64,000 bases of DNA, taken from positions 1,138,723-1,202,722 of the forward strand of contig CM001633.1 of the NCBI GenBank assembly GCA_000309945.1. The letters are read 5' to 3'. The notes under the pieces are model-generated. The model saw nothing but the letters and a program-made list of their open reading frames with translations. It was not told the DNA's origin and searched no databases. The position numbers and the translations under genes are program-made. Of the stretch, positions 1 through 64,000 are shown piece after piece; within the stretch, counting starts at the first letter, position 1, and each line of letters begins with the position of its first letter. The stretch is from Leptolyngbyaceae cyanobacterium JSC-12 (lineage in GTDB: Bacteria > Cyanobacteriota > Cyanobacteriia > Leptolyngbyales > Leptolyngbyaceae).

Positions 1-162
1 CTGCTGAAACAGCCAGAACCCAATCATCACAACTCCAGCCGCAATCAGCCCTAGCGGAATCGCTGTCCAGCCTGCCACAACTCCGGCTGAGATACCAGCA
101 ATGATCAACATGGGACCCAGCCAGTAGAGATACTTAAGATTTTTGCGAGGAAAGTTCTTCAT
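1..162 (-). CDS. Gldg-like ABC auxiliary protein, N-terminal fragment
   Basis: Only the first 54 codons are inside the window; the gene runs off the left edge. The visible part starts MKNFPRKNLKYLYWLGPML and then has two closely spaced hydrophobic segments (about residues 12-30 and 33-52), as expected for the N-terminal membrane anchor of the Gldg / gliding-type ABC auxiliary family. The assignment rests mainly on context: it follows an ABC-2 permease and its ATPase on the same strand, the usual cyanobacterial order ATPase-permease-Gldg. About 156 bp of purine-rich low-complexity DNA separate it from the permease. Only the N-terminus is seen, so another membrane protein is possible. Confidence 0.55.
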   Translation of the reverse strand, partial: MKNFPRKNLKYLYWLGPMLIIAGISAGVVAGWTAIPLGLIAAGVVMIGFWLFQQ

Positions 163-318
163 CGATCAAGTAGGGAATGGGGAATAGGGGATAAAGTCTA
201 GGAAAGGTGAAGAAGATAGAAGGGTAAAAAGACAGAGCTTAGGGATTAGGGAAAACTTTAGACCTGTGACACCCTATACCCTGCTTCAACTTCTGGCTCG
301 TGACTTCTGGCTTCTTCT

Positions 319-1107
319 CTAGCTTCTCTGGAACCTGAACACATTTATGGACTGGGCAGTCAGAAAGATTCCCAGGAGGATATAGCTACCAAACAGGATC
401 AGGCTGCTACTGTCTAAAATGCCCTGTGCTAGGTTGTTGTAGTGCTTGAGCAGAGACAGGTGCCCAAATACAGTACCAATCCAACCGCCGATTTCTTGCC
501 CTACACCGTCAATAATCCACAGAAACAAAACTAGAGCAAAGGTAAAGATGGCAGCAAGGATAGTGCTGTCAGTGAGGGAGGAGACGAACATCCCTAATGA
601 GAGCACGGCGGCAGCGAGGAGAACTAAACCCAGGTGTCCCAGCAGAATAACAGAAAGGCTAACGGGTGGATTGGTGGCAGTCAGGACAATTAGCTCGTAT
701 ACCAGCATGGGCAATAGCAGCGTAATGAAAAAAGTGACGACTGCCAGCAGTTTGCCGATCGCCACTGCCCAATTGGTCACGGGTGAGGTTGCCAGCAGTT
801 CCAGCGTGCCGCGTTTGCGTTCCTCAGCATACAAACTCATGGAAAGAATGGGTAGAACAAAGAGGGCGATCGAACTCAGGATGCCGAGAAATGATTGAAA
901 AAATTGAATGGGAGCATCGATCGCACCCTGGTATCCGGCAGCATCAGCGTAGGCAATGCGCTGAATTGTAACGTTGAGAATGAACACAAAGAATAATCCA
1001 GACAAGAGCCAGAACACCCCTGCCACTACGTATGCTAGCGGGGATGCAAAGTAGCTCTGTAGCTCCCTGCGGTAGATTGCCACAATATTTGCCAGAATCA
1101 CTCGCAT
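319..1107 (-). CDS. ABC-2 type transporter permease
   Basis: A 262-residue integral membrane protein with about six hydrophobic segments, the first near residues 22-45, then groups around 85-110, 115-140, 150-175, 180-200 and 235-255. Between the first two segments is a loop containing FFQSFLG, and YAEERKRGTLELLATSP is the conserved element that follows the second segment in ABC-2 (NatB/GldF-like) permeases. It would form the membrane channel for the ATPase encoded immediately upstream: its ATG directly abuts the ATPase stop codon with no spacer, which suggests translational coupling. The substrate cannot be told from sequence; the family exports polysaccharides, lipids, drugs or proteins. 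Confidence 0.88.
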   Translation of the reverse strand: MRVILANIVAIYRRELQSYFASPLAYVVAGVFWLLSGLFFVFILNVTIQRIAYADAAGYQGAIDAPIQFFQSFLGILSSIALFVLPILSMSLYAEERKRGTLELLATSPVTNWAVAIGKLLAVVTFFITLLLPMLVYELIVLTATNPPVSLSVILLGHLGLVLLAAAVLSLGMFVSSLTDSTILAAIFTFALVLFLWIIDGVGQEIGGWIGTVFGHLSLLKHYNNLAQGILDSSSLILFGSYILLGIFLTAQSINVFRFQRS

Positions 1108-2118
1108 TTACACTGCTTCTCCTGTGGTTTCGGTTGGTTCATCGGATTCGTTCATTTCGGTGCCAGCCTCTAGGGGGTCCTCTTCTGTAGTGAGTTGCAA
1201 GAACACATCCTCCAAACTTGCCTGAATGCGGCGCATCTCAAACAACCCCAGTCCTGCCTCAACGATCGCGGCTGCTAGTTCGCGTCCAGGCAATTCTGTT
1301 CCAGATTCAGCCGTCACCTTCAGCTTGTGGCGACCTGCGGGTAAGTCTGTCGTCAGGCGATCAATGGTTTTGACTCCGTGAATCGTTTGTAACTGCGGCT
1401 GCACAGCGTCTATATCGCCTTCAATCTCCAATTCATAACCAGAGCCACCCATGAGTTGAGCCATCAGGCTTTCCGGGGAATTGGTTGCCACCACTCGCCC
1501 CTTGTTGATAATTGCGACTCGGCTACAGGTCATGCTGACTTCCGGCAAGATATGAGTTGAGAGAATCACTGTGTGGTTACCTGCCAGATTCTTGATCAGA
1601 TTGCGAACTTCAATAATCTGGCGGGGATCTAGCCCAACAGTCGGTTCATCCAGAATAATGACGGGCGGATCGTGGACGATCGCCTGGGCAATCCCTACTC
1701 GCTGCCGATAGCCCTTGGAAAGCTTGCGAATCAGTGACTTGCGGCGGTCAGTCAGGCTGGTTTTCTCCAGAGCCAATTCCACATACCGAACGCGATCGCC
1801 CGCACTCACTCCCTTAATTCGCGCCACGAAATGCAAAAAGCTCTCCACCGTCATATCGGTATACAAGGGTGGTGTCTCTGGCAAATACCCAATTCGCTGC
1901 CGCACTGCCATTGAATCTTCATGCACTTCATAGCCTGCGACTTTGGCAGTGCCAGAGGTGGCGGGTAAGTAACCCGACAAGATCCGCATCGTCGTGGTCT
2001 TTCCGGCTCCGTTTGGTCCCAGGAATCCCAAGATTTCTCCTGGCTCTACGGAAAATGTCACGTCCTCAATAGCGGCTGTGGTGCCATAGGTTTTACTGAG
2101 ATGCTCAACGTCGATCAT
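1108..2118 (-). CDS. ABC transporter ATP-binding protein
   Basis: A 336-residue nucleotide-binding subunit. Walker A is GPNGAGKTT (about residues 34-42), the signature region is KLSKGYRQRVGIAQAI (about 133-148), Walker B is PPVIILDEPTVGLDP (about 151-165), and the H-loop is ILSTHIL (about 185-191). The roughly 100 residues after the ATPase core resemble the regulatory tail of NatA/GldA-type ATPases, and the C-terminus is acidic (EEDPLEAGTEMNESDEPTE). First gene of the three-gene operon with the permease and the Gldg-like protein. Together they should form a cytoplasmic-membrane exporter of unknown substrate. Confidence 0.92.
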   Translation of the reverse strand: MIDVEHLSKTYGTTAAIEDVTFSVEPGEILGFLGPNGAGKTTTMRILSGYLPATSGTAKVAGYEVHEDSMAVRQRIGYLPETPPLYTDMTVESFLHFVARIKGVSAGDRVRYVELALEKTSLTDRRKSLIRKLSKGYRQRVGIAQAIVHDPPVIILDEPTVGLDPRQIIEVRNLIKNLAGNHTVILSTHILPEVSMTCSRVAIINKGRVVATNSPESLMAQLMGGSGYELEIEGDIDAVQPQLQTIHGVKTIDRLTTDLPAGRHKLKVTAESGTELPGRELAAAIVEAGLGLFEMRRIQASLEDVFLQLTTEEDPLEAGTEMNESDEPTETTGEAV

Positions 2119-2212
2119 GGGCTTTACACAAGCTCACATTACCAACCACACATCCTAAACCGAGGTTGCGTCAATGAGGTCACATTTATACATCAGAAAT
2201 ACTTCAGAAGTA

Positions 2213-3022
2213 CTAACGATTTGCAGTTTCAGTCGTAGGCAAGGTGAAATAGAAGCGACTACCTTTACCATGAGTCGATTCAAATCCCAGTTTGCCACCT
2301 TGATTTTCAACTAGCAATTTACAGAGTGATAACCCCAATCCGGTACCACCAATGTCCTGGCGATCGCGATGTTTGACCCGGTAGAAGCGTTCAAACAAAA
2401 AGGGTTGGTCGGCTTCAGGAATGCCTAACCCATAATCTTTCACCCATACTTGCACCCATCCAGAGGGTTCCAGGGATGCGCCAACCTCAATGGGATGACC
2501 ATTCGGCGAATACTTAATGGCATTGGAGAGCAGATTCACCAGCACTTGCGACACTTGCCAGCGATCGCCCCACACATCCGGTAACACACGATCAAAATGA
2601 TAGGTAATAGGGTACGGTGCAAATGCCGAGATTGATTCGTCAATCAACCGCTGCAAACAAAAGCTAGTGGGGCGAGCTTCCAGCTTTCCAGTTTCTAGAT
2701 CGTGCAACGCTACCATATCTGCCAGCAGTTCTTTCAATCGGCGAATTTGCTGCTCAACTACACCTAAAAACTCTTGTCGCTGATGCCCCACCAACTCTGA
2801 ATCTGCCAGTAAATGCACAGAGCCATTTAGTGCCGTCAACGGGGTTGCTAACTGGTGAGTCAAAAGCTGTAGAAGCTGAGTATGACGAGCAATCTGCTCA
2901 CGCAGCGATTGGTTTTCCAAAATGAGTGATTGTGCCAGTTCAGCATCCAATTCATCTACGAGATCAACCATAATGTGACCTGGCAGAGAAGGAAGAGAAC
3001 CTTCGTTAGAGAAAAGAGGCAT
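2213..3022 (-). CDS. Short sensor histidine kinase without recognisable sensor domain
   Basis: About 269 residues from the ATG at 3022 (an in-frame GTG at 3052 and a later ATG at 2971 are alternatives; none has a strong ribosome-binding site). After a short N-terminal coiled coil comes the HisKA box LLTHQLATPLTALNGS with the phospho-accepting His, then N-box NLLSNAIKYSPNG, G1 DYGLGIPE, F-box PFLFERFYR and G2 GGTGLGLSLCK. It is a complete kinase core with no transmembrane, PAS or GAF domain, so it is probably cytoplasmic and receives its signal from a partner. No response regulator is adjacent, so it is an orphan kinase. Confidence 0.88.
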   Translation of the reverse strand: MPLFSNEGSLPSLPGHIMVDLVDELDAELAQSLILENQSLREQIARHTQLLQLLTHQLATPLTALNGSVHLLADSELVGHQRQEFLGVVEQQIRRLKELLADMVALHDLETGKLEARPTSFCLQRLIDESISAFAPYPITYHFDRVLPDVWGDRWQVSQVLVNLLSNAIKYSPNGHPIEVGASLEPSGWVQVWVKDYGLGIPEADQPFLFERFYRVKHRDRQDIGGTGLGLSLCKLLVENQGGKLGFESTHGKGSRFYFTLPTTETANR

Positions 3023-3311
3023 CTTAAACACAGATATTATTAGCGTTTGCACATGTTACATATCTTAACAATTTTGGCAGAACTTTGAGCGATGCATCAA
3101 GAAACGATCACGTTGCTGGGTTGTCTCTATTGTCGTGTGAAGAGTCCTAACGGGTGCGATATTGCAATGTAAATAAATGCTTAAATAATCGCGGCATGGT
3201 TAGGTGGATAGACCGGTTGCAGTTCTAGCAACTCCTAGAAATCTCCCTGATCAGGCTGCTTAACCAGGAAAATAAAAGAAGAACTATTTGGCTGCTGCAC
3301 CCATCGCCACA

Positions 3312-4922
3312 ATGTTTCCAGAACACGAGCGTATTCTCACCGCTATCGATGTCGGCACGAACTCCATCCACATGGTAGTCGTTCGAATTCAGCCTTCTCT
3401 CCCCGCTTTTACGATTGTTGCTAGAGAAAAAAATACAGTTCGCCTGGGAGAGCGATGTAAACAAACAGGTCAATTAACGGAGGCAGCGATGGAGAGAGCG
3501 ATCGCTGCACTCTATCGCTGTCAGGAAATTTCCAAAAGCCTGAATTCTGAGCAAATTATTGCTGTTGCTACCAGTGCAGTGCGCGAAGCCCCCAATGGTC
3601 AAGAATTTTTACATCGGGTCGAAACTAAGTTAGGGCTTTGGATCAATTTAATTTCGGGGGTCGAGGAAGCTCGACGGATCTATCTAGGCGTTTTGTCAGG
3701 GTTGGAGTTTAATAACCAGGCACACGTGGTAATCGACATTGGGGGCGGCTCCACCGAATTAATTTTGGGGGATGGACAGGAACCCCGCAGTTTGAGCAGT
3801 ACCAAGATCGGAGCAGTTCGCCTTACCAATGAGTTTATTTCCACTGATCCTATCAGTAGCCTGGAGTTTCAGGCACTTCAGGCATATATCCGGGGGATGC
3901 TGGAGCGTCCAGTTGAAGATCTACAAGCACATCTGCGTCCAGGTGAATCCCTACGGTTGGTGGGAACATCGGGAACCATCGAAACCCTTGCCACAATCCA
4001 TGCCAAGGAACATTTGGGGATCGTGCCCGATCCATTACATGGCTACACATTTAGCCTGAGAGATTTGCGAGAGATGGTGAGCCGATTTCGCCGACTCAAC
4101 TGCGCCGAGCGATCGCAACTACCTGGGATGAACGATCGCCGCTCTGAAATCATCCTGGCAGGGGCACTAATTTTGCAAGAAGCAATGACGTTACTGGGGT
4201 GTGAGTCGATCAAAATTTGTGAGCGATCGCTACGAGAAGGCGTGATTGTTGATTGGATGTTAACTCACGGGTTGATCGAAGATCGGCTACGCTATCAAGA
4301 CTCTGTACGTCAACGCAGCGTCATCAAAATTGCTCAGAAATATCGAGTCAACCTGCGATATAGCGAACGAGTTGCCGAATTTGCCCTCAGTTTATTTGAC
4401 CAAACTCAAGGGGTGCTCCACCAGTGGGGCGCAGAAGAACGAGAGTTGCTGTGGGCAGCGGCGATTTTGCACAACTGTGGACACTTCATCAGCCACGATG
4501 CCCACCACAAACACTCCTATTATCTCATTCGCCACGGTGAACTCCTGGGTTATACCGAAACTGAAATTGAAACCATCGCCAACCTTGCCCGCTATCATCG
4601 CAAAAGCAATCCAAAGAAAAAACACGACAACTATCGGTGCCTGACTAGTAAGCCCCATCGCCGCGTGGTAGATCAACTCAGTCCTCTGCTCCGTCTGGCA
4701 GTGGCGCTGGATCGCCGTCAAATTGGGGCGATCAAACAAGTAACCTGTGAATTACGTCTGGATCTGCAAGAATTTCGTCTCTATCTCCGCCCCACTCAAC
4801 CTGGCGATGATTGTGACCTAGAACTCTGGAGCCTGAACGAAAAGAAATACAGCTTTGAGGAACAATTTGGTATCAAAGTTGTACCAATTTTAGAGTTTGC
4901 GATCGCTGGAATTAGAGGCTAG
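3312..4922 (+). CDS. ppx: Exopolyphosphatase, Ppx/GppA family
   Basis: A 536-residue ASKHA-fold phosphatase that removes phosphate from polyphosphate ends (or the 5' phosphate of pppGpp). The N-terminal phosphate-binding loop is AIDVGTNSIHMVV and the second is VIDIGGGSTELIL; GTSGTIETLA follows. The C-terminal half (from about residue 330) is an HD-like region with HNCGHFISHDAHHKHSYY, as in long Ppx proteins. I chose ATG 3312 over the in-frame TTG at 3288 because homologous proteins of this family start shortly before the DVGTNS motif and no ribosome-binding site supports the TTG. It stands alone, convergent with the downstream regulator, 15 bp away. Confidence 0.92.
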   Translation: MFPEHERILTAIDVGTNSIHMVVVRIQPSLPAFTIVAREKNTVRLGERCKQTGQLTEAAMERAIAALYRCQEISKSLNSEQIIAVATSAVREAPNGQEFLHRVETKLGLWINLISGVEEARRIYLGVLSGLEFNNQAHVVIDIGGGSTELILGDGQEPRSLSSTKIGAVRLTNEFISTDPISSLEFQALQAYIRGMLERPVEDLQAHLRPGESLRLVGTSGTIETLATIHAKEHLGIVPDPLHGYTFSLRDLREMVSRFRRLNCAERSQLPGMNDRRSEIILAGALILQEAMTLLGCESIKICERSLREGVIVDWMLTHGLIEDRLRYQDSVRQRSVIKIAQKYRVNLRYSERVAEFALSLFDQTQGVLHQWGAEERELLWAAAILHNCGHFISHDAHHKHSYYLIRHGELLGYTETEIETIANLARYHRKSNPKKKHDNYRCLTSKPHRRVVDQLSPLLRLAVALDRRQIGAIKQVTCELRLDLQEFRLYLRPTQPGDDCDLELWSLNEKKYSFEEQFGIKVVPILEFAIAGIRG

Positions 4923-4937
4923 GAAGAATCAGCGGCG

Positions 4938-5639
4938 CTATAGCATTAACCGCTCCAGTGCATGAGGATCTGAAATACATAACGTTTCGCGATCGCGGAT
5001 AATTAACCCTTTTTTTTCCAGTTTGCTCAAAACTCGCGTCACAGTTTCCCTGGCTAACCCACTCAAACTGCTAAGTTCTCGATGCGGCAAATTAGGGATC
5101 TCAGTTCCTTGCTGGCTAATCTTGCCTTGCCCATCTGCCAAAAATAAGAGGATATCCGCCACCCGCGACACACTGTCCGACTCACGCAATCGTAACCGTC
5201 GATTGACCTGCCGCAGCCGACGAGCCATCAACTTTGCTAGCCGAATCCCTGATTGCGGCTCTGTGTTCAACAAGCGAACAAAGTCCTGTGCAGGCATATT
5301 CCCAATCACTGTTGGAGCTAGCGTAATCACATCCGTAGAGCGAGGCACTTCATCTAACGGAGCCATCTCCCCAAACAACTCGCCTTTTCCCAAAATGTTT
5401 AAGGTAACTTCTTTACCATCCAAGTTGTAGGTACGGATCTTGACCCAACCGCTGAGAATAAAGTAAACCGAACTACCCCAATCATTTTCCAACAAAATCA
5501 CCTGGTTTGCTGGGTGATTACGCATGACCACATTCGCCGTTGCCCGCTCTACAGCTTCCTCTGGCAAGCCTTGAAAAAACGGGGCAGAACGAATCGATAG
5601 GTTAGCAGCAATATCTCGAGGAGCGAATCGGTCTTCCAT
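4938..5639 (-). CDS. Crp/Fnr family transcriptional regulator
   Basis: A 233-residue regulator with an N-terminal cyclic-nucleotide-binding fold (about 20-135) and a C-terminal winged helix (about 150-230). The effector cassette reads GELFGEMAPLDEVPRSTDV, which keeps the Gly-Glu and the Arg-Ser typical of cAMP-binding members such as SyCRP1, so cAMP binding is plausible. The recognition helix region is LPHRELSSLSGLARETVTRV, the standard Crp HTH pattern. There are no N-terminal cysteines, so it is not an Fe-S Fnr. It is transcribed away from the 536-bp gene-free stretch and is convergent with ppx. Target genes cannot be told from this window. Confidence 0.9.
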   Translation of the reverse strand: MEDRFAPRDIAANLSIRSAPFFQGLPEEAVERATANVVMRNHPANQVILLENDWGSSVYFILSGWVKIRTYNLDGKEVTLNILGKGELFGEMAPLDEVPRSTDVITLAPTVIGNMPAQDFVRLLNTEPQSGIRLAKLMARRLRQVNRRLRLRESDSVSRVADILLFLADGQGKISQQGTEIPNLPHRELSSLSGLARETVTRVLSKLEKKGLIIRDRETLCISDPHALERLML

Positions 5640-6175
5640 CGAGCCAATCCATCAAAATGTTTGTCAGGTCAGGATAAATCATAGTTTAACTTTTCCAAGT
5701 CTGTGAAAAATTCCGAATATATTTGCACTTCTGTTCCCAAAATGAGTTCGCGATTAAAGCCTCAGTCGAAGGAACTGAATCAATTACGCAATAAGACTTC
5801 ACACAATTTCATCAGATTTTTGCAGAATCAACCCGATACTGCACTAATTTTTCTGAGAATCTGTTATTTTCTTGGATTCCTGGCGTACACTCTTTGCAAC
5901 AGGATGGAGTGAATAGGGCATTCTGGAAACCTGGAGAAAGACAAGTCAAGAAAGACAAGTCGATAGTAGAAAATAAAGAATAGAAAATAGGGATAAGGTT
6001 GCTGACTTTCCTAATTGTCTTGCCAACATTTATCACTCATTTTCTGGATAAGCCATTTACCTTTTCGGTTAGCTTAAGTTAGGCACTCGTCTATATCATC
6101 CTTAAGCGATTTTAACCAGAAAGCCTGCCGCGACTCTGAACCCTTCTCATCATTTAGCTAATCAGGGGTTACATT
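5640..6175. other. Gene-free region between the Crp-like gene and the acidic-protein gene
   Basis: A 536-bp AT-rich divergent intergenic stretch with no convincing gene. It should hold the promoters of both flanking genes. It contains a direct repeat AGAAAGACAAGTC at 5935-5947 and 5949-5961, a run of AGAAAATAAAGAATAGAAAAT-like purine-rich DNA (5968-5994), and a separated inverted repeat GCTTAAG (6072-6078) / CTTAAGC (6101-6107) about 70 bp before the downstream start codon. Confidence 0.5.
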
Positions 6176-9100
6176 GTGACTTCTCAGAAGGAACAAATCC
6201 AGATCCTCATCACCGAAATTGATAGCGTTCTCCAACGAACCAACCCACGTTTGCCTTGGGTGATGTCGGGGGAGGCAATTCAGCAGCGGCAACTTTTGGA
6301 GCGTGTTCGCAACTATTTAGTGGCGTTGCAACAGCGGTTACCGAGTGATGAGGGCTTGGGCGGAGGAACCAGTCTGATGCCTCAGGCTCCCTCTACATCA
6401 GCTCAAATCCCGCCGTCACCAGACCTCTTACAGGTTGAGGGAGCAGCAGAGATGACGCCCTATCAGATGATGCAGATGATTTTGCGGGATGTCAGTTATT
6501 TGCGAGCAAATCTAACCCCTGTACCAACCCAATCACCGCTTAATCAACAACAACTTACGGCGGAGTTGTTACAGGTTTTGATGAGCCGTTTGCAGGAGAA
6601 TCTATCACAACAGATCGCTCAAACTTTGGGGAACCTGCGTAGCCAACCTCTCCCCTATGAGCCAAATGCAATGTTACCGGGTGGCGTTTCGGTGGCGGGT
6701 TTAGGCAATCCTCAAGCCAGTTCTCAATATGAGCAGCTTCAGAATTTGCGATCGCGCTCGGACCAGATGCTGGTCAACCTCGACTCCACTCTAACAGTGG
6801 TGTTTGAGTCACTTCAGCGGAACATTCAAGCCTATCAGGAAGCACTTTCCCAAGGGCTAGAGCGTATGTACAGCATGGGGCAGCAGAGTGAGTATACCTT
6901 CAAGATGCTGATCGACCAGCTTGCTGAACAACTGAAACAGGAAGCCTCTTCTTACCTACAGTCTTCACTCAAGCCAGTACCAGAAGCCGTTTCGCCGCCA
7001 ACTGAGTCGGTGAGCGCGCCTGAGATTACCCAATCGCCCCAGCCCCAATCCCTGTCCATTTCCATCTCTCCATCACCGTCCATCGCTTCCCCCTCGATTA
7101 CTCCGGCTGTAGACCCGCTGCCTCCCACTTTTCCCTACGCTGGCACAGAGTTTCTATCGTCTGAAATTTCGGGTTCTGATCTAACAACTCCCACAGAACC
7201 CATAGTTGAGACGAAATCAACAGTTGAGACAGATGAAACACTGCCTGCAATCTCTTTGGATTCCGCGATCGAAGCCTGGCTGCAATCAGTTAGCAAAATG
7301 AATCGCAGCACAGACACGCAAGAACAGGAACCCTTGGATCTGCCAGAACTGGATTTGAGCAGCTTGGAGTTGGGTGAAGTAGAGCCAGACTTGCCCAATA
7401 CAGCAATGGAATCCTCTGTAGCAGATACAGTAGACACTGTTGATCATGAAACTGCTGAAATTGATGCAGCGCTCAAGTTGTTAGAAGATTTGAGTGCTGA
7501 AATTGATAATCCAACTGACTCGTTCTTGCTAGAAAATGCAGAGGCTCAACTTGACCAAATGCTGGTTAGCTCGGCCGCTGACGAATTGACGGACACAGCT
7601 ACAGAAATTCCCAATGATGCCCGCGACGAACTGGACGAGTTTTATCAAAGTTTGTTTGGGTCTGAGGCAGCTACTACGCCTCCAGTAGAGGCACCCAGTT
7701 CGGTTGAGGAACCCATTCCATCTCCAGCAGAATTGGAGTCAATCTTCCCCAGTCTACCTGTCTTAAGTCCACCAGAGTCGTCTGAACCCACACGGAACAT
7801 TTCAGCTGAAGTTACTGAAGCTGAACCTCCCATGTTTCTAGATTTGCCAGACGATTTATTTGAGCCTGCGTCATTTGAGCCAGAACGGGAGGTAGCGATC
7901 GCTCCCCCCTCACTTCCGTCTTTGGATGAATCAATTACTTCAGACGCAGACGAGTTCATATCCTTAGCTGACCTGTTTCAAAACGTGACACCAGAGGCAG
8001 CCCACTCAGTTCCAACCGAGCCTCCTGGCGTATCTCCCCCCCCTTTTTCAACCACTCTATCTGCCACTGACTCTCAAACACTCTTTTTGTCTGATGACTT
8101 GTTTGGTGGAGACTCCAGTTTAGAATCTACCGAAGATCAATTTACCCGCGCTGCCCCGGATGAGAATCTACTGCCTGATGCCTCTATCCAGGAACTTAGC
8201 TCTAGCCTTGATTTAGATGAACTGACTTTGAGTAGTTTGAGTCAAGATCTTTCTAGCCTGGAAAAGGCAACTGAAACGGGAGAGTTTGCGGATGTTTTTG
8301 ACCAGGAGATGAAAACTTCACCGGAGTTAACACTAGAAGCATTTGCTACTGACGTAACACAAGCGACTGCCCAGTCAACCTCTCCAGATGATCAGAATAT
8401 GCTTTCTCTGGATGAGTTTGCTGCTGCACTGGGAGACTCTCCTGCAGTTGCGCCAGCGCCAGTGCCCTACTATCAAGCGTCACCTGCGATCGCGGATATC
8501 ACAATTGAGGGATTCGCCCAGCTTTTTGATAACGACACCACCCAGCCTGAACCTCTTCCCGCACAGCCCATAAACTCGGTAGAACCGCTACCATTCACCC
8601 TGGAGGGAACAACCAACCTGTTTGAAGAACAGGCTACAGCACCAACGGCTCAACCCCTTGTGCCTCCATCCCCCAACGATGAGCAACTAACCCCCTTTAC
8701 TCTGGAAGGGATGGATGACTTATTTGGGGAGGCTGCCCCTCTCCCACCTCTACCTGTTATCTCAACAGAAAATTCATCACCCGCTGTTAAGGAAACAGCA
8801 GAAAAGACACCCTTCACCATTGAAGGGATGAATGACTTGTTTGAGGATGCACCTGCGATCGCTTCTACCCCTCCGCCAAAGTCATCGGTTCGCTCCGTTC
8901 CAGTTACGCCCCCTATTCGCGAAATTCCGCCCTTTAAGCCAGAACTCCCCACCGTCAATGATTCCACTGAAACGTTGCCGCCCTTCGAGCTGGAACAATT
9001 AGATAACTTGTTTGCAGATACTACTTCCAACGCTAGTTCTGCGATTCAAGCCAAGACGCCTGATAGACAATCCTTGGATGCGGCATTTGAGAGTCTGTTG

Positions 9101-9193
9101 GGCAGTCCACCACCCACAGCTTCAGAATCCAACCCATCTCAACAAACAGGAGCAAAAAAAAAAAGAAATTTCCTTGATTCCTCCCCACGATGA
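6176..9193 (+). CDS. Large acidic Pro/Ser-rich protein with repeated DLF motifs (upstream half of a probable split gene)
   Basis: Starts at GTG 6176 and encodes 1005 residues. The first 260 are mostly helical and Gln-rich, with a probable coiled coil around 190-260. The rest is a disordered, strongly acidic, Pro/Ser/Thr-rich region. Near the end a short motif of the form PF-T-L/I-E-G-M-x-D-L-F recurs five times (about residues 774-786, 805-818, 839-852, 879-891 and 935-948), and looser DLF elements occur earlier (near 555, 598 and 638). No signal peptide or membrane segment. Translation ends 27 bases after an A11 tract; the next frame continues into an actin-fold domain, so the two are probably one polypeptide of about 1577 residues. 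Function unknown; the motif array suggests a multivalent scaffold. Confidence 0.8.
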   Translation: MTSQKEQIQILITEIDSVLQRTNPRLPWVMSGEAIQQRQLLERVRNYLVALQQRLPSDEGLGGGTSLMPQAPSTSAQIPPSPDLLQVEGAAEMTPYQMMQMILRDVSYLRANLTPVPTQSPLNQQQLTAELLQVLMSRLQENLSQQIAQTLGNLRSQPLPYEPNAMLPGGVSVAGLGNPQASSQYEQLQNLRSRSDQMLVNLDSTLTVVFESLQRNIQAYQEALSQGLERMYSMGQQSEYTFKMLIDQLAEQLKQEASSYLQSSLKPVPEAVSPPTESVSAPEITQSPQPQSLSISISPSPSIASPSITPAVDPLPPTFPYAGTEFLSSEISGSDLTTPTEPIVETKSTVETDETLPAISLDSAIEAWLQSVSKMNRSTDTQEQEPLDLPELDLSSLELGEVEPDLPNTAMESSVADTVDTVDHETAEIDAALKLLEDLSAEIDNPTDSFLLENAEAQLDQMLVSSAADELTDTATEIPNDARDELDEFYQSLFGSEAATTPPVEAPSSVEEPIPSPAELESIFPSLPVLSPPESSEPTRNISAEVTEAEPPMFLDLPDDLFEPASFEPEREVAIAPPSLPSLDESITSDADEFISLADLFQNVTPEAAHSVPTEPPGVSPPPFSTTLSATDSQTLFLSDDLFGGDSSLESTEDQFTRAAPDENLLPDASIQELSSSLDLDELTLSSLSQDLSSLEKATETGEFADVFDQEMKTSPELTLEAFATDVTQATAQSTSPDDQNMLSLDEFAAALGDSPAVAPAPVPYYQASPAIADITIEGFAQLFDNDTTQPEPLPAQPINSVEPLPFTLEGTTNLFEEQATAPTAQPLVPPSPNDEQLTPFTLEGMDDLFGEAAPLPPLPVISTENSSPAVKETAEKTPFTIEGMNDLFEDAPAIASTPPPKSSVRSVPVTPPIREIPPFKPELPTVNDSTETLPPFELEQLDNLFADTTSNASSAIQAKTPDRQSLDAAFESLLGSPPPTASESNPSQQTGAKKKRNFLDSSPR
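9154..9164 (+). other. A11 homopolymer at the junction of two frames
   Basis: Eleven consecutive A residues. In the upstream frame they encode Lys-Lys-Lys-Arg and lead to a TGA at 9191-9193. Skipping one A moves the ribosome or transcript into the +1 frame, giving GAKKKEISLIPPHDDSSS and then the actin-fold domain, with no stop until 10910. It may be a sequencing error, a natural indel, or a slippage site. Confidence 0.75.
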
Positions 9194-10910
9194 TTCGAGC
9201 AGTGCTTTGCCATCAGGTGAATGGTATCTAGGCATTGATATCGGTGCGACGCATCTTTCCGCCACCTTGTTGGATAAACAAACAGAACAACAGTATCCGC
9301 TTTACTGGGTAGACCGTCGCAAAAGTACAAATCAAGAGTCCTACAAACTCTCTCTAGAAGTTGACTGGTTAGAAAAATCAATCAACGGTTCTGGGATTAC
9401 CCCTGGATTACTGCATCGCTTCAAACCCTATCTAAACGTCACAATTCCCTTTATTTCGCCCCAAAACCAACAATGGGAGCCACGCATCCGGCAGTCTGAA
9501 ACCCAAACAGTACCGTTGATCCACATTCAGGAAGCGCTGGTTGCCCTGTTATCAACCTTGCATCCAGCAAGTCCATCGCCGCTGCAAAGTCAGGCTAAGG
9601 GGCTGAGTTCAGACATGTTGCGACTGGCAATGACTCAGTTATCAGGGGTTATTGTCAATCAACCCGTTGGCTCCTCAGATGCCTATCGATTTAACTTACG
9701 CGAGGTGATTTTGAAGGCTGGGTTCGTAACTGATCCCGCCCGCATCTTTTTCCTGGAAGAAGCGATCGCCGCTTTGTTACCAGAACTGCACACTGCAACT
9801 GATTCCGACTTTTCCACAGGAGCCATTCTGGTCGTCAGTGCCGGAACATCTGCTACAGAACTGGCATTAACCACGCTGACAAATGGCTTGCAGGCAGTGT
9901 CTCGCAGCAACATCTATCTGCGTCGAGTTCCTTACGCTGGCAACGCTCTCGACCAGGACGTGATTTGTCAACTGTTGCTGCCAACTGCTAAAGGGTGGGA
10001 AAGTTTGCACTTGCAGACATTGAACTTACCTCTGCCAGGCGAACCCGACTTGGAAGCACGTTATCAACTGCAACAACGACTGGACAGTGTGCCATTGGGT
10101 CAGCAATTGTTAGCTGCTGTTCGACAGATCAAGCCGTTATTGTGTCAGCAGGATACAACGTTGGAATGGGAAGGTAATCGCTGGCAACTGCGCCACCAGG
10201 ACTTTAAGAGCTGGATTATGGCTCCTTATTTGCAACAGTTAAATCGGGAAGTCAATTCATTGCTAAGTCAGTTAGGGCTATCTGCCGATAGGGTTGAGAC
10301 GGTGATTTGTACGGGTGGAAGCCTTGCCATTGGGACGATCGCTCAATGGTTGCAATACAAGTTCCCAAAAGCCACACTCATCCACGACAGCGATTCACAT
10401 CGTGCTTCACATGATGATATCGAGCCTTCACGCCACCAACGCATTGCCTCTGGCTTAGCATTGTTGCCGCTTTTTCCAGCGGTACTGGATTCAGTTCGGC
10501 ATCAATACAGCGAATACTATCTGCTACGAATCATCTTAAAGACTCTTTCGGTTCAAACTGAACATTTAATCTCGTCTGCGCATCTGCAGTCGTTACTTGA
10601 GAAGCAGCATGTTCCAGCGAATGCCTGTCAACCGTTTGTTACAAATTTGTTGGAAGGGCAATTGCCGCCTGGCTTGGTGATTACCAAAGCCAGCGCCATG
10701 TTGCTATCAAGCGAGTCAATCCATAGTTCCGACTATCAAGAGTTAGCTGCGGCTTCTCTGTTTTCTCGGCAAGGTAATCAGGTTTATCGAGTCAGCCGCC
10801 AACAACGCGATCGCCTCTGGAACCATTTACAAATCATTCTGGCGAATACTCACCAAACTCTGGAACAGCCTTTAGCTGTTACTTTGGCAGATGTCAACAA
10901 GCAGGTGTAA
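9174..10910 (+). CDS. Actin/Hsp70-fold (ASKHA) protein, probable C-terminal half of the preceding gene
   Basis: The domain begins WYLGIDIGATHLSATLLDK, the phosphate-1 loop of the ASKHA superfamily; ILVVSAGTSATELALT is the phosphate-2 region and VETVICTGGSLAIG the adenosine-binding element. The C-terminal part from about residue 440 is helical. There is no ATG or GTG between the upstream stop and the domain. The only nearby starts are TTG 9174 (used here, 20-nt overlap) or codons inside the upstream gene, which supports a frameshifted fusion rather than an independent gene. Known cyanobacterial proteins of this type look like degenerate DnaK-type ATPases; I cannot say whether ATP hydrolysis is retained. 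Partner and role unknown. Confidence 0.7.
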   Translation: MIPPHDDSSSALPSGEWYLGIDIGATHLSATLLDKQTEQQYPLYWVDRRKSTNQESYKLSLEVDWLEKSINGSGITPGLLHRFKPYLNVTIPFISPQNQQWEPRIRQSETQTVPLIHIQEALVALLSTLHPASPSPLQSQAKGLSSDMLRLAMTQLSGVIVNQPVGSSDAYRFNLREVILKAGFVTDPARIFFLEEAIAALLPELHTATDSDFSTGAILVVSAGTSATELALTTLTNGLQAVSRSNIYLRRVPYAGNALDQDVICQLLLPTAKGWESLHLQTLNLPLPGEPDLEARYQLQQRLDSVPLGQQLLAAVRQIKPLLCQQDTTLEWEGNRWQLRHQDFKSWIMAPYLQQLNREVNSLLSQLGLSADRVETVICTGGSLAIGTIAQWLQYKFPKATLIHDSDSHRASHDDIEPSRHQRIASGLALLPLFPAVLDSVRHQYSEYYLLRIILKTLSVQTEHLISSAHLQSLLEKQHVPANACQPFVTNLLEGQLPPGLVITKASAMLLSSESIHSSDYQELAAASLFSRQGNQVYRVSRQQRDRLWNHLQIILANTHQTLEQPLAVTLADVNKQV

Positions 10911-10953
10911 AGAAGCAGGTCAATCCTTGTAGATTGCAGAAGCATTCCTTAAT

Positions 10954-11310
10954 CTAATCTTGCTTCCCAGTTTCAACAGGTAACCCAAGTTGCTTCTTAG
11001 CGGTCGCAATCGTGAAGTCTAAACTATTCTTGCCAGCAGATAAGAGTGCCTTGCCAGTTTCAGAGGCAATTTGCTCATTCGAGCCTTCCAACCTGTTAAA
11101 CCAGGCACGGGTGTTGCGTCCGGCAGCAAGTGAACTATTCCAAAACCACTCGAGAAACACCAGCCCCAGGCAAATAATTAACCAAACAAGCAAACCCGTT
11201 TCCTTCAAAATATTCCACGTTACGAGTACAAAGTCTTTATAGGTGGCATAGGTTTGTGGCTCTGTTATGATCTTCGAAAGTTTATCGGCTTGAGCCTTAA
11301 TCCGATCCAT
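10954..11310 (-). CDS. Small single-span membrane protein, unknown function
   Basis: A 118-residue protein preceded by a good ribosome-binding site (GGAGGAAGATAG before the ATG). An N-terminal amphipathic helix (1-30) is followed by one hydrophobic segment, GLLVWLIICLGLVFLEWFW (about 39-57), and a charged helical tail of 60 residues. I do not recognise a named family. Orientation is probably tail in the cytoplasm, as positive charges (AGRNTRAWFNR) follow the segment. It is convergent with the actin-fold gene and divergent from the DUF4079 gene, so it is probably monocistronic. Confidence 0.75.
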   Translation of the reverse strand: MDRIKAQADKLSKIITEPQTYATYKDFVLVTWNILKETGLLVWLIICLGLVFLEWFWNSSLAAGRNTRAWFNRLEGSNEQIASETGKALLSAGKNSLDFTIATAKKQLGLPVETGKQD

Positions 11311-11439
11311 CTATCTTCCTCCTATTCACAAATCGCGATGGTTTGCCTGCAAACATTGCAATGAGTTTACTAAACTATATGCACGAAAGGCAGGATCTAA
11401 AGTCTCGCTGTGAACTTTAGCCAAAACCAGCGATCGCAT

Positions 11440-11469
11440 ATGCTAATTTTTATTATGCTAATTTTTATG
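11440..11469. repeat. 15-bp tandem duplication upstream of the DUF4079 gene
   Basis: Two back-to-back copies of ATGCTAATTTTTATT (11440-11454 and 11455-11469; the second differs only in its last base). It lies 25 bp before the start codon, in the presumed leader or promoter, so copy number could influence expression. Confidence 0.7.
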
Positions 11470-11494
11470 AAGATCCTTAACATCTCTTCTGCTT

Positions 11495-11965
11495 ATGAAC
11501 ACTGCGATCCCAGAGTCCGTGAAAGTTTGGAGTCAGTTTTTCCACCCGATATTAATGTGGGTGATTTTCGTGCTGATGGGCTATGCGCTCTACCTCGGCA
11601 TGAAAATTCGGAAGACTCGGTCTGCCCAGGGTGATGAGAAAAAGGAACTGATCAAAGGTAAATATAACGTCAGGCACTATCAATTAGGTTCAATCCTGTT
11701 AGCACTCATGGTGCTTGGTTCAATTGGTGGCATGGCAATCACCTATCTCAACAATGGCAAATTGTTTGTTGGACCTCACTTGTTAGTGGGGTTAGGAATG
11801 ACTGGACTCATTGCACTATCTGCTGCCCTTTCGCCTTTCATGCAAAAGGGGCAAGATTGGGCACGCTATACCCACATTGTTTTGAATGTTGGCTTGTTGG
11901 GACTGTTTGGTTGGCAAGCCGTTTCGGGTATGGATATCGTGCAACGCATCATTAGCCGCCTGTAG
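11495..11965 (+). CDS. DUF4079 family membrane protein
   Basis: A 156-residue protein with four hydrophobic helices (about 17-34, 62-82, 92-112, 123-145) and the pattern of the cyanobacterial/chloroplast DUF4079 family: histidines near helices (FFHP at the start of helix 1, RHYQLG before helix 2, GPHLLVG in helix 3, YTHI in helix 4). The regularly placed His residues resemble heme- or pigment-binding four-helix membrane proteins, but no biochemical function is known to me. It is monocistronic and ends before a strong hairpin at 12043-12069 shared with the convergent protease gene. Confidence 0.85.
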   Translation: MNTAIPESVKVWSQFFHPILMWVIFVLMGYALYLGMKIRKTRSAQGDEKKELIKGKYNVRHYQLGSILLALMVLGSIGGMAITYLNNGKLFVGPHLLVGLGMTGLIALSAALSPFMQKGQDWARYTHIVLNVGLLGLFGWQAVSGMDIVQRIISRL

Positions 11966-12042
11966 ATTGTCTGCAATTAAGTCGTCTGCAATCGAGGGTT
12001 AGTTTTTCATTTTGCATGATTAACGCAGCCTTGCTGCACCAG

Positions 12043-12069
12043 CCTCTTGTTCTTTCCGAGAACGAGAGG
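12043..12069. terminator. Hairpin between convergent genes
   Basis: An 11-bp stem CCTCTTGTTCT / AGAACGAGAGG with one G-T wobble and a 5-nt loop, followed on the + strand by TTCTTCATTTG. It lies between the 3' ends of the DUF4079 and protease genes and probably terminates the former, perhaps both. The T-tract is weak. Confidence 0.5.
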
Positions 12070-12073
12070 TTCT

Positions 12074-12817
12074 TCATTTGTTAATTTTGTTAATTCGGTC
12101 ATACCGTTTGAGCAATGTTTTAACAACCGATACATCCGTTGCCAATCCGCTGCGATCGCTCAAGATTCCCTTATTAACCCCAATTACTTCACCTTGATCG
12201 TTCAATAGCGGTCCCCCTGAATTCCCAGGGCTTAATAAGCCTGCACTGGTCTGCAAACTTTTATGCGCAGTGACGCGAGTAAACGTTCCAGTCGTCATAG
12301 TTCCAGCTTTTCCAGCCGGACTCCCGATCGCGTAGATGCGATCGCCAGCTTTGACAGCCATTGAATTTGCTAATCTCACCACTGGTAAGTTAAGGTTTTG
12401 CCCTTCCAGCTTGATCAGAGCAAGGTCATACTGCAAATCAAAATCCACTACGGTTCCGTCATACACTTCCCCCGACGAGGTTTTCACCTTCACGGCTGCC
12501 ACATTATCAATCAGGTGTTTATTGGTCACCAGTAACCCATTGGCTCGAAGGATCATTCCTGATCCCATCCCATCAATTCCATAAACAGACACCACTGCTG
12601 AATGAACCTGTTGATAAACCGTATCGGCTGTCTGAGTAGCAGTGTCTCCCCTGATGGAAGCACTTTTGCTAGTAAGATTGGGCGGATTGTCTAGATCAAA
12701 TTTAGGTTTTTCTCTGCTAACAGACTGAACAGAAAGTTGCAGGGTGGGATAAGCTGCCAGTACGATTCCTAGCAACAGAATTGCAGCCATTGGTAACCAC
12801 CAGCGTTGAATTTTCAT
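12074..12817 (-). CDS. Trypsin-like serine protease (S1C type) without PDZ domain
   Basis: A 247-residue exported or membrane-anchored protease. N-terminal hydrophobic segment at about 8-24 (signal peptide or anchor). The chymotrypsin fold shows His in LLVTNKHLIDN (usual form TNxHVV), Asp in YDLALIKLEG, and Ser in [18 protein letters not shown]. The protein ends about 45 residues after the Ser motif, so it has no PDZ domain, unlike HtrA/Deg proteins. A second protease of the same short architecture lies at 15263 and a PDZ-bearing one at 18692. Probably acts in the periplasm on envelope substrates; the specific role is unknown. Confidence 0.87.
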   Translation of the reverse strand: MKIQRWWLPMAAILLLGIVLAAYPTLQLSVQSVSREKPKFDLDNPPNLTSKSASIRGDTATQTADTVYQQVHSAVVSVYGIDGMGSGMILRANGLLVTNKHLIDNVAAVKVKTSSGEVYDGTVVDFDLQYDLALIKLEGQNLNLPVVRLANSMAVKAGDRIYAIGSPAGKAGTMTTGTFTRVTAHKSLQTSAGLLSPGNSGGPLLNDQGEVIGVNKGILSDRSGLATDVSVVKTLLKRYDRINKINK

Positions 12818-13267
12818 AGTCTAATTGCCATGAATCATGATGGTTCTCTTACCATCTTTATAGATAAGGATAGCGGGTTACCCAATCAATGTTGCAGCTT
12901 AAACCGTATTACCAATCACATCACTGCAAAAATCAACTGGCTATGGTTTAACTTTTCATTGCCAAAAGAATTGTTTTATTTTGTAAACTCTGCCTACAAT
13001 GCACAAAACTGAGAAAATCCAGCCCATATGAGATAACAACAAATTTTAATTTGCTCGATATTCATGCGCGATCGTGGGTTAGTTCGGTTAAGATTTACAG
13101 AGTTTTGCAGGAGCAATTCAGCACTTGAACGAGAATTACAAAAACCTAAAATTGGCTTAATCTTTTATTACAATTGCCCTTTCAAGTTTTCCCCATATAG
13201 ATGAACAATCTAACGCAAGTAAGGGGTTGGCAAAATTGTTGCAGCAGGCATTTAGCTGGAGATAGTG
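12818..13267. other. AT-rich divergent promoter region
   Basis: About 450 bp between a protease gene reading left and a lipoprotein gene reading right. No gene is supported. A sigma-70-like pair TTGTTT...TACAAT with an 18-bp spacer lies at about 12970-12999 on the + strand, but it is some 270 bp upstream of the lipoprotein start, so its use is uncertain. Confidence 0.35.
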
Positions 13268-13999
13268 ATGAAAAAAAGGGTTGCTTTGGCAGTATTAAGC
13301 ATTGGGTATTGGGTCAGTATGAGTTTAGTAGGATGCAACTTACAACCTCAAGCATCTTCTCCAGATTCCAACCCTACACCTGCGACTTCCGAAACTTCTA
13401 CAACTTCATCTACGTCTAAAACATCCTCATCAAATTCAACAAGTACGCCTCAAAAAGAAACTTCTTCAAATTCCGCTGGTTCTGTCGCCGCTTCTGACGA
13501 CAGGGCTTCTAGCTCTACTTCATCTACTCCATCACCTGAACAAGCGACCGGCTTAAGACCACCACTTACAGTGGAAAAACTTAAAAATGCAGACTATTAC
13601 TTCCTGGCAAAAGGACCTATTCAATTAGCCAATGGAAAATATGAAGATAAGGATACAAAGCGGATCTATACAATGGATGAGGTCGTTGCCTATGGGGATA
13701 TTAACAAGGACGGAATCAAAGATGCTGTTTCTGTCCTGAAGGTTACAATCCCGAACACAGGGGATTTTTCCTATTTAGTCGCATTCGTCAATGATGGCGG
13801 AACTCCTAAAAATGTTTCAACTGAATTTATGGGTCCTCAGATGAAGGTGAAATCACTCAAAGTCAATACTGACAACTCTATCCAAGCAGTGATGGATCAG
13901 TATCAACCAGGTGATCCAGAATGCTGTCCTAGTCTTGCAATTACTCGAACATACAAGCTGAAAAATATTCAATCTGCTACTGCCTTGCCAAAGGAATAA
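13268..13999 (+). CDS. Putative lipoprotein with Ser/Thr-rich linker
   Basis: A 243-residue exported protein. Start ATG 13268 follows GGAG at 13258-13261 with good spacing; the preceding in-frame GTG is too close to it. Positively charged N-terminus MKKRVALAV, hydrophobic core and lipobox LVGC indicate lipid attachment at the Cys near residue 22. Residues 25-95 are almost entirely Ser, Thr, Pro and Asn. The C-terminal part, from about 100, is a folded domain with DINKDGIKDAVSVL, an EF-hand/FG-GAP-like Asp-rich loop, suggesting a Ca-binding or VCBS-like fold. Paired cysteines (ECCPS) lie near the C-terminus. Function unknown. Confidence 0.75.
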   Translation: MKKRVALAVLSIGYWVSMSLVGCNLQPQASSPDSNPTPATSETSTTSSTSKTSSSNSTSTPQKETSSNSAGSVAASDDRASSSTSSTPSPEQATGLRPPLTVEKLKNADYYFLAKGPIQLANGKYEDKDTKRIYTMDEVVAYGDINKDGIKDAVSVLKVTIPNTGDFSYLVAFVNDGGTPKNVSTEFMGPQMKVKSLKVNTDNSIQAVMDQYQPGDPECCPSLAITRTYKLKNIQSATALPKE

Positions 14000-14100
14000 G
14001 CAATATTTGCTCTGCGGGCAATTACCCTGATCCAAAAGTAGGAAGACTGCTGAAATTCTAGTTTTTCCTATGTGCCTATGATAAACTTAGGTATCATTTT

Positions 14101-14160
14101 CGTCTGCATAAATACAGCTATCTAACAATGTTAAATGGCTGTGTTATCGCTGCCTAGACG
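14101..14160. repeat. Long imperfect inverted repeat (hairpin or operator)
   Basis: The core 14114-14142 is a 29-nt near-palindrome: ACAGCTATCTAACA, a central A, then TGTTAAATGGCTGT, with only two non-Watson-Crick positions. Outside it, CGTCTGCATAA (14101 onward) can pair with TTATCGCTGCCTAGACG ending at 14160, with small bulges. It lies between a lipoprotein gene and the peptidoglycan-binding gene. It could be a terminator, an operator, or a structured RNA. Confidence 0.55.
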
Positions 14161-14274
14161 AATGTGAAATCAAACAACGCTGCAAAGTTCTCATGCAGGC
14201 TGTTGCAGACGAAATTGTGTGCGATCGCTCTTTCATGAGAGTAAGCAGGAGTCGATTAAGCGAACGAGGAGCCT

Positions 14275-15153
14275 ATGGAGTTACTAGCCTTTGTTCACAC
14301 TGCGGTCAATTATGAGGATCCCAATCCCGACCCAGAGGTGACCCTACTTGATGGAAAAAATCTGAACATTTCAAGTTCTGCTGGAGTCGCATTAGCAGGC
14401 GTAGCGATGGCTATGGCTGCTGTGAGTGCATCGCCTGATCAGGCAGTAGCGGCAACTTCTTCAATTGGACACGGAAGTTCCGGAGAAGAGGTTAGCCACA
14501 TCCAAAAGGCACTTGGCATCGAAGCAGATGGTCAGTTTGGGGCAAAAACTGAAGCGGCTGTTATGGACTTTCAAATCCGCCAAGGGTTGAAGCAAATTGA
14601 TGGCGTGGTTGGGAAAGAAACAGCAACTGCACTTGGTTTGGATGAAAAATACCAGCCTGTTCAACTAGGCTATGTAGACACTTACAGTGGTATTGGGCTA
14701 AACGTCCGATCCGGACCAGGGTTGGACTATCGCCGCATTGGTGGTTTGAGTGACGGCACCGTCATAGAAACCTTTGGTGAAGTCGTTGATCGCTACGGCT
14801 ACGAATGGCAGCGTATCGACAGCGGAGCCTGGGTAGCAACGGATTATGTCAACTACTACGATGATGTTTCCTTGTCAGACGACTGCTACTACGACTGTTA
14901 CTACGACTGTTACGATAACGTCTCTTACTACGACGATTATTACCGCCCTGTTTCTTACAGCGGTGGCGTAGTGGATACCTATAGCGGTATCGGTCTCAAC
15001 ATTCGCTATGGTCCAGGGTTGGGTTATGGCGTCAGAACAGCAGTTTCAGATGGGACGTATCTGGCTGGCACAGGCAGAGTTGAATACCGAGATGGTTATC
15101 GTTGGGAGGAGCACCCTAGCGGCTATTGGTATGCGTCTGATTACGTCTATTAG
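14275..15153 (+). CDS. Peptidoglycan-binding and double SH3b cell-wall protein
   Basis: 292 residues with a strong ribosome-binding site (GAGGAG five bases before ATG). Order: an unusual 36-residue acidic leader starting MELLAFVHTAVNYEDPNPD; a hydrophobic segment AGVALAGVAMAMAAVSASP (about 37-55) that looks like an internal export signal ending near AVAA; a PGRP-type peptidoglycan-binding helical bundle (about 65-125, with IQKALGIEADGQFGAKTEAA); an SH3b domain (about 135-200, LNVRSGPGLDYRRIG); a linker rich in Cys, Tyr and Asp (about 203-225); and a second SH3b domain (about 232-292, LNIRYGPGLGYG). Probably attaches to the wall and presents a crosslinkable, metal- or disulfide-prone linker. 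No catalytic domain is present. Confidence 0.85.
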   Translation: MELLAFVHTAVNYEDPNPDPEVTLLDGKNLNISSSAGVALAGVAMAMAAVSASPDQAVAATSSIGHGSSGEEVSHIQKALGIEADGQFGAKTEAAVMDFQIRQGLKQIDGVVGKETATALGLDEKYQPVQLGYVDTYSGIGLNVRSGPGLDYRRIGGLSDGTVIETFGEVVDRYGYEWQRIDSGAWVATDYVNYYDDVSLSDDCYYDCYYDCYDNVSYYDDYYRPVSYSGGVVDTYSGIGLNIRYGPGLGYGVRTAVSDGTYLAGTGRVEYRDGYRWEEHPSGYWYASDYVY

Positions 15154-15262
15154 TTGATTTGACTGCTATCACTTTGTTGAATTCTTCAGCAGCAAAATGG
15201 AGGTGGGTTAATTTTAACCTTCCTCCGTTTTTGATTTTTTCTGAAAAGGATATTTACTAAGA

Positions 15263-16240
15263 TCAGTATGGACTACGCTTGAAAGAAGCAGAGGTCTGAT
15301 GTTGTTGAATAAAGCTGTTGGCAACGATGGAACTGGTTGAGAAGCTAATATGTTGGGAAGTTCCTTTTACGGAGTAAGGGCTGCGATTTCTACCTCGACG
15401 ATCGCGGGCAACTCCCTTATTTACCCCAATCATTTCACCTTTTGCGTTGATCAGTGGACCGCCTGAGTTACCAGGTCGTAGCTCCACATTTGACTGCAAG
15501 TCACCATTCGGTAAAATCCTTACCAAGCTACCCTGGGTAATGACGCCTGATTGCCCAAAAGGGCTGCCAATCGCACATACCAGTTCCCCAACCACAGGAG
15601 TAGTAGATACAGCAACGCGAACGGTTGGCAAAGCTCCCTGACTTTCAAACCGGATGAGTGCTAAATCATTTCGGCGATCACTGGCGATAATTTGTCCTGG
15701 ATATTGCGAACCATCCTGAGTTTCCACATAAAGTGGACGTTCTCCAAGCTGCTTGACCACATGATGATTCGTAAGAACATAGCCATCAGGACTAACGATA
15801 CTGCCCGACCCAATTTCCCGCCCCGCTCGAACAGTTACAACCGCTGGCTTCACAGTTTCACAAGCGTTCAGCGAACTATTTATTGTCGTAGCGGTGTTCT
15901 GATGAGAAGAAATCCCACCTGCCATGATATCGGCAGATTCTGCTTGATCCTGCACAGGATTTATCTCGTTGGGCACCGCAGAACTCGAGAATTTATTAGG
16001 GTGGTCATTGTCTTCCACTGGAAGCGAGACAGCAGGGGCAACATCATCCAGCAGTTGCTCCCGTGCTAGAGGTGCGGTGGCAGGCATTTCAGCAAGAGAC
16101 GCTACAGAATCCTGCTGTTCAAATCTGCCTCGTGCTGAAGAGTGACCGATTTTTGCACGATCTGAAAGGTATGAGTGCGCTCCTAATGCGAGAATTGCAG
16201 ACAGGAACACCCCTTTAGAGAACCATAGTTTTAGTCCCAT
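15263..16240 (-). CDS. Trypsin-like serine protease with N-terminal anchor, no PDZ domain
   Basis: About 325 residues from ATG 16240 (an in-frame TTG at 16261 is less likely). Signal or anchor segment at about residues 5-22 (LWFSKGVFLSAILALGAHSY), then about 110 residues of disordered, acidic linker, then a chymotrypsin fold: His in VLTNHHVVKQ, Asp in RNDLALIRFE, Ser in [19 protein letters not shown]. The C-terminus SPYSVKGTSQHISFSTSS resembles the end of an S1C catalytic domain. No PDZ. Same architecture as the gene at 12074 but with a longer linker. Periplasmic or extracellular quality-control or processing role is inferred only. Confidence 0.86.
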   Translation of the reverse strand: MGLKLWFSKGVFLSAILALGAHSYLSDRAKIGHSSARGRFEQQDSVASLAEMPATAPLAREQLLDDVAPAVSLPVEDNDHPNKFSSSAVPNEINPVQDQAESADIMAGGISSHQNTATTINSSLNACETVKPAVVTVRAGREIGSGSIVSPDGYVLTNHHVVKQLGERPLYVETQDGSQYPGQIIASDRRNDLALIRFESQGALPTVRVAVSTTPVVGELVCAIGSPFGQSGVITQGSLVRILPNGDLQSNVELRPGNSGGPLINAKGEMIGVNKGVARDRRGRNRSPYSVKGTSQHISFSTSSIVANSFIQQHQTSASFKRSPY

Positions 16241-16341
16241 AGTCGCAGAATCTCGCAGCAAACAGTGCTATTGTACTCGTTCTTCAGCGAGATGCGACCG
16301 TATGGGATGTATCATTTATGCTGGTTGGCTTCAGCAGTGCC

Positions 16342-17109
16342 CTACTCATCAACAGGATGTGGTTGTTTCAGGTCTAAGTCTTGCTCATGCTTGCGAAAGC
16401 GCCAATGTTTTGACCGCTTAGGCACAGGTAATCCATGGGTTTTATGGAAATCTTCTAAGACTTTACGAGTTAAGCGCCCGGACACCTGACGCACAACCTG
16501 CTGCAACACGCGATCGCCCGTGCTTTGAATCAGGGACTTGGGCAATGCATGAATAAATCGAGGGAACTGAATAAAGACGGTTAAATCCAGTTGCCATTGA
16601 ACCCGCGTTATCTTATCGGGTGTTGTGGTTGGTGCAGTAATAGGTTGTCGCTCACGAACCGGAATCTCTATGAGTTCCATCGCTGCTCGAAAGTCTACAT
16701 CATAGCCTGCTGGAGTGCTTCCAGGAACTGGAACCGTTTCAATCCGGTAAACCCCATGATCTTGAGGGAGCAAATTCAAGCCAATTTTGGGTTCTATTTC
16801 ATAGCCAAAAGAGCCGTATCGACCAATGATGAGCGCATAACTGTTGCGATCAATAGGCTCAACCTGCATGGGGTGGGCACATCGGCGAAACCATTCGTGG
16901 TGAACATCTAAATATTGGGAGACCGTTGCCAAGTCGGCATGCATCTCCATAAAATCAACAGCTTGGCTGTCAAAGCGGATTGGCTCACTCACAATCTGAG
17001 CAGATTCCTCAGTAATTGAATAATCGCTACTCGACACCATAGATGAGGTGTGCAGCAGATAATTGGAACTATTAGTGGATTGATGCTCAGTTGAATGGTA
17101 GGACTGCAT
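16342..17109 (-). CDS. DUF1997 family protein
   Basis: 255 residues. After a poorly conserved 50-residue N-terminus rich in Ser, the region from about 55 (VDFMEMHADLATVSQYLDVHHEWFRRCAHP begins this part) to 235 matches the cyanobacterial/plastid DUF1997 pattern: RYGSFGYEIEPKIGLNL, IETVPVPGS, then a long membrane-associated-looking stretch FIQFPRFIHALPKSLIQSTG and a basic tail. The fold is expected to be START/SRPBCC-like (coenzyme Q-binding superfamily), so lipid or pigment binding is possible, but no function is established. It is monocistronic and faces the SDR gene. Confidence 0.82.
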   Translation of the reverse strand: MQSYHSTEHQSTNSSNYLLHTSSMVSSSDYSITEESAQIVSEPIRFDSQAVDFMEMHADLATVSQYLDVHHEWFRRCAHPMQVEPIDRNSYALIIGRYGSFGYEIEPKIGLNLLPQDHGVYRIETVPVPGSTPAGYDVDFRAAMELIEIPVRERQPITAPTTTPDKITRVQWQLDLTVFIQFPRFIHALPKSLIQSTGDRVLQQVVRQVSGRLTRKVLEDFHKTHGLPVPKRSKHWRFRKHEQDLDLKQPHPVDE

Positions 17110-17403
17110 GAATTCTGGTCTTTCCCGTTTCGATATTGAGTCTCTAAGCCTAAGATTCCCTTTAGGGAGTCATTTCTACCGTCATAGCAGATGCTAATTT
17201 AACTTCACTCACCGTTGTAAAAATTACGCAGGGTCAACACATTCAACATGGAACCACTCTTCCTATTCTGCAAAAATCACCTACTTAGAGAAATGGCGCT
17301 CTGAACAGCGATCGCTCATCCCTGTAATAATTAGTAACATAATATTGATGAAGCGCGTAGGCTCGCTTTAGCCATGCCTGTAATGAGACTGTGAGGACTT
17401 TAA

Positions 17404-18072
17404 ATGAAAGCGTTTGTGGCTGGTGCAACTGGAGAGACAGGAAAACGCATTGTACAGGAACTAGTCAATCGTCAAATTCCAGTGCGGGCGCTTGTTCGCA
17501 ACCTGGAAACCGCTCGTTCTATCTTGCCGCCTCAGGCTGAACTAGTTGTCGGGGATGTATTGAATCGAGCCAGTCTGGAAGCCGCGATCGCAGACTGCAC
17601 TGTTGTATTGTGTGCCACCGGAGCAAGACCAGGGTTTGATCCAACCGCCCCATACCGGGTTGACTATGAAGGGACGAAAAACCTGATTGATGTAGCAAAA
17701 ACCAAAGCAATTAAACACTTTGTTCTTGTTACATCCCTGTGCGTGTCTCAGTTTTTCCATCCCCTCAATCTTTTTTTCCTCATCCTGGTTTGGAAAAAGC
17801 AGGCAGAAGACTATCTGCAAAAAAGTGGGCTGATCTATACCATTGTTCGACCCGGTGGACTCAAAAGCGTCGATGTACCAGAACCACCTGTCAACGTAGT
17901 AATGGCTCAAGCGGATACCCTGTTTGAAGGTAGTATTCCTCGCCTTGAAGTAGCTAAAACCTGTGTAGAAGCACTATTTACTCCTGCTGCCCACAACAAA
18001 ATTGTTGAAGTTGTAGCCACAGCAGACGCCCCTGCAAAATCTTTTGCAGAACTTTTTGCGGCTGTCCAGTAA
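17404..18072 (+). CDS. NAD(P)-binding atypical SDR (NmrA/Tic62-like)
   Basis: 222 residues with a Rossmann fold. The dinucleotide-binding loop is VAGATGETGKRI (Gly-x-x-Gly-x-x-Gly) at about residues 6-17, the second strand has RALVRN with the Arg expected for NADP, and VVGDVL and VLCATGARPG follow. The usual YxxxK is replaced by a Trp-Lys-Lys-Gln-Ala-Glu-Asp-Tyr segment (VWKKQAEDYLQKSGLIYTIVR), typical of atypical SDRs that act as redox-sensing or scaffold proteins (Tic62, Ycf39-like). A hydrophobic insert FFHPLNLFFLILV precedes it. Enzymatic substrate unknown. Confidence 0.85.
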   Translation: MKAFVAGATGETGKRIVQELVNRQIPVRALVRNLETARSILPPQAELVVGDVLNRASLEAAIADCTVVLCATGARPGFDPTAPYRVDYEGTKNLIDVAKTKAIKHFVLVTSLCVSQFFHPLNLFFLILVWKKQAEDYLQKSGLIYTIVRPGGLKSVDVPEPPVNVVMAQADTLFEGSIPRLEVAKTCVEALFTPAAHNKIVEVVATADAPAKSFAELFAAVQ

Positions 18073-18106
18073 AGTATTTCGGGGAGTATTCCAGACAGGT
18101 AATCGC

Positions 18107-18472
18107 TTAGAGCAAAAATCGATCCAGCGCAGCTTTCAATTCTTCAATCTCGGTCTGAATATCACCCGCATTAGCAGCACGAGCGATGCATTGAGTCAAG
18201 TGTTCATCTAAAATAATTCGCGCTACTCGATCCAGAGCACCACGAACAGCCGCAATTTGGATTAGCACATCTGGGCACGGGCGGCTTTCCTGAACCATTG
18301 ATTTGATACCTCGGATATGTCCCTCAATTCGAGATAGCCGATTCACAATCTGCCGCAGCGACTCTTCACTGTGAACATGAGGATGACTATGGGAGCCATG
18401 TGAGTGAGAGTGCTCTAGATTCCCATTAAGTAAGTCAGACTCATGCTTACCGGGAATTTCAGACGTTGCCAT
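18107..18472 (-). CDS. inrS: InrS-like nickel-sensing CsoR/RcnR family repressor
   Basis: 121 residues. A His-rich N-terminal tail (HSHSHGSHSHPHVHS, about 21-35) is followed by the all-helical CsoR/RcnR DNA-binding fold (RLSRIEGHIRGIKSMV, about 45-60). The metal-site pattern is Cys66, His91, Cys95 plus His21 at the N-terminus. The spacing Cys-25-His-4-Cys and a His at position 21 match the Ni(II) ligands described for Synechocystis InrS (His21, Cys53, His78, Cys82). It should act as a cytoplasmic repressor that releases DNA when nickel binds. No nickel exporter is adjacent, so the target lies elsewhere or is the gene itself. A copper-type CsoR is less likely. Confidence 0.8.
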   Translation of the reverse strand: MATSEIPGKHESDLLNGNLEHSHSHGSHSHPHVHSEESLRQIVNRLSRIEGHIRGIKSMVQESRPCPDVLIQIAAVRGALDRVARIILDEHLTQCIARAANAGDIQTEIEELKAALDRFLL

Positions 18473-18691
18473 TTATTTACCACTGTAAACCTTGTTGAAG
18501 ATCTTAGCCCAAAGCTCTTAGACCAAGAACACAGATTTAGGGGGACGGTAAACCCTACCAAAGTCAGAGCGGACTTCCGTAGTTTGAGACCTCACTAGCC
18601 TGTCAAAATAAGAAAAGATTTAGCGGCAATCAGCCCTATTCGCCCTACAGGTGCAGGTCTAACCGGTTTAATCAGTTTTGCAGGTGATGTT

Positions 18692-19900
18692 ATGCGATTT
18701 GTGAATGTTTCTCGCTTACTGCGTCGGTTTGTGTTTTCTGCGATCGCCCTCCTGATGTCATTATTTTTTGCTCTTGAGGGAGTTCCAGAATCTTCCGCTT
18801 GGGCAGATACTCTTTCCTTTCCAACAACCTTGGCAGCCGTTAGCCCTACGCTCCCCCTAGCTGAAACTGCAAGTCCTAAAAGTTTTGTCGCGGCTGCCGT
18901 TGCTAAAGTAGGACCTGCCGTTGTGCGAATCGATACCGAACGAACAATCACTCGTCGCAGCAACATCGATCCTTTTCTGGAAGACCCATTTTTCCGCCAA
19001 TTCTTCGGAGATGAGTTATTTTCGCAAACACCCCGACAGGAACGTTTACGAGGACAAGGCTCTGGTTTTATCGTGGATAAAAATGGGGTAATCCTTACTA
19101 ACGCCCATGTTGTTGATAAGGCAGACCGAGTCACCGTTACCCTCAAAGATGGACGTGTGTTTGATGGCAAGGTTCGTGGGGTGGATGAAGTCACGGACTT
19201 AGCAGTCGTCAAAATCGACGGGAAAGACCTGCCAGTCGTCTCTTTAGGCAACTCAGATGAAGTCCAGGTCGGAGATTGGGCGATCGCAGTCGGGAATCCC
19301 CTCGGATTAGATAACACAGTCACTCTGGGGATCGTCAGTACACTCAAACGCTCCAGTGCTCAGGTTGGAATTCCTGACAAGCGCCTGGATTTCATTCAAA
19401 CTGATGCCGCAATCAACCCTGGAAACTCCGGTGGACCGTTGCTGAATGCTCAAGGTGAAGTCATTGGTATTAACACTGCTATTCGGGCAGATGCGATGGG
19501 AATCGGGTTTGCCATTCCTGTTAACAAAGCCAAAGAAATCGAAGCTCGTCTGGCACGGGGCGAAAAAATTGCACATCCTTATTTAGGCGTGCAAATGACA
19601 ACCCTGACACCCGAACTGGCAAGACAAAATAACACCGATCCCAATTCCCCCTTCATGGTGCCTGAAGTTAACGGTGTGGTCGTAGTGCGTGTGCTGCAAA
19701 ACACTCCGGCGGAACGGGCTGGCTTACGGCGAGGTGATGTCATCACCGAAATTGATGGACAGGCAATTTCCACAGCAGAACAACTGCAAACTGTTGTGGA
19801 AAACAGTCAGGTGGGGCAAATTCTCAAAGTCCGGGTACAACGAGGCGAACAAAGCAAACTACTGTCTGTCAAAACCTCTGTTCTTGAAAATCCTGCCTGA
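18692..19900 (+). CDS. HtrA/Deg-family serine protease with PDZ domain (HhoA/HhoB/HtrA type)
   Basis: 402 residues. Signal peptide with positive start [13 protein letters not shown], hydrophobic core and AWA cleavage site near residue 31. Protease domain: [22 protein letters not shown] (split here into two conserved strands; His in TNAHVV), Asp in [10 protein letters not shown], Ser in [18 protein letters not shown], then [15 protein letters not shown]. One PDZ domain at about 300-395 with YLGVQM and [18 protein letters not shown]. This is the standard length and order of the cyanobacterial periplasmic/thylakoid-lumen Deg proteases that degrade or refold damaged envelope proteins. Divergent from the InrS-like gene across 219 bp. 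Confidence 0.93.
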
Positions 19901-20030
19901 GTTAGTCCTGGGCAGACTTAACAGTTTGTAAGTTTAGTCAGGTATCCCTGGTTGACTGACAAATCTTTTCTCCTCATCCCTAGATCCCTTCTCCCACTAG
20001 GGGACTGCAACCCCAAACCTTAGATCAAAA

Positions 20031-20054
20031 GCCCCTCGCCCGCTCTGGGCGAGG
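20031..20054. repeat. GC-rich intergenic hairpin
   Basis: CCTCGCCC (20034-20041), a 5-nt loop GCTCT and GGGCGAGG (20047-20054) form a perfect 8-bp stem inside a pyrimidine-rich stretch (19970-20070) downstream of the Deg protease gene. No following T-tract, so it is more like a dispersed intergenic palindrome than a canonical terminator. Confidence 0.45.
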
Positions 20055-20145
20055 AGTTAGAAACCCCCAGAGGCGATCGCATTCTGAGGCATTTTTACAC
20101 ATTTACACTTGCATATACACTTGCATATTCCAAACTACTGAAACC

Positions 20146-21867
20146 CTATCTAGTAGTAGGCGCAGTAGTAGTGGTTGTAGAAGTTGAATTCGTGGAAGTG
20201 GTTGGGGCAGGTTGAGTAGTTGGCAAATCCAGCGGACTGGTTGCTGGACCGGTAGACACAGAGGTTGGCGTTTGAGCCGTCGTTGGAGGGGTAACCACAG
20301 GGCTGGAAACCGTAGCCGGAGAGGACGTTACTGGAGCAGATGAAGGAGTCGGAGTAACTGGCACAGGGGAACTGTTGACCACTGGCGCCGCAACTGGAGT
20401 AACGGCTGGAGTTGCCTGCACGGGAGGTGTCACAGGTGTAGGCGTTTGAGTAATTACTGGCTCAGTTCGGGAGGGAGTTGCAGGAGTAACTGGTGTTGTA
20501 GTTGCCGGAGGGGTCACCGTTGGGGTGGTATTTACCGGAGTAACCGGCGTTGCAGCCGGAGGAGTGGCTGGAACTGGAGTCACCGGAGTGGTGCTAACTG
20601 GAGTACTTGGAGCCGAAGGCGTAGTCGCTGGAACTGCTGGGGTAGTGGTAGTGGGTGGGGCAGTAGTAACAGAGGTTGGAGCAGTTGGCGTTGGAGTAAC
20701 TTGAGTAGGAGATGGGACTGGGCGAGTTGGAGGACTGGTTGCAGATGGCACCTGCCCTGTTGCAGGAGTTGTCTGAGCCGGTTGATTGGGAACTGGTTGA
20801 TTGGGAACTGGTTGACTGGGAACTGGTTGATTGGGAACAACGGGCTGAGCGTTCCCTGGCGTGGCGCCTGTTGTAGAAGGGATAACAGGGGCTGGCGAAG
20901 AATTTATGACTGGTTCTGGTCTGGCAGTAGAAGCAGTAGGAGCCTGAGTGGATACAGATGGAGCGATCGGATCTGGTCTAAAGCTCGTATTTCCACCTGT
21001 TTCAGGTTGAACTCCTGATGAAGTCGGAGATTGTGGCTGGTTAACCACGATAACTCCTGTATAAGGTGTTCCAGTTGGGAACTGATCCCCTTCCAGACGG
21101 TTCGTTGAGACAAAATTGCTTTGGGGAGGGGTTGAGCGGTTTTCAGCAAGTTTTGTCCAGAGGGGGGTGTCGTCGTACTTGCCAGAAAACGTAGGTTGGT
21201 TGCTAAGTGCTGCTTCAATTTCTTCCTTAACCGCGATAGGAGCCTCATTCCAGTCAATCTCCTTGAAGAGAGGACTGGTTTCCTGAAATTGCTTCTGGTC
21301 AAAGTTATAGACACCAATTTTGTCTTGGTAAACGTAGCCAATCTGTCCCGCTTTCAAGACAACAGTCTTGCCGTCTTTGTTACTGATTTCAATATCGCTG
21401 TTGGTCAACGCTGCTACCATTGTCACTTTGGTATCTTTCAGGTAGCGGACAACCAACGCCGAACCTCGAATTCCAGCAGCAGCATTCGGAGTCCGAATAC
21501 GAGTTCTCCCCTGCCCAGGTTGGACAAGTAAGAGCACCGTACCACTTTCAAGTTGGAAGTTGCGAGTATTTGGCTCAAAGTAAAAAACAGCTTGTTCTCC
21601 AACCCGTGCCAGAGAATTATCATTGAAGCGCAGTTCTGCCATTGCCCTTTGGAATGTTCTAAGGGCATCTCCTGGCGTCATCACATCAGCTTTCTCAGCT
21701 TTTTTCGGAGCTCGCTTCTGCTTTAGATGTAACTCGACTTGGTTTCGCAGTTTCTGGATAGTTGCTTTTGTTAATAGGGTTTCAGCACTGGCAGAAAGTG
21801 GAACGACCGTTACGCCAGCACTTAAAAGAAGAGAGGAGACAAGAGCAAGGAGAGATCGGCTAGCCAT
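20146..21867 (-). CDS. FecR-domain exported protein with long Pro/Thr-rich tail
   Basis: 573 residues. Signal peptide MASRSLLALVSSLLLSAGVT with cleavage near ASA-ET (about 29). A FecR domain lies at about 75-190: GEQAVFYFEPN, LESGTVLLLVQPG, AGIRGSALVVRY and IEISNKDGKTVVLKAGQ are the characteristic beta-strand repeats and the G-I-R-G turn. Residues 240-573 are low-complexity Pro, Thr, Val, Gln, including a pentapeptide array QPVPN/S from a 15-bp tandem repeat (20780-20838). In cyanobacteria such FecR proteins are often standalone surface or periplasmic factors rather than anti-sigma regulators, as here with no sigma/FecI gene adjacent. Cell-surface or wall-spanning role inferred. Confidence 0.82.
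   Translation of the reverse strand: MASRSLLALVSSLLLSAGVTVVPLSASAETLLTKATIQKLRNQVELHLKQKRAPKKAEKADVMTPGDALRTFQRAMAELRFNDNSLARVGEQAVFYFEPNTRNFQLESGTVLLLVQPGQGRTRIRTPNAAAGIRGSALVVRYLKDTKVTMVAALTNSDIEISNKDGKTVVLKAGQIGYVYQDKIGVYNFDQKQFQETSPLFKEIDWNEAPIAVKEEIEAALSNQPTFSGKYDDTPLWTKLAENRSTPPQSNFVSTNRLEGDQFPTGTPYTGVIVVNQPQSPTSSGVQPETGGNTSFRPDPIAPSVSTQAPTASTARPEPVINSSPAPVIPSTTGATPGNAQPVVPNQPVPSQPVPNQPVPNQPAQTTPATGQVPSATSPPTRPVPSPTQVTPTPTAPTSVTTAPPTTTTPAVPATTPSAPSTPVSTTPVTPVPATPPAATPVTPVNTTPTVTPPATTTPVTPATPSRTEPVITQTPTPVTPPVQATPAVTPVAAPVVNSSPVPVTPTPSSAPVTSSPATVSSPVVTPPTTAQTPTSVSTGPATSPLDLPTTQPAPTTSTNSTSTTTTTAPTTR
20780..20838 (-). repeat. 15-bp tandem repeat inside the FecR gene
   Basis: Four tandem copies of GGTTGATTGGGAACT (start positions 20780, 20795, 20810 with one change, and 20825, partial). 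On the coding strand they give the pentapeptide QPVPN/QPVPS. The unit is divisible by three, so copy-number changes would alter tail length without shifting the frame. Confidence 0.85.
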
Positions 21868-22148
21868 AGAACTCCATGCGAATTGGTGAGCTTATTAAAA
21901 CTTCATGCCTTGATAAAGACCTTTAGAAGTAAGTTCATCATAACTACGTAGATTTCCTTAAGCGTACTGTGGCTGGTATGCTTGACCAAATCTTTATATT
22001 TGAACTTTATGGTTTAGGAGACATCTGTTGCAAATTTTCTCAATTAGCCAAAATATCCCGATTTAGGGGGATGCCAATGCTCTAAAGTTGTTTGCCTAAT
22101 TAGCAAAGATGATTGGAACTCATTCCAACACTTTACACGACTATACGA

Positions 22149-23663
22149 ATGTATCCTGGAATTTGTACTATGGGCGGTAGCCGAATTATCAGTAAATATA
22201 CAGTCTGCGATTTGTATAGTCGTTACAAACAGTTACATTCTTTTAATGCTTTAGTATTTTGCGTACAGTCTTGCTTGCGATCGCTTCTTGTTTGCAGCAG
22301 TTTGATTGGTAGCGAATCAGCATGGGCAACTCCACTTCAGATCACTCCTGAAACTGACACTCATCTCTTTGAGGAACAAGCCGTTGAACCCTATGCGATC
22401 GCCTTTAAGCCAGCTCCAGTTCTGGATGAAATCCTCAATCAAACAAAGGCTGACTCAGCCTATCCCAATCAGCCCTTGGATATTCGCCTGCTTTATCAAA
22501 TGAGGACTGGAGTCGGTATTAGTCAACCCCAGAAAGAAGTGCCCCTACTACTGAATCCATCTTCAAGAAAAAAGTTCATGTCTCTGGTGGGTTCGCGTAG
22601 AGCAGTCGATTTAGCATCCCTCCAGTCGTCTCAATCGTTACCTGGTTTAACTAACGTGGATGAGCCAACCTGGGTAATCGCAACGTCTGGCGCTATACCT
22701 TTGTTTGATTTCAAAACTCAGGAGGGAAAAATCTCTTCTAATAGCTTGAAACAGCAGCCATCAATTCTGCTGACTCCCAGATCTGCCAACCTGCTTAGTT
22801 CTTCCATCCCGCCAGATCTTTCAATTTTGGCGACTGATCCGGGTGCTCCGGTGCCACCACCTGTGCCTGCCTGTCCAAATCCAGATCCAGAGTTGGGCTG
22901 TTTATTTTTGCAGGATCCGATTTTTCCCACCAATCCTCCTCCAGTCTTGTATCTGGTTCCTCGCATCGACTTCTTCCGCAGTGACAACATTTTGTTGGGA
23001 ATTGACCCAGTCGATGATGGACTGATTAGACCCACGCTGACCCTCTTAGCAGTTCCACCTCTGGGACGAAATACTTACTTAATTGCTTCGGTAGAAGGGG
23101 CATTCAATCGCTACTTCAATATTCCTCGATTTAATTACGATGAGTTGCGAATTCGGGCTGGTATTTCTCAGCGGTTATCTCCAACTATGTGGGGAGAAAT
23201 CGGTTGGACAAATCAACAACTGTTTATATCAGGAAACAAAATTCCAGGATTTCCATCAGGAGTCCGATTTCTCAATGATCAGGCACTGCGATTTGAGTTA
23301 AGTCGTCGGGATCAATTCAACAATAAGTTATTTTTGACCAGTCTTTATCAGCTTCGATTAGGCTTTGCCAACCCCAGCGATCGCTCTCGTATCTTAAATG
23401 TTCTGTATCTGTCCCTAGGTTACGACCTTCAACCCACTGTCCAGTTAGGAATTGACTATCAACTTGCAGCCGCAAATTACACAGTTGTTCAGCGCACTGA
23501 TTTCTATCACCAATTACTGGGGCGGCTTACCATCAGTGCCTTCCGCAACACTCAACTGAGCCTTTATGGAGGACTTAGCTTCGGTAGCTCAACCGCGCCT
23601 GGCATCAGTTTCGACAGCTATATCTTAGGAGTAAGTATGTCTGTGAATTTGGTGTTGTTTTGA
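22149..23663 (+). CDS. Putative outer-membrane beta-barrel protein
   Basis: About 504 residues from ATG 22149; TTG 22113 and ATG 22170 are alternatives. A hydrophobic segment (SFNALVFCVQSCLRSLLVCSS, split by the 20-residue limit into its two halves) ending at ESAWA is a probable signal peptide. Residues about 60-250 are a non-conserved linker ending in a Pro-rich stretch PVPPPVPACPNPDPELG. From about 255 to the end there are alternating strands with aromatic ends (VPRIDFFRSDN, FNRYFNIPRFN, LFLTSLYQLRLGF, LYLSLGYDL, LQLSLYGGLSFG) and a terminal hydrophobic strand ending in Phe, as in outer-membrane barrels. Divergent from the FecR gene; the pair could share regulation. Family name not recognised. 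Confidence 0.7.
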   Translation: MYPGICTMGGSRIISKYTVCDLYSRYKQLHSFNALVFCVQSCLRSLLVCSSLIGSESAWATPLQITPETDTHLFEEQAVEPYAIAFKPAPVLDEILNQTKADSAYPNQPLDIRLLYQMRTGVGISQPQKEVPLLLNPSSRKKFMSLVGSRRAVDLASLQSSQSLPGLTNVDEPTWVIATSGAIPLFDFKTQEGKISSNSLKQQPSILLTPRSANLLSSSIPPDLSILATDPGAPVPPPVPACPNPDPELGCLFLQDPIFPTNPPPVLYLVPRIDFFRSDNILLGIDPVDDGLIRPTLTLLAVPPLGRNTYLIASVEGAFNRYFNIPRFNYDELRIRAGISQRLSPTMWGEIGWTNQQLFISGNKIPGFPSGVRFLNDQALRFELSRRDQFNNKLFLTSLYQLRLGFANPSDRSRILNVLYLSLGYDLQPTVQLGIDYQLAAANYTVVQRTDFYHQLLGRLTISAFRNTQLSLYGGLSFGSSTAPGISFDSYILGVSMSVNLVLF

Positions 23664-23670
23664 CTCTCGC

Positions 23671-23705
23671 AAAATAGAAAATAAAAAGGGCAGAAATTCT
23701 GCCCT
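23671..23705 (-). terminator. Rho-independent terminator of the beta-rich exported protein gene
   Basis: Stem AGGGCAGAA / TTCTGCCCT (23687-23705) with almost no loop, followed on the minus strand by TTTTTATTTT. It lies 33 bp downstream of the minus-strand gene and also just past the + strand barrel gene, so it may work in both directions. Confidence 0.75.
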
Positions 23706-23737
23706 CTGAGGTTCAGTCAATCCTGGCTAAATGACGT

Positions 23738-25534
23738 TCAGTTTGCAGGATTTGTGCCCGTTGCCAGGGAATTGGAAGTAACAGGCTGAAGTTCAGTTTT
23801 TGCAGCCGTTACAGGAACCAAGGTGAAATTCGCTTCTGAAACTGGTTGAGTACCTGACGTTACTGCTGCGCTGGAAGTTAAGTCTGGATCGCTGGATGCT
23901 TCGGCAGTTTCCGTTTCAGCATCGTCCACTGAAGCAGCAGGGACTTGTTCTGCGGGAATTTGACGTAATCCAGTTAAACCAGGGAAAACTCGGCTAGGTA
24001 GACCAACGATTTGATATGCTGCAACCACTTGTCCTTTTTTCTTCAACTTGCGCCCCCGAACCACAGTACGATCTACCACCAGGATGCGATCGCCTTGGCG
24101 TTCCAACACAACTTCAGTAACTTCTCGTCTAGGTACATAGACGTAGTAAACTACGTTGCGACCAAAGCCCTCATTGTCATCATCGTCATCATCAACCCTA
24201 TTTCCAATTATCAGATTGCGATACCCCGGAAAGATGGTAATGGAACTGGTGTTGAAAACGGTGGTTGAAAAGACGAAGTTACTTGTTGTAGATGTGCTAA
24301 CGCTAACACTCCCTGTCACGGAACCTGTTGCAGCAGGGGTAGCAACAAAGGGTGCTCCAGTGGTAGCGGTAGTGTTTACACCAACGACAGGGACAGTGAA
24401 GGAGAAGTTCGGGTTGCGGAAATTAATAGAATCACGGCGATCGCTGACAACGAACGAAACATCGCCATCACTTTTGCCTTCAAAGCTGCGATCGCCCCGT
24501 TCAAACTTGAAATCAGTTGCGCGGCGAGACGTACCAGAATAAGCAATCGAGTTAGCACCTGTAAAGGCAACAAATCCAGGTCCTTCACCCTTAATCCGAT
24601 AGTCAACAGTTTGACCAGTCGTCAGCCCATTCAGATTCAAGCTATCTTTCTTAATATCGAAAGGCCCCGTCAAGGAAATATCAAGCGTTCCAGCCCCCGT
24701 AATCTTAAATTCACGAGTTCCGGGAGTCCCTACACTTTGAATTTGAAAGTTGGTTACATCCCCTTCAAAATTCAGTTCTCTCCGTCCCGTTCCAAGATTT
24801 GTACCAAACGATGCTTCCTCAACTCTGGCACCTTTTCCTTCAAAATCAAATTTGATGCGCCGCCCTAAAACTATGGGCACCAGCGTTACATCATTAGCAG
24901 CCGGGCGCAGTTGCAAATTTGAAGGAAGCCCAACAAAATCACCCGTTAAGTTAGCTGTGAATGGTCCTGTTTCCAGCAAGCCAAATCGGGAATTAAAACT
25001 CGTGTTGGAAGCCTCCGACAATCTGACATTGACCCCAGGCAAGAAGAGTAAAGGAGCCGTTCCCTCCTGGCGGGGGTTAATCAAACTGCCCGGATCAGTA
25101 TAGACTGGCGTAAAAGAAGTCAACGTAAAGTTGAGCGCTGTCGGAATATTTTGGAAGAAAACGGGTGTACCAACCTGGTTAAAAGCAACCCCCGATAACG
25201 TACCTTCTAATCGCCCAGTGTCTCCCGCATCAGGACGACTGTTGGCATTTACATCTGTAAACCGTCCTGCATTTGGCAAAAAGCGGGAAGTGGTGGTGGT
25301 GCCATTGGGTGTTACGATTCTCAACGTTTGAATAACAGAATCAAACAAGACTGGCTGCCCGGTTCGTGTCAGGGTTGGCACAGTATTAGTAGGGACATTA
25401 GTTTGGGTGAAGAAAGCAGCTTCCCCAGTCGCCTGCCCCCCTGTAATCGGAATGTCGGCATAAGCAACGGTTGCCACTGCCAAATTGCTGACGACGAGTC
25501 CTAGGCAAGCAGCAAATCGAGTTGGTTGGGTCAT
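23738..25534 (-). CDS. Exported beta-rich protein of unknown function
   Basis: About 598 residues; ATG 25534 follows GAGAGGA with normal spacing (a GTG at 25537 is adjacent). Signal peptide to about residue 28 (VATVAYA-D). The mature part (30-400) is Thr/Asn/Gly-rich and predicted beta, resembling a large repetitive extracellular or periplasmic domain; AGRFTDVNANSRPDAGDTG is an Asp-rich, possibly Ca-binding loop. Around residues 445-460 is a run of five Asp residues followed by NEGFGRN, then a compact domain (about 460-530: VVYYVYVPRREVTEVVLERQ, then VVDRTVVRGRKLKKKG). The C-terminal 60 residues are acidic and disordered. No enzyme motif seen. Confidence 0.7.
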   Translation of the reverse strand: MTQPTRFAACLGLVVSNLAVATVAYADIPITGGQATGEAAFFTQTNVPTNTVPTLTRTGQPVLFDSVIQTLRIVTPNGTTTTSRFLPNAGRFTDVNANSRPDAGDTGRLEGTLSGVAFNQVGTPVFFQNIPTALNFTLTSFTPVYTDPGSLINPRQEGTAPLLFLPGVNVRLSEASNTSFNSRFGLLETGPFTANLTGDFVGLPSNLQLRPAANDVTLVPIVLGRRIKFDFEGKGARVEEASFGTNLGTGRRELNFEGDVTNFQIQSVGTPGTREFKITGAGTLDISLTGPFDIKKDSLNLNGLTTGQTVDYRIKGEGPGFVAFTGANSIAYSGTSRRATDFKFERGDRSFEGKSDGDVSFVVSDRRDSINFRNPNFSFTVPVVGVNTTATTGAPFVATPAATGSVTGSVSVSTSTTSNFVFSTTVFNTSSITIFPGYRNLIIGNRVDDDDDDNEGFGRNVVYYVYVPRREVTEVVLERQGDRILVVDRTVVRGRKLKKKGQVVAAYQIVGLPSRVFPGLTGLRQIPAEQVPAASVDDAETETAEASSDPDLTSSAAVTSGTQPVSEANFTLVPVTAAKTELQPVTSNSLATGTNPAN

Positions 25535-25781
25535 CACAGTAATCCTCTCAATCGTTCGGTGAATGGACAGTGAGTTAGATCGATACCCGGTATGGGATTT
25601 CTAAACACGCTTCTGGTATGACTAGGTACAGTAACCCGTTGAGTGTTTAGAACAACACTATCCAGAAAAAGTTCCCGTAAGTTTCAATCTGCTCAAAATG
25701 GTGATAAATAAGGTTGATTCGGAGTATTCCTGCGATCGCCCTTTTGCTTTTTGCATGATTACCAGTGTAATAATTATCACA

Positions 25782-27545
25782 CTAAAAGGTGAACGTAGTG
25801 CGGAGAACACCAATGGTGATTGTGTCGTTATCAGGGTTGTTATTGGGATTGAAGATCACAATCATCCCAGGAGTGATGCTGATATTGTCATTCACCCGGT
25901 AGCGATAAAAGGCTTCCACATGAGTCGTGCGCCCTGGTTGCCCACCTTCACCTGCGGCAAACACATTCCCATTGCTAACAAAATCAGGAACGTTTCTGCC
26001 TAAGGGTAAATTGCTTTGGAAGATGGCAGGTGGTTGCCCAACGTAAATTCCGCCCAAATGACCTGCACCAAACAAATCAGGGAAGTTGAGAAATGCCATC
26101 CAGTTAATCGTTTTGACGTTGCCAGAAGTTCCTTTGAGTTCAGAATTGGTGTAACCAGCCCAGCCACCGATGGTAATGCGAGGGCTAATTCGCCAGGAAA
26201 TCGTTCCACCAAAGGCATTGGTTTGAATAGGTGCACGGACAAAGGGCGCAACTGAAGTTGGTAGAACTACTTGATCATCCCCCGTGCCAATCCCTAAAAA
26301 GCCAGATGGCGAGTAGGAGTTGGCATAGCTGAGGGCAATGTCAATCGTATCGGTGGGAGCGATCGTCAGTTGTGCCCCAACCGTTGTGCCGCCATTTTCC
26401 CCACCAAACAGTCCACCGTTGGCTGGGTCTTCTGGACGATTTGTAAAGTAAACCCCTTGCACAGAGAAACGAGGACCAATTTGCCAGTCAAAGCCAAAAC
26501 CTGCATTGTTACCGCTGCCTCCGCTAGAACCCAGGTTCAAAATCGGATTCCGTTGAGCAAAGAATGACAGGGGACCCTGTCCAGCACTTTCAATTCGGTT
26601 AGATCCTCGGAAAACGTTGACCATGTTGATGCCTTCTGCACCTGCTATGATCGCAAAATTGTTGCCAAACAGATGCCGGAAGGTCAGGTCACTAAGCTGG
26701 ACAGAGTTAGCGGTATCACCTTCATATCCCAGGAGGACGTTATTGGTAAGAAGTTGGCTGTAGCTTCTGCCGCTGCCTGCCTGCAAACCAGTAAACAGCA
26801 AACTGCGTTCGCTAAATGCAGTATAAAGACTGAGCTGGACATTGGTAATGATATTGATTTGATTAGAGTTGTCATTAAATTGGAAACCTGCCAGCTCAAT
26901 ATCTGGGCTATTACGCCCCTGCACGCCCATAATTACCTGACCAAACAATTTGGTTGTTGTTGAAAATCGTTGCTTTTCGAGGGTGGTAGTGCGAACATCT
27001 AGAGCTTCTACTCGTCCCCGTAAAGCTGCCAATTCCGGCGCAAACTCTTCCATCATGCGCTTGAGTTTGTCCAGATCTTCCTGGCGGGCAAAGTCAGCAG
27101 TGCTGGCAGCGATAAGTTCTTGCACTTTGTCCAGGCAGGCGTTGAGTCCAGCAGCAAATTCATAACGGGTTAATGCCCGATTGCCTCGAAAGGTTTTATC
27201 AGGATAGCCAACAATACAGCCATACCGCTCAACTAAGGATTGCAGTGCCTGGAATGCCCAATCAGTAGGTTTGACATCCGTTAGTTGCGAAACGGAGGTG
27301 ACTTGATCCATGTTGCTGGTGGCTGAGCTGCTATCTGAATCAAGCTCAGCAACTCCGTTGATTTCATCTAATGCGGTTGCTTGAGATAGAGAAGCTTCTG
27401 CGATCGCTTCAGTTTTCGTCGGCTTCATCTGCCCTGCCAAAGGGGAAGCCGCTACGCGATCGCTCAAAGGATAAGCCATTAAAAACCCCAGCACTGCTGT
27501 TGTCAGCACTGGGGAAAGCTGTTTTACCATAATCAATTTTTTCAT
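25782..27545 (-). CDS. SLH-domain iron-uptake-type porin (OprB family)
   Basis: About 587 residues. ATG 27545 is preferred over the upstream in-frame start because GGGAG lies upstream and the signal peptide (MKKLIMVKQLSPVLTTAVLG...) follows directly. Architecture: signal peptide, an S-layer homology domain at about 75-140 (DVKPTDWAFQALQSLVERYG, then GYPDKTFRGNRALTRYEFA), a coiled coil (about 150-200, PELAALRGRVEALDVRTT), and an OprB-like barrel (about 210-587) ending in strand RTTFTF with a terminal Phe. This is the standard cyanobacterial major outer-membrane porin, here of the iron-uptake-type annotation group. The SLH domain anchors the barrel to peptidoglycan. Transcribed toward the beta-rich exported protein. 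Confidence 0.93.
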   Translation of the reverse strand: MKKLIMVKQLSPVLTTAVLGFLMAYPLSDRVAASPLAGQMKPTKTEAIAEASLSQATALDEINGVAELDSDSSSATSNMDQVTSVSQLTDVKPTDWAFQALQSLVERYGCIVGYPDKTFRGNRALTRYEFAAGLNACLDKVQELIAASTADFARQEDLDKLKRMMEEFAPELAALRGRVEALDVRTTTLEKQRFSTTTKLFGQVIMGVQGRNSPDIELAGFQFNDNSNQINIITNVQLSLYTAFSERSLLFTGLQAGSGRSYSQLLTNNVLLGYEGDTANSVQLSDLTFRHLFGNNFAIIAGAEGINMVNVFRGSNRIESAGQGPLSFFAQRNPILNLGSSGGSGNNAGFGFDWQIGPRFSVQGVYFTNRPEDPANGGLFGGENGGTTVGAQLTIAPTDTIDIALSYANSYSPSGFLGIGTGDDQVVLPTSVAPFVRAPIQTNAFGGTISWRISPRITIGGWAGYTNSELKGTSGNVKTINWMAFLNFPDLFGAGHLGGIYVGQPPAIFQSNLPLGRNVPDFVSNGNVFAAGEGGQPGRTTHVEAFYRYRVNDNISITPGMIVIFNPNNNPDNDTITIGVLRTTFTF

Positions 27546-27923
27546 TAGTTCAACTCCCTTCTCCACAGCACCAGAATTCCCATTCAGGTGGAGACAATTT
27601 ACAAACACACCACAAATTCCGGGATTAAATCAAATCCTGTCCACGTCCAAAGTTGACTGTCCTCCTCTACCCAGGTAAACATTCTCCTGATGAAGAGGGC
27701 TGAATTCTGTACAGACTCTTTACAAATTTTCGCAAGTGCAAAAAACAGGTAAAGATTGCTGGTTATTTCGTAGGGTAATAACAGGGCAATATTAATGGAA
27801 AAAGCAGGTAATAGAGGTGAAACGACTGTCAGGGTTGCGTGCCTGTTTGTCGTCTGTCGTCTATTACCCGCCTGGCTTCAGCGAAAACTCTTCAGCGAAA
27901 ACTGATGCATACCAAATTGAGGG
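27546..27923. other. Porin upstream region with short tandem duplications
   Basis: 378 bp between the porin start and the 3' end of the nuclease gene; it must carry the porin promoter. No gene seen. At its right end are two separate tandem duplications: CTTCAGCGAAAACT at 27876-27889 and 27890-27903, and CCAAATTGAGGGCTA at 27912-27926 and 27929-27943, the second overlapping the nuclease stop codon. Confidence 0.6.
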
Positions 27924-28718
27924 CTATGCCAAATTGAGGGCTAATTGGAGCTGAAGTTTGGCACCGGTTTGCGGTATAGGTGCAGGATTAGCAGTGACCG
28001 CAGGGCAGTAACGGGCAAAGGTGCATCGCTGGCATTGTTTTCCTTGCTTGGGTTCCCAACCGCGATCGTGGCGCAACCGCATGGCCAGATCTATAATCAT
28101 GCCTTGCACTTCTTCCTGGTGCTCCTGAGTTGCCTGAAACCGAATCTTTTCTCCAGTTCGGAGAAACAACAAGCTGAGGTACTTCAGACTCTGCCGATAA
28201 GTTTGTTCCAGGGCAAGGTAGTACAACCCGATTTGGATATCAATTTCAGATGGTTCGGGCAATTTCATCTCCCGACCAGATTTGTAGTCGATCAACTCTA
28301 ACCCATCCTGCAAAAAATCAATGCGGTCATAGCGCCCAACAATTGTGAACTCTAAATTTTCAACTTGCAGATGCCCCTGAATCTTCCCTTCTACTGCAAG
28401 TGGTTGGTTCATAGCTGGTTGATCTGCAATAAACCGCCAATAGTAGCGCTCCAAGATTTCCTTTCCTTCTATAATCTGACTCTCACTCAACCCCTCCGAG
28501 TGAGTATCCCAACAACGATAAACCCATTGAATGTCAGGAATTGGATGCTGATAGTGCCAATCTCGATGGCATTGAGCAAGGGTCTGATGGAGCGCATTTC
28601 CCAAAGCGGCTGAACCATAAAATTCAGTGCTGGTTAATTTACGCTCATACCGCAAGTAGTAAGCATAAGGACACCGATGATATGCCTGAAGTTTGGTTGC
28701 CGAAATCTGGTAGGTCAT
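27924..28718 (-). CDS. RecB/Cas4-like PD-(D/E)XK nuclease with Fe-S cysteines
   Basis: 264 residues. N-terminal SATKLQAYHRCPYAYYLRY (Cys at about 17), nuclease core with GRYDRIDF (Asp) and ELIDYKSGRE (Asp-x-Lys), QIGLYYLALE helix, and a C-terminal cluster CQRCTFARYC (about 231-240). The single N-terminal and three C-terminal cysteines match the 4Fe-4S layout of AddB/Cas4/RecB-like exonucleases. Likely a DNA end-processing nuclease in the cytoplasm. No CRISPR array or cas gene is nearby, so a CRISPR adaptation role is not supported here. Monocistronic, followed by 126 bp of low-complexity DNA and the DUF2811 gene upstream. Confidence 0.88.
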   Translation of the reverse strand: MTYQISATKLQAYHRCPYAYYLRYERKLTSTEFYGSAALGNALHQTLAQCHRDWHYQHPIPDIQWVYRCWDTHSEGLSESQIIEGKEILERYYWRFIADQPAMNQPLAVEGKIQGHLQVENLEFTIVGRYDRIDFLQDGLELIDYKSGREMKLPEPSEIDIQIGLYYLALEQTYRQSLKYLSLLFLRTGEKIRFQATQEHQEEVQGMIIDLAMRLRHDRGWEPKQGKQCQRCTFARYCPAVTANPAPIPQTGAKLQLQLALNLA

Positions 28719-28843
28719 AGGATAAGAAGAAAGAGGAAATCAGGAATGGGAGTAGAGGCTGGAGGCTAGAAATTTCTTCTGACTCCTGTCCTTTGTTTTC
28801 TGACTTCTTCACTAGGCAGTTTTATGGAGAGTTTTGCGAGGCT

Positions 28844-29074
28844 TTAGTTCTGAGCAATTGGGCGTTTGAATAACGCATCCAGATAAATGCGAGACGCCTG
28901 ACGATGGTTCAAGCGTTCGGGGGCAGTTTCGGACTGGTTTTGCAGCAAAAACAGAGACAGTGCAGCGGTGATCACCCGATCTTGGTCCCAGTCAGGACGC
29001 ATTTCCAAATAGTTTCTAAGAGACTCATGCAGAATTTCAGGAACTTCTACCAAAAGACTCACGGTGGTATCCAT
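28844..29074 (-). CDS. DUF2811 family small protein
   Basis: 76 residues, matching the short cyanobacterial DUF2811 family: VSLLVEVPEILHESLRNYLE, then WDQDRVITAALSLFLLQN and a C-terminal SRIYLDALF. The pattern resembles a ribbon-helix-helix/CopG-like fold, where a short N-terminal strand precedes two helices, so a DNA-binding or dimeric regulatory role is possible but unproven. It lies immediately left of the DnaA-box cluster and is transcribed away from it. Confidence 0.85.
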   Translation of the reverse strand: MDTTVSLLVEVPEILHESLRNYLEMRPDWDQDRVITAALSLFLLQNQSETAPERLNHRQASRIYLDALFKRPIAQN

Positions 29075-29634
29075 AGAATTTCAACTCTGGGAGATAAAGA
29101 GGGTACAGTTTCGGTCATTTGCCAACAACAAAACTGCCGCATCTCACAACAAACTTGTGATCTCCATCAGACTCAAAGCCTGGTGGAATGTTGCTTGCGG
29201 AGACTCAGCTATCGACTTATGTTGGTCGCATCATTCTCAGTCGAAATTCATTGCTTGTCAATGTTGCGAAGTGTTGCGAAGCGCTTTAGATCAAAAAAAG
29301 CTTTACGAAAGAATGGGCACTTGAGGGCATTTTCTGTTACTTAACTTTACAAAAACCGGGTTTTCAAGAGTACGGAACTGAAAAAAGTGTGGAGCGATCG
29401 CGGGTGTGGAAAAGTCCGATTCTATCGTTCGGCTTGTGGAAAACGAAGTTAAACATGTGGAAAACGTGTGGAGAGGGTGTGGAAAAAGTCAAATTTCGCT
29501 GTGGAAAGAGTGTGGAATTTGTGGGGAAAATCAAGTCGATTATTAAACTTTGTAAATTTCTGGATGGTTTGCGATCGCAGACCTGGAGTCTTACCAACTA
29601 TCGTTTTTCTGCTCAGGATGTGATAGAGAACTCC
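29075..29634. other. Gene-free region containing candidate replication origin
   Basis: 560 bp without a supportable gene between the DUF2811 and photolyase genes. The left part (29075-29340) shows nothing specific beyond a purine-rich stretch. The right part holds the DnaA-box cluster described separately (29388-29530) and an AT-rich segment at about 29538-29559. Confidence 0.7.
29388..29560. other. Candidate oriC: cluster of DnaA boxes plus AT-rich unwinding segment
   Basis: Four exact TGTGGAAAA sites start at 29405, 29435, 29456 and 29478; relaxed sites (TGTGGAGCG, TGTGGAGAG, TGTGGAAAG, TGTGGAATT, TGTGGGGAA) start at 29388, 29467, 29500, 29511 and 29520. The reverse complement TTTTCCACA is the cyanobacterial DnaA box. 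All nine are in the same orientation. Sites at 29456, 29467, 29478, 29500 and 29511 fall on a strict 11-bp register, putting them on one helix face. Immediately after comes the AT-rich GATTATTAAACTTTGTAAAT (29538-29557), a plausible unwinding element. dnaA and dnaN are not in the window. Confidence 0.75.
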
Positions 29635-31116
29635 TTACTCCTCTACCCTATCTTCCTCATCCTCCTCATTCTTCCTCTCTCCCTTGTGCCCTACCTTCTG
29701 CCGCTGGTAGAGTTCCTTAAACCGTCGTTGCTGCACATTGTGATCAACAATCGCTTCTGGATAGCCGCAGCGATCGCGCTCAGCCGATGGGATTTTGCCA
29801 GACACTAACACTTCTGTATCCACACTCCGCAGTTCTGGAATCCACTCGCGGATGTATTCGGCTTCCGGGTCAAATTTCTTTGCCTGACTGGCAGGATTGA
29901 AAATTCGCAACGGTTTGGGGTCCATGCCGCTGGAAGTACTCCACTGCCAGCCGCCATTATTCGCGGCAAGATCGCCATCAATCAGCTTTTGCATAAAGTA
30001 TTTCTCGCCCCAGCGATGGTCTACCAGCAAATCCTTAGTCAAAAAGCTAGCCACGATCATGCGGCAGCGGTTGTGCATCCAGCCAATTTCCTTGAGTTGA
30101 CGCATGGCAGCATCCACAATGGGATACCCTGTGCGCCCTTCACACCAAGCCTGAAAGCGGTCTTCCCGGTTTTCCCAGGGAAAGTGTTTGAAAACTTGCC
30201 GATAAGGTCCATCTGCCAGTTCCGGGAAAAAATATAGGGCATGCTGGTAAAACTCGCGCCATGCCAGCTCTTGCTGCCAGGTGCGGATGCTATCACGAGC
30301 TTCGTTGCTACGGCTTTGCTCCATTGCTGCCAGAGTAGCAGCCCAGACGGTGCGAATCCCGATCGCGCCAAATTTCAATGCAGCACTTAATTGAGACGTA
30401 CCAGGATAAGCAGGAAAGTTGCGTTGTTCTTGATACTCAGCAATCGCGCGATTGCAAAACTCCTCCAGTTTGACAGATGCGCCTGCTTCACCTGGCTCGA
30501 TCACAAATGGTGCTGTCCAGATAAACCCAAGATCTGGGGCTGTGGGTAACTCAATTGCACCAGCCTGACTGGCAAGTTCCTGCTCCTTTGCCGTTAAGCC
30601 TGTTACCTGAGCCAGGGTATCCAAGGGTTGGCTTTTTTCCTTGCTGCTCCAGTTGCGCCAGAAGGGAGTGTAGACTGTGTAAGGCTGTCCAGAACCAGTA
30701 GTGATGTCCTTCGGTGCGTGCAAGAGTTGATCCCAAAATGGACACGCTTCAATGCCTTGTTCTCGTAACGCAGCAGCAACGGTGCGATCGCGCGCTCTGC
30801 TATACGGTTCTACATCCTGATTCCAAAACACTGCTCTAGCATTAAGTGTTGTCGCCAGATTAACAATCCCTTTTTGAGGAAGTGTCTTCACAATCAATAA
30901 TTGGCTACCTACCTTGGCGTATCCTTCCTGCAATGATTGCAAACAGCCCAGCATGTAGCTCACTCGCACTGGAGCCACATCATCTCGCTGCAAAATGGTG
31001 GGATCGAGACAGAATACACCCACAACCTTTGAACTACGTTGGCGGGCGGCTGCCAAGCCTACATTGTCTGCAAGTCGTAAATCCCGTCGATGCCAAAACA
31101 GAATTAAATCAGCCAT
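29635..31116 (-). CDS. phr: Deoxyribodipyrimidine photo-lyase (class I CPD photolyase)
   Basis: 493 residues. N-terminal Rossmann-like antenna domain (1-130, [20 protein letters not shown]) and C-terminal FAD-binding domain with [56 protein letters not shown] and [20 protein letters not shown]. The Trp residues of the electron-transfer chain are present (in [11 protein letters not shown]-region, GWMHNRCR and GGWQWS). Overall closest in pattern to cyanobacterial 8-HDF-type photolyases. Light-driven repair of UV pyrimidine dimers. The last 20 residues are low-complexity acidic ([12 protein letters not shown]). Monocistronic. Confidence 0.95.
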
Positions 31117-31214
31117 GATATTGCTAAGACCTGTGCTGTAGCCATCCTAAATGCCTTTAGCCTAAAGAGGAGTATTCAGTGTTGGTGGCTCAGCTTCTAG
31201 ATAGACTCACAAGC

Positions 31215-31769
31215 TCAACTGGGTTGTAAAAACGGACGTGCCAGCATGAAGCTACAAATGGATTTGGCGTCAGACAATTCTCCAGAGTAAATAGCGCTTT
31301 CCACTTCTTGCGGAGTCATCAGAACCACTGTCAAGTCTTCATCAATATCGTGTTCGGGTGGATTTTCCAATAGTTCTAGGTCTTGCGCTAAAAAAGCGTG
31401 GATAATTTCGTCCGAGTAACCAGGAGCAACAAAAAACTCTCCTAATTTTTGCCAGCGATCGCTGCGATAGCCTGTTTCTTCTTCAATTTCACGCTTGATA
31501 GTTTCATCTGGGCTTTCATCCGGTTCCAGCGTTCCTGCTGGGAATTCGAGGATGCGTCCTCGTGCTGTAAATCGATATTGCCGCACTAATACCAGTTTGC
31601 CATCTGGCGTTACGGGGACTGCCAAGGCTCCACCAGGATGACGCACACATTCCCATTCTCCTTCCGCTTTATTGGGTAACCGTAACCGATTGGCTTCAAA
31701 TGCAAACTTGCGTCCACGATAAAGGAACCGTTGTTTCAACAGTTGAGGAGGCTCAGGACCAAAAGGCAT
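31215..31769 (-). CDS. NUDIX hydrolase (ADP-ribose pyrophosphatase-like)
   Basis: 184 residues from ATG 31769; the longer frame to 31898 overlaps folK and is unlikely. A complete Nudix box is seen, GTLEPDESPDETIKREIEEE followed by TGY, with REXXEE in place. The preceding strand VLVRQYRFTARGRILEFPAG and the following GEFFVAPGYSDEIIHAFLA match ADP-ribose/sugar-nucleotide pyrophosphatases. It would hydrolyse a nucleoside diphosphate-linked metabolite such as ADP-ribose in the cytoplasm. It follows folK on the same strand by 41 bp and is probably co-transcribed. Confidence 0.9.
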   Translation of the reverse strand: MPFGPEPPQLLKQRFLYRGRKFAFEANRLRLPNKAEGEWECVRHPGGALAVPVTPDGKLVLVRQYRFTARGRILEFPAGTLEPDESPDETIKREIEEETGYRSDRWQKLGEFFVAPGYSDEIIHAFLAQDLELLENPPEHDIDEDLTVVLMTPQEVESAIYSGELSDAKSICSFMLARPFLQPS

Positions 31770-31810
31770 AGGAATCGTAAAAAAGATAAGGAATAAAGAG
31801 CAACCAGGCG

Positions 31811-32296
31811 CTAGCAGCAATTCATTTGATGAACTTCTGAACAGTCTACCGCCTGAACGAGTTGCGCGATCGCTTTTCCCGAAACTGGCTCGATCCAATT
31901 TGGGGCAATTTCTGCCAGAGGAACCAGCACAAAAGCACGCTCTGTCATGCGGGGATGTGGAATTTGCAAACCGGGTATTTCTAACACCAGGTCATCAAAC
32001 AGCAACAGATCCAGGTCTAACGTGCGAGGTCCCCAACGTTCTCGCCGCACTCGTCCAAATTGTTTTTCAATGGTTAACAAGGTTTCCAGCAAAGCATGAG
32101 GGGTAAGCATTGTTTGGATAATGACACACCCATTTAAATAATCAGGCTGGGGGGGACCGACTGCTGCCGTGCGATACCAATGGGATTGGGCTTCTACGAT
32201 AATTTCAGGAGTAGTCGCCAGTGTGCCTACAGCAGTTTCTAAGGTTTGCAAAGAATCTCCAAGATTACTTCCTAGTGCGATCGCACAGTGTTTCAA
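31811..32296 (-). CDS. folK: 2-amino-4-hydroxy-6-hydroxymethyldihydropteridine diphosphokinase
   Basis: 161 residues, the usual HPPK length. N-terminal ALGSNLGDSLQTLETAV, substrate-binding SHWYRTAAVGPPQPDYLNG, and the HPPK signature RRERWGPRTLDLDLLLFDD with the paired Asp residues that bind magnesium, then HPRMTERAFVLVPLAEIAP. It transfers pyrophosphate from ATP to the pterin in folate synthesis. First gene of a likely two-gene unit with the NUDIX gene. Folate biosynthesis partners are not in the window. Confidence 0.95.
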   Translation of the reverse strand: MKHCAIALGSNLGDSLQTLETAVGTLATTPEIIVEAQSHWYRTAAVGPPQPDYLNGCVIIQTMLTPHALLETLLTIEKQFGRVRRERWGPRTLDLDLLLFDDLVLEIPGLQIPHPRMTERAFVLVPLAEIAPNWIEPVSGKAIAQLVQAVDCSEVHQMNCC

Positions 32297-32338
32297 GACT
32301 CCTCCTTCATCGATGCAAATTAGAAACCCATTCAGATG

Positions 32339-33241
32339 TTAAGCTGAACTAAGGCAATCATCAGAATCAGAGCAACTATGTAACAATTTTAAGATCGCCT
32401 CAACTAACTGAATCGGTTCCATTGGTTTTGCAAGGTGCTTTTGAAAGCCTGCTGCCAAGGCTTTCTGTTGATCCGCTTCAGTCGTATAGGATGTCAGAGC
32501 GATCGCAGGAATTTGCCCAGTATCCGTCACTTCTCGGATCTGCTGCATCAGCATATAGCCATCGATTCCAAGCATCCCCATATCACTAATCAAAATATCG
32601 GGTTTGAGATGGGAGAGCACATTGATAGCCGCAATTGCTGAGGGTACAGCCGTAACCTTAGCACCAAATTGTCTCAGCGTTGTCGTAATTAAATCGCGGC
32701 TGTCTGGATCATCTTCAACGACCAACACCTGAATATTTTGCAAATTTTGCAAATTGGTCGCAAGCGCAACATGGGTGTCCAGCATCGAAGAGGCTGTTGT
32801 ACTGCGAATGAGAGGGAACCGCACCGTAAAAGTGGCACCCAGCCCTTCACCAGGACTTTTTGCCCAAATTGTGCCCTTGTGTAATTCAACAATCTGATGG
32901 GCGATCGCCAACCCTAAACCTAAGCCACCAAAAACCCTGGTTGTGGTGCTATCTGCTTGCCTAAACCGATCAAACACATGGGGCAGAAAATCTGGATGAA
33001 TTCCTTTGCCTGTGTCAATTACCTGGATTTGGGCAAAATCTCCCACATAATCTAACCGGACAGTAACCTGCCCACCTTGAGGCGTAAATTTCACCGCGTT
33101 AGACAGCAAATTCCACACAACTTGTTTCAACCGATTGGCATCTCCTGAAACTTGGAATAGAGAGAAGTCTAACTGAGTTTGAACATTAATCTCTTTCGCT
33201 TCGCTGACAGAACGAACCGTTTCTAATGCATCTTCAATCAC
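32339..33241 (-). pseudogene. 5'-truncated hybrid histidine kinase (HATPase plus receiver remnant)
   Basis: About 300 residues starting at a GTG. Contains only the HATPase domain (N-box NRLKQVVWNLLSNAVKFTPQ, G1 DTGKGIHPDFL, F-box HVFDRFRQADSTTTR, G2 GGLGLGLAIAH) and a receiver domain (VLVVEDDPDSRD with the acidic pair, phospho-acceptor in ILISDMGMLGIDG, and the Lys in HLAKPM). There is no HisKA dimerisation/phospho-His domain and no sensor. Reading upstream in frame, only four more kinase-like residues (LVTV) are found before non-homologous sequence and a TAA, with no start codon. It looks like a decayed hybrid kinase; a free-standing ATPase-receiver protein is possible but less likely. Confidence 0.7.
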
Positions 33242-33354
33242 GGTGACAAGCGAAGGATAGTTCGAAGTTGAAGGACTGCGACAGCAGCACCGGGCAATGT
33301 GTAGAGGTCTAGATAATTATCTCAATTCTCTATCATTCCTGCCGACTGAACATT

Positions 33355-33381
33355 GTGAGGGCACAGCATTTGTGCCCTCAC
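33355..33381. terminator. Strong hairpin between the truncated kinase and the glucosidase gene
   Basis: Perfect 11-bp stem GTGAGGGCACA / TGTGCCCTCAC with a 5-nt loop (33366-33370), 28 bp past the stop of the minus-strand glucosidase gene. A T-rich tail is not present on the minus strand, so termination is likely but not canonical. Confidence 0.5.
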
Positions 33382-33408
33382 TCTACCATCCCTTTTGTGT
33401 AAACAACC

Positions 33409-35745
33409 TTATGCTTCAATAATGACGCGCAAATTTCCTCGTTTCTTAGACACTCGGCAGGCAGTTGCGCCATTTGAACGTTCAAATTCTAAATCCAATA
33501 GAGTTGGTCCCACTCGTAGATTTTGCAAAGAGAGATAATTAATCGAGGGAGGAAGAGCGGGATCAATAATTCTCAGGGTGTTGCTAGGAGCATCGGGTAC
33601 TAGGTTAACCATCATTTGCAACAGTTGGAATATGCTGCCAGTTGCCCATGCCTGAGGTGTACAGGCGACTGGATATTGCACCGGATCATTGTCATCGGTA
33701 CGCTCAAACCCGCAGAACAATTCTGGGGGACGTTGGTATGGCTGGCGCTTGGTCATGTCCAGAATGCCTTCTGCCAGTTCTAATGCCTGATCAATTAAGC
33801 CCAGCGATCGCAGCCCAATCGCGGTTAAGGCATTATCGTGAGGCCACACTGAGCCAATATGATAGCCCATTGGATTGTAGGCAGGGGACAAACTACTGAG
33901 TGTGCGAATCCCCCAACCATTAAACATATCGGGAGCGCGCAATCGTTCAGCCACGCTGTAAGCTTTTTCGGGCGTGAAAATTCCCAGGTTAAGGCAGTGT
34001 CCTGGATTGGAAGTAATGCTATCGACGGGTTTACCTTCACCATCTAGCGCCAGGGCGCAGTAGTCTTGGTCTTCCATCCAAAAATCCCGGTTAAACCGCA
34101 GTTTTAGATCTCGAGCTTCGTCTTCCCAGCGTTCTGCCAAGTCAATGCGTTTTTTCATTCGGGCAATTTGGGCAAGCCGAATCTTAGCGGCATAAACATA
34201 GCCTTGCACTTCACATAGCGCGATCGCACCATGAGCCAGTTGCCCTTTGCGATTGACAATGCAATCTCCTGAATCCTTCCATCCCTGGTTATCCAACCCT
34301 CGTCGCGACTTGCGGAAGTAGCTGAGATAACTATAACTGGTTTCTTTCATCGTGCGATCGATCCAATCCATTGCTGCCAGAGCATTGCCCCATAGGTTCT
34401 CCAATGTTTCGTAATCTGCCGTCCAGGCAAAGTACTCGGCGTATAGCATCAGCCAGAGTGGTGTAGCATCTACGGTACCGTAGTAGGGAGTGTGGGGAAT
34501 TTCGCCGCAGCGTGCCATTTCACCAAACCGAATTTCGTGCAAGATTTTGCCCGGTTGTTCATCCCGCCACTCATCTTCTTCCTTCCCCTGATAATAGGCG
34601 AGGATTTTAAGCGTCTCCCGCGCAATTTGCGGGTCTAACATGAGAATTTGGGACGCTGCAATGATTGAGTCTCGTCCAAATAAGGTAGAAAACCAGGGAA
34701 CTCCGGCTGAAAGCGCCTTGCCCTTGCTGAAGGATTGCCGCAAAAGATAAACATCTTGCTCTGCCCGTTCAATGATTTGATTGAAAGTATTTTTGTCGGC
34801 TCGAATTCGGGTAACCTGCTGTCGCCAGGTTTGTTCTTCCATCAACTCTGCTGCTTTTGCCTGAGCCAGCGTTACTGGAGCATTCACGGTTGAGGCTGGG
34901 CGACCATTAATCAATGTTTGGAGCCGGTAACCAAGCGTGAGTTTTTCATGCGACCTCAGTTCTAGTTTCCACACTGCTGTGTTACCACTTAGCAGATCTG
35001 GCATCCGGTCAACAAAGGAAATGCGACTTTCTAAGATAGAACCATCCAGTCCTTGATACGCCAGACTAAATTCTTCAGGAGCAGGAGTAAAAAGCGCAGC
35101 ACTCAGCATAGAAGATGGAAATGGCGGTTGCTCTAGTTCTTTCGCCACCATTTCATGCTCCTCTGATGCGAGTTCCAGGGGTCTGCCTGCTGTTTCGTGA
35201 ACCTCAGGTAACACCATGCGGAGAAGAGCACCCCGGCGATCGCGATTAAAGCCTCGAATTTCAAACAGGTCTACAAAATCTGCATCGAAACTCAGACTGA
35301 TTTCAAAACTCACTGGGTTGGTACTATAGTTTGCGATTTCGATTTCTTCAAACAATCCACCATTCAGGACCAGTTCGCGTTTAATACCAATGGATTCGGC
35401 TTTAATGTCTTCTCCAATGTGCGGGTTGGTGCATAAGACTGACAGTACGAAACCTTTATCCGCAGTGCTGCTGAGAAGAATCGGCGATCGCCCATTGATT
35501 TGTAACTCTAAGCGGCTAAGGTAGCGAGTATCGTTACAAAATAAGCCCATACTAGCGCTGCGATCATCGCCCATGCAGCTTCCAATGATATTGCCAAGCG
35601 TATCAGTCAACAAAAACAAATCATCATCTTTAAGCGTGAGTGTTGGCTGAGGACGTTCTGCCAGCACACAAGGCCATTCTGGAATTGGGAACTGATCTGC
35701 TCGAGCAAAAGTACGACCGTCAATGTTAATAGTCTCTGGTGTCAT
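33409..35745 (-). CDS. Amylo-alpha-1,6-glucosidase (glycogen debranching-type, GH133-like)
   Basis: About 778 residues from ATG 35745 (GTG 35754 is an alternative). An N-terminal beta-sandwich of glycogen-debranching type (DDLFLLTDTLGNIIGSCMGD, then GLFCNDTRYLSRLELQING) precedes an (alpha/alpha)6 catalytic barrel with SAGVPWFSTLFGRDSIIAAS, DATPLWLMLYAEYFAWT, DSGDCIVNRKGQLAHGAIAL and YHIGSVWPHDNALTAIGL. These elements match bacterial amylo-alpha-1,6-glucosidases that trim glycogen or related glucans or trehalose-type sugars. Acts in the cytoplasm. No other sugar gene is adjacent. Preceded by 280 bp with no gene. Confidence 0.9.
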   Translation of the reverse strand: MTPETINIDGRTFARADQFPIPEWPCVLAERPQPTLTLKDDDLFLLTDTLGNIIGSCMGDDRSASMGLFCNDTRYLSRLELQINGRSPILLSSTADKGFVLSVLCTNPHIGEDIKAESIGIKRELVLNGGLFEEIEIANYSTNPVSFEISLSFDADFVDLFEIRGFNRDRRGALLRMVLPEVHETAGRPLELASEEHEMVAKELEQPPFPSSMLSAALFTPAPEEFSLAYQGLDGSILESRISFVDRMPDLLSGNTAVWKLELRSHEKLTLGYRLQTLINGRPASTVNAPVTLAQAKAAELMEEQTWRQQVTRIRADKNTFNQIIERAEQDVYLLRQSFSKGKALSAGVPWFSTLFGRDSIIAASQILMLDPQIARETLKILAYYQGKEEDEWRDEQPGKILHEIRFGEMARCGEIPHTPYYGTVDATPLWLMLYAEYFAWTADYETLENLWGNALAAMDWIDRTMKETSYSYLSYFRKSRRGLDNQGWKDSGDCIVNRKGQLAHGAIALCEVQGYVYAAKIRLAQIARMKKRIDLAERWEDEARDLKLRFNRDFWMEDQDYCALALDGEGKPVDSITSNPGHCLNLGIFTPEKAYSVAERLRAPDMFNGWGIRTLSSLSPAYNPMGYHIGSVWPHDNALTAIGLRSLGLIDQALELAEGILDMTKRQPYQRPPELFCGFERTDDNDPVQYPVACTPQAWATGSIFQLLQMMVNLVPDAPSNTLRIIDPALPPSINYLSLQNLRVGPTLLDLEFERSNGATACRVSKKRGNLRVIIEA

Positions 35746-36024
35746 GCCATCCACAAAGTGTCAATAAAGGGCAACAAGGTTTAACGCAACGTCCAACTGG
35801 AAAAAGCAACGCTGCATTAGTGAACATCGCAGCTTAAACATTCAGCAAAAAGCAATTCAAACTGCAACTTCATAGCCAGCGTTGTGACGGACTCTGGAGC
35901 TATTTAATTTCAAATCCTTAGCATAAATATGCTGATCTTCAATGTAATCCGAACAGGCAAACTCCGGGCAGAGAGATGCCATTAAATACAAACCCTTAAT
36001 CTAGTTAAATTCTTTTAATAGATT

Positions 36025-36426
36025 TTAAGCAACTCGAAACCTGGGATTATCTCGCAGCCAGTTTGCTTCAAAAGTATATGCCCAGGCAATCAGGTCTTCT
36101 GGAACTTCTTCCATGGGTTCCCTCAATAGTAAGGCAATATAGTGGGTACGCTGCTTTACAACGACCGCACAATGTTCCACGCCCTGAATTGTGGCATGAT
36201 GAAACCCCTCCAGTTGAAGCGAGGAGATCAGCAGCGAGCGCAACCCCAGTGCCTGAAAAATCGTTTGCACCCAACTCATGTTGCTACTATCTGATGTGGT
36301 GAAATACTCTTTGGGTAATCCATTCAGATCAAAAATAGCTGCGCCTATAACATCATTCATATAAGCCATAGCTGAGTCTTTCACAGGAGAACAGACGTTG
36401 AACTCAGCGCTGAGTAATAAATTCAT
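36025..36426 (-). CDS. Small roadblock/LC7-like protein, unknown role
   Basis: About 133 residues from ATG 36426, with AGGTGG upstream. The region 25-110 (DVIGAAIFDLNGLPKEYFTT, MSWVQTIFQALGLRSLLISS, HCAVVVKQRTHYIALLLRE) has the alternating strand-helix pattern of roadblock/LC7 proteins, which form dimers and in bacteria often partner small GTPases such as MglA. No GTPase gene is adjacent. The assignment is from pattern only; the family name should be checked. Monocistronic, divergent to nothing near; a hairpin-bearing intergenic region lies between it and the HetZ-related gene. Confidence 0.6.
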   Translation of the reverse strand: MNLLLSAEFNVCSPVKDSAMAYMNDVIGAAIFDLNGLPKEYFTTSDSSNMSWVQTIFQALGLRSLLISSLQLEGFHHATIQGVEHCAVVVKQRTHYIALLLREPMEEVPEDLIAWAYTFEANWLRDNPRFRVA

Positions 36427-36438
36427 CAACTTATCCAC

Positions 36439-36758
36439 CTATAAAAAGGTACGATAGCCCAACGATTGAAAGCTTACAAAAAACTTGGAGAAAAAGTCTA
36501 GCAGCTTTCAACGCATCTTATTACTTTTTTATTCATGTCTCAAAACATTCAATTTCATCAGACTGTAATAAAGGGTTATTTAACTCAGCCAGGAGGATTT
36601 TACCCCTCAACCAGCTCCGTATACCTTGTATAACTGTAGTTTAGGAAACGATTTCTCCCCTTGCGACCGTGAAATCCGCAACTTAACCAATTCATTAACC
36701 TGCCTTTACCACGCTACATGTGGCAAAGGCAGGCTAGAAAGTTTACCCAGACCCTACT
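36439..36758. other. Gene-free region with a strong hairpin
   Basis: 320 bp without a gene between the small roadblock-like gene and the HetZ-related gene. It holds AT-rich DNA (36500-36590) and one prominent hairpin at 36699-36733, listed separately. No other structure was recognised. Confidence 0.5.
36699..36733 (-). terminator. Hairpin downstream of the HetZ-related gene
   Basis: CCTGCCTTT (36699-36707) pairs with AAAGGCAGG (36725-36733), and inside it CCAC pairs with GTGG across the loop GCTACAT, with single mismatched bases between. A 13-bp composite stem, 25 bp after the HetZ-related stop. The minus strand after it is TTAATGAATTGG, with no T-run, so it is a plausible but non-canonical terminator. 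Confidence 0.5.
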
Positions 36759-38144
36759 TTAACTCTGGTTACGAATTTGGCGAGCTTGGTCTAGCAGTCC
36801 TCCCCAGCGCTTCTGCAATTGCTTGGGCGTAAGTTTCAGTCTGCGAGCAATTTCTTGATCGTCTAGTTGAGATTGCTTGAGATCTAGCATTTGCTGCTGT
36901 TCAGGCGTTAGCTGATTGATGAAAGTTTCCCATTGAGGAGTGGATAATCCCAAGTGTTGATCTAGGTCTGCGCCTAGCCACTGGTGCACCAGTCGCCAGT
37001 TCGGAGAGGACAGCGTAAATTTTTCGACGTGGTACTTAAATCGCTGCTGTAAATAATCTCGCTGGCGAGGAGTTAATCCTAGAATTTCATCAATTTCTGG
37101 GGCAGATAAATCTTGCAGTTTCAGGACAAGGTAGTCGATACAATCCTGCTGCCCTTCCGATTCTAAGTATTGAACGAGTTCAGAAATAACACGATCGCGT
37201 AGCACTGCTTCTGACGAATCCACCATGCTTGTAATCATCTGTTCCCGAAGCTGCTGCACAATGGGTGTGCGATTGTGCGCTTCTGCCTCCTCGCCCCGGG
37301 GTGATTCTAGCGCTTGCTCAATATCCACCGAGACTTCTAACGGTTGCCGTTGTCCAAACCGCTGTGCCCGTAACACAATCAATTGCTGGGTCTGTCCACC
37401 TGGTAACGAAATTCGCCGCTTGGCATATTGTTCAGTGAATGCCATATACTCTGCTAGTTCTAGCCGAGTACGAGGCTGATAATCATCAGGCAACTCATTT
37501 TCGCGCCGAAACGCTTTGAGGGATTCACTATAAAATCCTTGTAAAAAGTCTTCAATCAAGTTGTATCGTGCCTGGAAACCTAGCTGCATCCGGGAGGGGG
37601 CGACATAGCGGTAAACCATTGATCCTAAAGTACTGTGCAGTTCTACCCGTCCTCGCCGAGAACCAAGCTGATAGTAGGTCAGGCATTTTTGCAAGCGATG
37701 CCGGGCAAGCGAAATTTGCCAGGATTGTGCCTGCCCTGAAGCCAGAATTCGGCCACTTTTATGGCAAACCCGGTCTACTTCAGCTGCGATCCGACTGGCA
37801 AGCGCCACAGCACTGCCATTCAAATTCCGAATTTCTGCTGTTAACTCTTGAGATAACATCTGGATCAGCGCTTGATGATCCAGAAACACTACTGAGGAAG
37901 CCGTTTTAGCAGATAAAGATTTCGCTTCTAAACGAGAACGGCGCTTAGATTGAGGGGCTTCGGCGATCGCCTGTTTACTAGTCGATCCAGGATAAACCGA
38001 AACAGATCCAGAACGGGAAGGTAGAGGCTCGATATTCATATTTTGGTAGTGCACATATACAGGGATCTTTAAGACAGAAGGAGTGGTGGTCGATGAATGA
38101 CCCGCTTGCTCCGCTTGCCTGACTTGTTGCTTACCAACTGTCAT
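36759..38144 (-). CDS. HetZ-related protein (filamentous cyanobacterial regulator)
   Basis: 461 residues. After a poorly conserved 80-residue N-terminus, the region from about 85 (LIQMLSQELTAEIRNLNGSA) to 300 contains RHRLQKCLTYYQLGSRRGRV, ELHSTLGSMVYRYV and YNLIEDFLQGFYSESLKAFR, which I recognise as the HetZ-family core. The last 150 residues carry two helix-turn-helix-like segments: APEIDEILGLTPRQRDYLQQ and DQEIARRLKLTPKQLQKRW, resembling sigma region 4. HetZ is a DNA-binding regulator of early heterocyst differentiation in Nostoc; relatives exist in non-heterocystous filaments. No PatU gene is adjacent. The 434 bp upstream is gene-free, so it may be complexly regulated. Confidence 0.75.
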   Translation of the reverse strand: MTVGKQQVRQAEQAGHSSTTTPSVLKIPVYVHYQNMNIEPLPSRSGSVSVYPGSTSKQAIAEAPQSKRRSRLEAKSLSAKTASSVVFLDHQALIQMLSQELTAEIRNLNGSAVALASRIAAEVDRVCHKSGRILASGQAQSWQISLARHRLQKCLTYYQLGSRRGRVELHSTLGSMVYRYVAPSRMQLGFQARYNLIEDFLQGFYSESLKAFRRENELPDDYQPRTRLELAEYMAFTEQYAKRRISLPGGQTQQLIVLRAQRFGQRQPLEVSVDIEQALESPRGEEAEAHNRTPIVQQLREQMITSMVDSSEAVLRDRVISELVQYLESEGQQDCIDYLVLKLQDLSAPEIDEILGLTPRQRDYLQQRFKYHVEKFTLSSPNWRLVHQWLGADLDQHLGLSTPQWETFINQLTPEQQQMLDLKQSQLDDQEIARRLKLTPKQLQKRWGGLLDQARQIRNQS

Positions 38145-38578
38145 AACTGTCTACACACGCAAAATTAGCTATTACGGGTAGCTCCCCACTCCCCTATGGC
38201 ACTTTTCCAGGTGGTCACTTTATTGCATTTGGCATCTGTTGCCATCTCATTTCCTGCTTGCAGCAGAAAAGCTGGGCAGTTGTGAAATCTGGCTTGGTTT
38301 GCAAATGCGATCGCGTCCTGGGGAAATCCTCAACATGAGCCGAACAGTGGACAGTTGGCAATCTGGTTCACCTGCCTTGCAGCAGATAACAAACTAAAGC
38401 ACGGTACGCCCACTATCCATAAGCCAGTAAGTGGGTGGCTATCCGGATAAACAGACGATGATTCAATCAAATAAGTTCACGTCTAATGAAAAATTCTCCT
38501 CAAGCTAAGACGTATCATTGACAAGCTGCATCTTGAGCAAGCAACGAAGCTAGTTATAAACGCGCGAACTTACAGTTT
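38145..38578. other. Long leader/promoter region of the HetZ-related gene
   Basis: 434 bp with no gene between the HetZ-related start and the 3' end of the YciO/Sua5 gene. It contains two copies of CTTGCAGCAGA (38257-38267 and 38376-38386) and a possible stem GCCCACT (about 38408) with AGTGGGT (about 38430). No canonical NtcA site (GTA-N8-TAC) was noticed, but this was an eye search only. Confidence 0.45.
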
Positions 38579-39241
38579 TCAAAACGACACGTCTGCCCAA
38601 GATTCAACTGCCTCCCATCCTAGACCGCGACGAACCACAATCGGTTCCTCATCGGTCAAATCAAGAATAGTAGACATCTGATAGCCTGGTTCCTCGCCAT
38701 TGTCCACAATGACATCCACTGTTTTATCTAAAAAATCAAACAATTCAATACGGGAAGGGTGCTCAGGCACCTTGGGGGTTAATGGCATACCATCATCAAA
38801 CACATGAGCAGAAGTCGAAATAATTGGGTTTTCCAGCGTGTTTAAAATTGCCTGACACACTGCGTGATTAGGCACTCGAATTCCCGTTGTGCGACGCTTT
38901 GGGTTCATTACCAGCTTTGGTACCAGTTTCGTTGCAGGTAGTAAAAACGTATATGGTCCTGGAATCAAGTGCCGCATAATCCGGTAAGCCGTATCACTCA
39001 CCACAGCATAGCTGGCAATATTGGAGAGAGACGAACACAAAAAGGTTAACGGTTTGTCGTTTGAAAGCTGCTTAATTTGCCGAACCCGCTGGATGCCACT
39101 TTTAGAGTTTAAGTCACAGCCGATCGCGTAGATAGTATCTGTTGGATAGAGTACCACTGCTCCATCCCGCAACATGGCAACAATCTGCCCAATCGTTCGC
39201 GCTTGAGGATCTTTCGGGTGAACGGAGTAAATGATTGCCAT
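38579..39241 (-). CDS. YciO/Sua5/YrdC family protein (threonylcarbamoyl-AMP synthase-like)
   Basis: 220 residues with the YrdC fold: LRDGAVVLYPTDTIYAIGCD, RVRQIKQLSNDKPLTFLCSS, LIPGPYTFLLPATK, GIRVPNHAVCQAIL, and STSAHVFDDGMPL. The KxR/SxN-type nucleotide-binding residues are in place. Sua5/TsaC makes L-threonylcarbamoyl-AMP for the universal tRNA t6A modification; YciO is a closely related branch of less certain activity. Length and the lack of the Sua5 C-terminal domain fit YciO/TsaC rather than Sua5. It is divergent from larC with 108 bp of low-complexity DNA between. Confidence 0.88.
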   Translation of the reverse strand: MAIIYSVHPKDPQARTIGQIVAMLRDGAVVLYPTDTIYAIGCDLNSKSGIQRVRQIKQLSNDKPLTFLCSSLSNIASYAVVSDTAYRIMRHLIPGPYTFLLPATKLVPKLVMNPKRRTTGIRVPNHAVCQAILNTLENPIISTSAHVFDDGMPLTPKVPEHPSRIELFDFLDKTVDVIVDNGEEPGYQMSTILDLTDEEPIVVRRGLGWEAVESWADVSF

Positions 39242-39349
39242 GAGGAAAAAGGAAATCAGGACAGACTTAGGTCATGCGGAGAGCGAAAGCAATTAGATAA
39301 TAGATGAGAAACGGGGAACACCGCACACCACAAGCTGGAATAGAAACTG

Positions 39350-40912
39350 ATGAAGATCGCTTACTTACAATGTCCAACTGGAATTGCTGGAGATATGTGC
39401 CTGGGTGCTCTGGTTGATGTAGGTGTCCCCATAGAGTTTTTGGTTGAGCAGCTTAACAAGTTAGGCATCTCGCAAGAATACAAGTTATGGACAGAATCAG
39501 TCAGACGCAATGGGTTACAGGCAACCAAGTTTCATGTTGATCTGATGTTTGAATCTGGCGAAGCGGTGAACCCAGACACCTTTAATACGTTTGACCATGC
39601 GCATCACCACTCTCACCCCCACTCCCACTTTCATCCTCATCAGCCGGATGGGAGCCACCGCGATCGCACAATGGTTCCGATCCGGCATCTACCTGAAATT
39701 GAGCACCTGATCTTGAATGCCAAATTGCCACCACGGGCAGAAGCCTGGAGTTTAGCCGTATTTCGCAAACTGGCAGAGGCAGAGGGGGCTGTTCATGGAG
39801 TTCCCCCCGAACAGGTGCATTTTCATGAAGTAGGAGCCACCGATGCCCTGGTAGATATTATTGGTACCTGTTTAGGGCTGGATTGGTTGGGCATTGAGCG
39901 CTTAGTATGTTCACCGTTGCCAACTGGAGGAGGAACTATTTGGGCAGCTCATGGTCGATTACCAGTTCCAACCCCAGCTGTGCTGAAGTTGTTTGAAATG
40001 GGACACGTTCCAGTCTATAGCAACGATATTGAGCGGGAGATGGTAACCCCAACGGGAGCCGCGATCGCTACCACCCTGGCAGATCAGTTTGGTGCTCCTC
40101 CTCCAATGACCTTACAACGGGTTGGGCTGGGTGCTGGTTCACGAGACTTCGAGATCGCTAACATTTTGCGCCTGTGGGTTGGAGAAGAGTCGGGAATGGG
40201 GCATCGGGAGTCAGGAGTCAGAAGTCAGAAGTCAGAAGTCAGAAGTCAGAAGTCAGAAGGTAAGGGAGATAGCGGAGAGGAGGCAGGGAGGGAAGCTAAG
40301 GAAAGGAAGGAAGGAATTTCGCCTAAAGCTACCCTGCCTGCCCCATCACCCTTATCTCCTTCATCACTTTCATTGTCCTCATCGTCCCCTAACCCCTCTG
40401 CTCCTCCTCCCTCCACCCAAATTGAGCAGGTGGCTGTGCTAGAAACTCAAATTGATGATTTAAATCCTCAAGCAATTGGCTACGTGCTGGAACGGTTACT
40501 GGAAACTGGGGCACTGGACGCATTTACACAGGCGATCGGAATGAAGAAGTCTCGTCCTGGTACTCTACTGACAGTGGTTTGCCGCCCAGAAGATACAGCC
40601 ATCTGCGAGGCAATTATGTTTCGTGAAACGACGACATTGGGAATTCGGCAGGTACTCCAACAGCGACATGCTCTGCCGAGAGAGATTCAGTCGGTGCAAA
40701 CGGAGTATGGCGTAGTAAGGGTGAAGGTGGCATGGGCTAAGGGACGAGATCGCCCTCCTACCAATGTTCAACCTGAATACGAAGATTGCGCCCACCTCGC
40801 CCGACAATACAATCTTGCATGGCGAGAAGTTCATCACGCAGCGTTACAAAGCTGGTATCAAAAAGTGACACCATCCAACAACGCAAAGTCAACGCCAAAG
40901 GAAAAATATTGA
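39350..40912 (+). CDS. larC: Nickel pincer cofactor biosynthesis protein LarC with repeat-expanded linker
   Basis: 520 residues. Residues 1-280 match the LarC1 part (YLQCPTGIAGDMCLGALVDV; a His-rich insert with HHHSHPHSHFHPHQP; VHFHEVGATDALVDIIGTC; LPVPTPAVLKLF). Residues about 357-520 match LarC2 (VAVLETQIDDLNPQAIGYVL, MKKSRPGTLLTVVC, ETTTLGIRQ). LarC adds nickel to the pincer nucleotide used by lactate racemase and related enzymes. Between the two halves, residues about 282-355 are a low-complexity Ser/Lys/Glu/Pro linker produced by a 7-bp tandem repeat (40210-40258) and flanking purine/pyrimidine-rich DNA. Convergent with the DUF4333 gene, 7 bp away. No larA/B/E in the window. Confidence 0.92.
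   Translation: MKIAYLQCPTGIAGDMCLGALVDVGVPIEFLVEQLNKLGISQEYKLWTESVRRNGLQATKFHVDLMFESGEAVNPDTFNTFDHAHHHSHPHSHFHPHQPDGSHRDRTMVPIRHLPEIEHLILNAKLPPRAEAWSLAVFRKLAEAEGAVHGVPPEQVHFHEVGATDALVDIIGTCLGLDWLGIERLVCSPLPTGGGTIWAAHGRLPVPTPAVLKLFEMGHVPVYSNDIEREMVTPTGAAIATTLADQFGAPPPMTLQRVGLGAGSRDFEIANILRLWVGEESGMGHRESGVRSQKSEVRSQKSEGKGDSGEEAGREAKERKEGISPKATLPAPSPLSPSSLSLSSSSPNPSAPPPSTQIEQVAVLETQIDDLNPQAIGYVLERLLETGALDAFTQAIGMKKSRPGTLLTVVCRPEDTAICEAIMFRETTTLGIRQVLQQRHALPREIQSVQTEYGVVRVKVAWAKGRDRPPTNVQPEYEDCAHLARQYNLAWREVHHAALQSWYQKVTPSNNAKSTPKEKY
40210..40258 (+). repeat. 7-bp tandem repeat (GTCAGRA x7) within larC
   Basis: Seven contiguous units: GTCAGGA once, then GTCAGAA six times. The unit is not a multiple of three. 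Three units give seven codons (VRSQKSE), which is seen twice. Gain or loss of one or two units would shift the frame between the two LarC halves. Confidence 0.95.
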
Positions 40913-40919
40913 CAATTTA

Positions 40920-41546
40920 TCAGTCTGTTGAACCACTAGCAGAAGTGCTAGACGCTTTCGCTAAGTTCGGTAAAATCCGCTGCCAGGAAATATTCCCATC
41001 TGCATCAGTACTAACATTAATCTTCTCAGTTTGAGTAACCTGAATTGGCGGAGTTGGCTTACTGGGTTTACCTTTAGGAGCAGTTTTAGGCTTTGGAGGA
41101 GCTTTCGTCACTTTATAGGCAACTTGACACTCAAACCCTTCCCCTGGCTTAACTGCCTTGTATACCCCACCACAGGCAATCGAAGGATTCGTTCCAATCT
41201 CGCTGGTCAATGCTTCTTGAATTGAAGACTCTAGCTTGGGAACATTAATCAATCCTTTCGCGTGAGGCACATCCCAGCTCACATTACCATTGGCATCCTG
41301 CTGTTGAACAGTAATGGTAAAGGTATAGCCATTATCCATTTCACCCACGCACTCAAAAGATTTTCCAGCTTCCGGTTTGATGCCGCTGGGGCAGGTAACA
41401 CCCTTCACTGAGGTGCCTCCATTGGAAGTAATATCCTGCTGAATTGTTTCAGCAATTTTTTTGTGGTTCAGTCCTCCGCAGGCAACTAACCCAACGACAC
41501 AAAGCACGGGCAAAACTGGCTGGAATGCTGAAATGAAACGACCCAT
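40920..41546 (-). CDS. Lipoprotein with two DUF4333 domains
   Basis: 208 residues. Lipobox LVACGG (Cys near residue 23) marks an exported lipoprotein. Two copies of the DUF4333 pattern follow: first with KKIAETIQQDITSNGGTSVK, VTCPSGIKPEAGKSFECVG and ITVQQQDANGNVSWDV; second with LESSIQEALTSEIGTN, IACGGVYKAVKPGEGFECQV and INVSTDADGNISWQ. Each has a conserved Cys pair. The domain is small, beta-rich and of unknown function. The inter-domain and C-terminal segments are Lys/Pro-rich (PPKPKTAPKGKPSKPTPP). Convergent with larC. Confidence 0.85.
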   Translation of the reverse strand: MGRFISAFQPVLPVLCVVGLVACGGLNHKKIAETIQQDITSNGGTSVKGVTCPSGIKPEAGKSFECVGEMDNGYTFTITVQQQDANGNVSWDVPHAKGLINVPKLESSIQEALTSEIGTNPSIACGGVYKAVKPGEGFECQVAYKVTKAPPKPKTAPKGKPSKPTPPIQVTQTEKINVSTDADGNISWQRILPNLAKASSTSASGSTD

Positions 41547-41709
41547 AGCAACTTCAATTCATTGATCAACAATCAAGCATACTCAGCAATGGTAAAGCCC
41601 TGTTAAAGGAAATTTACTCTCAATCTAGATTTGATAATGTCCTTTGGAAGTTTAGCGAGCCATGAGCGCGCCGTCCCCAAAGAGCAGTTATGACTATGAG
41701 CCTTTCGAA

Positions 41710-42171
41710 CTATCTGTTATTGGGACAGGTCCGTAATCGCTTGCTGGTATAAACACAGTCAAAGTGCTCTTCCGCCTCACCAACTGACCGAAAAGATCCC
41801 CGAACAATCGGCGACCCCTGTGGATAGTCTTCTGCTCTCCACACCTTTAGGGTGTAGCTCGTGTTCATTCGATTTGACCACACCTGATAGTAAAAATCCT
41901 CTGCGATCCCCCCTCTCTTGTGTCCGCCTGTTCCTTCTTTCACTAAATAATCGCCTAGCTGGGAGGGGGATTGGGTTAATCCAGTTCCAGAACCGGGGCG
42001 AGAGCTATTTCCTGGTGGGGTGGGTGTAGCACGGTTAGAACATATCCCTGCCAGACTAATTTTGCGACCACTACTGGTCACCATATAACATGATGGCTCT
42101 GCTGAGACGGGGAGTGCTGATGTCAGAACTGTCAAGGCTGCGAAAACAAAGTGTCGATAGTTGCGTGACAT
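41710..42171 (-). CDS. Small exported protein, unknown function
   Basis: About 153 residues from ATG 42171 (the longer frame to 42249 starts in a Met-rich stretch and lacks a signal). Signal peptide MSRNYRHFVFAALTVLTSAL then cleavage near VSA-EP. A Pro/Gly/Ser-rich linker (50-75) precedes a compact domain with YYQVWSNRMNTSYTLKVWRA, VRGSFRSVGEAEEHFDC and a paired Cys near the end (TCPNNR). The Cys pattern suggests a disulfide-stabilised secreted domain. No family recognised. Confidence 0.65.
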   Translation of the reverse strand: MSRNYRHFVFAALTVLTSALPVSAEPSCYMVTSSGRKISLAGICSNRATPTPPGNSSRPGSGTGLTQSPSQLGDYLVKEGTGGHKRGGIAEDFYYQVWSNRMNTSYTLKVWRAEDYPQGSPIVRGSFRSVGEAEEHFDCVYTSKRLRTCPNNR

Positions 42172-42291
42172 GGTCTCTAAAAGTTTACGGATGCTTACTT
42201 TAGAATTCCCAGCAGAAACCCTCAATCCACATAGACACATCATCATCACTAGTGCATTAATGGAATACCTGATGGCACTCTACCGAAATGT

Positions 42292-44508
42292 TTACCAATC
42301 CCATTCAATATTGCCGATCAGAGCTTTGAGGAAATTATCCGATGCCTGAGTGTTTGGCAGCTTGAAGCCAAGCCCTTGTTTGTTCATGTGCTCCCGCAAC
42401 TGAGGCATTAACCGTTTTGCCACAATATCAATGGGCTTGAGTGTGGCTGTTTGAGGTTGAGTAACAAGCCAACCAGCGGTGGCTCCAGCGGCAGCACCAA
42501 TGCTCCATTCGCTTTGATGAATCCGGGTCATACCATTGGCGATGTGGGTTACGGCGATACCTTTGCCACCGATTAACAAGTTATCGATGCCCTGGGGAAT
42601 TAAGGCTTCTAGCGGAATTAGGGTAGGCTGTACGTGTTCTTCCATTACTGAAGCACTGGACGCTTCCCCATCTTTGTCAGATTGGCGATAGCGGCAACCG
42701 TGAATATCAATGCTGTAATGAATACGGGCGATCGCGCTCTGGCTAAAATCCCGTTTACCCTGCATATCTCGCCGTAAGTCCATTTCGCGCACGGCAAATT
42801 CTCGCTGTCCGTATGCTCGGATGCCTGCAATCCGCCGTCCTTCCCGAATATAGGGAGTCATACTCAATCCAGACAAGGTGCCCATGGGCGAATCGGGACC
42901 TGATACATAGGCCAGCGGCAATTCCTGACGATGATGTTCTAACAGCCAGTGAGCAAACAGTAGGGCATGAAACTCCGCATGTTGCAACGCTTCTAACGAT
43001 AAGCCACCCATCCAGTTCTCTCGCTGCCCGGATTTGTCTAATGTTTCCGTATTCAGAATTAGCGGCGGGTCCATAAACTTCCAATCGTTGCCCCGGTTCC
43101 AGTTAATCGCCGTCATATCACCGGGTTGGGGCGTGCTGGTGTAAGGATTATCAGGAACCGTGCTGACGATGCGACGGTAGTTGAACACGCTGCGCCCCGT
43201 AAACATTGGAAATCCTTGCAGGTCAAAATCACTGCGGTGCTCTTCTTTGGGATAAACTGATTCCAGAGTTTCTAGAGTTTTAAGGCTGGCTCCTTTGTCG
43301 TCGTGAATTGCTAGCGTAAACGGATAGGTAAATGCCTGGGTGCAATCGGAGTTGTCCCAACGGGAAGCGTTGCGTTCACCCGTGGTTGCCAAAGAATCGG
43401 AGCCAAGACGGTAAGGAACCCGTGCCCAACCGATGAGTTCGTTGGTGTCAGTGGCATCAATCACCATCAAGCGCTTGCCCGCAGGAGCCTGAATTTTTAG
43501 CGGAATTTTTTCAAACTCATCGTCACTTTCCCACTTGTACCAAGTTGGCAACTCAGCAGAGAGACGACCTTTGGGCAGATAGTTGGGATCGCGGGGTACA
43601 CGGCGCACAGCATAAACGGCCGTAATTTCGCGACCTGTGTGATCAAATTTGGCTCCTTTAAATGCAGTGGATTTGCTCCACTGGCTGCCAGGGGCTTTAG
43701 CGGCAGATGTTTGTAGCAGTTGTTCAGCGGCGCTAGCTCCAGCCTGCGGCGGAAAACAAAGCAATCCTACCCAGCAGCTATTGATGTCGGTGACCTTTGT
43801 GCCATCGGGAATGCCTGTCCAGCTTGGAAGTTTCACGGGTTGCTGGCTGATCAGTTGTTTGAAATTCGTCCAACTTTGGGAAAAGGAGTCTTCTCCTCGC
43901 ATTTCCTGAGATTCATCCAGGGCAGAAACTCCCTGGGAGCTAATTTGGCCACCCAGCCAAGGTGTGAGTTCGATCAAACAGGTGACAGCGCCCGACTGCA
44001 TGGCGTGAGAGGCAGCGGCAACTCCTCCCAGCGACCCACCAATCACGACAACATCGCAATTCCAGGTTTCCTGTGGTACGGGTAATGGCGAAAGTTGAGG
44101 ACGGGCGATCGCTGTGTTCAAAAAATCTCCCGTTGCAAATGAATTGTGAGATGGCTTGGGCAATTGCTGGAATCTCGCCAGCACCATCCCCACCCCCTGT
44201 CCTGCCAAAAAGCTAATCCCTGCGGACGCGATCGCCAACAACAACACTCGCCGCCGCCCAAAGCACCGATGACTCGTTAAACCTCTTCCAATCTCCACCA
44301 ATTGCCAAATTGGAGCAGCTAGCATCAATAGCAGCAAACTCGATCGTGAACAAGACCGATTGAAAGAACGCGATCGCTGCCTCACTGCCCCTCGCTCCGC
44401 TGAATTTGCAGAAGATTGGTTAACAGTCGAACATCGTTTCCGTTCTGGTTTGCGATTCTGCCAAGCTGAAATCCGAGCCGATGCCTGATGCTTCACACGA
44501 ACCACCAT
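42292..44508 (-). CDS. Membrane-anchored FAD-dependent oxidoreductase
   Basis: 738 residues. A basic, Ser-rich N-terminus is followed by hydrophobic segments (about 55-70 and 88-108, VLLLAIASAGISFLAG), then an FAD domain from about 148: CDVVVIGGSLGGVAAASHAM is the dinucleotide-binding motif; AGKRLMVIDATDTNELIGW and IPQGIDNLLIGGKGIAVTH are the conserved later elements of the FAD-dependent oxidoreductase family (FAD_oxidored type). Substrate unknown; the N-terminal anchor would place the enzyme at a membrane. The gene ends 120 bp before the small exported protein on the same strand. Confidence 0.85.
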   Translation of the reverse strand: MVVRVKHQASARISAWQNRKPERKRCSTVNQSSANSAERGAVRQRSRSFNRSCSRSSLLLLMLAAPIWQLVEIGRGLTSHRCFGRRRVLLLAIASAGISFLAGQGVGMVLARFQQLPKPSHNSFATGDFLNTAIARPQLSPLPVPQETWNCDVVVIGGSLGGVAAASHAMQSGAVTCLIELTPWLGGQISSQGVSALDESQEMRGEDSFSQSWTNFKQLISQQPVKLPSWTGIPDGTKVTDINSCWVGLLCFPPQAGASAAEQLLQTSAAKAPGSQWSKSTAFKGAKFDHTGREITAVYAVRRVPRDPNYLPKGRLSAELPTWYKWESDDEFEKIPLKIQAPAGKRLMVIDATDTNELIGWARVPYRLGSDSLATTGERNASRWDNSDCTQAFTYPFTLAIHDDKGASLKTLETLESVYPKEEHRSDFDLQGFPMFTGRSVFNYRRIVSTVPDNPYTSTPQPGDMTAINWNRGNDWKFMDPPLILNTETLDKSGQRENWMGGLSLEALQHAEFHALLFAHWLLEHHRQELPLAYVSGPDSPMGTLSGLSMTPYIREGRRIAGIRAYGQREFAVREMDLRRDMQGKRDFSQSAIARIHYSIDIHGCRYRQSDKDGEASSASVMEEHVQPTLIPLEALIPQGIDNLLIGGKGIAVTHIANGMTRIHQSEWSIGAAAGATAGWLVTQPQTATLKPIDIVAKRLMPQLREHMNKQGLGFKLPNTQASDNFLKALIGNIEWDW

Positions 44509-44794
44509 ACGTCTGACTGAATCGTTGTACCACAGCTAAATTGGAATGCTGCAAAATTATTGGAGGAAGGATAGGAAGTAGCAGTCAGAAGCCAGAAGAT
44601 TAAAGAAGGTCGGGGAAACGGGGCAGGAATTCAGTCTTTAACCTTCAGACTACTTCAACTCCTCAATCTGCCATCCTCCAATCTCCAATCTTCTACTCCT
44701 TCACCTCCTCATCTTTCCCATCCCTCATTTCTCCTCCCCATTCCCCATTCCCATTAGCATTGATCTTGAATTCCTCACTCGCAGCTTTAATCAC

Positions 44795-45406
44795 ATGGAA
44801 ACGCATCTTGCTCCGACTGATTCTCCACTCTTTGTAGACATACTTTCGCAAGCGGTTGCGGCTTTTCGAGGAACCAGCGATCGCCCTCGTCCATCAGCTT
44901 CAGCAGTAGTTGAAGCGTTATTACAGGCTGAGAAAGCGGCCAAACAACAGCGCCTGACCTACCCCTTAGAAGCATTGGCTGGCAAATGGCGGTTATATTT
45001 CACTACGACAGGACGGGCAACTCGTAAAGCAGGTATAGTGCAGGGACGCGGCTGGTATGTGCCTCGTTTTGTTCCAGCTTACATTTCCTTCTTGCCAGAT
45101 TCAGGAAAAAGTAGCGGAACGATTGGCAACCAAATTCAACTCGGTTCGCTGCAATTTAAGCTCAACGGACCATTCCAGTATCCGGGCAAGAAAAACTTAT
45201 TAGGATTCGACTTTACCTATGCAGAATTCTCCTTATTTGGCAAACCGCTTTATAAGGGCAAGTTTCAGCCTGGCAAAGCTAAATATGCCCATTTTGATCA
45301 GTTGACGGTTTCTCAGCTACCCTTTTTTGCTTTTTTCCTGGTGACCGATGACTTCATTGCCGCGCGAGGACGCGGAGGTGGATTGGCGATTTGGGTGAGA
45401 GACTGA
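44795..45406 (+). CDS. PAP/fibrillin-like lipid-associated protein
   Basis: 203 residues. The central part LAGKWRLYFTTTGRATRKAG then GRGWYVPRFVPAYISFLPDS and GSLQFKLNGPFQY resembles the plastid-lipid-associated (fibrillin) fold, a lipocalin-like barrel: the leading L-x-G-x-W and the beta pattern fit. Fibrillins sit at thylakoids or plastoglobules and bind hydrophobic molecules. The match is partial, so confidence is moderate; the alternative is an unrelated cyanobacterial lipocalin-like protein. Followed by an Usp gene on the same strand 83 bp later. Confidence 0.6.
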   Translation: METHLAPTDSPLFVDILSQAVAAFRGTSDRPRPSASAVVEALLQAEKAAKQQRLTYPLEALAGKWRLYFTTTGRATRKAGIVQGRGWYVPRFVPAYISFLPDSGKSSGTIGNQIQLGSLQFKLNGPFQYPGKKNLLGFDFTYAEFSLFGKPLYKGKFQPGKAKYAHFDQLTVSQLPFFAFFLVTDDFIAARGRGGGLAIWVRD

Positions 45407-45489
45407 GACAGTTGAGAGCGCACAAGTTTCTGTTCCGTTCGCTAAAACCCAATGTAGTCTAAACATGGACAATGCCTGGAGGAAAAGGG

Positions 45490-45990
45490 ATGTTTCACAA
45501 AATTTTGGTGGCAGTGGATGGATCAACCATTGGCGAGCAGGCATTTGAGCGAGCAATTTCCCTGGCAAAAACCATGAATGCCCAACTGATGCTAATCCAT
45601 GTGCAGGCTCCCTTTGAATCAACCTATCCTAATCCAGTGTTTCCATTTGAAAGTACGTATCCAGGAGCAAGTTCCCAGGCATTCGAGCTCCAGATGGAGG
45701 CATGGGAAGCCCAACATCATCGAGGTACCCAGTTACTGCAAGCCCTCAGCGATCGCGCGATCACTACAGGGATAGACACCCAATCGATTCAACCAATCGG
45801 AAACCCTGGACACACAATTTGCGAATATGCTCAAACCTGGAAAGCAGATTTGATTGTGATTGGGCGACGGGGACATACTGGACTAGATGAATTGATTGTA
45901 GGCAGTGTCAGTAATTACGTTGTCCACCATGCCCCGTGTTCGGTGTTAACTGTACAGGGAATGGCGAATAGGACTGGGGAATTGGGATAG
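45490..45990 (+). CDS. Universal stress protein (UspA family)
   Basis: 166 residues. ATG 45490 is chosen because GGAGG at 45478-45482 is its ribosome-binding site; the ATG at 45472 lies inside that stretch. N-terminal FHKILVAVDGSTIGEQAFE and C-terminal DLIVIGRRGHTGLDELIVGS with SNYVVHHAPCSVLTV are the hallmark UspA elements, including the ATP-binding G-2x-G-9x-G-S-type pattern. A single-domain cytoplasmic stress protein. It sits between the fibrillin-like gene and dapL, all on the + strand. Confidence 0.92.
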   Translation: MFHKILVAVDGSTIGEQAFERAISLAKTMNAQLMLIHVQAPFESTYPNPVFPFESTYPGASSQAFELQMEAWEAQHHRGTQLLQALSDRAITTGIDTQSIQPIGNPGHTICEYAQTWKADLIVIGRRGHTGLDELIVGSVSNYVVHHAPCSVLTVQGMANRTGELG

Positions 45991-46113
45991 GGAATTGTAG
46001 GGGCAGTACCTTACGCCCAGAGCGAAGGAAATAGAGCATCGGGAATTAGGAATGAAATAATGGGTGAGAGCGAAAGCACACAGTTCTAGCAAGTCAACTT
46101 TTCGCAATCTACT

Positions 46114-47349
46114 ATGGCAACCATTAACGACAATTATTTGAAACTGAAAGCAGGATACCTGTTTCCAGAGATTGCCCGACGAGTGAATGCGTTCGCGGCA
46201 GAAAATCCTGATGCCAAAATTATTCGCCTCGGCATTGGCGATGTCACAGAACCTTTGCCAGCAGCCTGCCGCACTGCAATGATTCAGGCGGTGGAGGAGA
46301 TGGGCGATCGCGCCACGTTTCGAGGCTATGGACCAGAGCAGGGCTATGAATGGTTGCGAGAAGCGATCGCCAAACACGATTTTCAGGCACGAGGCTGCGA
46401 CGTGGATACCTCCGAAATCTTCATCTCCGATGGCTCCAAGTGCGATTGTGGCAATATCCTGGATATTTTTGGTAGCAAAAATACCATCGCTGTAACAGAT
46501 CCGGTCTATCCCGTGTATGTCGATACGAATGTGATGGCAGGGCATACGGGTGAAGCTAATGAAAAGGGAGAGTATGGCGGTCTGGTCTATCTGCCCATTT
46601 CGGCAGACAATCACTTCACAGCCGAAATTCCTACGCAAAAAGTCGATCTCATCTACCTCTGTTTCCCTAACAACCCAACGGGCGCAGTGGCGACAAGAGA
46701 GCACTTACAAGCCTGGGTAAACTACGCTCGTGCCAATGGTTCCATCATCTTTTTTGATGCTGCCTACGAAGCCTTCATTACCGATCCCACTATTCCTCAC
46801 TCGATTTACGAGATTGACGGAGCCAGAGAGTGCGCGATTGAGTTCCGCTCTTTCTCCAAAAATGCGGGTTTTACTGGAACTCGCTGCGCCTTAACCGTGG
46901 TGCCTAAGACCTTAAAAGGGAAAACCGCCGCTGGTTTAGACGTAGAACTATGGAAGTTGTGGAATCGCCGTCAGTCCACCAAGTTCAACGGTGTGTCATA
47001 TATCGTGCAACGAGGAGCCGAAGCCGCCTATTCCCCAGAAGGACAGGCGCAAATCAAAGAATTAGTCGCCTTTTACATGGAAAACGCTCGCATTATTCGC
47101 GAACAACTCACCACGGCCGGCATTCAGGTTTACGGCGGCGTGAATGCGCCCTATGTCTGGGTAAAAACGCCTAATGGTTTGTCGAGTTGGGACTTTTTCG
47201 ATAAATTGCTGCACACTTGCAATGTGGTAGGGACTCCCGGTTCAGGCTTTGGTGCTGCTGGTGAAGGATATTTTCGCATTTCCGCATTCAACAGCCGTGA
47301 AAATGTCACCGAAGCGATGCAACGCATCACCGAAAGATTTCAATCCTAA
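46114..47349 (+). CDS. dapL: LL-diaminopimelate aminotransferase
   Basis: 411 residues, the standard length. [17 protein letters not shown] at the start, [11 protein letters not shown], the core [12 protein letters not shown] and [13 protein letters not shown], then [19 protein letters not shown] and the PLP lysine in [13 protein letters not shown]. DapL converts tetrahydrodipicolinate directly to LL-diaminopimelate, the lysine/peptidoglycan precursor route used by cyanobacteria and plants. Followed by a terminator-like hairpin at 47357-47375. Confidence 0.97.
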
Positions 47350-47356
47350 ACATGCG

Positions 47357-47375
47357 GGGCGGGTGATACTCGCCC
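47357..47375 (+). terminator. Terminator-like hairpin after dapL
   Basis: GGGCGGG (47357-47363), a 5-nt loop and CTCGCCC (47369-47375) pair with one mismatch, 8 bp after the dapL stop, followed by a few T residues (CAACTTTT). Confidence 0.6.
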
Positions 47376-47453
47376 TGTGCAACTTTTGGCTTATCCGTTG
47401 TCAGAATCTTCAGGCATTATCTTTACTCCTTCGCTAGTTTGTTACACAGCATC

Positions 47454-47603
47454 CTAAGAGGATGTTTCAAAAGCCCGGTTTCTAGTGATTTGGACGACTA
47501 AAGTCGTTACTACAAACATAAGAACCCAGATGAATGCGGCTGTTTTTTTGGGGTTTGTCGTGATGGTTAAAACCATTACTACCCTCTTCAAACACCCTCT
47601 TAG
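47454..47603. mobile_element. Small MITE-like element with terminal inverted repeats
   Basis: About 150 bp flanked by imperfect inverted repeats CTAAGAGGATGTTTCAAA (left) and, reading in from the right, CTAAGAGGGTGTTTGAAG (15 of 18 match). No coding sequence. Inside are two 14-bp palindromes with AA loops, ACGACTAAAGTCGT (47494-47507) and ATGGTTAAAACCAT (47563-47576), each followed by TACTAC. Terminal ends of this type are typical of IS-derived miniature elements in cyanobacteria; a matching transposase is not in the window. Confidence 0.65.
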
Positions 47604-47999
47604 ACTATGAGTTTCTCAGAGTAAAAAACTCAAAAAAAAAAGCAATGCTTGATACAAAATTTTTCTATTAACCATAGAGGATGTCATAAACGTCATTAGT
47701 TTCCGCTTGTTTGAAAGGTTTTGTCCCAAACTATAGTCAACTGGAAAACTAAAGGTTTTTTCTAAGGGAAAAGCTACGGATTTGGACGTAGATAAGGTTT
47801 AACTCCTCAATAGCTAAATGTTTTTTCAGTACTTTCAATGAGGTGATCTGGCAACGATTAACGTGTCAATGAAGGGCATCTAAAACGTCCTGGAATGACG
47901 TTTTAGCTTTCTATAAAACAACTTCACCCAGTTGGAGGTAGCAATTTTGAATGAAAGCTTGTCACTATTTTATATGGGAATTTTAAGGATTTGAGGTTT

Positions 48000-49400
48000 G
48001 TGAATTTTACTATTCAGAGTGCTTTAGTTCCAATTGAACAGGATTATGCATCCGTTGATGTTCAGATTATTAATGGACAGATTGCCGCGATCGCACCCTC
48101 GTTAGAAGTCATTGGAACAGTTGTTGATGGTCGCAACAAGCTCCTACTCCCAGGTTTTGTGAATGCTCATACTCATTCTTCCGAACTATGGCAGCGTGGC
48201 GCGATCGCTCCACTCCCCCTCGAACTTTGGCTCGCCAATCTGTATGACTTCACCCCCCTCGATCCAGAAAAAGTGTACCTGAGCGCATTAGGTACTGCGG
48301 TTGAAACGTTACTGTCTGGTGGCACCACAATTGTGGATCATCTAGTCCTAATTCCAGGGCGCGAATTAGAAACGGTAGAAGCAGCCGTGCGAGCATACCA
48401 AGAAATTGGAATTCGGGCTTATATCGGTCCCTTGCTTCAGGATCAGTCCTTAATAGATGGCATTCCGACGGGCGGAATTGGGCGAGAACGGGTTCCTTAC
48501 ATACTTTCAACGGGTGAAGTTACTGCCCTCCTGAAGGACTGCATTCATCAGTTCCATTCTCCAGAGAATGGCGTTTCCATCATGGCAGCGCCTACAGGGC
48601 CGCAGCTTTGCTCCGATCAACTATTCCAAAGCTGCATCGAACTCAGCGAACTGCATGACCTGTGCTGTCATTCTCATTTGCTCGAAACCAAAGCACAGAA
48701 GGTTCTAGCACAGGAAAAATACGGTTGCAGTGCGGTAGAACACCTGCATCGGTTGGGCTTTTTAGGTGCTAAGACATCCCTGGCACATTGCGTTTGGTTG
48801 GATGACATGGATATTACCATCCTGGCAAAAACTCGTTCTACGGTAGTTCACAATCCACTGAGCAATTTGCGCCTGGGTAGTGGAATTGCTCCTGTATTGA
48901 AATATCGGGCGGCAGGCGTTAACGTCACGTTTGGTTGTGATGGGGCTTCCAGTAATGATTCTCAGGATTTGTTAGAGGCAATTAAGATTGGTAGCACTCT
49001 GCATAATGTGACTGATTTTGATTATCGTTCCTGGATCACTCCTCGACAGGCAGTTGAAATGGCATCGTTGGGCGGTGCAACAGGCTTAGGCTTGCAACAT
49101 CAAATAGGCTCGCTGGAAGTGGGCAAGCAAGCCGACCTAGTGCTTTACGACCTGACAAGTTTGTCGCTATTACCCAAAACTGATCCTCTAGGGCTTTTGG
49201 TGCTGGGTCGCCCCATGCAGGTGATTGATAGTGTTTGGGTGAAGGGCGATCGTATTGTTGCCAATGGCGTAGTTCAGACAATTAGTGTGGAAGAGTTACG
49301 GCAGAGATTGTTTGAGTCTACTGAATGGACGGTGAATCGGCAATCAGTGACCCTGTCCCAATTTGAACCACTCTATCGTCGCGTGATGACGTTGTCTTAG
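48000..49400 (+). CDS. Amidohydrolase (TrzA/AtzA/cytosine deaminase-like family)
   Basis: 466 residues from GTG 48000, chosen because AAGGA at 47985-47989 sits at the right distance; TTG 47991 is too close to it. Metal-site motifs: FVNAHTHSSE (first His pair), CCHSHLLETKA, LAHCVWLDD and GCDGASSNDSQD, in the order expected for the deaminase branch of amidohydrolases (adenosine/guanine/S-adenosylhomocysteine or chlorohydrolase types). LMLYDLTSL and GDRIVANG end the barrel. Substrate not determined. Monocistronic. Confidence 0.88.
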   Translation: MNFTIQSALVPIEQDYASVDVQIINGQIAAIAPSLEVIGTVVDGRNKLLLPGFVNAHTHSSELWQRGAIAPLPLELWLANLYDFTPLDPEKVYLSALGTAVETLLSGGTTIVDHLVLIPGRELETVEAAVRAYQEIGIRAYIGPLLQDQSLIDGIPTGGIGRERVPYILSTGEVTALLKDCIHQFHSPENGVSIMAAPTGPQLCSDQLFQSCIELSELHDLCCHSHLLETKAQKVLAQEKYGCSAVEHLHRLGFLGAKTSLAHCVWLDDMDITILAKTRSTVVHNPLSNLRLGSGIAPVLKYRAAGVNVTFGCDGASSNDSQDLLEAIKIGSTLHNVTDFDYRSWITPRQAVEMASLGGATGLGLQHQIGSLEVGKQADLVLYDLTSLSLLPKTDPLGLLVLGRPMQVIDSVWVKGDRIVANGVVQTISVEELRQRLFESTEWTVNRQSVTLSQFEPLYRRVMTLS

Positions 49401-49582
49401 TCTGAATCCCCGTTCCTTTAAAAGAAAGTGTTTCAAACCACTATTCATCGTCTAATATCAAGCCAGAGTCAGTGAGGTAGCTTGTTGCGTTCATCCCGTT
49501 GTCTCTAGTCGGGTTTACCTCTACAATGGTTGGAACGGGTGAACTAAGATACGGGCGAACTAACCTGGGAGCAGAGGTTGAC

Positions 49583-50152
49583 ATGAACATCTTTCAGCGC
49601 GTTTGGGATTCCTTTGGCTTCAATGAGCAGTTTGATGAAGCCGATTATGATTACGAATATGGGGATGAGGAGTTCGTTCAAGACCCAACCATTCAGGATC
49701 AACCCATGTTGCCGCGCAATGATCGTGCTGTTTCACCTGTAAATAATGTGATTGGGATGCCCAATCGGGCTAACGGAATTTCTGAAGTGGTGGTACTACA
49801 ACCCCGCTCGTTTGAAGAAATTCCCCATGCTGTCAGGCTTCTGAGAGAGCGTAAGTCGGTCATTTTGAACATGATGCTGATGGATCCAGATCAGGCACAG
49901 CGTTCTGTTGATTTTGTAGCCGGCGGGGTATTTGCGATCGATGGACACCAGGAACGCCTTGGCGAAAATATCTTCTTGTTTACACCCAATGTCGTACAGA
50001 TTACGGCGCATGGTTCTGCCCAGCCTACGACATTTAGCACCTCAGTTCCGACCCCCGTCTCAGTCAATCCTTCCATGTCAGTCATTTCGCCAACGATCGC
50101 TTCTCCCGAAGGCTATCGTCAACCGCCAGATAGCCAGTTCCGGTTGTCTTAA
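49583..50152 (+). CDS. sepF: Cell division protein SepF
   Basis: 189 residues from ATG 49583, preceded by GAGG; the longer frame to 49499 has no support. [13 protein letters not shown] is the conserved amphipathic membrane-binding start. An acidic Tyr-rich linker (about 15-50) precedes the SepF core, with [40 protein letters not shown] and [20 protein letters not shown]. SepF binds FtsZ and bends/anchors the Z ring at the division site; in cyanobacteria it is the main membrane tether. Monocistronic, converging on obg. Confidence 0.95.
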
Positions 50153-50192
50153 ACTAGCTTCTCTCAAAACAGATTACTTAATGGGGTGTAGC

Positions 50193-51221
50193 TTAATACG
50201 CGATTTCTGTTGCTGTTTCTTTCGCATCTATGATCTCCATTGCCTGCCAAATTTGATTTAGCAAGATGTCTAGTCCTGAGCGAGTAGCGGCTGAGATGCG
50301 AAAAACGTTGGATTCTGAGAGTTCTTCTAGCTGAGATACGATCGCGTCTACATCTATCGTTGGATCAACGGCATCCAGCTTGTTCAACGCCAAAATTTGA
50401 GGGCGATCGGCTAATCCTCGTCCATAAGCACCCAGTTCATCCTGAATGATTTGATAATTGGCGATCGGATCGCTATCGGTAGCATCTATTAAATGCAGTA
50501 GTAAACGTGTCCGTTCCACATGCCGCAGAAAGTCATGCCCCAAGCCCACTCCAAGATGCGCCCCTTCAATTAATCCAGGAATATCAGCAAACACCGTGCC
50601 ATCTCCAGAGGGCTTACGCACCACACCCAGGTTGGGTACCAAGGTTGTAAAAGGATAATCGGCAATTTTAGGACGTGCGGCTGATAGGGCAGAAATCAAG
50701 GTAGATTTGCCAGCATTCGGTAAGCCAATAATCCCTACTTCTGCCAGTAGCTTTAATTCCAGTCGTAAAAAACGCGATTCTCCTGGCAATCCAGGAAGTG
50801 CGGTTTCGGGAGCGCGGTTGCGATTGCTCAGGAAGTGAGCATTGCCCAGTCCACCTTTACCACCCTGAGCAACACATAACGTTTGTTCAGGCATTACCAA
50901 ATCGCCAATTAACTCATCGGTCTCAGCATCATAAATCATGGTGCCACATGGAACTTCTATGATGCGATCGCTCCCAGAAGCGCCCGTGCAGTTATTGGGA
51001 CCACCTCGTTTACCATCTTCTGCTTTGAAGATATGGCTATAGCGAAAATCCAATAAGGTTTGCAAATTCTCAGTTGCTTTCAGAATAACAGAGCCACCTT
51101 TACCACCATTGCCGCCCGCTGGACCACCTGCTGGCACATATTTCTCACGTCGAAAGGCAACGATTCCATCTCCTCCGTTACCTGCCTGCACCTGAATTTC
51201 TGCCTGATCGATAAACTGCAT
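50193..51221 (-). CDS. obg: GTPase ObgE/CgtA
   Basis: 342 residues; the ATG at 51221 ([14 protein letters not shown]) is chosen over a GTG 9 bp upstream. N-terminal Obg fold, Gly-rich ([33 protein letters not shown]), then a G domain with G1 [10 protein letters not shown]3 [11 protein letters not shown]4 NKLD and G5 [10 protein letters not shown]. Essential GTPase coupling ribosome assembly, growth and stress. No long C-terminal TGS-like extension. It is 110 bp from the GNAT gene, possibly read from its own promoter. Confidence 0.96.
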
Positions 51222-51331
51222 GAACAACACTTGAAACTGCTGCCTTGATCATAGGCAATTCTGATCGGTTTCAGGGGGTTCTGCCGCTGCTTTTGTAGGC
51301 TTGGGCATAAGTTTGGTCAACAGGTGGCTGC

Positions 51332-51832
51332 CTATTGCCACTGTTTCAAATTTATTAGTTTTTTGACATACACGCGATCGCAACGTGCCGTCTCTACTCC
51401 TGTCGCCAGTTGATAACCGCTTGTTTCATAGAGCTTAATGGCTTCTTGCAAAATACTGGCAGTTTCAATCCAGATTTGGCTAAATCCACAAGCAGTGATC
51501 GTGGCTTCCAGGTGTTCTAGCAAAAATCGTCCCAATCCTTGCCCTCTCGCGCCTGGCAGCAAATACATCTTACGAATTTCAACCGCATTTTTGCCCCGTG
51601 TGATTGGGTAATAAGCACCAGTGCCTACAATTTCCGCAGATTGTTCAATCACCCAAAACTCGCCACCTGTCTTGAGATAAGCGGCTTCCACGTTGAGCAC
51701 GTCCTGGTCGGCTCCATTCGGCTCCCAACTCAAGCCGTACTCGGCAAGAACGAATTGGATCACTTCAGCAGCAGGGATGCGATCGCTAGGTTGCCAATTT
51801 CGCACCAGAAAATCCTTGTAAACTTTCTGCAT
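51332..51832 (-). CDS. GNAT family N-acetyltransferase
   Basis: 166 residues. The acetyl-CoA binding motif is LPGARGQGLGRFLLEHLEATI (R-x-x-G-x-G pattern), preceded by AVEIRKMYL and followed by IWIETASILQEAIKLYE and GYQLATGVETARCDRVY, the usual GNAT order. Substrate unknown. It follows the Uma2 gene by 8 bp on the same strand and is part of a likely miaE-Uma2-GNAT unit. Confidence 0.9.
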   Translation of the reverse strand: MQKVYKDFLVRNWQPSDRIPAAEVIQFVLAEYGLSWEPNGADQDVLNVEAAYLKTGGEFWVIEQSAEIVGTGAYYPITRGKNAVEIRKMYLLPGARGQGLGRFLLEHLEATITACGFSQIWIETASILQEAIKLYETSGYQLATGVETARCDRVYVKKLINLKQWQ

Positions 51833-51840
51833 GAGCCTGA

Positions 51841-52446
51841 CTACCAGATTTTTGCCATTTTCAATACAAATCCAGGCAATACCGGATCACCGCTCACAGT
51901 TTCTGGGTTGTCCACAGTTTCAACAGGTTGATTGGGACGGTAAATATAGACCATGCGATTGAGGCGGTCAATCAGCCAACCCAGTAATGCACCATTCTCA
52001 ATGTACTCCTGCATTTTGTCCTGCAAGGTCGAGAGCTGATCACTGGCAGAGCGCAGTTCTATCACAAAATCTGGGCAAATCGGCGCAAAGGAGGCTTTTT
52101 GCTCGTTACTGAGTTGATTCCAGCGCTCTAACCTGATCCAGGAGGCATCCGGTGATCGCATTGCCCCATTGGGTAGAGTAAAGCCAGCACTAGAGTCAAA
52201 GGTTTCACCAGTACCATCTTCCTCCGCCCAATTGCTGAGTTGAGCATTAATTTTGCTATTGCGGTTGCCAGTATCAGAGAAGGCTGGCGACATAATAACT
52301 ACATTTCCTTGAGCAGTTCGTTCGATGCGTAAATTGGGATTGGCTTTGCAAAACTCGTAAAACTGCTCAAGAGTCATGGGCAGGAATGCCGGAAAGTGAA
52401 TTTCTAGTGGCAAATAATTGGTTTGGACAAGCATGGTGGCGGACAT
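51841..52446 (-). CDS. Uma2 family putative endonuclease
   Basis: 201 residues. Typical Uma2/DUF820 pattern: FPAFLPMTLEQFYEFCKANP near the start, RSPDASWIR (Asp of the PD-(D/E)XK-like core), CPDFVIELRSASD (Glu) and KMQEYIENGALLGWLIDR (Lys/Tyr region). Very common in cyanobacteria, usually scattered in the genome; natural role unknown. Located between miaE and a GNAT gene with 12- and 8-bp gaps, so co-transcribed. Confidence 0.88.
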   Translation of the reverse strand: MSATMLVQTNYLPLEIHFPAFLPMTLEQFYEFCKANPNLRIERTAQGNVVIMSPAFSDTGNRNSKINAQLSNWAEEDGTGETFDSSAGFTLPNGAMRSPDASWIRLERWNQLSNEQKASFAPICPDFVIELRSASDQLSTLQDKMQEYIENGALLGWLIDRLNRMVYIYRPNQPVETVDNPETVSGDPVLPGFVLKMAKIW

Positions 52447-52458
52447 GGCAAGCTCCTG

Positions 52459-53052
52459 CTAGCTGTGAATTCTCGGTTCTGGATGAAGGGTGGAAAGTAA
52501 AGCACTCTCAGCGATCGCTAGTTCTTCTAACCGTTGAGTTACCCTCTCTTGAGGGTAATAAGTAATTGCTAGCAGCCAGTAAATACCATAGTGCCGGGCT
52601 TCAGATGCCATTAAACCGCGATAAAACCGGGCTAAATCGGGATCAGGGCAATAGGTTCCTAGTAAGCCCAAACGCTCATGGCTGCGGGCTTCAATCAGTC
52701 CCGAAACCAGGAGGGAATCCAGCAGGCGATCTGGTTCTTGAGGACGGATGTGTTTGTTCAAACCTGCCCCGTAGGGAGGAGCCGCTAACGGACCGAGGGG
52801 AACGCCGCGCTGCTCCAGAATTTGGTTCACCTGATCGAAATGCTCTAGTTCTTCTTGAGCGATCGCAGTTAGTGATCGCACCAATTTGGTATTGGATGGG
52901 TAACGAAACATCAGATTCAACGCAACTCCCGCTGCCTTGCGCTCACAGTGGGAATGATCCAGCAAAATGGTGTCTAGATTCCCTAGAGCCTGTTTGATCC
53001 ATGCTTCAGAGGTAGGCTGCTTTAGAAACTTGATGGTTGCGATCGCGGTCAT
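52459..53052 (-). CDS. miaE: tRNA-(ms2io6A)-hydroxylase MiaE
   Basis: 197 residues, the usual size. The diiron ligands are visible in DHSHCERKAAGVALNLMFRY, AQEELEHFDQVNQILEQRG, GLIEARSHERLGLLG and MASEARHYGIYWLLA (Glu and Glu-x-x-His repeats). It hydroxylates ms2i6A37 of tRNA. Start at ATG 53052 (MTAIATIKFLKQP). It begins 37 bp after the stop of the upstream uncharacterised gene on the same strand and heads the miaE-Uma2-GNAT series. Confidence 0.93.
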   Translation of the reverse strand: MTAIATIKFLKQPTSEAWIKQALGNLDTILLDHSHCERKAAGVALNLMFRYPSNTKLVRSLTAIAQEELEHFDQVNQILEQRGVPLGPLAAPPYGAGLNKHIRPQEPDRLLDSLLVSGLIEARSHERLGLLGTYCPDPDLARFYRGLMASEARHYGIYWLLAITYYPQERVTQRLEELAIAESALLSTLHPEPRIHS

Positions 53053-53089
53053 TACACCTCAAAGATGCTCGTCGAGAATTCTCTGCTTA

Positions 53090-53902
53090 CTATGGTAAAC
53101 CTGTCACAACTGCCCACAGGTACTTCTTTAACGAGCCATAATCCATTTGTAAGTGAATTTTCTTCGACCATGTGTAAACGTCAAAGCCAACTGTATCTTT
53201 TTGCACCAAAATATTACCAACCAAGCCAATCCAGTGAGTTGGCATGGGAATCATCGGTGGCTTGTCGTTCAACATACCATCAGCCGTAATCAGCGCAAAG
53301 GCAACACCTTCTTGCCATAACACTTCAGCCACTTTAGTGATGGCTGGAATATCGTTGGTCAAAAATGTATAGAGATGATCCACGCGCTTGTACCCCATGA
53401 TTTCCTGAACCCAGCCTCGCATTTCCCAGGATTTAGTCATCCCTGCCAGGTTGCGAATCAAATCCGGCGCATTGGGTTCAACTGGGAACAAAATGTTTTC
53501 CATCTCCCGCAGGGTTGCCAGGACCATCCAATCTGCCTGCCCCATGCGCAAATCACCAGAAGTGGCACGACGTAACTTGTCTGAAGACGTAATAAACTGA
53601 GTTGCCCCGTGGAAACCGCCAAGCTGGTAGAGGTTACGACAAATTTCCACATAGCGCACGGGATTTTTGCGAACAAGTTCAAACAGGACTGCAGCAGGAC
53701 CGCAGAAGGGTTGTCCACCCTGGTTAATTTTGTAGGGGTTATGGACACGATCGCGGATTTCAGCAACCAGCGTTTTTTTGTCCAATAGCGTCCAGATGCC
53801 AGGAGTAATAGCAGTTTCAAAATCAGAGATCGCTGCTTCCGCCTGCTTCAGCAAACCAGGGTCGCGTTGTTCCATCTCAGCGATCGCTTGTCGAGTTATC
53901 AT
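53090..53902 (-). CDS. Uncharacterised protein with papain-like Cys/His/Asp arrangement
   Basis: 270 residues from ATG 53902 (preceded by AAGGGGTGGAATTGTC; the longer frame to 53977 begins in a hydrophobic artefact). No signal peptide. The most conserved-looking segment is INQGGQPFCGPAAVLFELV (Gln64 and Cys67), and near the C-terminus MPTHWIGLVGNI (His223) followed 18 residues later by FDVYTW (Asp241). Gln-x-x-Cys, His and Asp/Asn in this order is the layout of papain-like cysteine peptidases and acyltransferases. Enzymatic function is inferred only. It is the first gene in the miaE-containing row, with a 37-bp gap to miaE. Cyanobacterial family name not recognised. Confidence 0.65.
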   Translation of the reverse strand: MITRQAIAEMEQRDPGLLKQAEAAISDFETAITPGIWTLLDKKTLVAEIRDRVHNPYKINQGGQPFCGPAAVLFELVRKNPVRYVEICRNLYQLGGFHGATQFITSSDKLRRATSGDLRMGQADWMVLATLREMENILFPVEPNAPDLIRNLAGMTKSWEMRGWVQEIMGYKRVDHLYTFLTNDIPAITKVAEVLWQEGVAFALITADGMLNDKPPMIPMPTHWIGLVGNILVQKDTVGFDVYTWSKKIHLQMDYGSLKKYLWAVVTGLP

Positions 53903-54229
53903 GACAATTCCACCCCTTGTAAGAATAAGTATCGCTTTGAATAAGAGACACTGGGAGAGCACCCCTAACAGAAACAACAGGCATACAGCTACTAATCCCA
54001 GAAATAGATTGGGGATATCCCAATCCTTGCAGAATTAGAATACGTCTAATATTCTTTTAGAAGTAAAATAAGGCTTTAGCTCTGTCAATTCTTGGCAAAG
54101 CTTTTGCTGGTCTGCTACCTGTGGAACTATTATTCTGAGATGTACTAAACTTTCTATCTGGTGTTTTCTTCCTGCACCTGAAGTGAGTTTTCCTCTTATA
54201 ATCGCCTCATCAGTCGATTGAGTTTCCCT
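53903..54229. other. Divergent intergenic region upstream of coaD
   Basis: 327 bp between a gene reading left and coaD reading right; it must hold both promoters. AT-rich around 54030-54080. A minus-strand frame at 54035-54277 is discarded because it overlaps coaD and shows no family features. Confidence 0.45.
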
Positions 54230-54799
54230 GTGCTTGCAGTGTATCCTGGTAGTTTTGACCCGATTACGCTTGGTCACTTAGATGTGATTGAGCGTGGATG
54301 CCGCCTTTTCGAGAGAGTCATTGTTGCGGTTCTCCGCAACCCTAATAAGTCTCCGTTATTCACAGTTGCCGAGCGAATGGACCAAATTCGACGAGCCACT
54401 GCCCATTTACCAAACATTGAGGTTGATAGCTTCGATGGACTAACTGTGACTTATGCCACCATGCGACAAGCCAAAGTTCTACTTCGGGGGTTGCGGGTAC
54501 TCTCCGATTTTGAAATGGAGTTGCAGATGGCGCATACCAACAAAACTCTCTCAGAGGAGATTGAAACCGTTTTTTTGGCAACATCTAACGAGCACAGCTT
54601 TCTAAGTAGTAGCCTGGTCAAAGAAATTGCCAGATTTGGCGGTCCAATCGATCACCTCGTTCCACCACCTGTCGCCCTGGATATCTACAGATGCTACGCC
54701 AAGACTCTTCCAGTACCAGTCCCGAACATGGATTTAACCCAGCCGTTGGAGCCTCCCAAAATGGAGTCTCACCGAGAGACGGTGGGCGACCCGGAGTAG
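54230..54799 (+). CDS. coaD: Phosphopantetheine adenylyltransferase with C-terminal extension
   Basis: 189 residues from GTG 54230, giving [20 protein letters not shown], the normal N-terminus of CoaD; TTG 54218 is less likely. The HxGH-type motif TLGH, substrate loop [31 protein letters not shown] and [15 protein letters not shown] are in place. Coenzyme A synthesis, cytoplasmic. The usual enzyme is about 160-165 residues; this one carries an extra 25-residue Pro/Glu-rich tail. The last 109 bp overlap the next gene in another frame, an unusual dual-coded stretch. Confidence 0.94.
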
Positions 54800-55377
54800 A
54801 CATTCAACGGGAACTCAATCGCTTGGAGGAAATGATCCTCGATAGTCCGCGTCTGCCTGTGTGGGGTCGCACAATGGTTGATGAGGAAAAACTAATTGAG
54901 CAGCTTGATTTAATCCGGTTGAGTTTACCAGAAGCGTTTCATGAAGCAGAGAGTGTTGCCCGGCATAAGGAGGAGATTTTTATGCAGGCGGAGCAATATG
55001 CTCAAGAAATCATCGAAACTGCGGAGCGCCGAGCCGCTCAACTGTTAAATGAGTCTGGGATTGTGCGACAGGCTGAAATGCAGGCTCAGCAAATTCGGCA
55101 ACGAGTGCAGCAAGAATGTGAAGCAATTCGGGAACAAACCATTTCTGAAATTGACCGCATGCGGCGGCAAGCTCAACAGGAACTAGAAGATATGCAACGG
55201 ATGGCGATCGCTGAATGTGAAGAAATTCAAGCAGGGGCAGACGAGTATGCTGATCGCACGCTTCAGGATATGGAATTACAGCTTGCAGAAATGCTACGGA
55301 TTATTCGCAACGGTCGCCAACAAATTCAGGCAGATACCACTGTTCGTCGTGATCCGGGAATGCCTCACCGTCGTTAG
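54691..55377 (+). CDS. Cyanobacterial coiled-coil protein of the coaD locus
   Basis: 228 residues; ATG 54691 lies inside coaD, giving a 109-bp overlap. The first 35 residues are disordered. The core [40 protein letters not shown] and a long Arg/Glu/Gln-rich coiled coil (about 80-190, EAEEXYA-type repeats such as [20 protein letters not shown]) follow. I recognise it as a protein conserved next to coaD in cyanobacteria, with a DivIVA- or ATP-synthase-b-like heptad pattern. Role unknown; a structural or polar scaffold is an inference. Confidence 0.8.
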
Positions 55378-55471
55378 CGATCCTAGTCTGGATTTCCAGA
55401 TTCGTGTTACAAACTGTTAGTATCAACGATCGCTTAATCCTTAATCATTTTTCACGTTCCAACACAACTCT

Positions 55472-56047
55472 ATGTCCAGTCAGCCTCCCGGAACGCCTCG
55501 TCCTCTCTGGCGTGTTATCTCATTACCAATGATTGTTGCTGTAGGGATCTTCGCGATCGCAATCATTTTGACCACTCCAGGCGCCGCTGTTGCGCTACCA
55601 ATGCCTCAACCTGTGATAGGAGCGGGTAGTTTGTTCTCCTTTGCAGGCGATCGCCCCACGAATCTTGGTGTCAGTAATGGGCTACTGGCACCTTGCCCCA
55701 CCAGTCCAAATTGTGTCAGCAGTCAAAGCAAAGATAGCAAGCACCAGATCGACCCACTCCAATTTAACCATCAACCTGCTGAAGCACTTGAAGCCCTAAA
55801 GTCCATTGTCCAAGAGCTTCCTCGAACCAGAATTGTTTCAGAAACTGATAATTACCTGTATGTTGAATTTGCTAGCGCCCTAATGGGATTTGTGGACGAT
55901 GTTGAGTTTTATGTTGACCCAACCGAGAATGTTATTCAAGTACGTTCAGCCTCTCGGCTAGGAGAATCCGATTTGGGCGTAAACCGCAAACGGATTGAAG
56001 CTATTCGCAAACAGTTGACTGGTTTGAATTTGGTCTCTGGTTCTTGA
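55472..56047 (+). CDS. DUF1499 family protein
   Basis: 191 residues with an N-terminal hydrophobic segment (about 15-32, ISLPMIVAVGIFAIAIILTT), then the DUF1499 core: CPTSPNCVSSQS, ALEALKSIVQELPRTRIV, NYLYVEFASALMGFVDDVEF and IQVRSASRLGESDLGVNRKR. The paired cysteines in the first element are characteristic. Probably anchored to a membrane facing the periplasm or lumen; function unknown. Convergent with sigC. Confidence 0.88.
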   Translation: MSSQPPGTPRPLWRVISLPMIVAVGIFAIAIILTTPGAAVALPMPQPVIGAGSLFSFAGDRPTNLGVSNGLLAPCPTSPNCVSSQSKDSKHQIDPLQFNHQPAEALEALKSIVQELPRTRIVSETDNYLYVEFASALMGFVDDVEFYVDPTENVIQVRSASRLGESDLGVNRKRIEAIRKQLTGLNLVSGS

Positions 56048-56144
56048 AAACCCTCCCTAAAAACGTAAGGACGCTCCACAAAACGTCCTCACTAGAGATG
56101 AATCAATTCATCGCTTGGGTCAGAAAGCTTAAGTATAAAGCTAT

Positions 56145-57389
56145 CTAACTGAGAGCTTCTAGATAATCGCGAACCCGATTGCGACGCTTGGGTTGGCGCA
56201 GTTTTTGCAATGCTTTCGCCTCAATTTGGCGCACTCGTTCACGGGAGAGATCAAGGGCACGACCAATTTCAGCCAGTGAATAAGGCTGCCCATCCCCCAA
56301 GCCAAAGCGCATTTGAATGACATCTCGTTCGCGGCTCGTGAGATCGGCCAAAAGTTGTTGCAAATCCCGACGCAACGCTTCCCGCATCAAGGTATCTTCG
56401 GGGGTAATATCATCGGTTTCCAGCAAATCGCCAAGCTCGGTATCTTTTTCTTTCCCAACTTTGGTTTCTAAGGACACTGAACGAGGGACTCGCAGCAATA
56501 CTTCCCGCACCTGAGGCGGAGTCATGTCCAGTTCTTTCGCAATATCCTCCATAGTGGCAGTGCGCCCTTTCTCCTGGGAGATTTTGCGCTGTGCCTTCTT
56601 GATCTTGTTCAGCTTTTCGGTGATGTGGACGGGTAGGCGAATGGTGCGGCTTTGAGTCGCGATCGCCCGTGTAATGCCTTGCCGAATCCACCAGTAAGCA
56701 TAGGTGCTGAATCGATATCCCTTGGTAGGGTCAAACTTTTCAACTGCTCGTTCCAGTCCCAACGTGCCTTCTTGAATCAAATCCAGCAGTTCCAGTCCAC
56801 GATTCTGGTACTTTTTGGCAACTGACACAACCAGGCGCAAATTTGCCTTAATCATGTGTTCCTTTGCCCGAATCCCTTCCATCTGGATGGTTTCCAGTTC
56901 TTCCACAGAAAGCTTAGCAACCTTTGCCCATTCACGCTTGCCTTCTGCCATGATGGGTTTGAGATCAGCAACCGTGACGCCTGCCTCCGTTGCCCAGCGT
57001 TCCAAAGAGGGACGGTGCCCCAAATGAGCCGTGAGGCGATCGTGAGCTTCAATCAACTTGACGTACTGCTGAATCGCACCTGCTTCTTTATCTGCCGTTC
57101 TCTGCCGGAGGTCTAACAAGCTCATATAGCGCTGTACTCGCTGAGCTTCCGAAACTTCTTCATCTCGCCCTAATAGGCGCACCCGACCAATTTCTTGCAG
57201 ATAAAGGCGCACCAAATCCGTTGTACGGCGACTTGCGGCGCGGCGAAGGTGGTCTGGATCCATCGAATCCATCTCTAGACTCATCAGGTCTTCAACTGCT
57301 GGGTCACCATCTGGGACATCAGACTGAAAACGCTGAGAGAAGGCTTGCTCGTCGTAGTCTGCTTCAACGTAGAAAGATGTTGCTGGCAT
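56145..57389 (-). CDS. sigC: RNA polymerase group 2 sigma factor SigC
   Basis: 414 residues from ATG 57389 (MPATSFYVEADYD); the longer frame to 57452 is not supported. Region 1.2 RRTTDLVRLYLQEIGRVRLL, region 2 KANLRLVVSVAKKYQNRGLE and DLIQEGTLGLERAVEKFDPT, region 3 RTIRLPVHITEKLNKIKKAQ, region 4 SRERDVIQMRFGLGDGQPYS and ALDLSRERVRQIEAKALQKL. The N-terminal MPATSFY and ADYDE pattern, and the length, match cyanobacterial SigC, a non-essential sigma factor linked to stress and stationary-phase transcription. The 436 bp upstream carry three palindromes. Confidence 0.93.
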   Translation of the reverse strand: MPATSFYVEADYDEQAFSQRFQSDVPDGDPAVEDLMSLEMDSMDPDHLRRAASRRTTDLVRLYLQEIGRVRLLGRDEEVSEAQRVQRYMSLLDLRQRTADKEAGAIQQYVKLIEAHDRLTAHLGHRPSLERWATEAGVTVADLKPIMAEGKREWAKVAKLSVEELETIQMEGIRAKEHMIKANLRLVVSVAKKYQNRGLELLDLIQEGTLGLERAVEKFDPTKGYRFSTYAYWWIRQGITRAIATQSRTIRLPVHITEKLNKIKKAQRKISQEKGRTATMEDIAKELDMTPPQVREVLLRVPRSVSLETKVGKEKDTELGDLLETDDITPEDTLMREALRRDLQQLLADLTSRERDVIQMRFGLGDGQPYSLAEIGRALDLSRERVRQIEAKALQKLRQPKRRNRVRDYLEALS

Positions 57390-57480
57390 AGGGCTTTGTC
57401 TCGGTTGCTCCAGATAAATGGGCTTCAGTCGTATCGTTAGTGTTCCCGTCATCCGGGACTGGAGAACATCGCTTAGAGTT

Positions 57481-57494
57481 CCGTAACGTTACGG
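57481..57494. promoter_or_regulatory. Perfect palindrome upstream of sigC (candidate operator)
   Basis: CCGTAACGTTACGG is a perfect 14-bp inverted repeat, about 92 bp before the sigC start codon. Palindromes of this kind are typical operator sites; no cognate regulator is identified. Confidence 0.4.
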
Positions 57495-57733
57495 TTTTCG
57501 ATGAAAATCAACAGTTTGCTGTGTAATTTTTATGCAAACTTTTTCTAGAACCTTGAGTTGACGGTCACTGCACCCAGAGTCATTTCAGTAGATCAACCAG
57601 GTTCGATGTCAAAAGAGTGTGACATTTTTTCGGTTGTCTTCAGGGCAGTATAAAAATCTTTCGATGAGTGACGGGTGACCTAAATCAACGGTTAAGTTAA
57701 CCTACATCACCCTCTCCCTAGTTTCCTGATACA

Positions 57734-57757
57734 AATGAAGAATCAGGCTTCTTCATT
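57734..57757 (-). terminator. Hairpin downstream of gpsA
   Basis: AATGAAGAA (57734-57742), loop TCAGGC, TTCTTCATT (57749-57757): perfect 9-bp stem, 69 bp past the gpsA stop on the minus strand. It lacks a strong T-tract. Confidence 0.4.
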
Positions 57758-57825
57758 AAGGCTTTGAATAGGATGAAGATTGAGTAATAGAACTATGAAG
57801 ATCAATGATTAAGCTTGTGTTTTCT

Positions 57826-58788
57826 CTATGAAGTGATCTCAGGCTTATGGTCTCGTAGCATCAAGGCTTCTACAGCTGCTTGGGGAGTAATCTCGCCTTG
57901 TAACAGTCGATGTACTTGCTGAGAAATAGGCACTGCAATCTGTTGTTGATTGGCAAGGCGCACTAATACTTGAGTCGTATTAACGCCTTCCGCTGTACCA
58001 GATAAAGTTGCTAAAACTTCTTGTAGTAATTTGCCCTGAGCCAGTCCATAGCCAACTTGATAGTTGCGGCTTAAAGGACTGTTGCAGGTGGCCAAAAGAT
58101 CGCCCAAGCCGGACAATCCATAAAATGTTTCAGGTTTGGCTCCCCAATAGCTGCCAATTCGGATGATTTCTGCCAATCCACGGGTCACTAGAGCAGCTTT
58201 GGCATTCGTGCCAAGTTGTAAGCCGTCACAAGTGCCCACAGCGATCGCAATCACATTCTTCAAAATTCCACCCAGTTCCACACCTAACCCATCGGGATTG
58301 GTATACACCCGAAAACTATTTGATGAAAACGCCAGTTGCACTCTCTCTGCGGCAGCGAGATTTTCACTAGCAACCACAGTTGCAGCAGGGAGTCCTTGCT
58401 GAATTTCGTCTGACAGGTTAGGTCCTGATAACACGACTACCGGGTGAGTCGGAAAAGCTGCCTGCCAAATCTGGGATGGCAGCATGGGCAGTTCGGTTGG
58501 GCTACCAGAATTGGCGTCTAGCCCCTTAGTGGCAGATACGAAGATAGTCTGAGTCGCAATTTGCAGCGTTTGGAGTTGTTCAACAACTGCACGAACCCCT
58601 TTCATGGAAACGGCAGAAATGACCAAATCGGCTTCATTTAATACAGACTGCAAACTGTGAGGACTTCGGCGTGACCACATTCGGACTGAATGCCCTCGGC
58701 GACTTGCGAGATTGGCTAATGTGCTACCCCAGGCACCTGAACCAATGATTGAGATGCGAACAGTTGATGAATTGAGAGAAAGACTCAT
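57826..58788 (-). CDS. gpsA: NAD(P)H-dependent glycerol-3-phosphate dehydrogenase
   Basis: 320 residues. [20 protein letters not shown] is the NAD-binding GxGxxG motif, RMWSRR the cofactor-specificity strand, [19 protein letters not shown] and the substrate lysine in [18 protein letters not shown]. The C-terminal domain has [20 protein letters not shown] and [17 protein letters not shown]. Makes sn-glycerol-3-phosphate for membrane lipid synthesis. Its ATG overlaps the lipA stop by four bases (ATGA), implying coupled translation after lipA. Confidence 0.96.
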
Positions 58789-59678
58789 AGGTTAGGACTG
58801 AGCGATCGCTGCCGTGGGTAGTGCTCCATTAATGCCCTGACTTGTTCAGCATGATAAGAACTGCGCGTCAGAGGAGAGGAAACAACCTGTAAAAAGCCAA
58901 GCGATTCACCAAATGCTTGCCACAAGTCAAACTGTTCTGGTGTGACAAAATCTTGAACGCCGAGATGTTTTTGAGTGGGCTGAAGATATTGCCCAATCGT
59001 CAAAATATCGCAGTGAACTGTCCGCAATTCTTGCATGACCTGCCTCACTTCTTCATCCGTTTCGCCCAACCCAACCATGATGCCGCTCTTAGTGTAGATG
59101 TGGGGAGCCATTTCGTGAACCCGACGCAGCAGTTCTAGCGATCGCGCATAATCCCCTTGTGGGCGTACTCGACGATACAGACGAGGAACGGTTTCTGTAT
59201 TATGATTCAGCACTTCTGGATTCGCATTCACAATAATGTCTAGCGCGTCCCAGTTGCCACACAAGTCTGGAATTAAGACTTCAATGGTGGTGTGGGGAGA
59301 TGCTTGGCGAATTGCCTGAATACAGCGATCAAATTGGGTAGCCCCGCCATCCGGTAAGTCATCTCGGTTCACCGATGTAACTACCACATGATTGAGCCGC
59401 ATCCGCCGCACGGCTTCTGCAAGGCGTTCGGGTTCACTAGGGTCGAGCGGTTTTGGTTTCTTCTCAAAATCAATATCGCAATAGGGGCAGGCGCGAGTAC
59501 AGGCAGGTCCCATAATCAAAAACGTGGCAGTCCCATTGCTGAAGCATTCACCAATGTTGGGGCAAGAAGCTTCTTCGCAAACCGTATTTAGTCCCAAATC
59601 TCGTAAAACGTCTTTAACTCTGCCAACCCGCTCCCATTGCGGAGCTTTGACTCGCAACCATTCTGGCTTGACGACCAC
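58785..59678 (-). CDS. lipA: Lipoyl synthase
   Basis: 297 residues. Two 4Fe-4S clusters are evident: the auxiliary cluster in [13 protein letters not shown] and the radical-SAM cluster in [10 protein letters not shown], followed by [40 protein letters not shown] and [20 protein letters not shown]. It inserts sulfur into octanoyl-protein to make lipoate. First gene of a lipA-gpsA pair with a four-base overlap. Cyanobacteria often have two lipA genes; this window shows one. Confidence 0.97.
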
Positions 59679-59894
59679 GTTTTCATCCTGTTAAACGACT
59701 TTTTCTAGTTTACTAGACCTTAATCCAGAACCAGTCAGGTATGGACGCGATCGCGCCAGTCTTCTCGTTTTGAGTTGAAGAATCAAAAGAACCTGTTGGT
59801 TTTTTGGCTCAGATGTTTTCAATCTCGGATGACTTGTGTAAAAATTAGGGACTGGGATAAAAGAGTAAAACGCGAAGAAAATCTGGAGACTGCA

Positions 59895-60131
59895 ATGGCT
59901 CGTACCTGTCAACTCACTGGGAAAAAGGCAAATAACGCGTATGCCATCTCCCACTCGCACCGCCGCACCAAAAAGCTGCAAGAAGTGAACCTGCAATGGA
60001 AACGCGTTTGGTGGGAAGAAGGAAAACGCTGGGTGCGTTTGCGTCTCTCAACAAAGGCAATTAAAACACTAGAGAAGAAGAGCCTCTCCCAGTTTGCTAA
60101 AGAAGCTGGACTTAATCTCAACAAGCTTTAA
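59895..60131 (+). CDS. rpmB: 50S ribosomal protein L28
   Basis: 78 residues, the normal size. ATG 59895 has GGAG at 59885-59888. [20 protein letters not shown], then [20 protein letters not shown] and [17 protein letters not shown] are the canonical L28 elements. The longer frame beginning at 59775 is an upstream extension with no support. Followed by a clear terminator. Confidence 0.97.
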
Positions 60132-60156
60132 TCAACTTATCGGTCTAGACCATTTG

Positions 60157-60182
60157 GGGAGTTCGATTTCGGACTCCCTTTT
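60157..60182 (+). terminator. Rho-independent terminator of rpmB
   Basis: GGGAGTTCG (60157-60165), loop ATTT, CGGACTCCC (60170-60178) with one G-T wobble, then TTTT. Classic intrinsic terminator 25 bp after the rpmB stop. Confidence 0.85.
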
Positions 60183-60237
60183 AGTGAGCTTAAACTTTAG
60201 TGAGCTTAAACGTCTTACAAAATCTGCGTGTAACCTT

Positions 60238-61860
60238 CTATTTTTTACAATAAACATTCATTTTAGAATCGGGATTGAGGTTACGGTTGAAATTACCAAA
60301 TACAAATTCCTGGTACTGCTGTGGATTAAACCAGTCTGATGTGTTTCTCAGAAAAGCATTGTTGAGCGATGGAAATACGACAATACATTGAATTGATTGT
60401 CTATCATCAATCTTAGTAAGGGTACTATCGCCATAGAACTCTCTTAAATTCCTTCCAAAATTATTCACATCTCGTTGCTCAAAGGTGAGGACATACAAGT
60501 TGTGGCGATCTGCCACATAGTTTAAATACTTTTTAATCGAGTAGTTCCACTCATAGTAAGCAACAGGATTCGTCACAATCAAAATAGAATCCGTAGGCGT
60601 TGTCTTTGCAATCACGGTTGAAAGCAGACGATTGGTTGAAAAACCCTCTAATGCAAAAATGCGAGCAGCGCTCCAAACTGGATGAAGCTTAAGAGACAAA
60701 CTGATTGTCATTAAAATCAAGAGTAGATACCTCAATTTCTTTGAGTGCAGTTTGACCTGTGAATCAAGACAGATAATGAAAAAGGAATAGGCAATAATTC
60801 CCGGCAGCAAATATCGTTGATCAATTCCAGACTTAGCATATAAAACACCTTGTGGAATCACAATTAATCCAAGCAAGATGAAAGGAATCATTAACGGAGA
60901 AAATACTTTTCGCACTATCTCCTGGGAAATAGTGTGACCCGGGGCAAAAAATTTTCCTTCATAGGTTTGAAAGATTAAAATTCCTAATCCAGCTAAAATA
61001 ATCCACCCCGACCCGTTGCTAGTTAAACTTTGAATAGCATCCCAAGTCGCAGTTGGACTAAAACCAGAAACTCCTGCATAGCCGATATCTGGAGTTGTAC
61101 CTAGAGAAAATTTAACAAATAAAAGTTCACACAAACATACAAGAAGCAATGCAATCCAAACAAAGGAAGTTTTTTGAATCGCGTGTTTCCAAGAATCTAA
61201 TGTCTTCTGATGCAACCAAACAACTAATAGCGCGATCGCTGGCAGCATGAGAATAAAGCTTTCTTTGCATAGTGACATTAACAACGCATATAGAACTACT
61301 AGTATTTGATAAACAGTTTGCCAGCGTGAATTGGTTACACTAAGCGCTACAAAGATCAGGCAGACAGACAGCAAAAAAGTTCCAACCGTCTCCGCTGGTC
61401 CCAACATCCACCAAATAGCTGATTGTGCACCTACTGTTGTGAGCAATGCGAATAAAAGTGCCTGCAATACTGAGTATTTTATTAGCTTGGCAAAGAGGAA
61501 GAAAAAAAAGGTGGTCAGAATTGCTTGTAGCCCGGTATAAGCTGCCCAAAGCGGTACATTAATGCCCAAAAATTGAGTTTGAAAAATTCGATTAATAAAA
61601 TAAAAGGGGCGAAAGCGCCCCGTTTCATGATCAATTTTTAACCATTGAGCAATGACTTCAAAAAAGCCCATTTGTTTCGTGGTTAAGTGGTAGTGAATCG
61701 CGACAAAATCGTGATCATCCATGAAGTGAAACCCCGAAAACAAGGTGCCGCTACTAATGAGCAGCAAAAACCAAAAACTAGAGATTGCTAGCAACACTAG
61801 CAAATTGCTACGTCTTTGAGAAAAAGCGATCGCCTGCGAATACAAACTTGCTAAAGACAT
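60238..61860 (-). CDS. Multi-spanning membrane protein, GT-C glycosyltransferase-like
   Basis: 540 residues with about ten hydrophobic segments (the first near 22-42, then pairs spread through residue 400). Directly after the first segment, SGFHFMDDHDFVAIHYHL puts two acidic residues in the first extracytoplasmic loop, as in the Asp-Asp/Glu motif of GT-C transferases that use lipid-linked sugars. The C-terminal 130 residues are soluble and predicted periplasmic. Family not recognised with certainty. It is four bases from the stop of the SPINDLY-type transferase gene upstream on the same strand, suggesting co-expression in protein or surface-glycan glycosylation. Confidence 0.65.
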   Translation of the reverse strand: MSLASLYSQAIAFSQRRSNLLVLLAISSFWFLLLISSGTLFSGFHFMDDHDFVAIHYHLTTKQMGFFEVIAQWLKIDHETGRFRPFYFINRIFQTQFLGINVPLWAAYTGLQAILTTFFFFLFAKLIKYSVLQALLFALLTTVGAQSAIWWMLGPAETVGTFLLSVCLIFVALSVTNSRWQTVYQILVVLYALLMSLCKESFILMLPAIALLVVWLHQKTLDSWKHAIQKTSFVWIALLLVCLCELLFVKFSLGTTPDIGYAGVSGFSPTATWDAIQSLTSNGSGWIILAGLGILIFQTYEGKFFAPGHTISQEIVRKVFSPLMIPFILLGLIVIPQGVLYAKSGIDQRYLLPGIIAYSFFIICLDSQVKLHSKKLRYLLLILMTISLSLKLHPVWSAARIFALEGFSTNRLLSTVIAKTTPTDSILIVTNPVAYYEWNYSIKKYLNYVADRHNLYVLTFEQRDVNNFGRNLREFYGDSTLTKIDDRQSIQCIVVFPSLNNAFLRNTSDWFNPQQYQEFVFGNFNRNLNPDSKMNVYCKK

Positions 61861-61863
61861 AAA

Positions 61864-64000
61864 TTAAGAAGATGACTGCTTCAAATAGTTTGCCCACATT
61901 TGAGCATAGGCATTCTCCATCTCGCGGGCAAACTGTCGCCCATTCCACAGAGGGGCAGTTTGGCGAGACTGCCGCAATTGCCAGTTCACCTGTTGCCGTA
62001 AGGCTTCGTCCTTGCCAAAACGCACGCCCCACTCGACATATTCTTCATCTGTCCAAGCGATGCCTGCTTCCACTCCCACATTTTTCAGCATGGTGTAGCT
62101 GTTGCGGGCAGCAAATTGTTCACCCACACGGGTCACCAGCGGCACCCCCATCCACAAGGTTTCTAGCGTAGTGGTTGCGCCATTGTAGGGAAACGTATCC
62201 AGCACCACATCGGCAATCATCATATTTGCCCGGTGAACTGCTTCGCTAGGAGCATCGGGCAGGAAGCGCAACTGCTCAGGATTCACCCCTTCTTCCTCAG
62301 CAATCTGGTAGAAAAAGGCTTGAATCGAGTTTTGGTCAGCAAAGCCCTTAATCAAAAAGTAGCTATTCGGGACGTTTTTGATAATTCGCATTTGCAGCTT
62401 TGCGGTTTCCCGATGTCGCTTGTACCCTTTCTGAGTACTGAGATAGACGATCGCATCAGATGGAATGTCCAAATCTTCCCGGCGTAAGTTGGGCACTTCT
62501 ACTTCAAACCCATCCACGGCAATGTAAGTTTGGGGCAAACGCCAAATTTTTTCCGGGTAGTAGTCTTGCGCCCAATCGGGTAGCACATAGGGGTCCGCAA
62601 TAAAATAATCAATCGTGGGAATTCCTGCTGCATCCCAGCCTAACCACGTGACCTGAACTGGGGCAGGCTTGAGCGTCATAATTTCCGCCGTCACATCCAG
62701 CGTGATGCTATCCAGATCCACGAGAATATCAAGGTCGTCTTCATAAATGCAGTCTGCCAGGGCATGGGCATCATCAGCACAGTCAATTCCCATCCGGCAG
62801 GTATGATCCATCTGACTCTGAAACCATTCGTGCAAATAATCACCCTGCCGATTGGTAACAAAGTAGCCGTATAGTTCCACTTGTTCGCGATCGTGATATT
62901 TCAACAGCCAACGGGCAAGCCAGCCAACGGAATGCTGCCCCATGCAGTGAGATAGATAACCGACCTTAAGCCGTTTTGTGGCGCTGCGATCGCGTGAAGG
63001 GCGAGACCGATAACGAATCATGCGATCGCCCGCATACTGCTGCACATTCGCATAACAAAGCTGCATCACCTGATTCTGCATCGTGCGGTTCTGGCGCAGG
63101 TCATCCTGAAAGTAGGGCAAGAAATAGGGCGAGTTGAACAACCTGAGAACATGAGCCGAATTGAGGTTGGTTGGGTATTCTGCAATCAGGGTAGACAACC
63201 GCTGTAAATGAGACTGGAATGTATCTAGCGATTCTTGCCAACGCCCTCCCGCTGACATCAATCCTCGTAATACCAGCTTGTTAGACAAAACTTGCTCTAT
63301 CGTTGTGCTAACCAGTTCCAGACGAGATCGCGCCACTGCAATGCCCATATCATAATCTCGTGCATTCTGGTAGAAGGTTGCCAGATGCCACAAGGCTTCC
63401 AGATTGTTGGGATCAAGTTTGCAGTACTCTTCAACTAGATGGGCAGACAGCAACGGGCAGCGAACCCCATAAGCAATTTTGATCGCAGCATTCAGTACCA
63501 CACTAAACACAGACATTGATGCTGACAGATGCCGCAAGCAAGCAGCCGTAAAGTCAACTACGATACCGACTGGAGCAACGGTATCTAAAACAATTTGGAG
63601 CGTTTGGAGCAACCGCTCTGCGTTGATTTCGCCTGGATAAGATTCCAGCGCTGGAATGATTCCTAGTTCGTCTAATGTGTCATCTGTTAATTGCTCTAAT
63701 TGAGCAGACAACTGAATTAGACAGAGTAAATTATCAATATTATTGGGGTAAATTTCTCGCAGATGTTGGCGCATTACCCAGGCAAACTGAGTGTCGCCGC
63801 TCTTCTCCAGGCGATTGCTTTCCGCTGCCAACACCTCTACTAACTCAGCCGTCCATTGCTCAATCTCCTCTGGTTCACCATCTGCCATTGCCAGCAGCCA
63901 AGCTGTTTGGGCTTCCGCTTCTTGCCCTTGTAACAATAAGGCTACCCCCAGATACCAGTAGTGGGATTTAATGTTGGGTTCCGCTTCTGCCAACTGTTCA
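61864..64000 (-). CDS. SPINDLY-type O-GlcNAc transferase (GT41), N-terminus cut by window edge
   Basis: The frame is open to the right edge, so the true start lies beyond 64000; at least 712 residues are visible. The N-terminal half is all-helical, with tetratricopeptide-like repeats (VEEYCKLDPNNLEALWHLAT is one). The C-terminal half is a GT-B fold of the O-linked GlcNAc transferase family: LKVGYLSHCMGQHSVGWLA, VQVTWLGWDAAGIPTIDYFI, PETYIAVDG-like region, and VVLDTFPYNGATTTLETLWM followed by GVPLVTRVGEQFAARN, with the UDP-binding residues in place. In bacteria these modify proteins such as surface-appendage components. Co-directional with the GT-C-like gene, 3 bp apart. Confidence 0.9.
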   Translation of the reverse strand, partial: EQLAEAEPNIKSHYWYLGVALLLQGQEAEAQTAWLLAMADGEPEEIEQWTAELVEVLAAESNRLEKSGDTQFAWVMRQHLREIYPNNIDNLLCLIQLSAQLEQLTDDTLDELGIIPALESYPGEINAERLLQTLQIVLDTVAPVGIVVDFTAACLRHLSASMSVFSVVLNAAIKIAYGVRCPLLSAHLVEEYCKLDPNNLEALWHLATFYQNARDYDMGIAVARSRLELVSTTIEQVLSNKLVLRGLMSAGGRWQESLDTFQSHLQRLSTLIAEYPTNLNSAHVLRLFNSPYFLPYFQDDLRQNRTMQNQVMQLCYANVQQYAGDRMIRYRSRPSRDRSATKRLKVGYLSHCMGQHSVGWLARWLLKYHDREQVELYGYFVTNRQGDYLHEWFQSQMDHTCRMGIDCADDAHALADCIYEDDLDILVDLDSITLDVTAEIMTLKPAPVQVTWLGWDAAGIPTIDYFIADPYVLPDWAQDYYPEKIWRLPQTYIAVDGFEVEVPNLRREDLDIPSDAIVYLSTQKGYKRHRETAKLQMRIIKNVPNSYFLIKGFADQNSIQAFFYQIAEEEGVNPEQLRFLPDAPSEAVHRANMMIADVVLDTFPYNGATTTLETLWMGVPLVTRVGEQFAARNSYTMLKNVGVEAGIAWTDEEYVEWGVRFGKDEALRQQVNWQLRQSRQTAPLWNGRQFAREMENAYAQMWANYLKQSSS

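Follow-up and report, generated by a model that had tools for sequence, protein, structure and literature searches.

Organization of the locus and its box array

The window analysed here is a 64,000-nucleotide stretch from the chromosome of Leptolyngbyaceae cyanobacterium JSC-12, which forms one contig of 5,530,391 bp (5.53 Mb); the window covers chromosome positions 1,138,723 to 1,202,722. Within the window, a 76-aa gene of the DUF2811 family (PF10929, E 8.6e-25) occupies positions 28844 to 29074 on the minus strand. Downstream, and possibly cotranscribed with it, lies a gene for a PD-(D/E)XK nuclease (PDDEXK_1, Cas4-like; 27924 to 28718, minus strand); this Cas4/AddB-like gene has the same direction as DUF2811, and the order of the two is kept in several relatives. 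On the other side is a DNA photolyase gene (29635 to 31116, minus strand). From the start of DUF2811 (29074) to the stop of the photolyase gene (29635), only small overlapping ORFs occur, in agreement with the preliminary description of this stretch as gene-free, and no structured RNA was detected in the window at Rfam gathering thresholds.

The gene-free stretch contains a predicted phased array of DnaA boxes at 29388 to 29530 on the plus strand (chromosome coordinates 1,168,110 to 1,168,252). It consists of nine TGTGG sites, all on the plus strand: four exact TGTGGAAAA sites at 29405, 29435, 29456, and 29478, and five weaker, relaxed sites at 29388, 29467, 29500, 29511, and 29520. The sites at 29456, 29467, 29478, 29500, and 29511 have an exact 11-bp register in common, and a TGGGGAAAA at 29522 extends this register. 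On the far side of the array, an AT-rich element (29536 to 29565) occupies the position of the TTTGCAATTCTTAT element of many other genomes and is diverged here; its tract from 29538 to 29557 is 85% A+T. The exact sites, the single orientation, the register, and the AT-rich tract had all been claimed in the preliminary description and were confirmed. Because the 3' end of the photolyase gene borders the array, a role for the array as photolyase promoter was ruled out.

The window holds six exact sites where 1.16 are expected, a number reached in none of 100 shuffles. Chromosome-wide there are 92 exact boxes, compared to 58 matches for a reversed-pattern control, and when 92 sites were placed at random in 20,000 simulations, four within 73 bp were never seen. 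The clustering of exact sites is not due to chance. At least two exact boxes within 60 bp occur at six places in the chromosome, as counted from the site list: the array, 2.274 Mb, dnaN at 3.050 Mb, 3.249 Mb, 4.527 Mb, and 4.732 Mb. A genome-wide count had been proposed as a check on the array, and by this count it is the densest exact cluster of the chromosome. The assignment of the sites as DnaA boxes appears well supported on sequence grounds. The origins beside dnaN in Synechococcus elongatus and Cyanothece 51142 have the same box, TTTTCCACA/TGTGGAAAA, as well as the 11-bp pairing (2-nt gap) and the spacing of about 22 bp seen in the array.

Between the array and the DUF2811 gene are several elements of a predicted promoter region. 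A TTGACA at 29256 to 29261 (minus strand), conserved in the alignment, is called -35-like on the basis of the sigma-70 consensus, and a putative -10-like GAGAAT, also taken from the alignment, follows 17 bp away at 29233 to 29238 (minus strand). An HLR1-like (RpaB-type) direct repeat, GTTACTTAACTTTACAAA, lies at 29336 to 29353 on the plus strand; it matches the consensus (G/T)TTACA(T/A)(T/A)NN(G/T)TTACA(T/A)(T/A) (PMC11633204) with one mismatch over 18 positions and is thus a predicted RpaB site. Read in the sense of the gene, the order is AT-rich element, array, HLR1-like repeat, TTGACA, GAGAAT, a leader of approximately 150 nt, and DUF2811, and the array is located approximately 127 to 269 bp upstream of the -35-like element. 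DnaA boxes upstream of promoter-like sequence, as looked for in a DnaA-regulated promoter, are present. By these features, the array is assigned to the putative promoter region of the neighbouring DUF2811 gene.

Recurrence at DUF2811 genes and association with dnaA

PF10929 is present in 286 of 291 class genomes. Boxes phased in the same register were found upstream of DUF2811 at 11 of 12 related loci, and the twelfth, from a Rhopalodia endosymbiont, has kept one TGTGGAAAA. For a broader comparison, a strong box was defined as TGTGGA[AT]A[AG] and a strict array as at least two strong boxes on one strand within 60 bp. The 147 loci were chosen non-randomly (the 30 best PF10929 matches, 30 hand-chosen, the 79 next best-listed, and eight further loci of family f35), and the sample leans to strong DUF2811 scorers. 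The 145 loci used exclude L171 and L228, which have less than 500 bp of upstream sequence; G247, which lies at a contig end, was omitted. Alignment A1 omits L022 for no special reason, and alignment A2 comprises 41 proteins (39 of 46 references, the window protein, and L023). The upstream alignment holds near-duplicates, namely L012, which is on the contig of G105 (177,602 bases), and L016, which is identical to L051.

Among dnaA-positive genomes, one or more strong boxes occur in 133 of the 138 regions upstream of DUF2811 and a strict array in 97; a strict array appeared in 0 of 5,520 shuffled sequences (40 dinucleotide shuffles for each region). Boxes in the 138 regions are oriented 317 one way versus 35 the other way, and their spacings peak at 21 (77 cases), 22 (50), 43 (25), and 11 bp (16). 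When an opposing box occurs within 60 bp, it is at 35 to 37 bp in 29 of 30 cases. One or more members of 27 of the 31 families have a strict array; strict arrays are rare or absent in f9 (0/1), f14 (0/5), f15 (0/1), f32 (0/14), and f2 (1/10), and most members of f2, f14, and f32 have one strong box and so fail the strict test. The five dnaA-positive genomes with no strong box at DUF2811 are G201, G065, G218, G014, and G008; in G065 and G218 none was found upstream of dnaN either. DUF2811 itself is absent from the dnaA-positive assemblies G027, G151, and G279, each of 380 to 460 contigs. The recurrence beside DUF2811 in most of the cyanobacteria sampled suggests a second job for DnaA.

The promoter-like elements recur as well. 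The pattern TTGAC[ACT]-N15-19-NANAAT is present in 118 of 145 DUF2811 regions (2 after shuffling), and 57 of the 145 have an HLR1 that departs from the consensus at no more than two positions (3 after shuffling); the controls in both cases were one mononucleotide shuffle per region. Additionally, ATTCTTAT occurs in 56 of 145 regions of 700 bp versus 2 of 145 in one shuffle of 900 bp.

A second DUF2811 gene of the same genome, at 4.732 Mb, has a matching array upstream, which ends in TGTGGGGAAAA as the first array does. On the map, 3.56 Mb separate the two genes; on a circular chromosome the shorter arc is about 2 Mb. Two inverted repeats of 1,459 bp, identical in sequence and with a DDE transposase-type ORF (L007 1154 to 2612 and 7037 to 8495), bracket the second gene, its array, and a UPF0093/CopD-like gene. 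In the congener G105, the corresponding segment is located about 7 kb from the first DUF2811 gene. Because this segment is near the first gene in G105 but relocated here, the array seems to have moved with the gene. In other genomes, second DUF2811 copies have a strong box in 15 of 18 cases and a strict array in 6 of 18.

Comparison with boxes at dnaN provides a link to DnaA, in the few families in which box type was compared. In family f16, the DUF2811 boxes are TGTGGATAA in 8 of 8 genomes, and TGTGGATAA is found at dnaN too (L040 to L045, six genomes; also G063), with G074 mixed. In genome G061 (f30), TGTGGATAA occurs three times at DUF2811 and makes up most of a mixed set at dnaN. In G014 (f15, L182), TTTTCCCCAGG / TGGGGAAAA repeats at 11 bp replace the TGTGG boxes of the DUF2811 region, and the TGGGGAAAA variant is mixed with TGTGG boxes on the dnaN side. 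However, single TGGGGAAAA sites also accompany TGTGG arrays elsewhere, and G014 is therefore weak as a further case of agreement.

Natural absence of dnaA offers a possible second link. In the nine genomes of family f35, dnaA is absent from G150, G295, and G297. The six dnaA-positive members all have at least one strong box at DUF2811, and five have a strict array; in the three dnaA-negative members, which are few, related, and in the case of G297 doubtful, DUF2811 is retained and no strong box lies upstream of it (0/3). The difference gives a Fisher p of 0.012 (6/6 versus 0/3), or 0.036 without G297 (6/6 versus 0/2), uncorrected for kinship. TTGACA is aligned in all nine genomes, and the HLR1-like block is recognisable, in less exact form, in the dnaA-negative ones. 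In G295, the sequence beyond this block does not align, and its boxes may therefore have been lost by rearrangement. Boxes were also looked for at the usual origin genes of f35: among the dnaA-positive members, no strong box was found upstream of dnaN in 5 of 5 genomes examined and no box pair around dnaA in six (G291 without the upstream side of dnaA), although the DUF2811 boxes persist in all six.

Absence of dnaA is also associated with absence of DUF2811. In family f36, both are absent from 15 of 15 genomes, 13 of them near complete, while dnaN is present in 3 of 3 tested; the Cyanobacterium/Geminocystis group has been reported to be without dnaA (PMC7198777). Within the class, 7 of 291 genomes gave no match to dnaA (PF08299); of these, G143, G150, and G157 alone are near complete. 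The joint absence of dnaA and DUF2811 among near-complete genomes of the class has a p of 0.0005, or 0.023 without G143, uncorrected for kinship. The essential dnaN was likewise not found in near-complete G143 and G297, which may reflect an artefact, divergence, or genuine loss, and the absences in these two genomes are therefore doubtful; G143, the first 20 kb of which contain no N, was given little weight as evidence of co-loss. Arrays are kept in G254, G093, and G106 despite the lack of a dnaA match, but these genomes are 62-83% complete, and dnaA may thus be unassembled. One box is kept in G263 (74% complete), where dnaA was not matched either.

Proposed function of the array and alternatives

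The array is probably a DnaA-binding regulatory region of the DUF2811 gene, a reading based on sequence comparison. By this model, DnaA assembly would start at the strong boxes and spread over the weak ones on one helix face in 11-bp steps, and the state of DnaA would decide between activation and repression of DUF2811. The HLR1-like site between array and promoter could add light or redox input through RpaB; photosynthesis genes are reported to be activated when RpaB binds approximately 50-100 nt upstream of the start site (PMC11633204). The array would fit cooperative DnaA assembly on close box pairs. In the experiments reported for domain IV of Cyanothece 51142 DnaA, binding was better to two perfect boxes separated by 2 nt than to two imperfect ones separated by 10 nt, and a single box was not clearly bound (PMC4674748), and E. 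coli DnaA is described as preferring box pairs 2-3 bp apart (PMC11317965). In E. coli and B. subtilis, promoters under DnaA control (nrdA, dnaA, and others) likewise have boxes, often in close pairs, upstream of a gene off the origin. In contrast to these, the array accompanies a single gene family across a bacterial class, is longer and phased, and has an HLR1-like site alongside, and its regulation of DUF2811 is our proposal. The distance of the array from the promoter is rather large for the site of a classical activator or repressor, which counts against regulation.

A wider hypothesis can be offered tentatively, namely that the DUF2811 promoter is an ancestral, near-universal non-origin target of DnaA, that its control keeps dnaA in genomes where replication is DnaA-independent, and that DUF2811 is an unrecognised replication or cell-cycle factor joining the state of DnaA to light via RpaB. 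The second element draws on family f35, since its DUF2811 boxes persist where no strong box was found upstream of dnaN and no box pair around dnaA. In S. elongatus, DnaA binding at oriC has been reported to depend on photosynthesis (PMC6478999). No report of DnaA boxes at DUF2811 or of DnaA control of DUF2811, and no paper on DUF2811 or PF10929, was found among the open-licence papers searched. Regulation by DnaA would give this small uncharacterised cyanobacterial gene its first functional context. The recurrent DnaA-box promoter on one gene family is a defined target, testable with existing dnaA-deletion strains, and could offer a testable answer to the question of which function DnaA has in cyanobacteria whose replication does not require it. 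The gene is essential in S. elongatus 7942 and dispensable in Synechocystis 6803 and Nostoc 7120, for which disruption strains have been reported (PMC7198777).

Alternatively, the array could be a DnaA-titration or nucleotide-switch site that times initiation, with DUF2811 a mere neighbour. E. coli has such sites, datA and DARS (PMC11317965), which are likewise DnaA-box clusters distant from oriC, and many phased boxes beside an AT-rich element and 1.88 Mb from dnaN, the presumed origin, would suit this function. However, a titration site needs no particular gene, whereas the array is tied to the promoter region of one gene family: it stays with both paralogues in this genome, even after relocation, and strong boxes accompany most second copies elsewhere. 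The joint absence of DUF2811 and dnaA from f36 also argues against a mere neighbour, and titration or switching therefore appears unlikely.

Still less probable is that the array is the operator of another regulator, either DUF2811 itself or an OmpR-type response regulator, with sites that resemble DnaA boxes. OmpR-type response regulators can also use 11-bp direct repeats, such as those of the array, and the start of DUF2811 could, by eye only, be a strand-helix-helix DNA-binding fold. Against this stand the agreement with oriC boxes in f16 and the disappearance of the boxes from dnaA-negative f35 genomes that keep DUF2811. Searches of Pfam, of PDB sequences by profile, and of structures by Foldseek found no DNA-binding relative of DUF2811: Pfam returned DUF2811 itself and chance-level matches, the profile matched PDB sequences at E 0.36 and 0.79 only, and all Foldseek matches to an AlphaFold2 model built with 12 sequences (mean pLDDT 58) were meaningless, with E of at least 1.4. 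NCBIfam returned nothing for DUF2811. A ribbon-helix-helix fold, suspected by eye, thus received no support from fold, profile, or family searches.

The origin question and other box clusters

The preliminary description had put forward the array as the chromosomal origin, oriC, with a DnaA-titrating or regulatory cluster as its fallback; the findings support the DnaA boxes well and agree with the fallback, but do not support the origin headline. In this chromosome (G000), dnaN is located at 3,048,301-3,049,467 and the dnaA C-terminal domain at 3,227,659. The approximately 200 bp directly upstream of dnaN contain six TGTGGA sites in both orientations, and the survey in PMC4674748 reports origins beside dnaN in most of its cyanobacteria; an origin prediction for Anabaena is given in PMC4907049. 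Among other genomes with a dnaN match, hand-picked to include dnaA-negative ones, a strict array lies upstream of dnaN in 12 of 28 and is lacking in 16, with short upstream flanks in G001 (168 bp) and G298 (987 bp). One of the 16, G013, has three strong boxes at wider spacing, and in G018 a cluster is found downstream of dnaA instead of at dnaN. The dnaN-side clusters examined are mostly bidirectional, G266 having one orientation only, whereas all boxes of the array point one way; the array is also linked to DUF2811 and lies upstream of promoter-like sequence.

A minimum of GC skew at the array had been named as a sign of an origin. A sample of 20-kb stretches, 60 in all and covering about 22% of the chromosome, gave no replichore pattern (permutation p 0.65); the sampled skew is irregular and uninformative, and none of the array, dnaN, dnaA, and the 4.732-Mb array stands out. 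Irregular GC skew is described as common in cyanobacteria (PMC7198777).

That the array is an origin, main or secondary, is consistent with its being the densest exact cluster, with its phased boxes and AT-rich flank, and with the firing of several origins reported for some cyanobacteria (PMC7198777), but it has a box cluster and no adjacency to dnaN or dnaA, lies upstream of a conserved promoter-like region with its boxes in one orientation, follows DUF2811 genes rather than a chromosome position, being present twice in one chromosome, and competes with a two-orientation cluster at dnaN, while the sampled skew backs none of the four candidate sites. This very improbable reading was rejected because of the genes around the array, the cluster at dnaN, and the matching array at the other DUF2811 gene. 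Box density by itself can mislead when origins are predicted in cyanobacteria.

The remaining places with close exact boxes are near other genes. At 2273909-2273959 (L003 5001-5051), three exact TGTGGAAAA with 21-bp spacing lie upstream of a gene for a sigma-70-family factor with Pfam regions 1.2-4, which from its sequence is a possible further DnaA target. The two exact boxes at 4526803-4526863 (L006 5004-5064) are upstream of a gene for a Pmp3-family membrane protein of 63 aa. Lastly, three exact boxes at 3248663-3248723 (L005 5001-5061) are found just downstream of the GMP synthase gene, and a GTTGGGGTTTTACACAG-type stretch follows two of the three.
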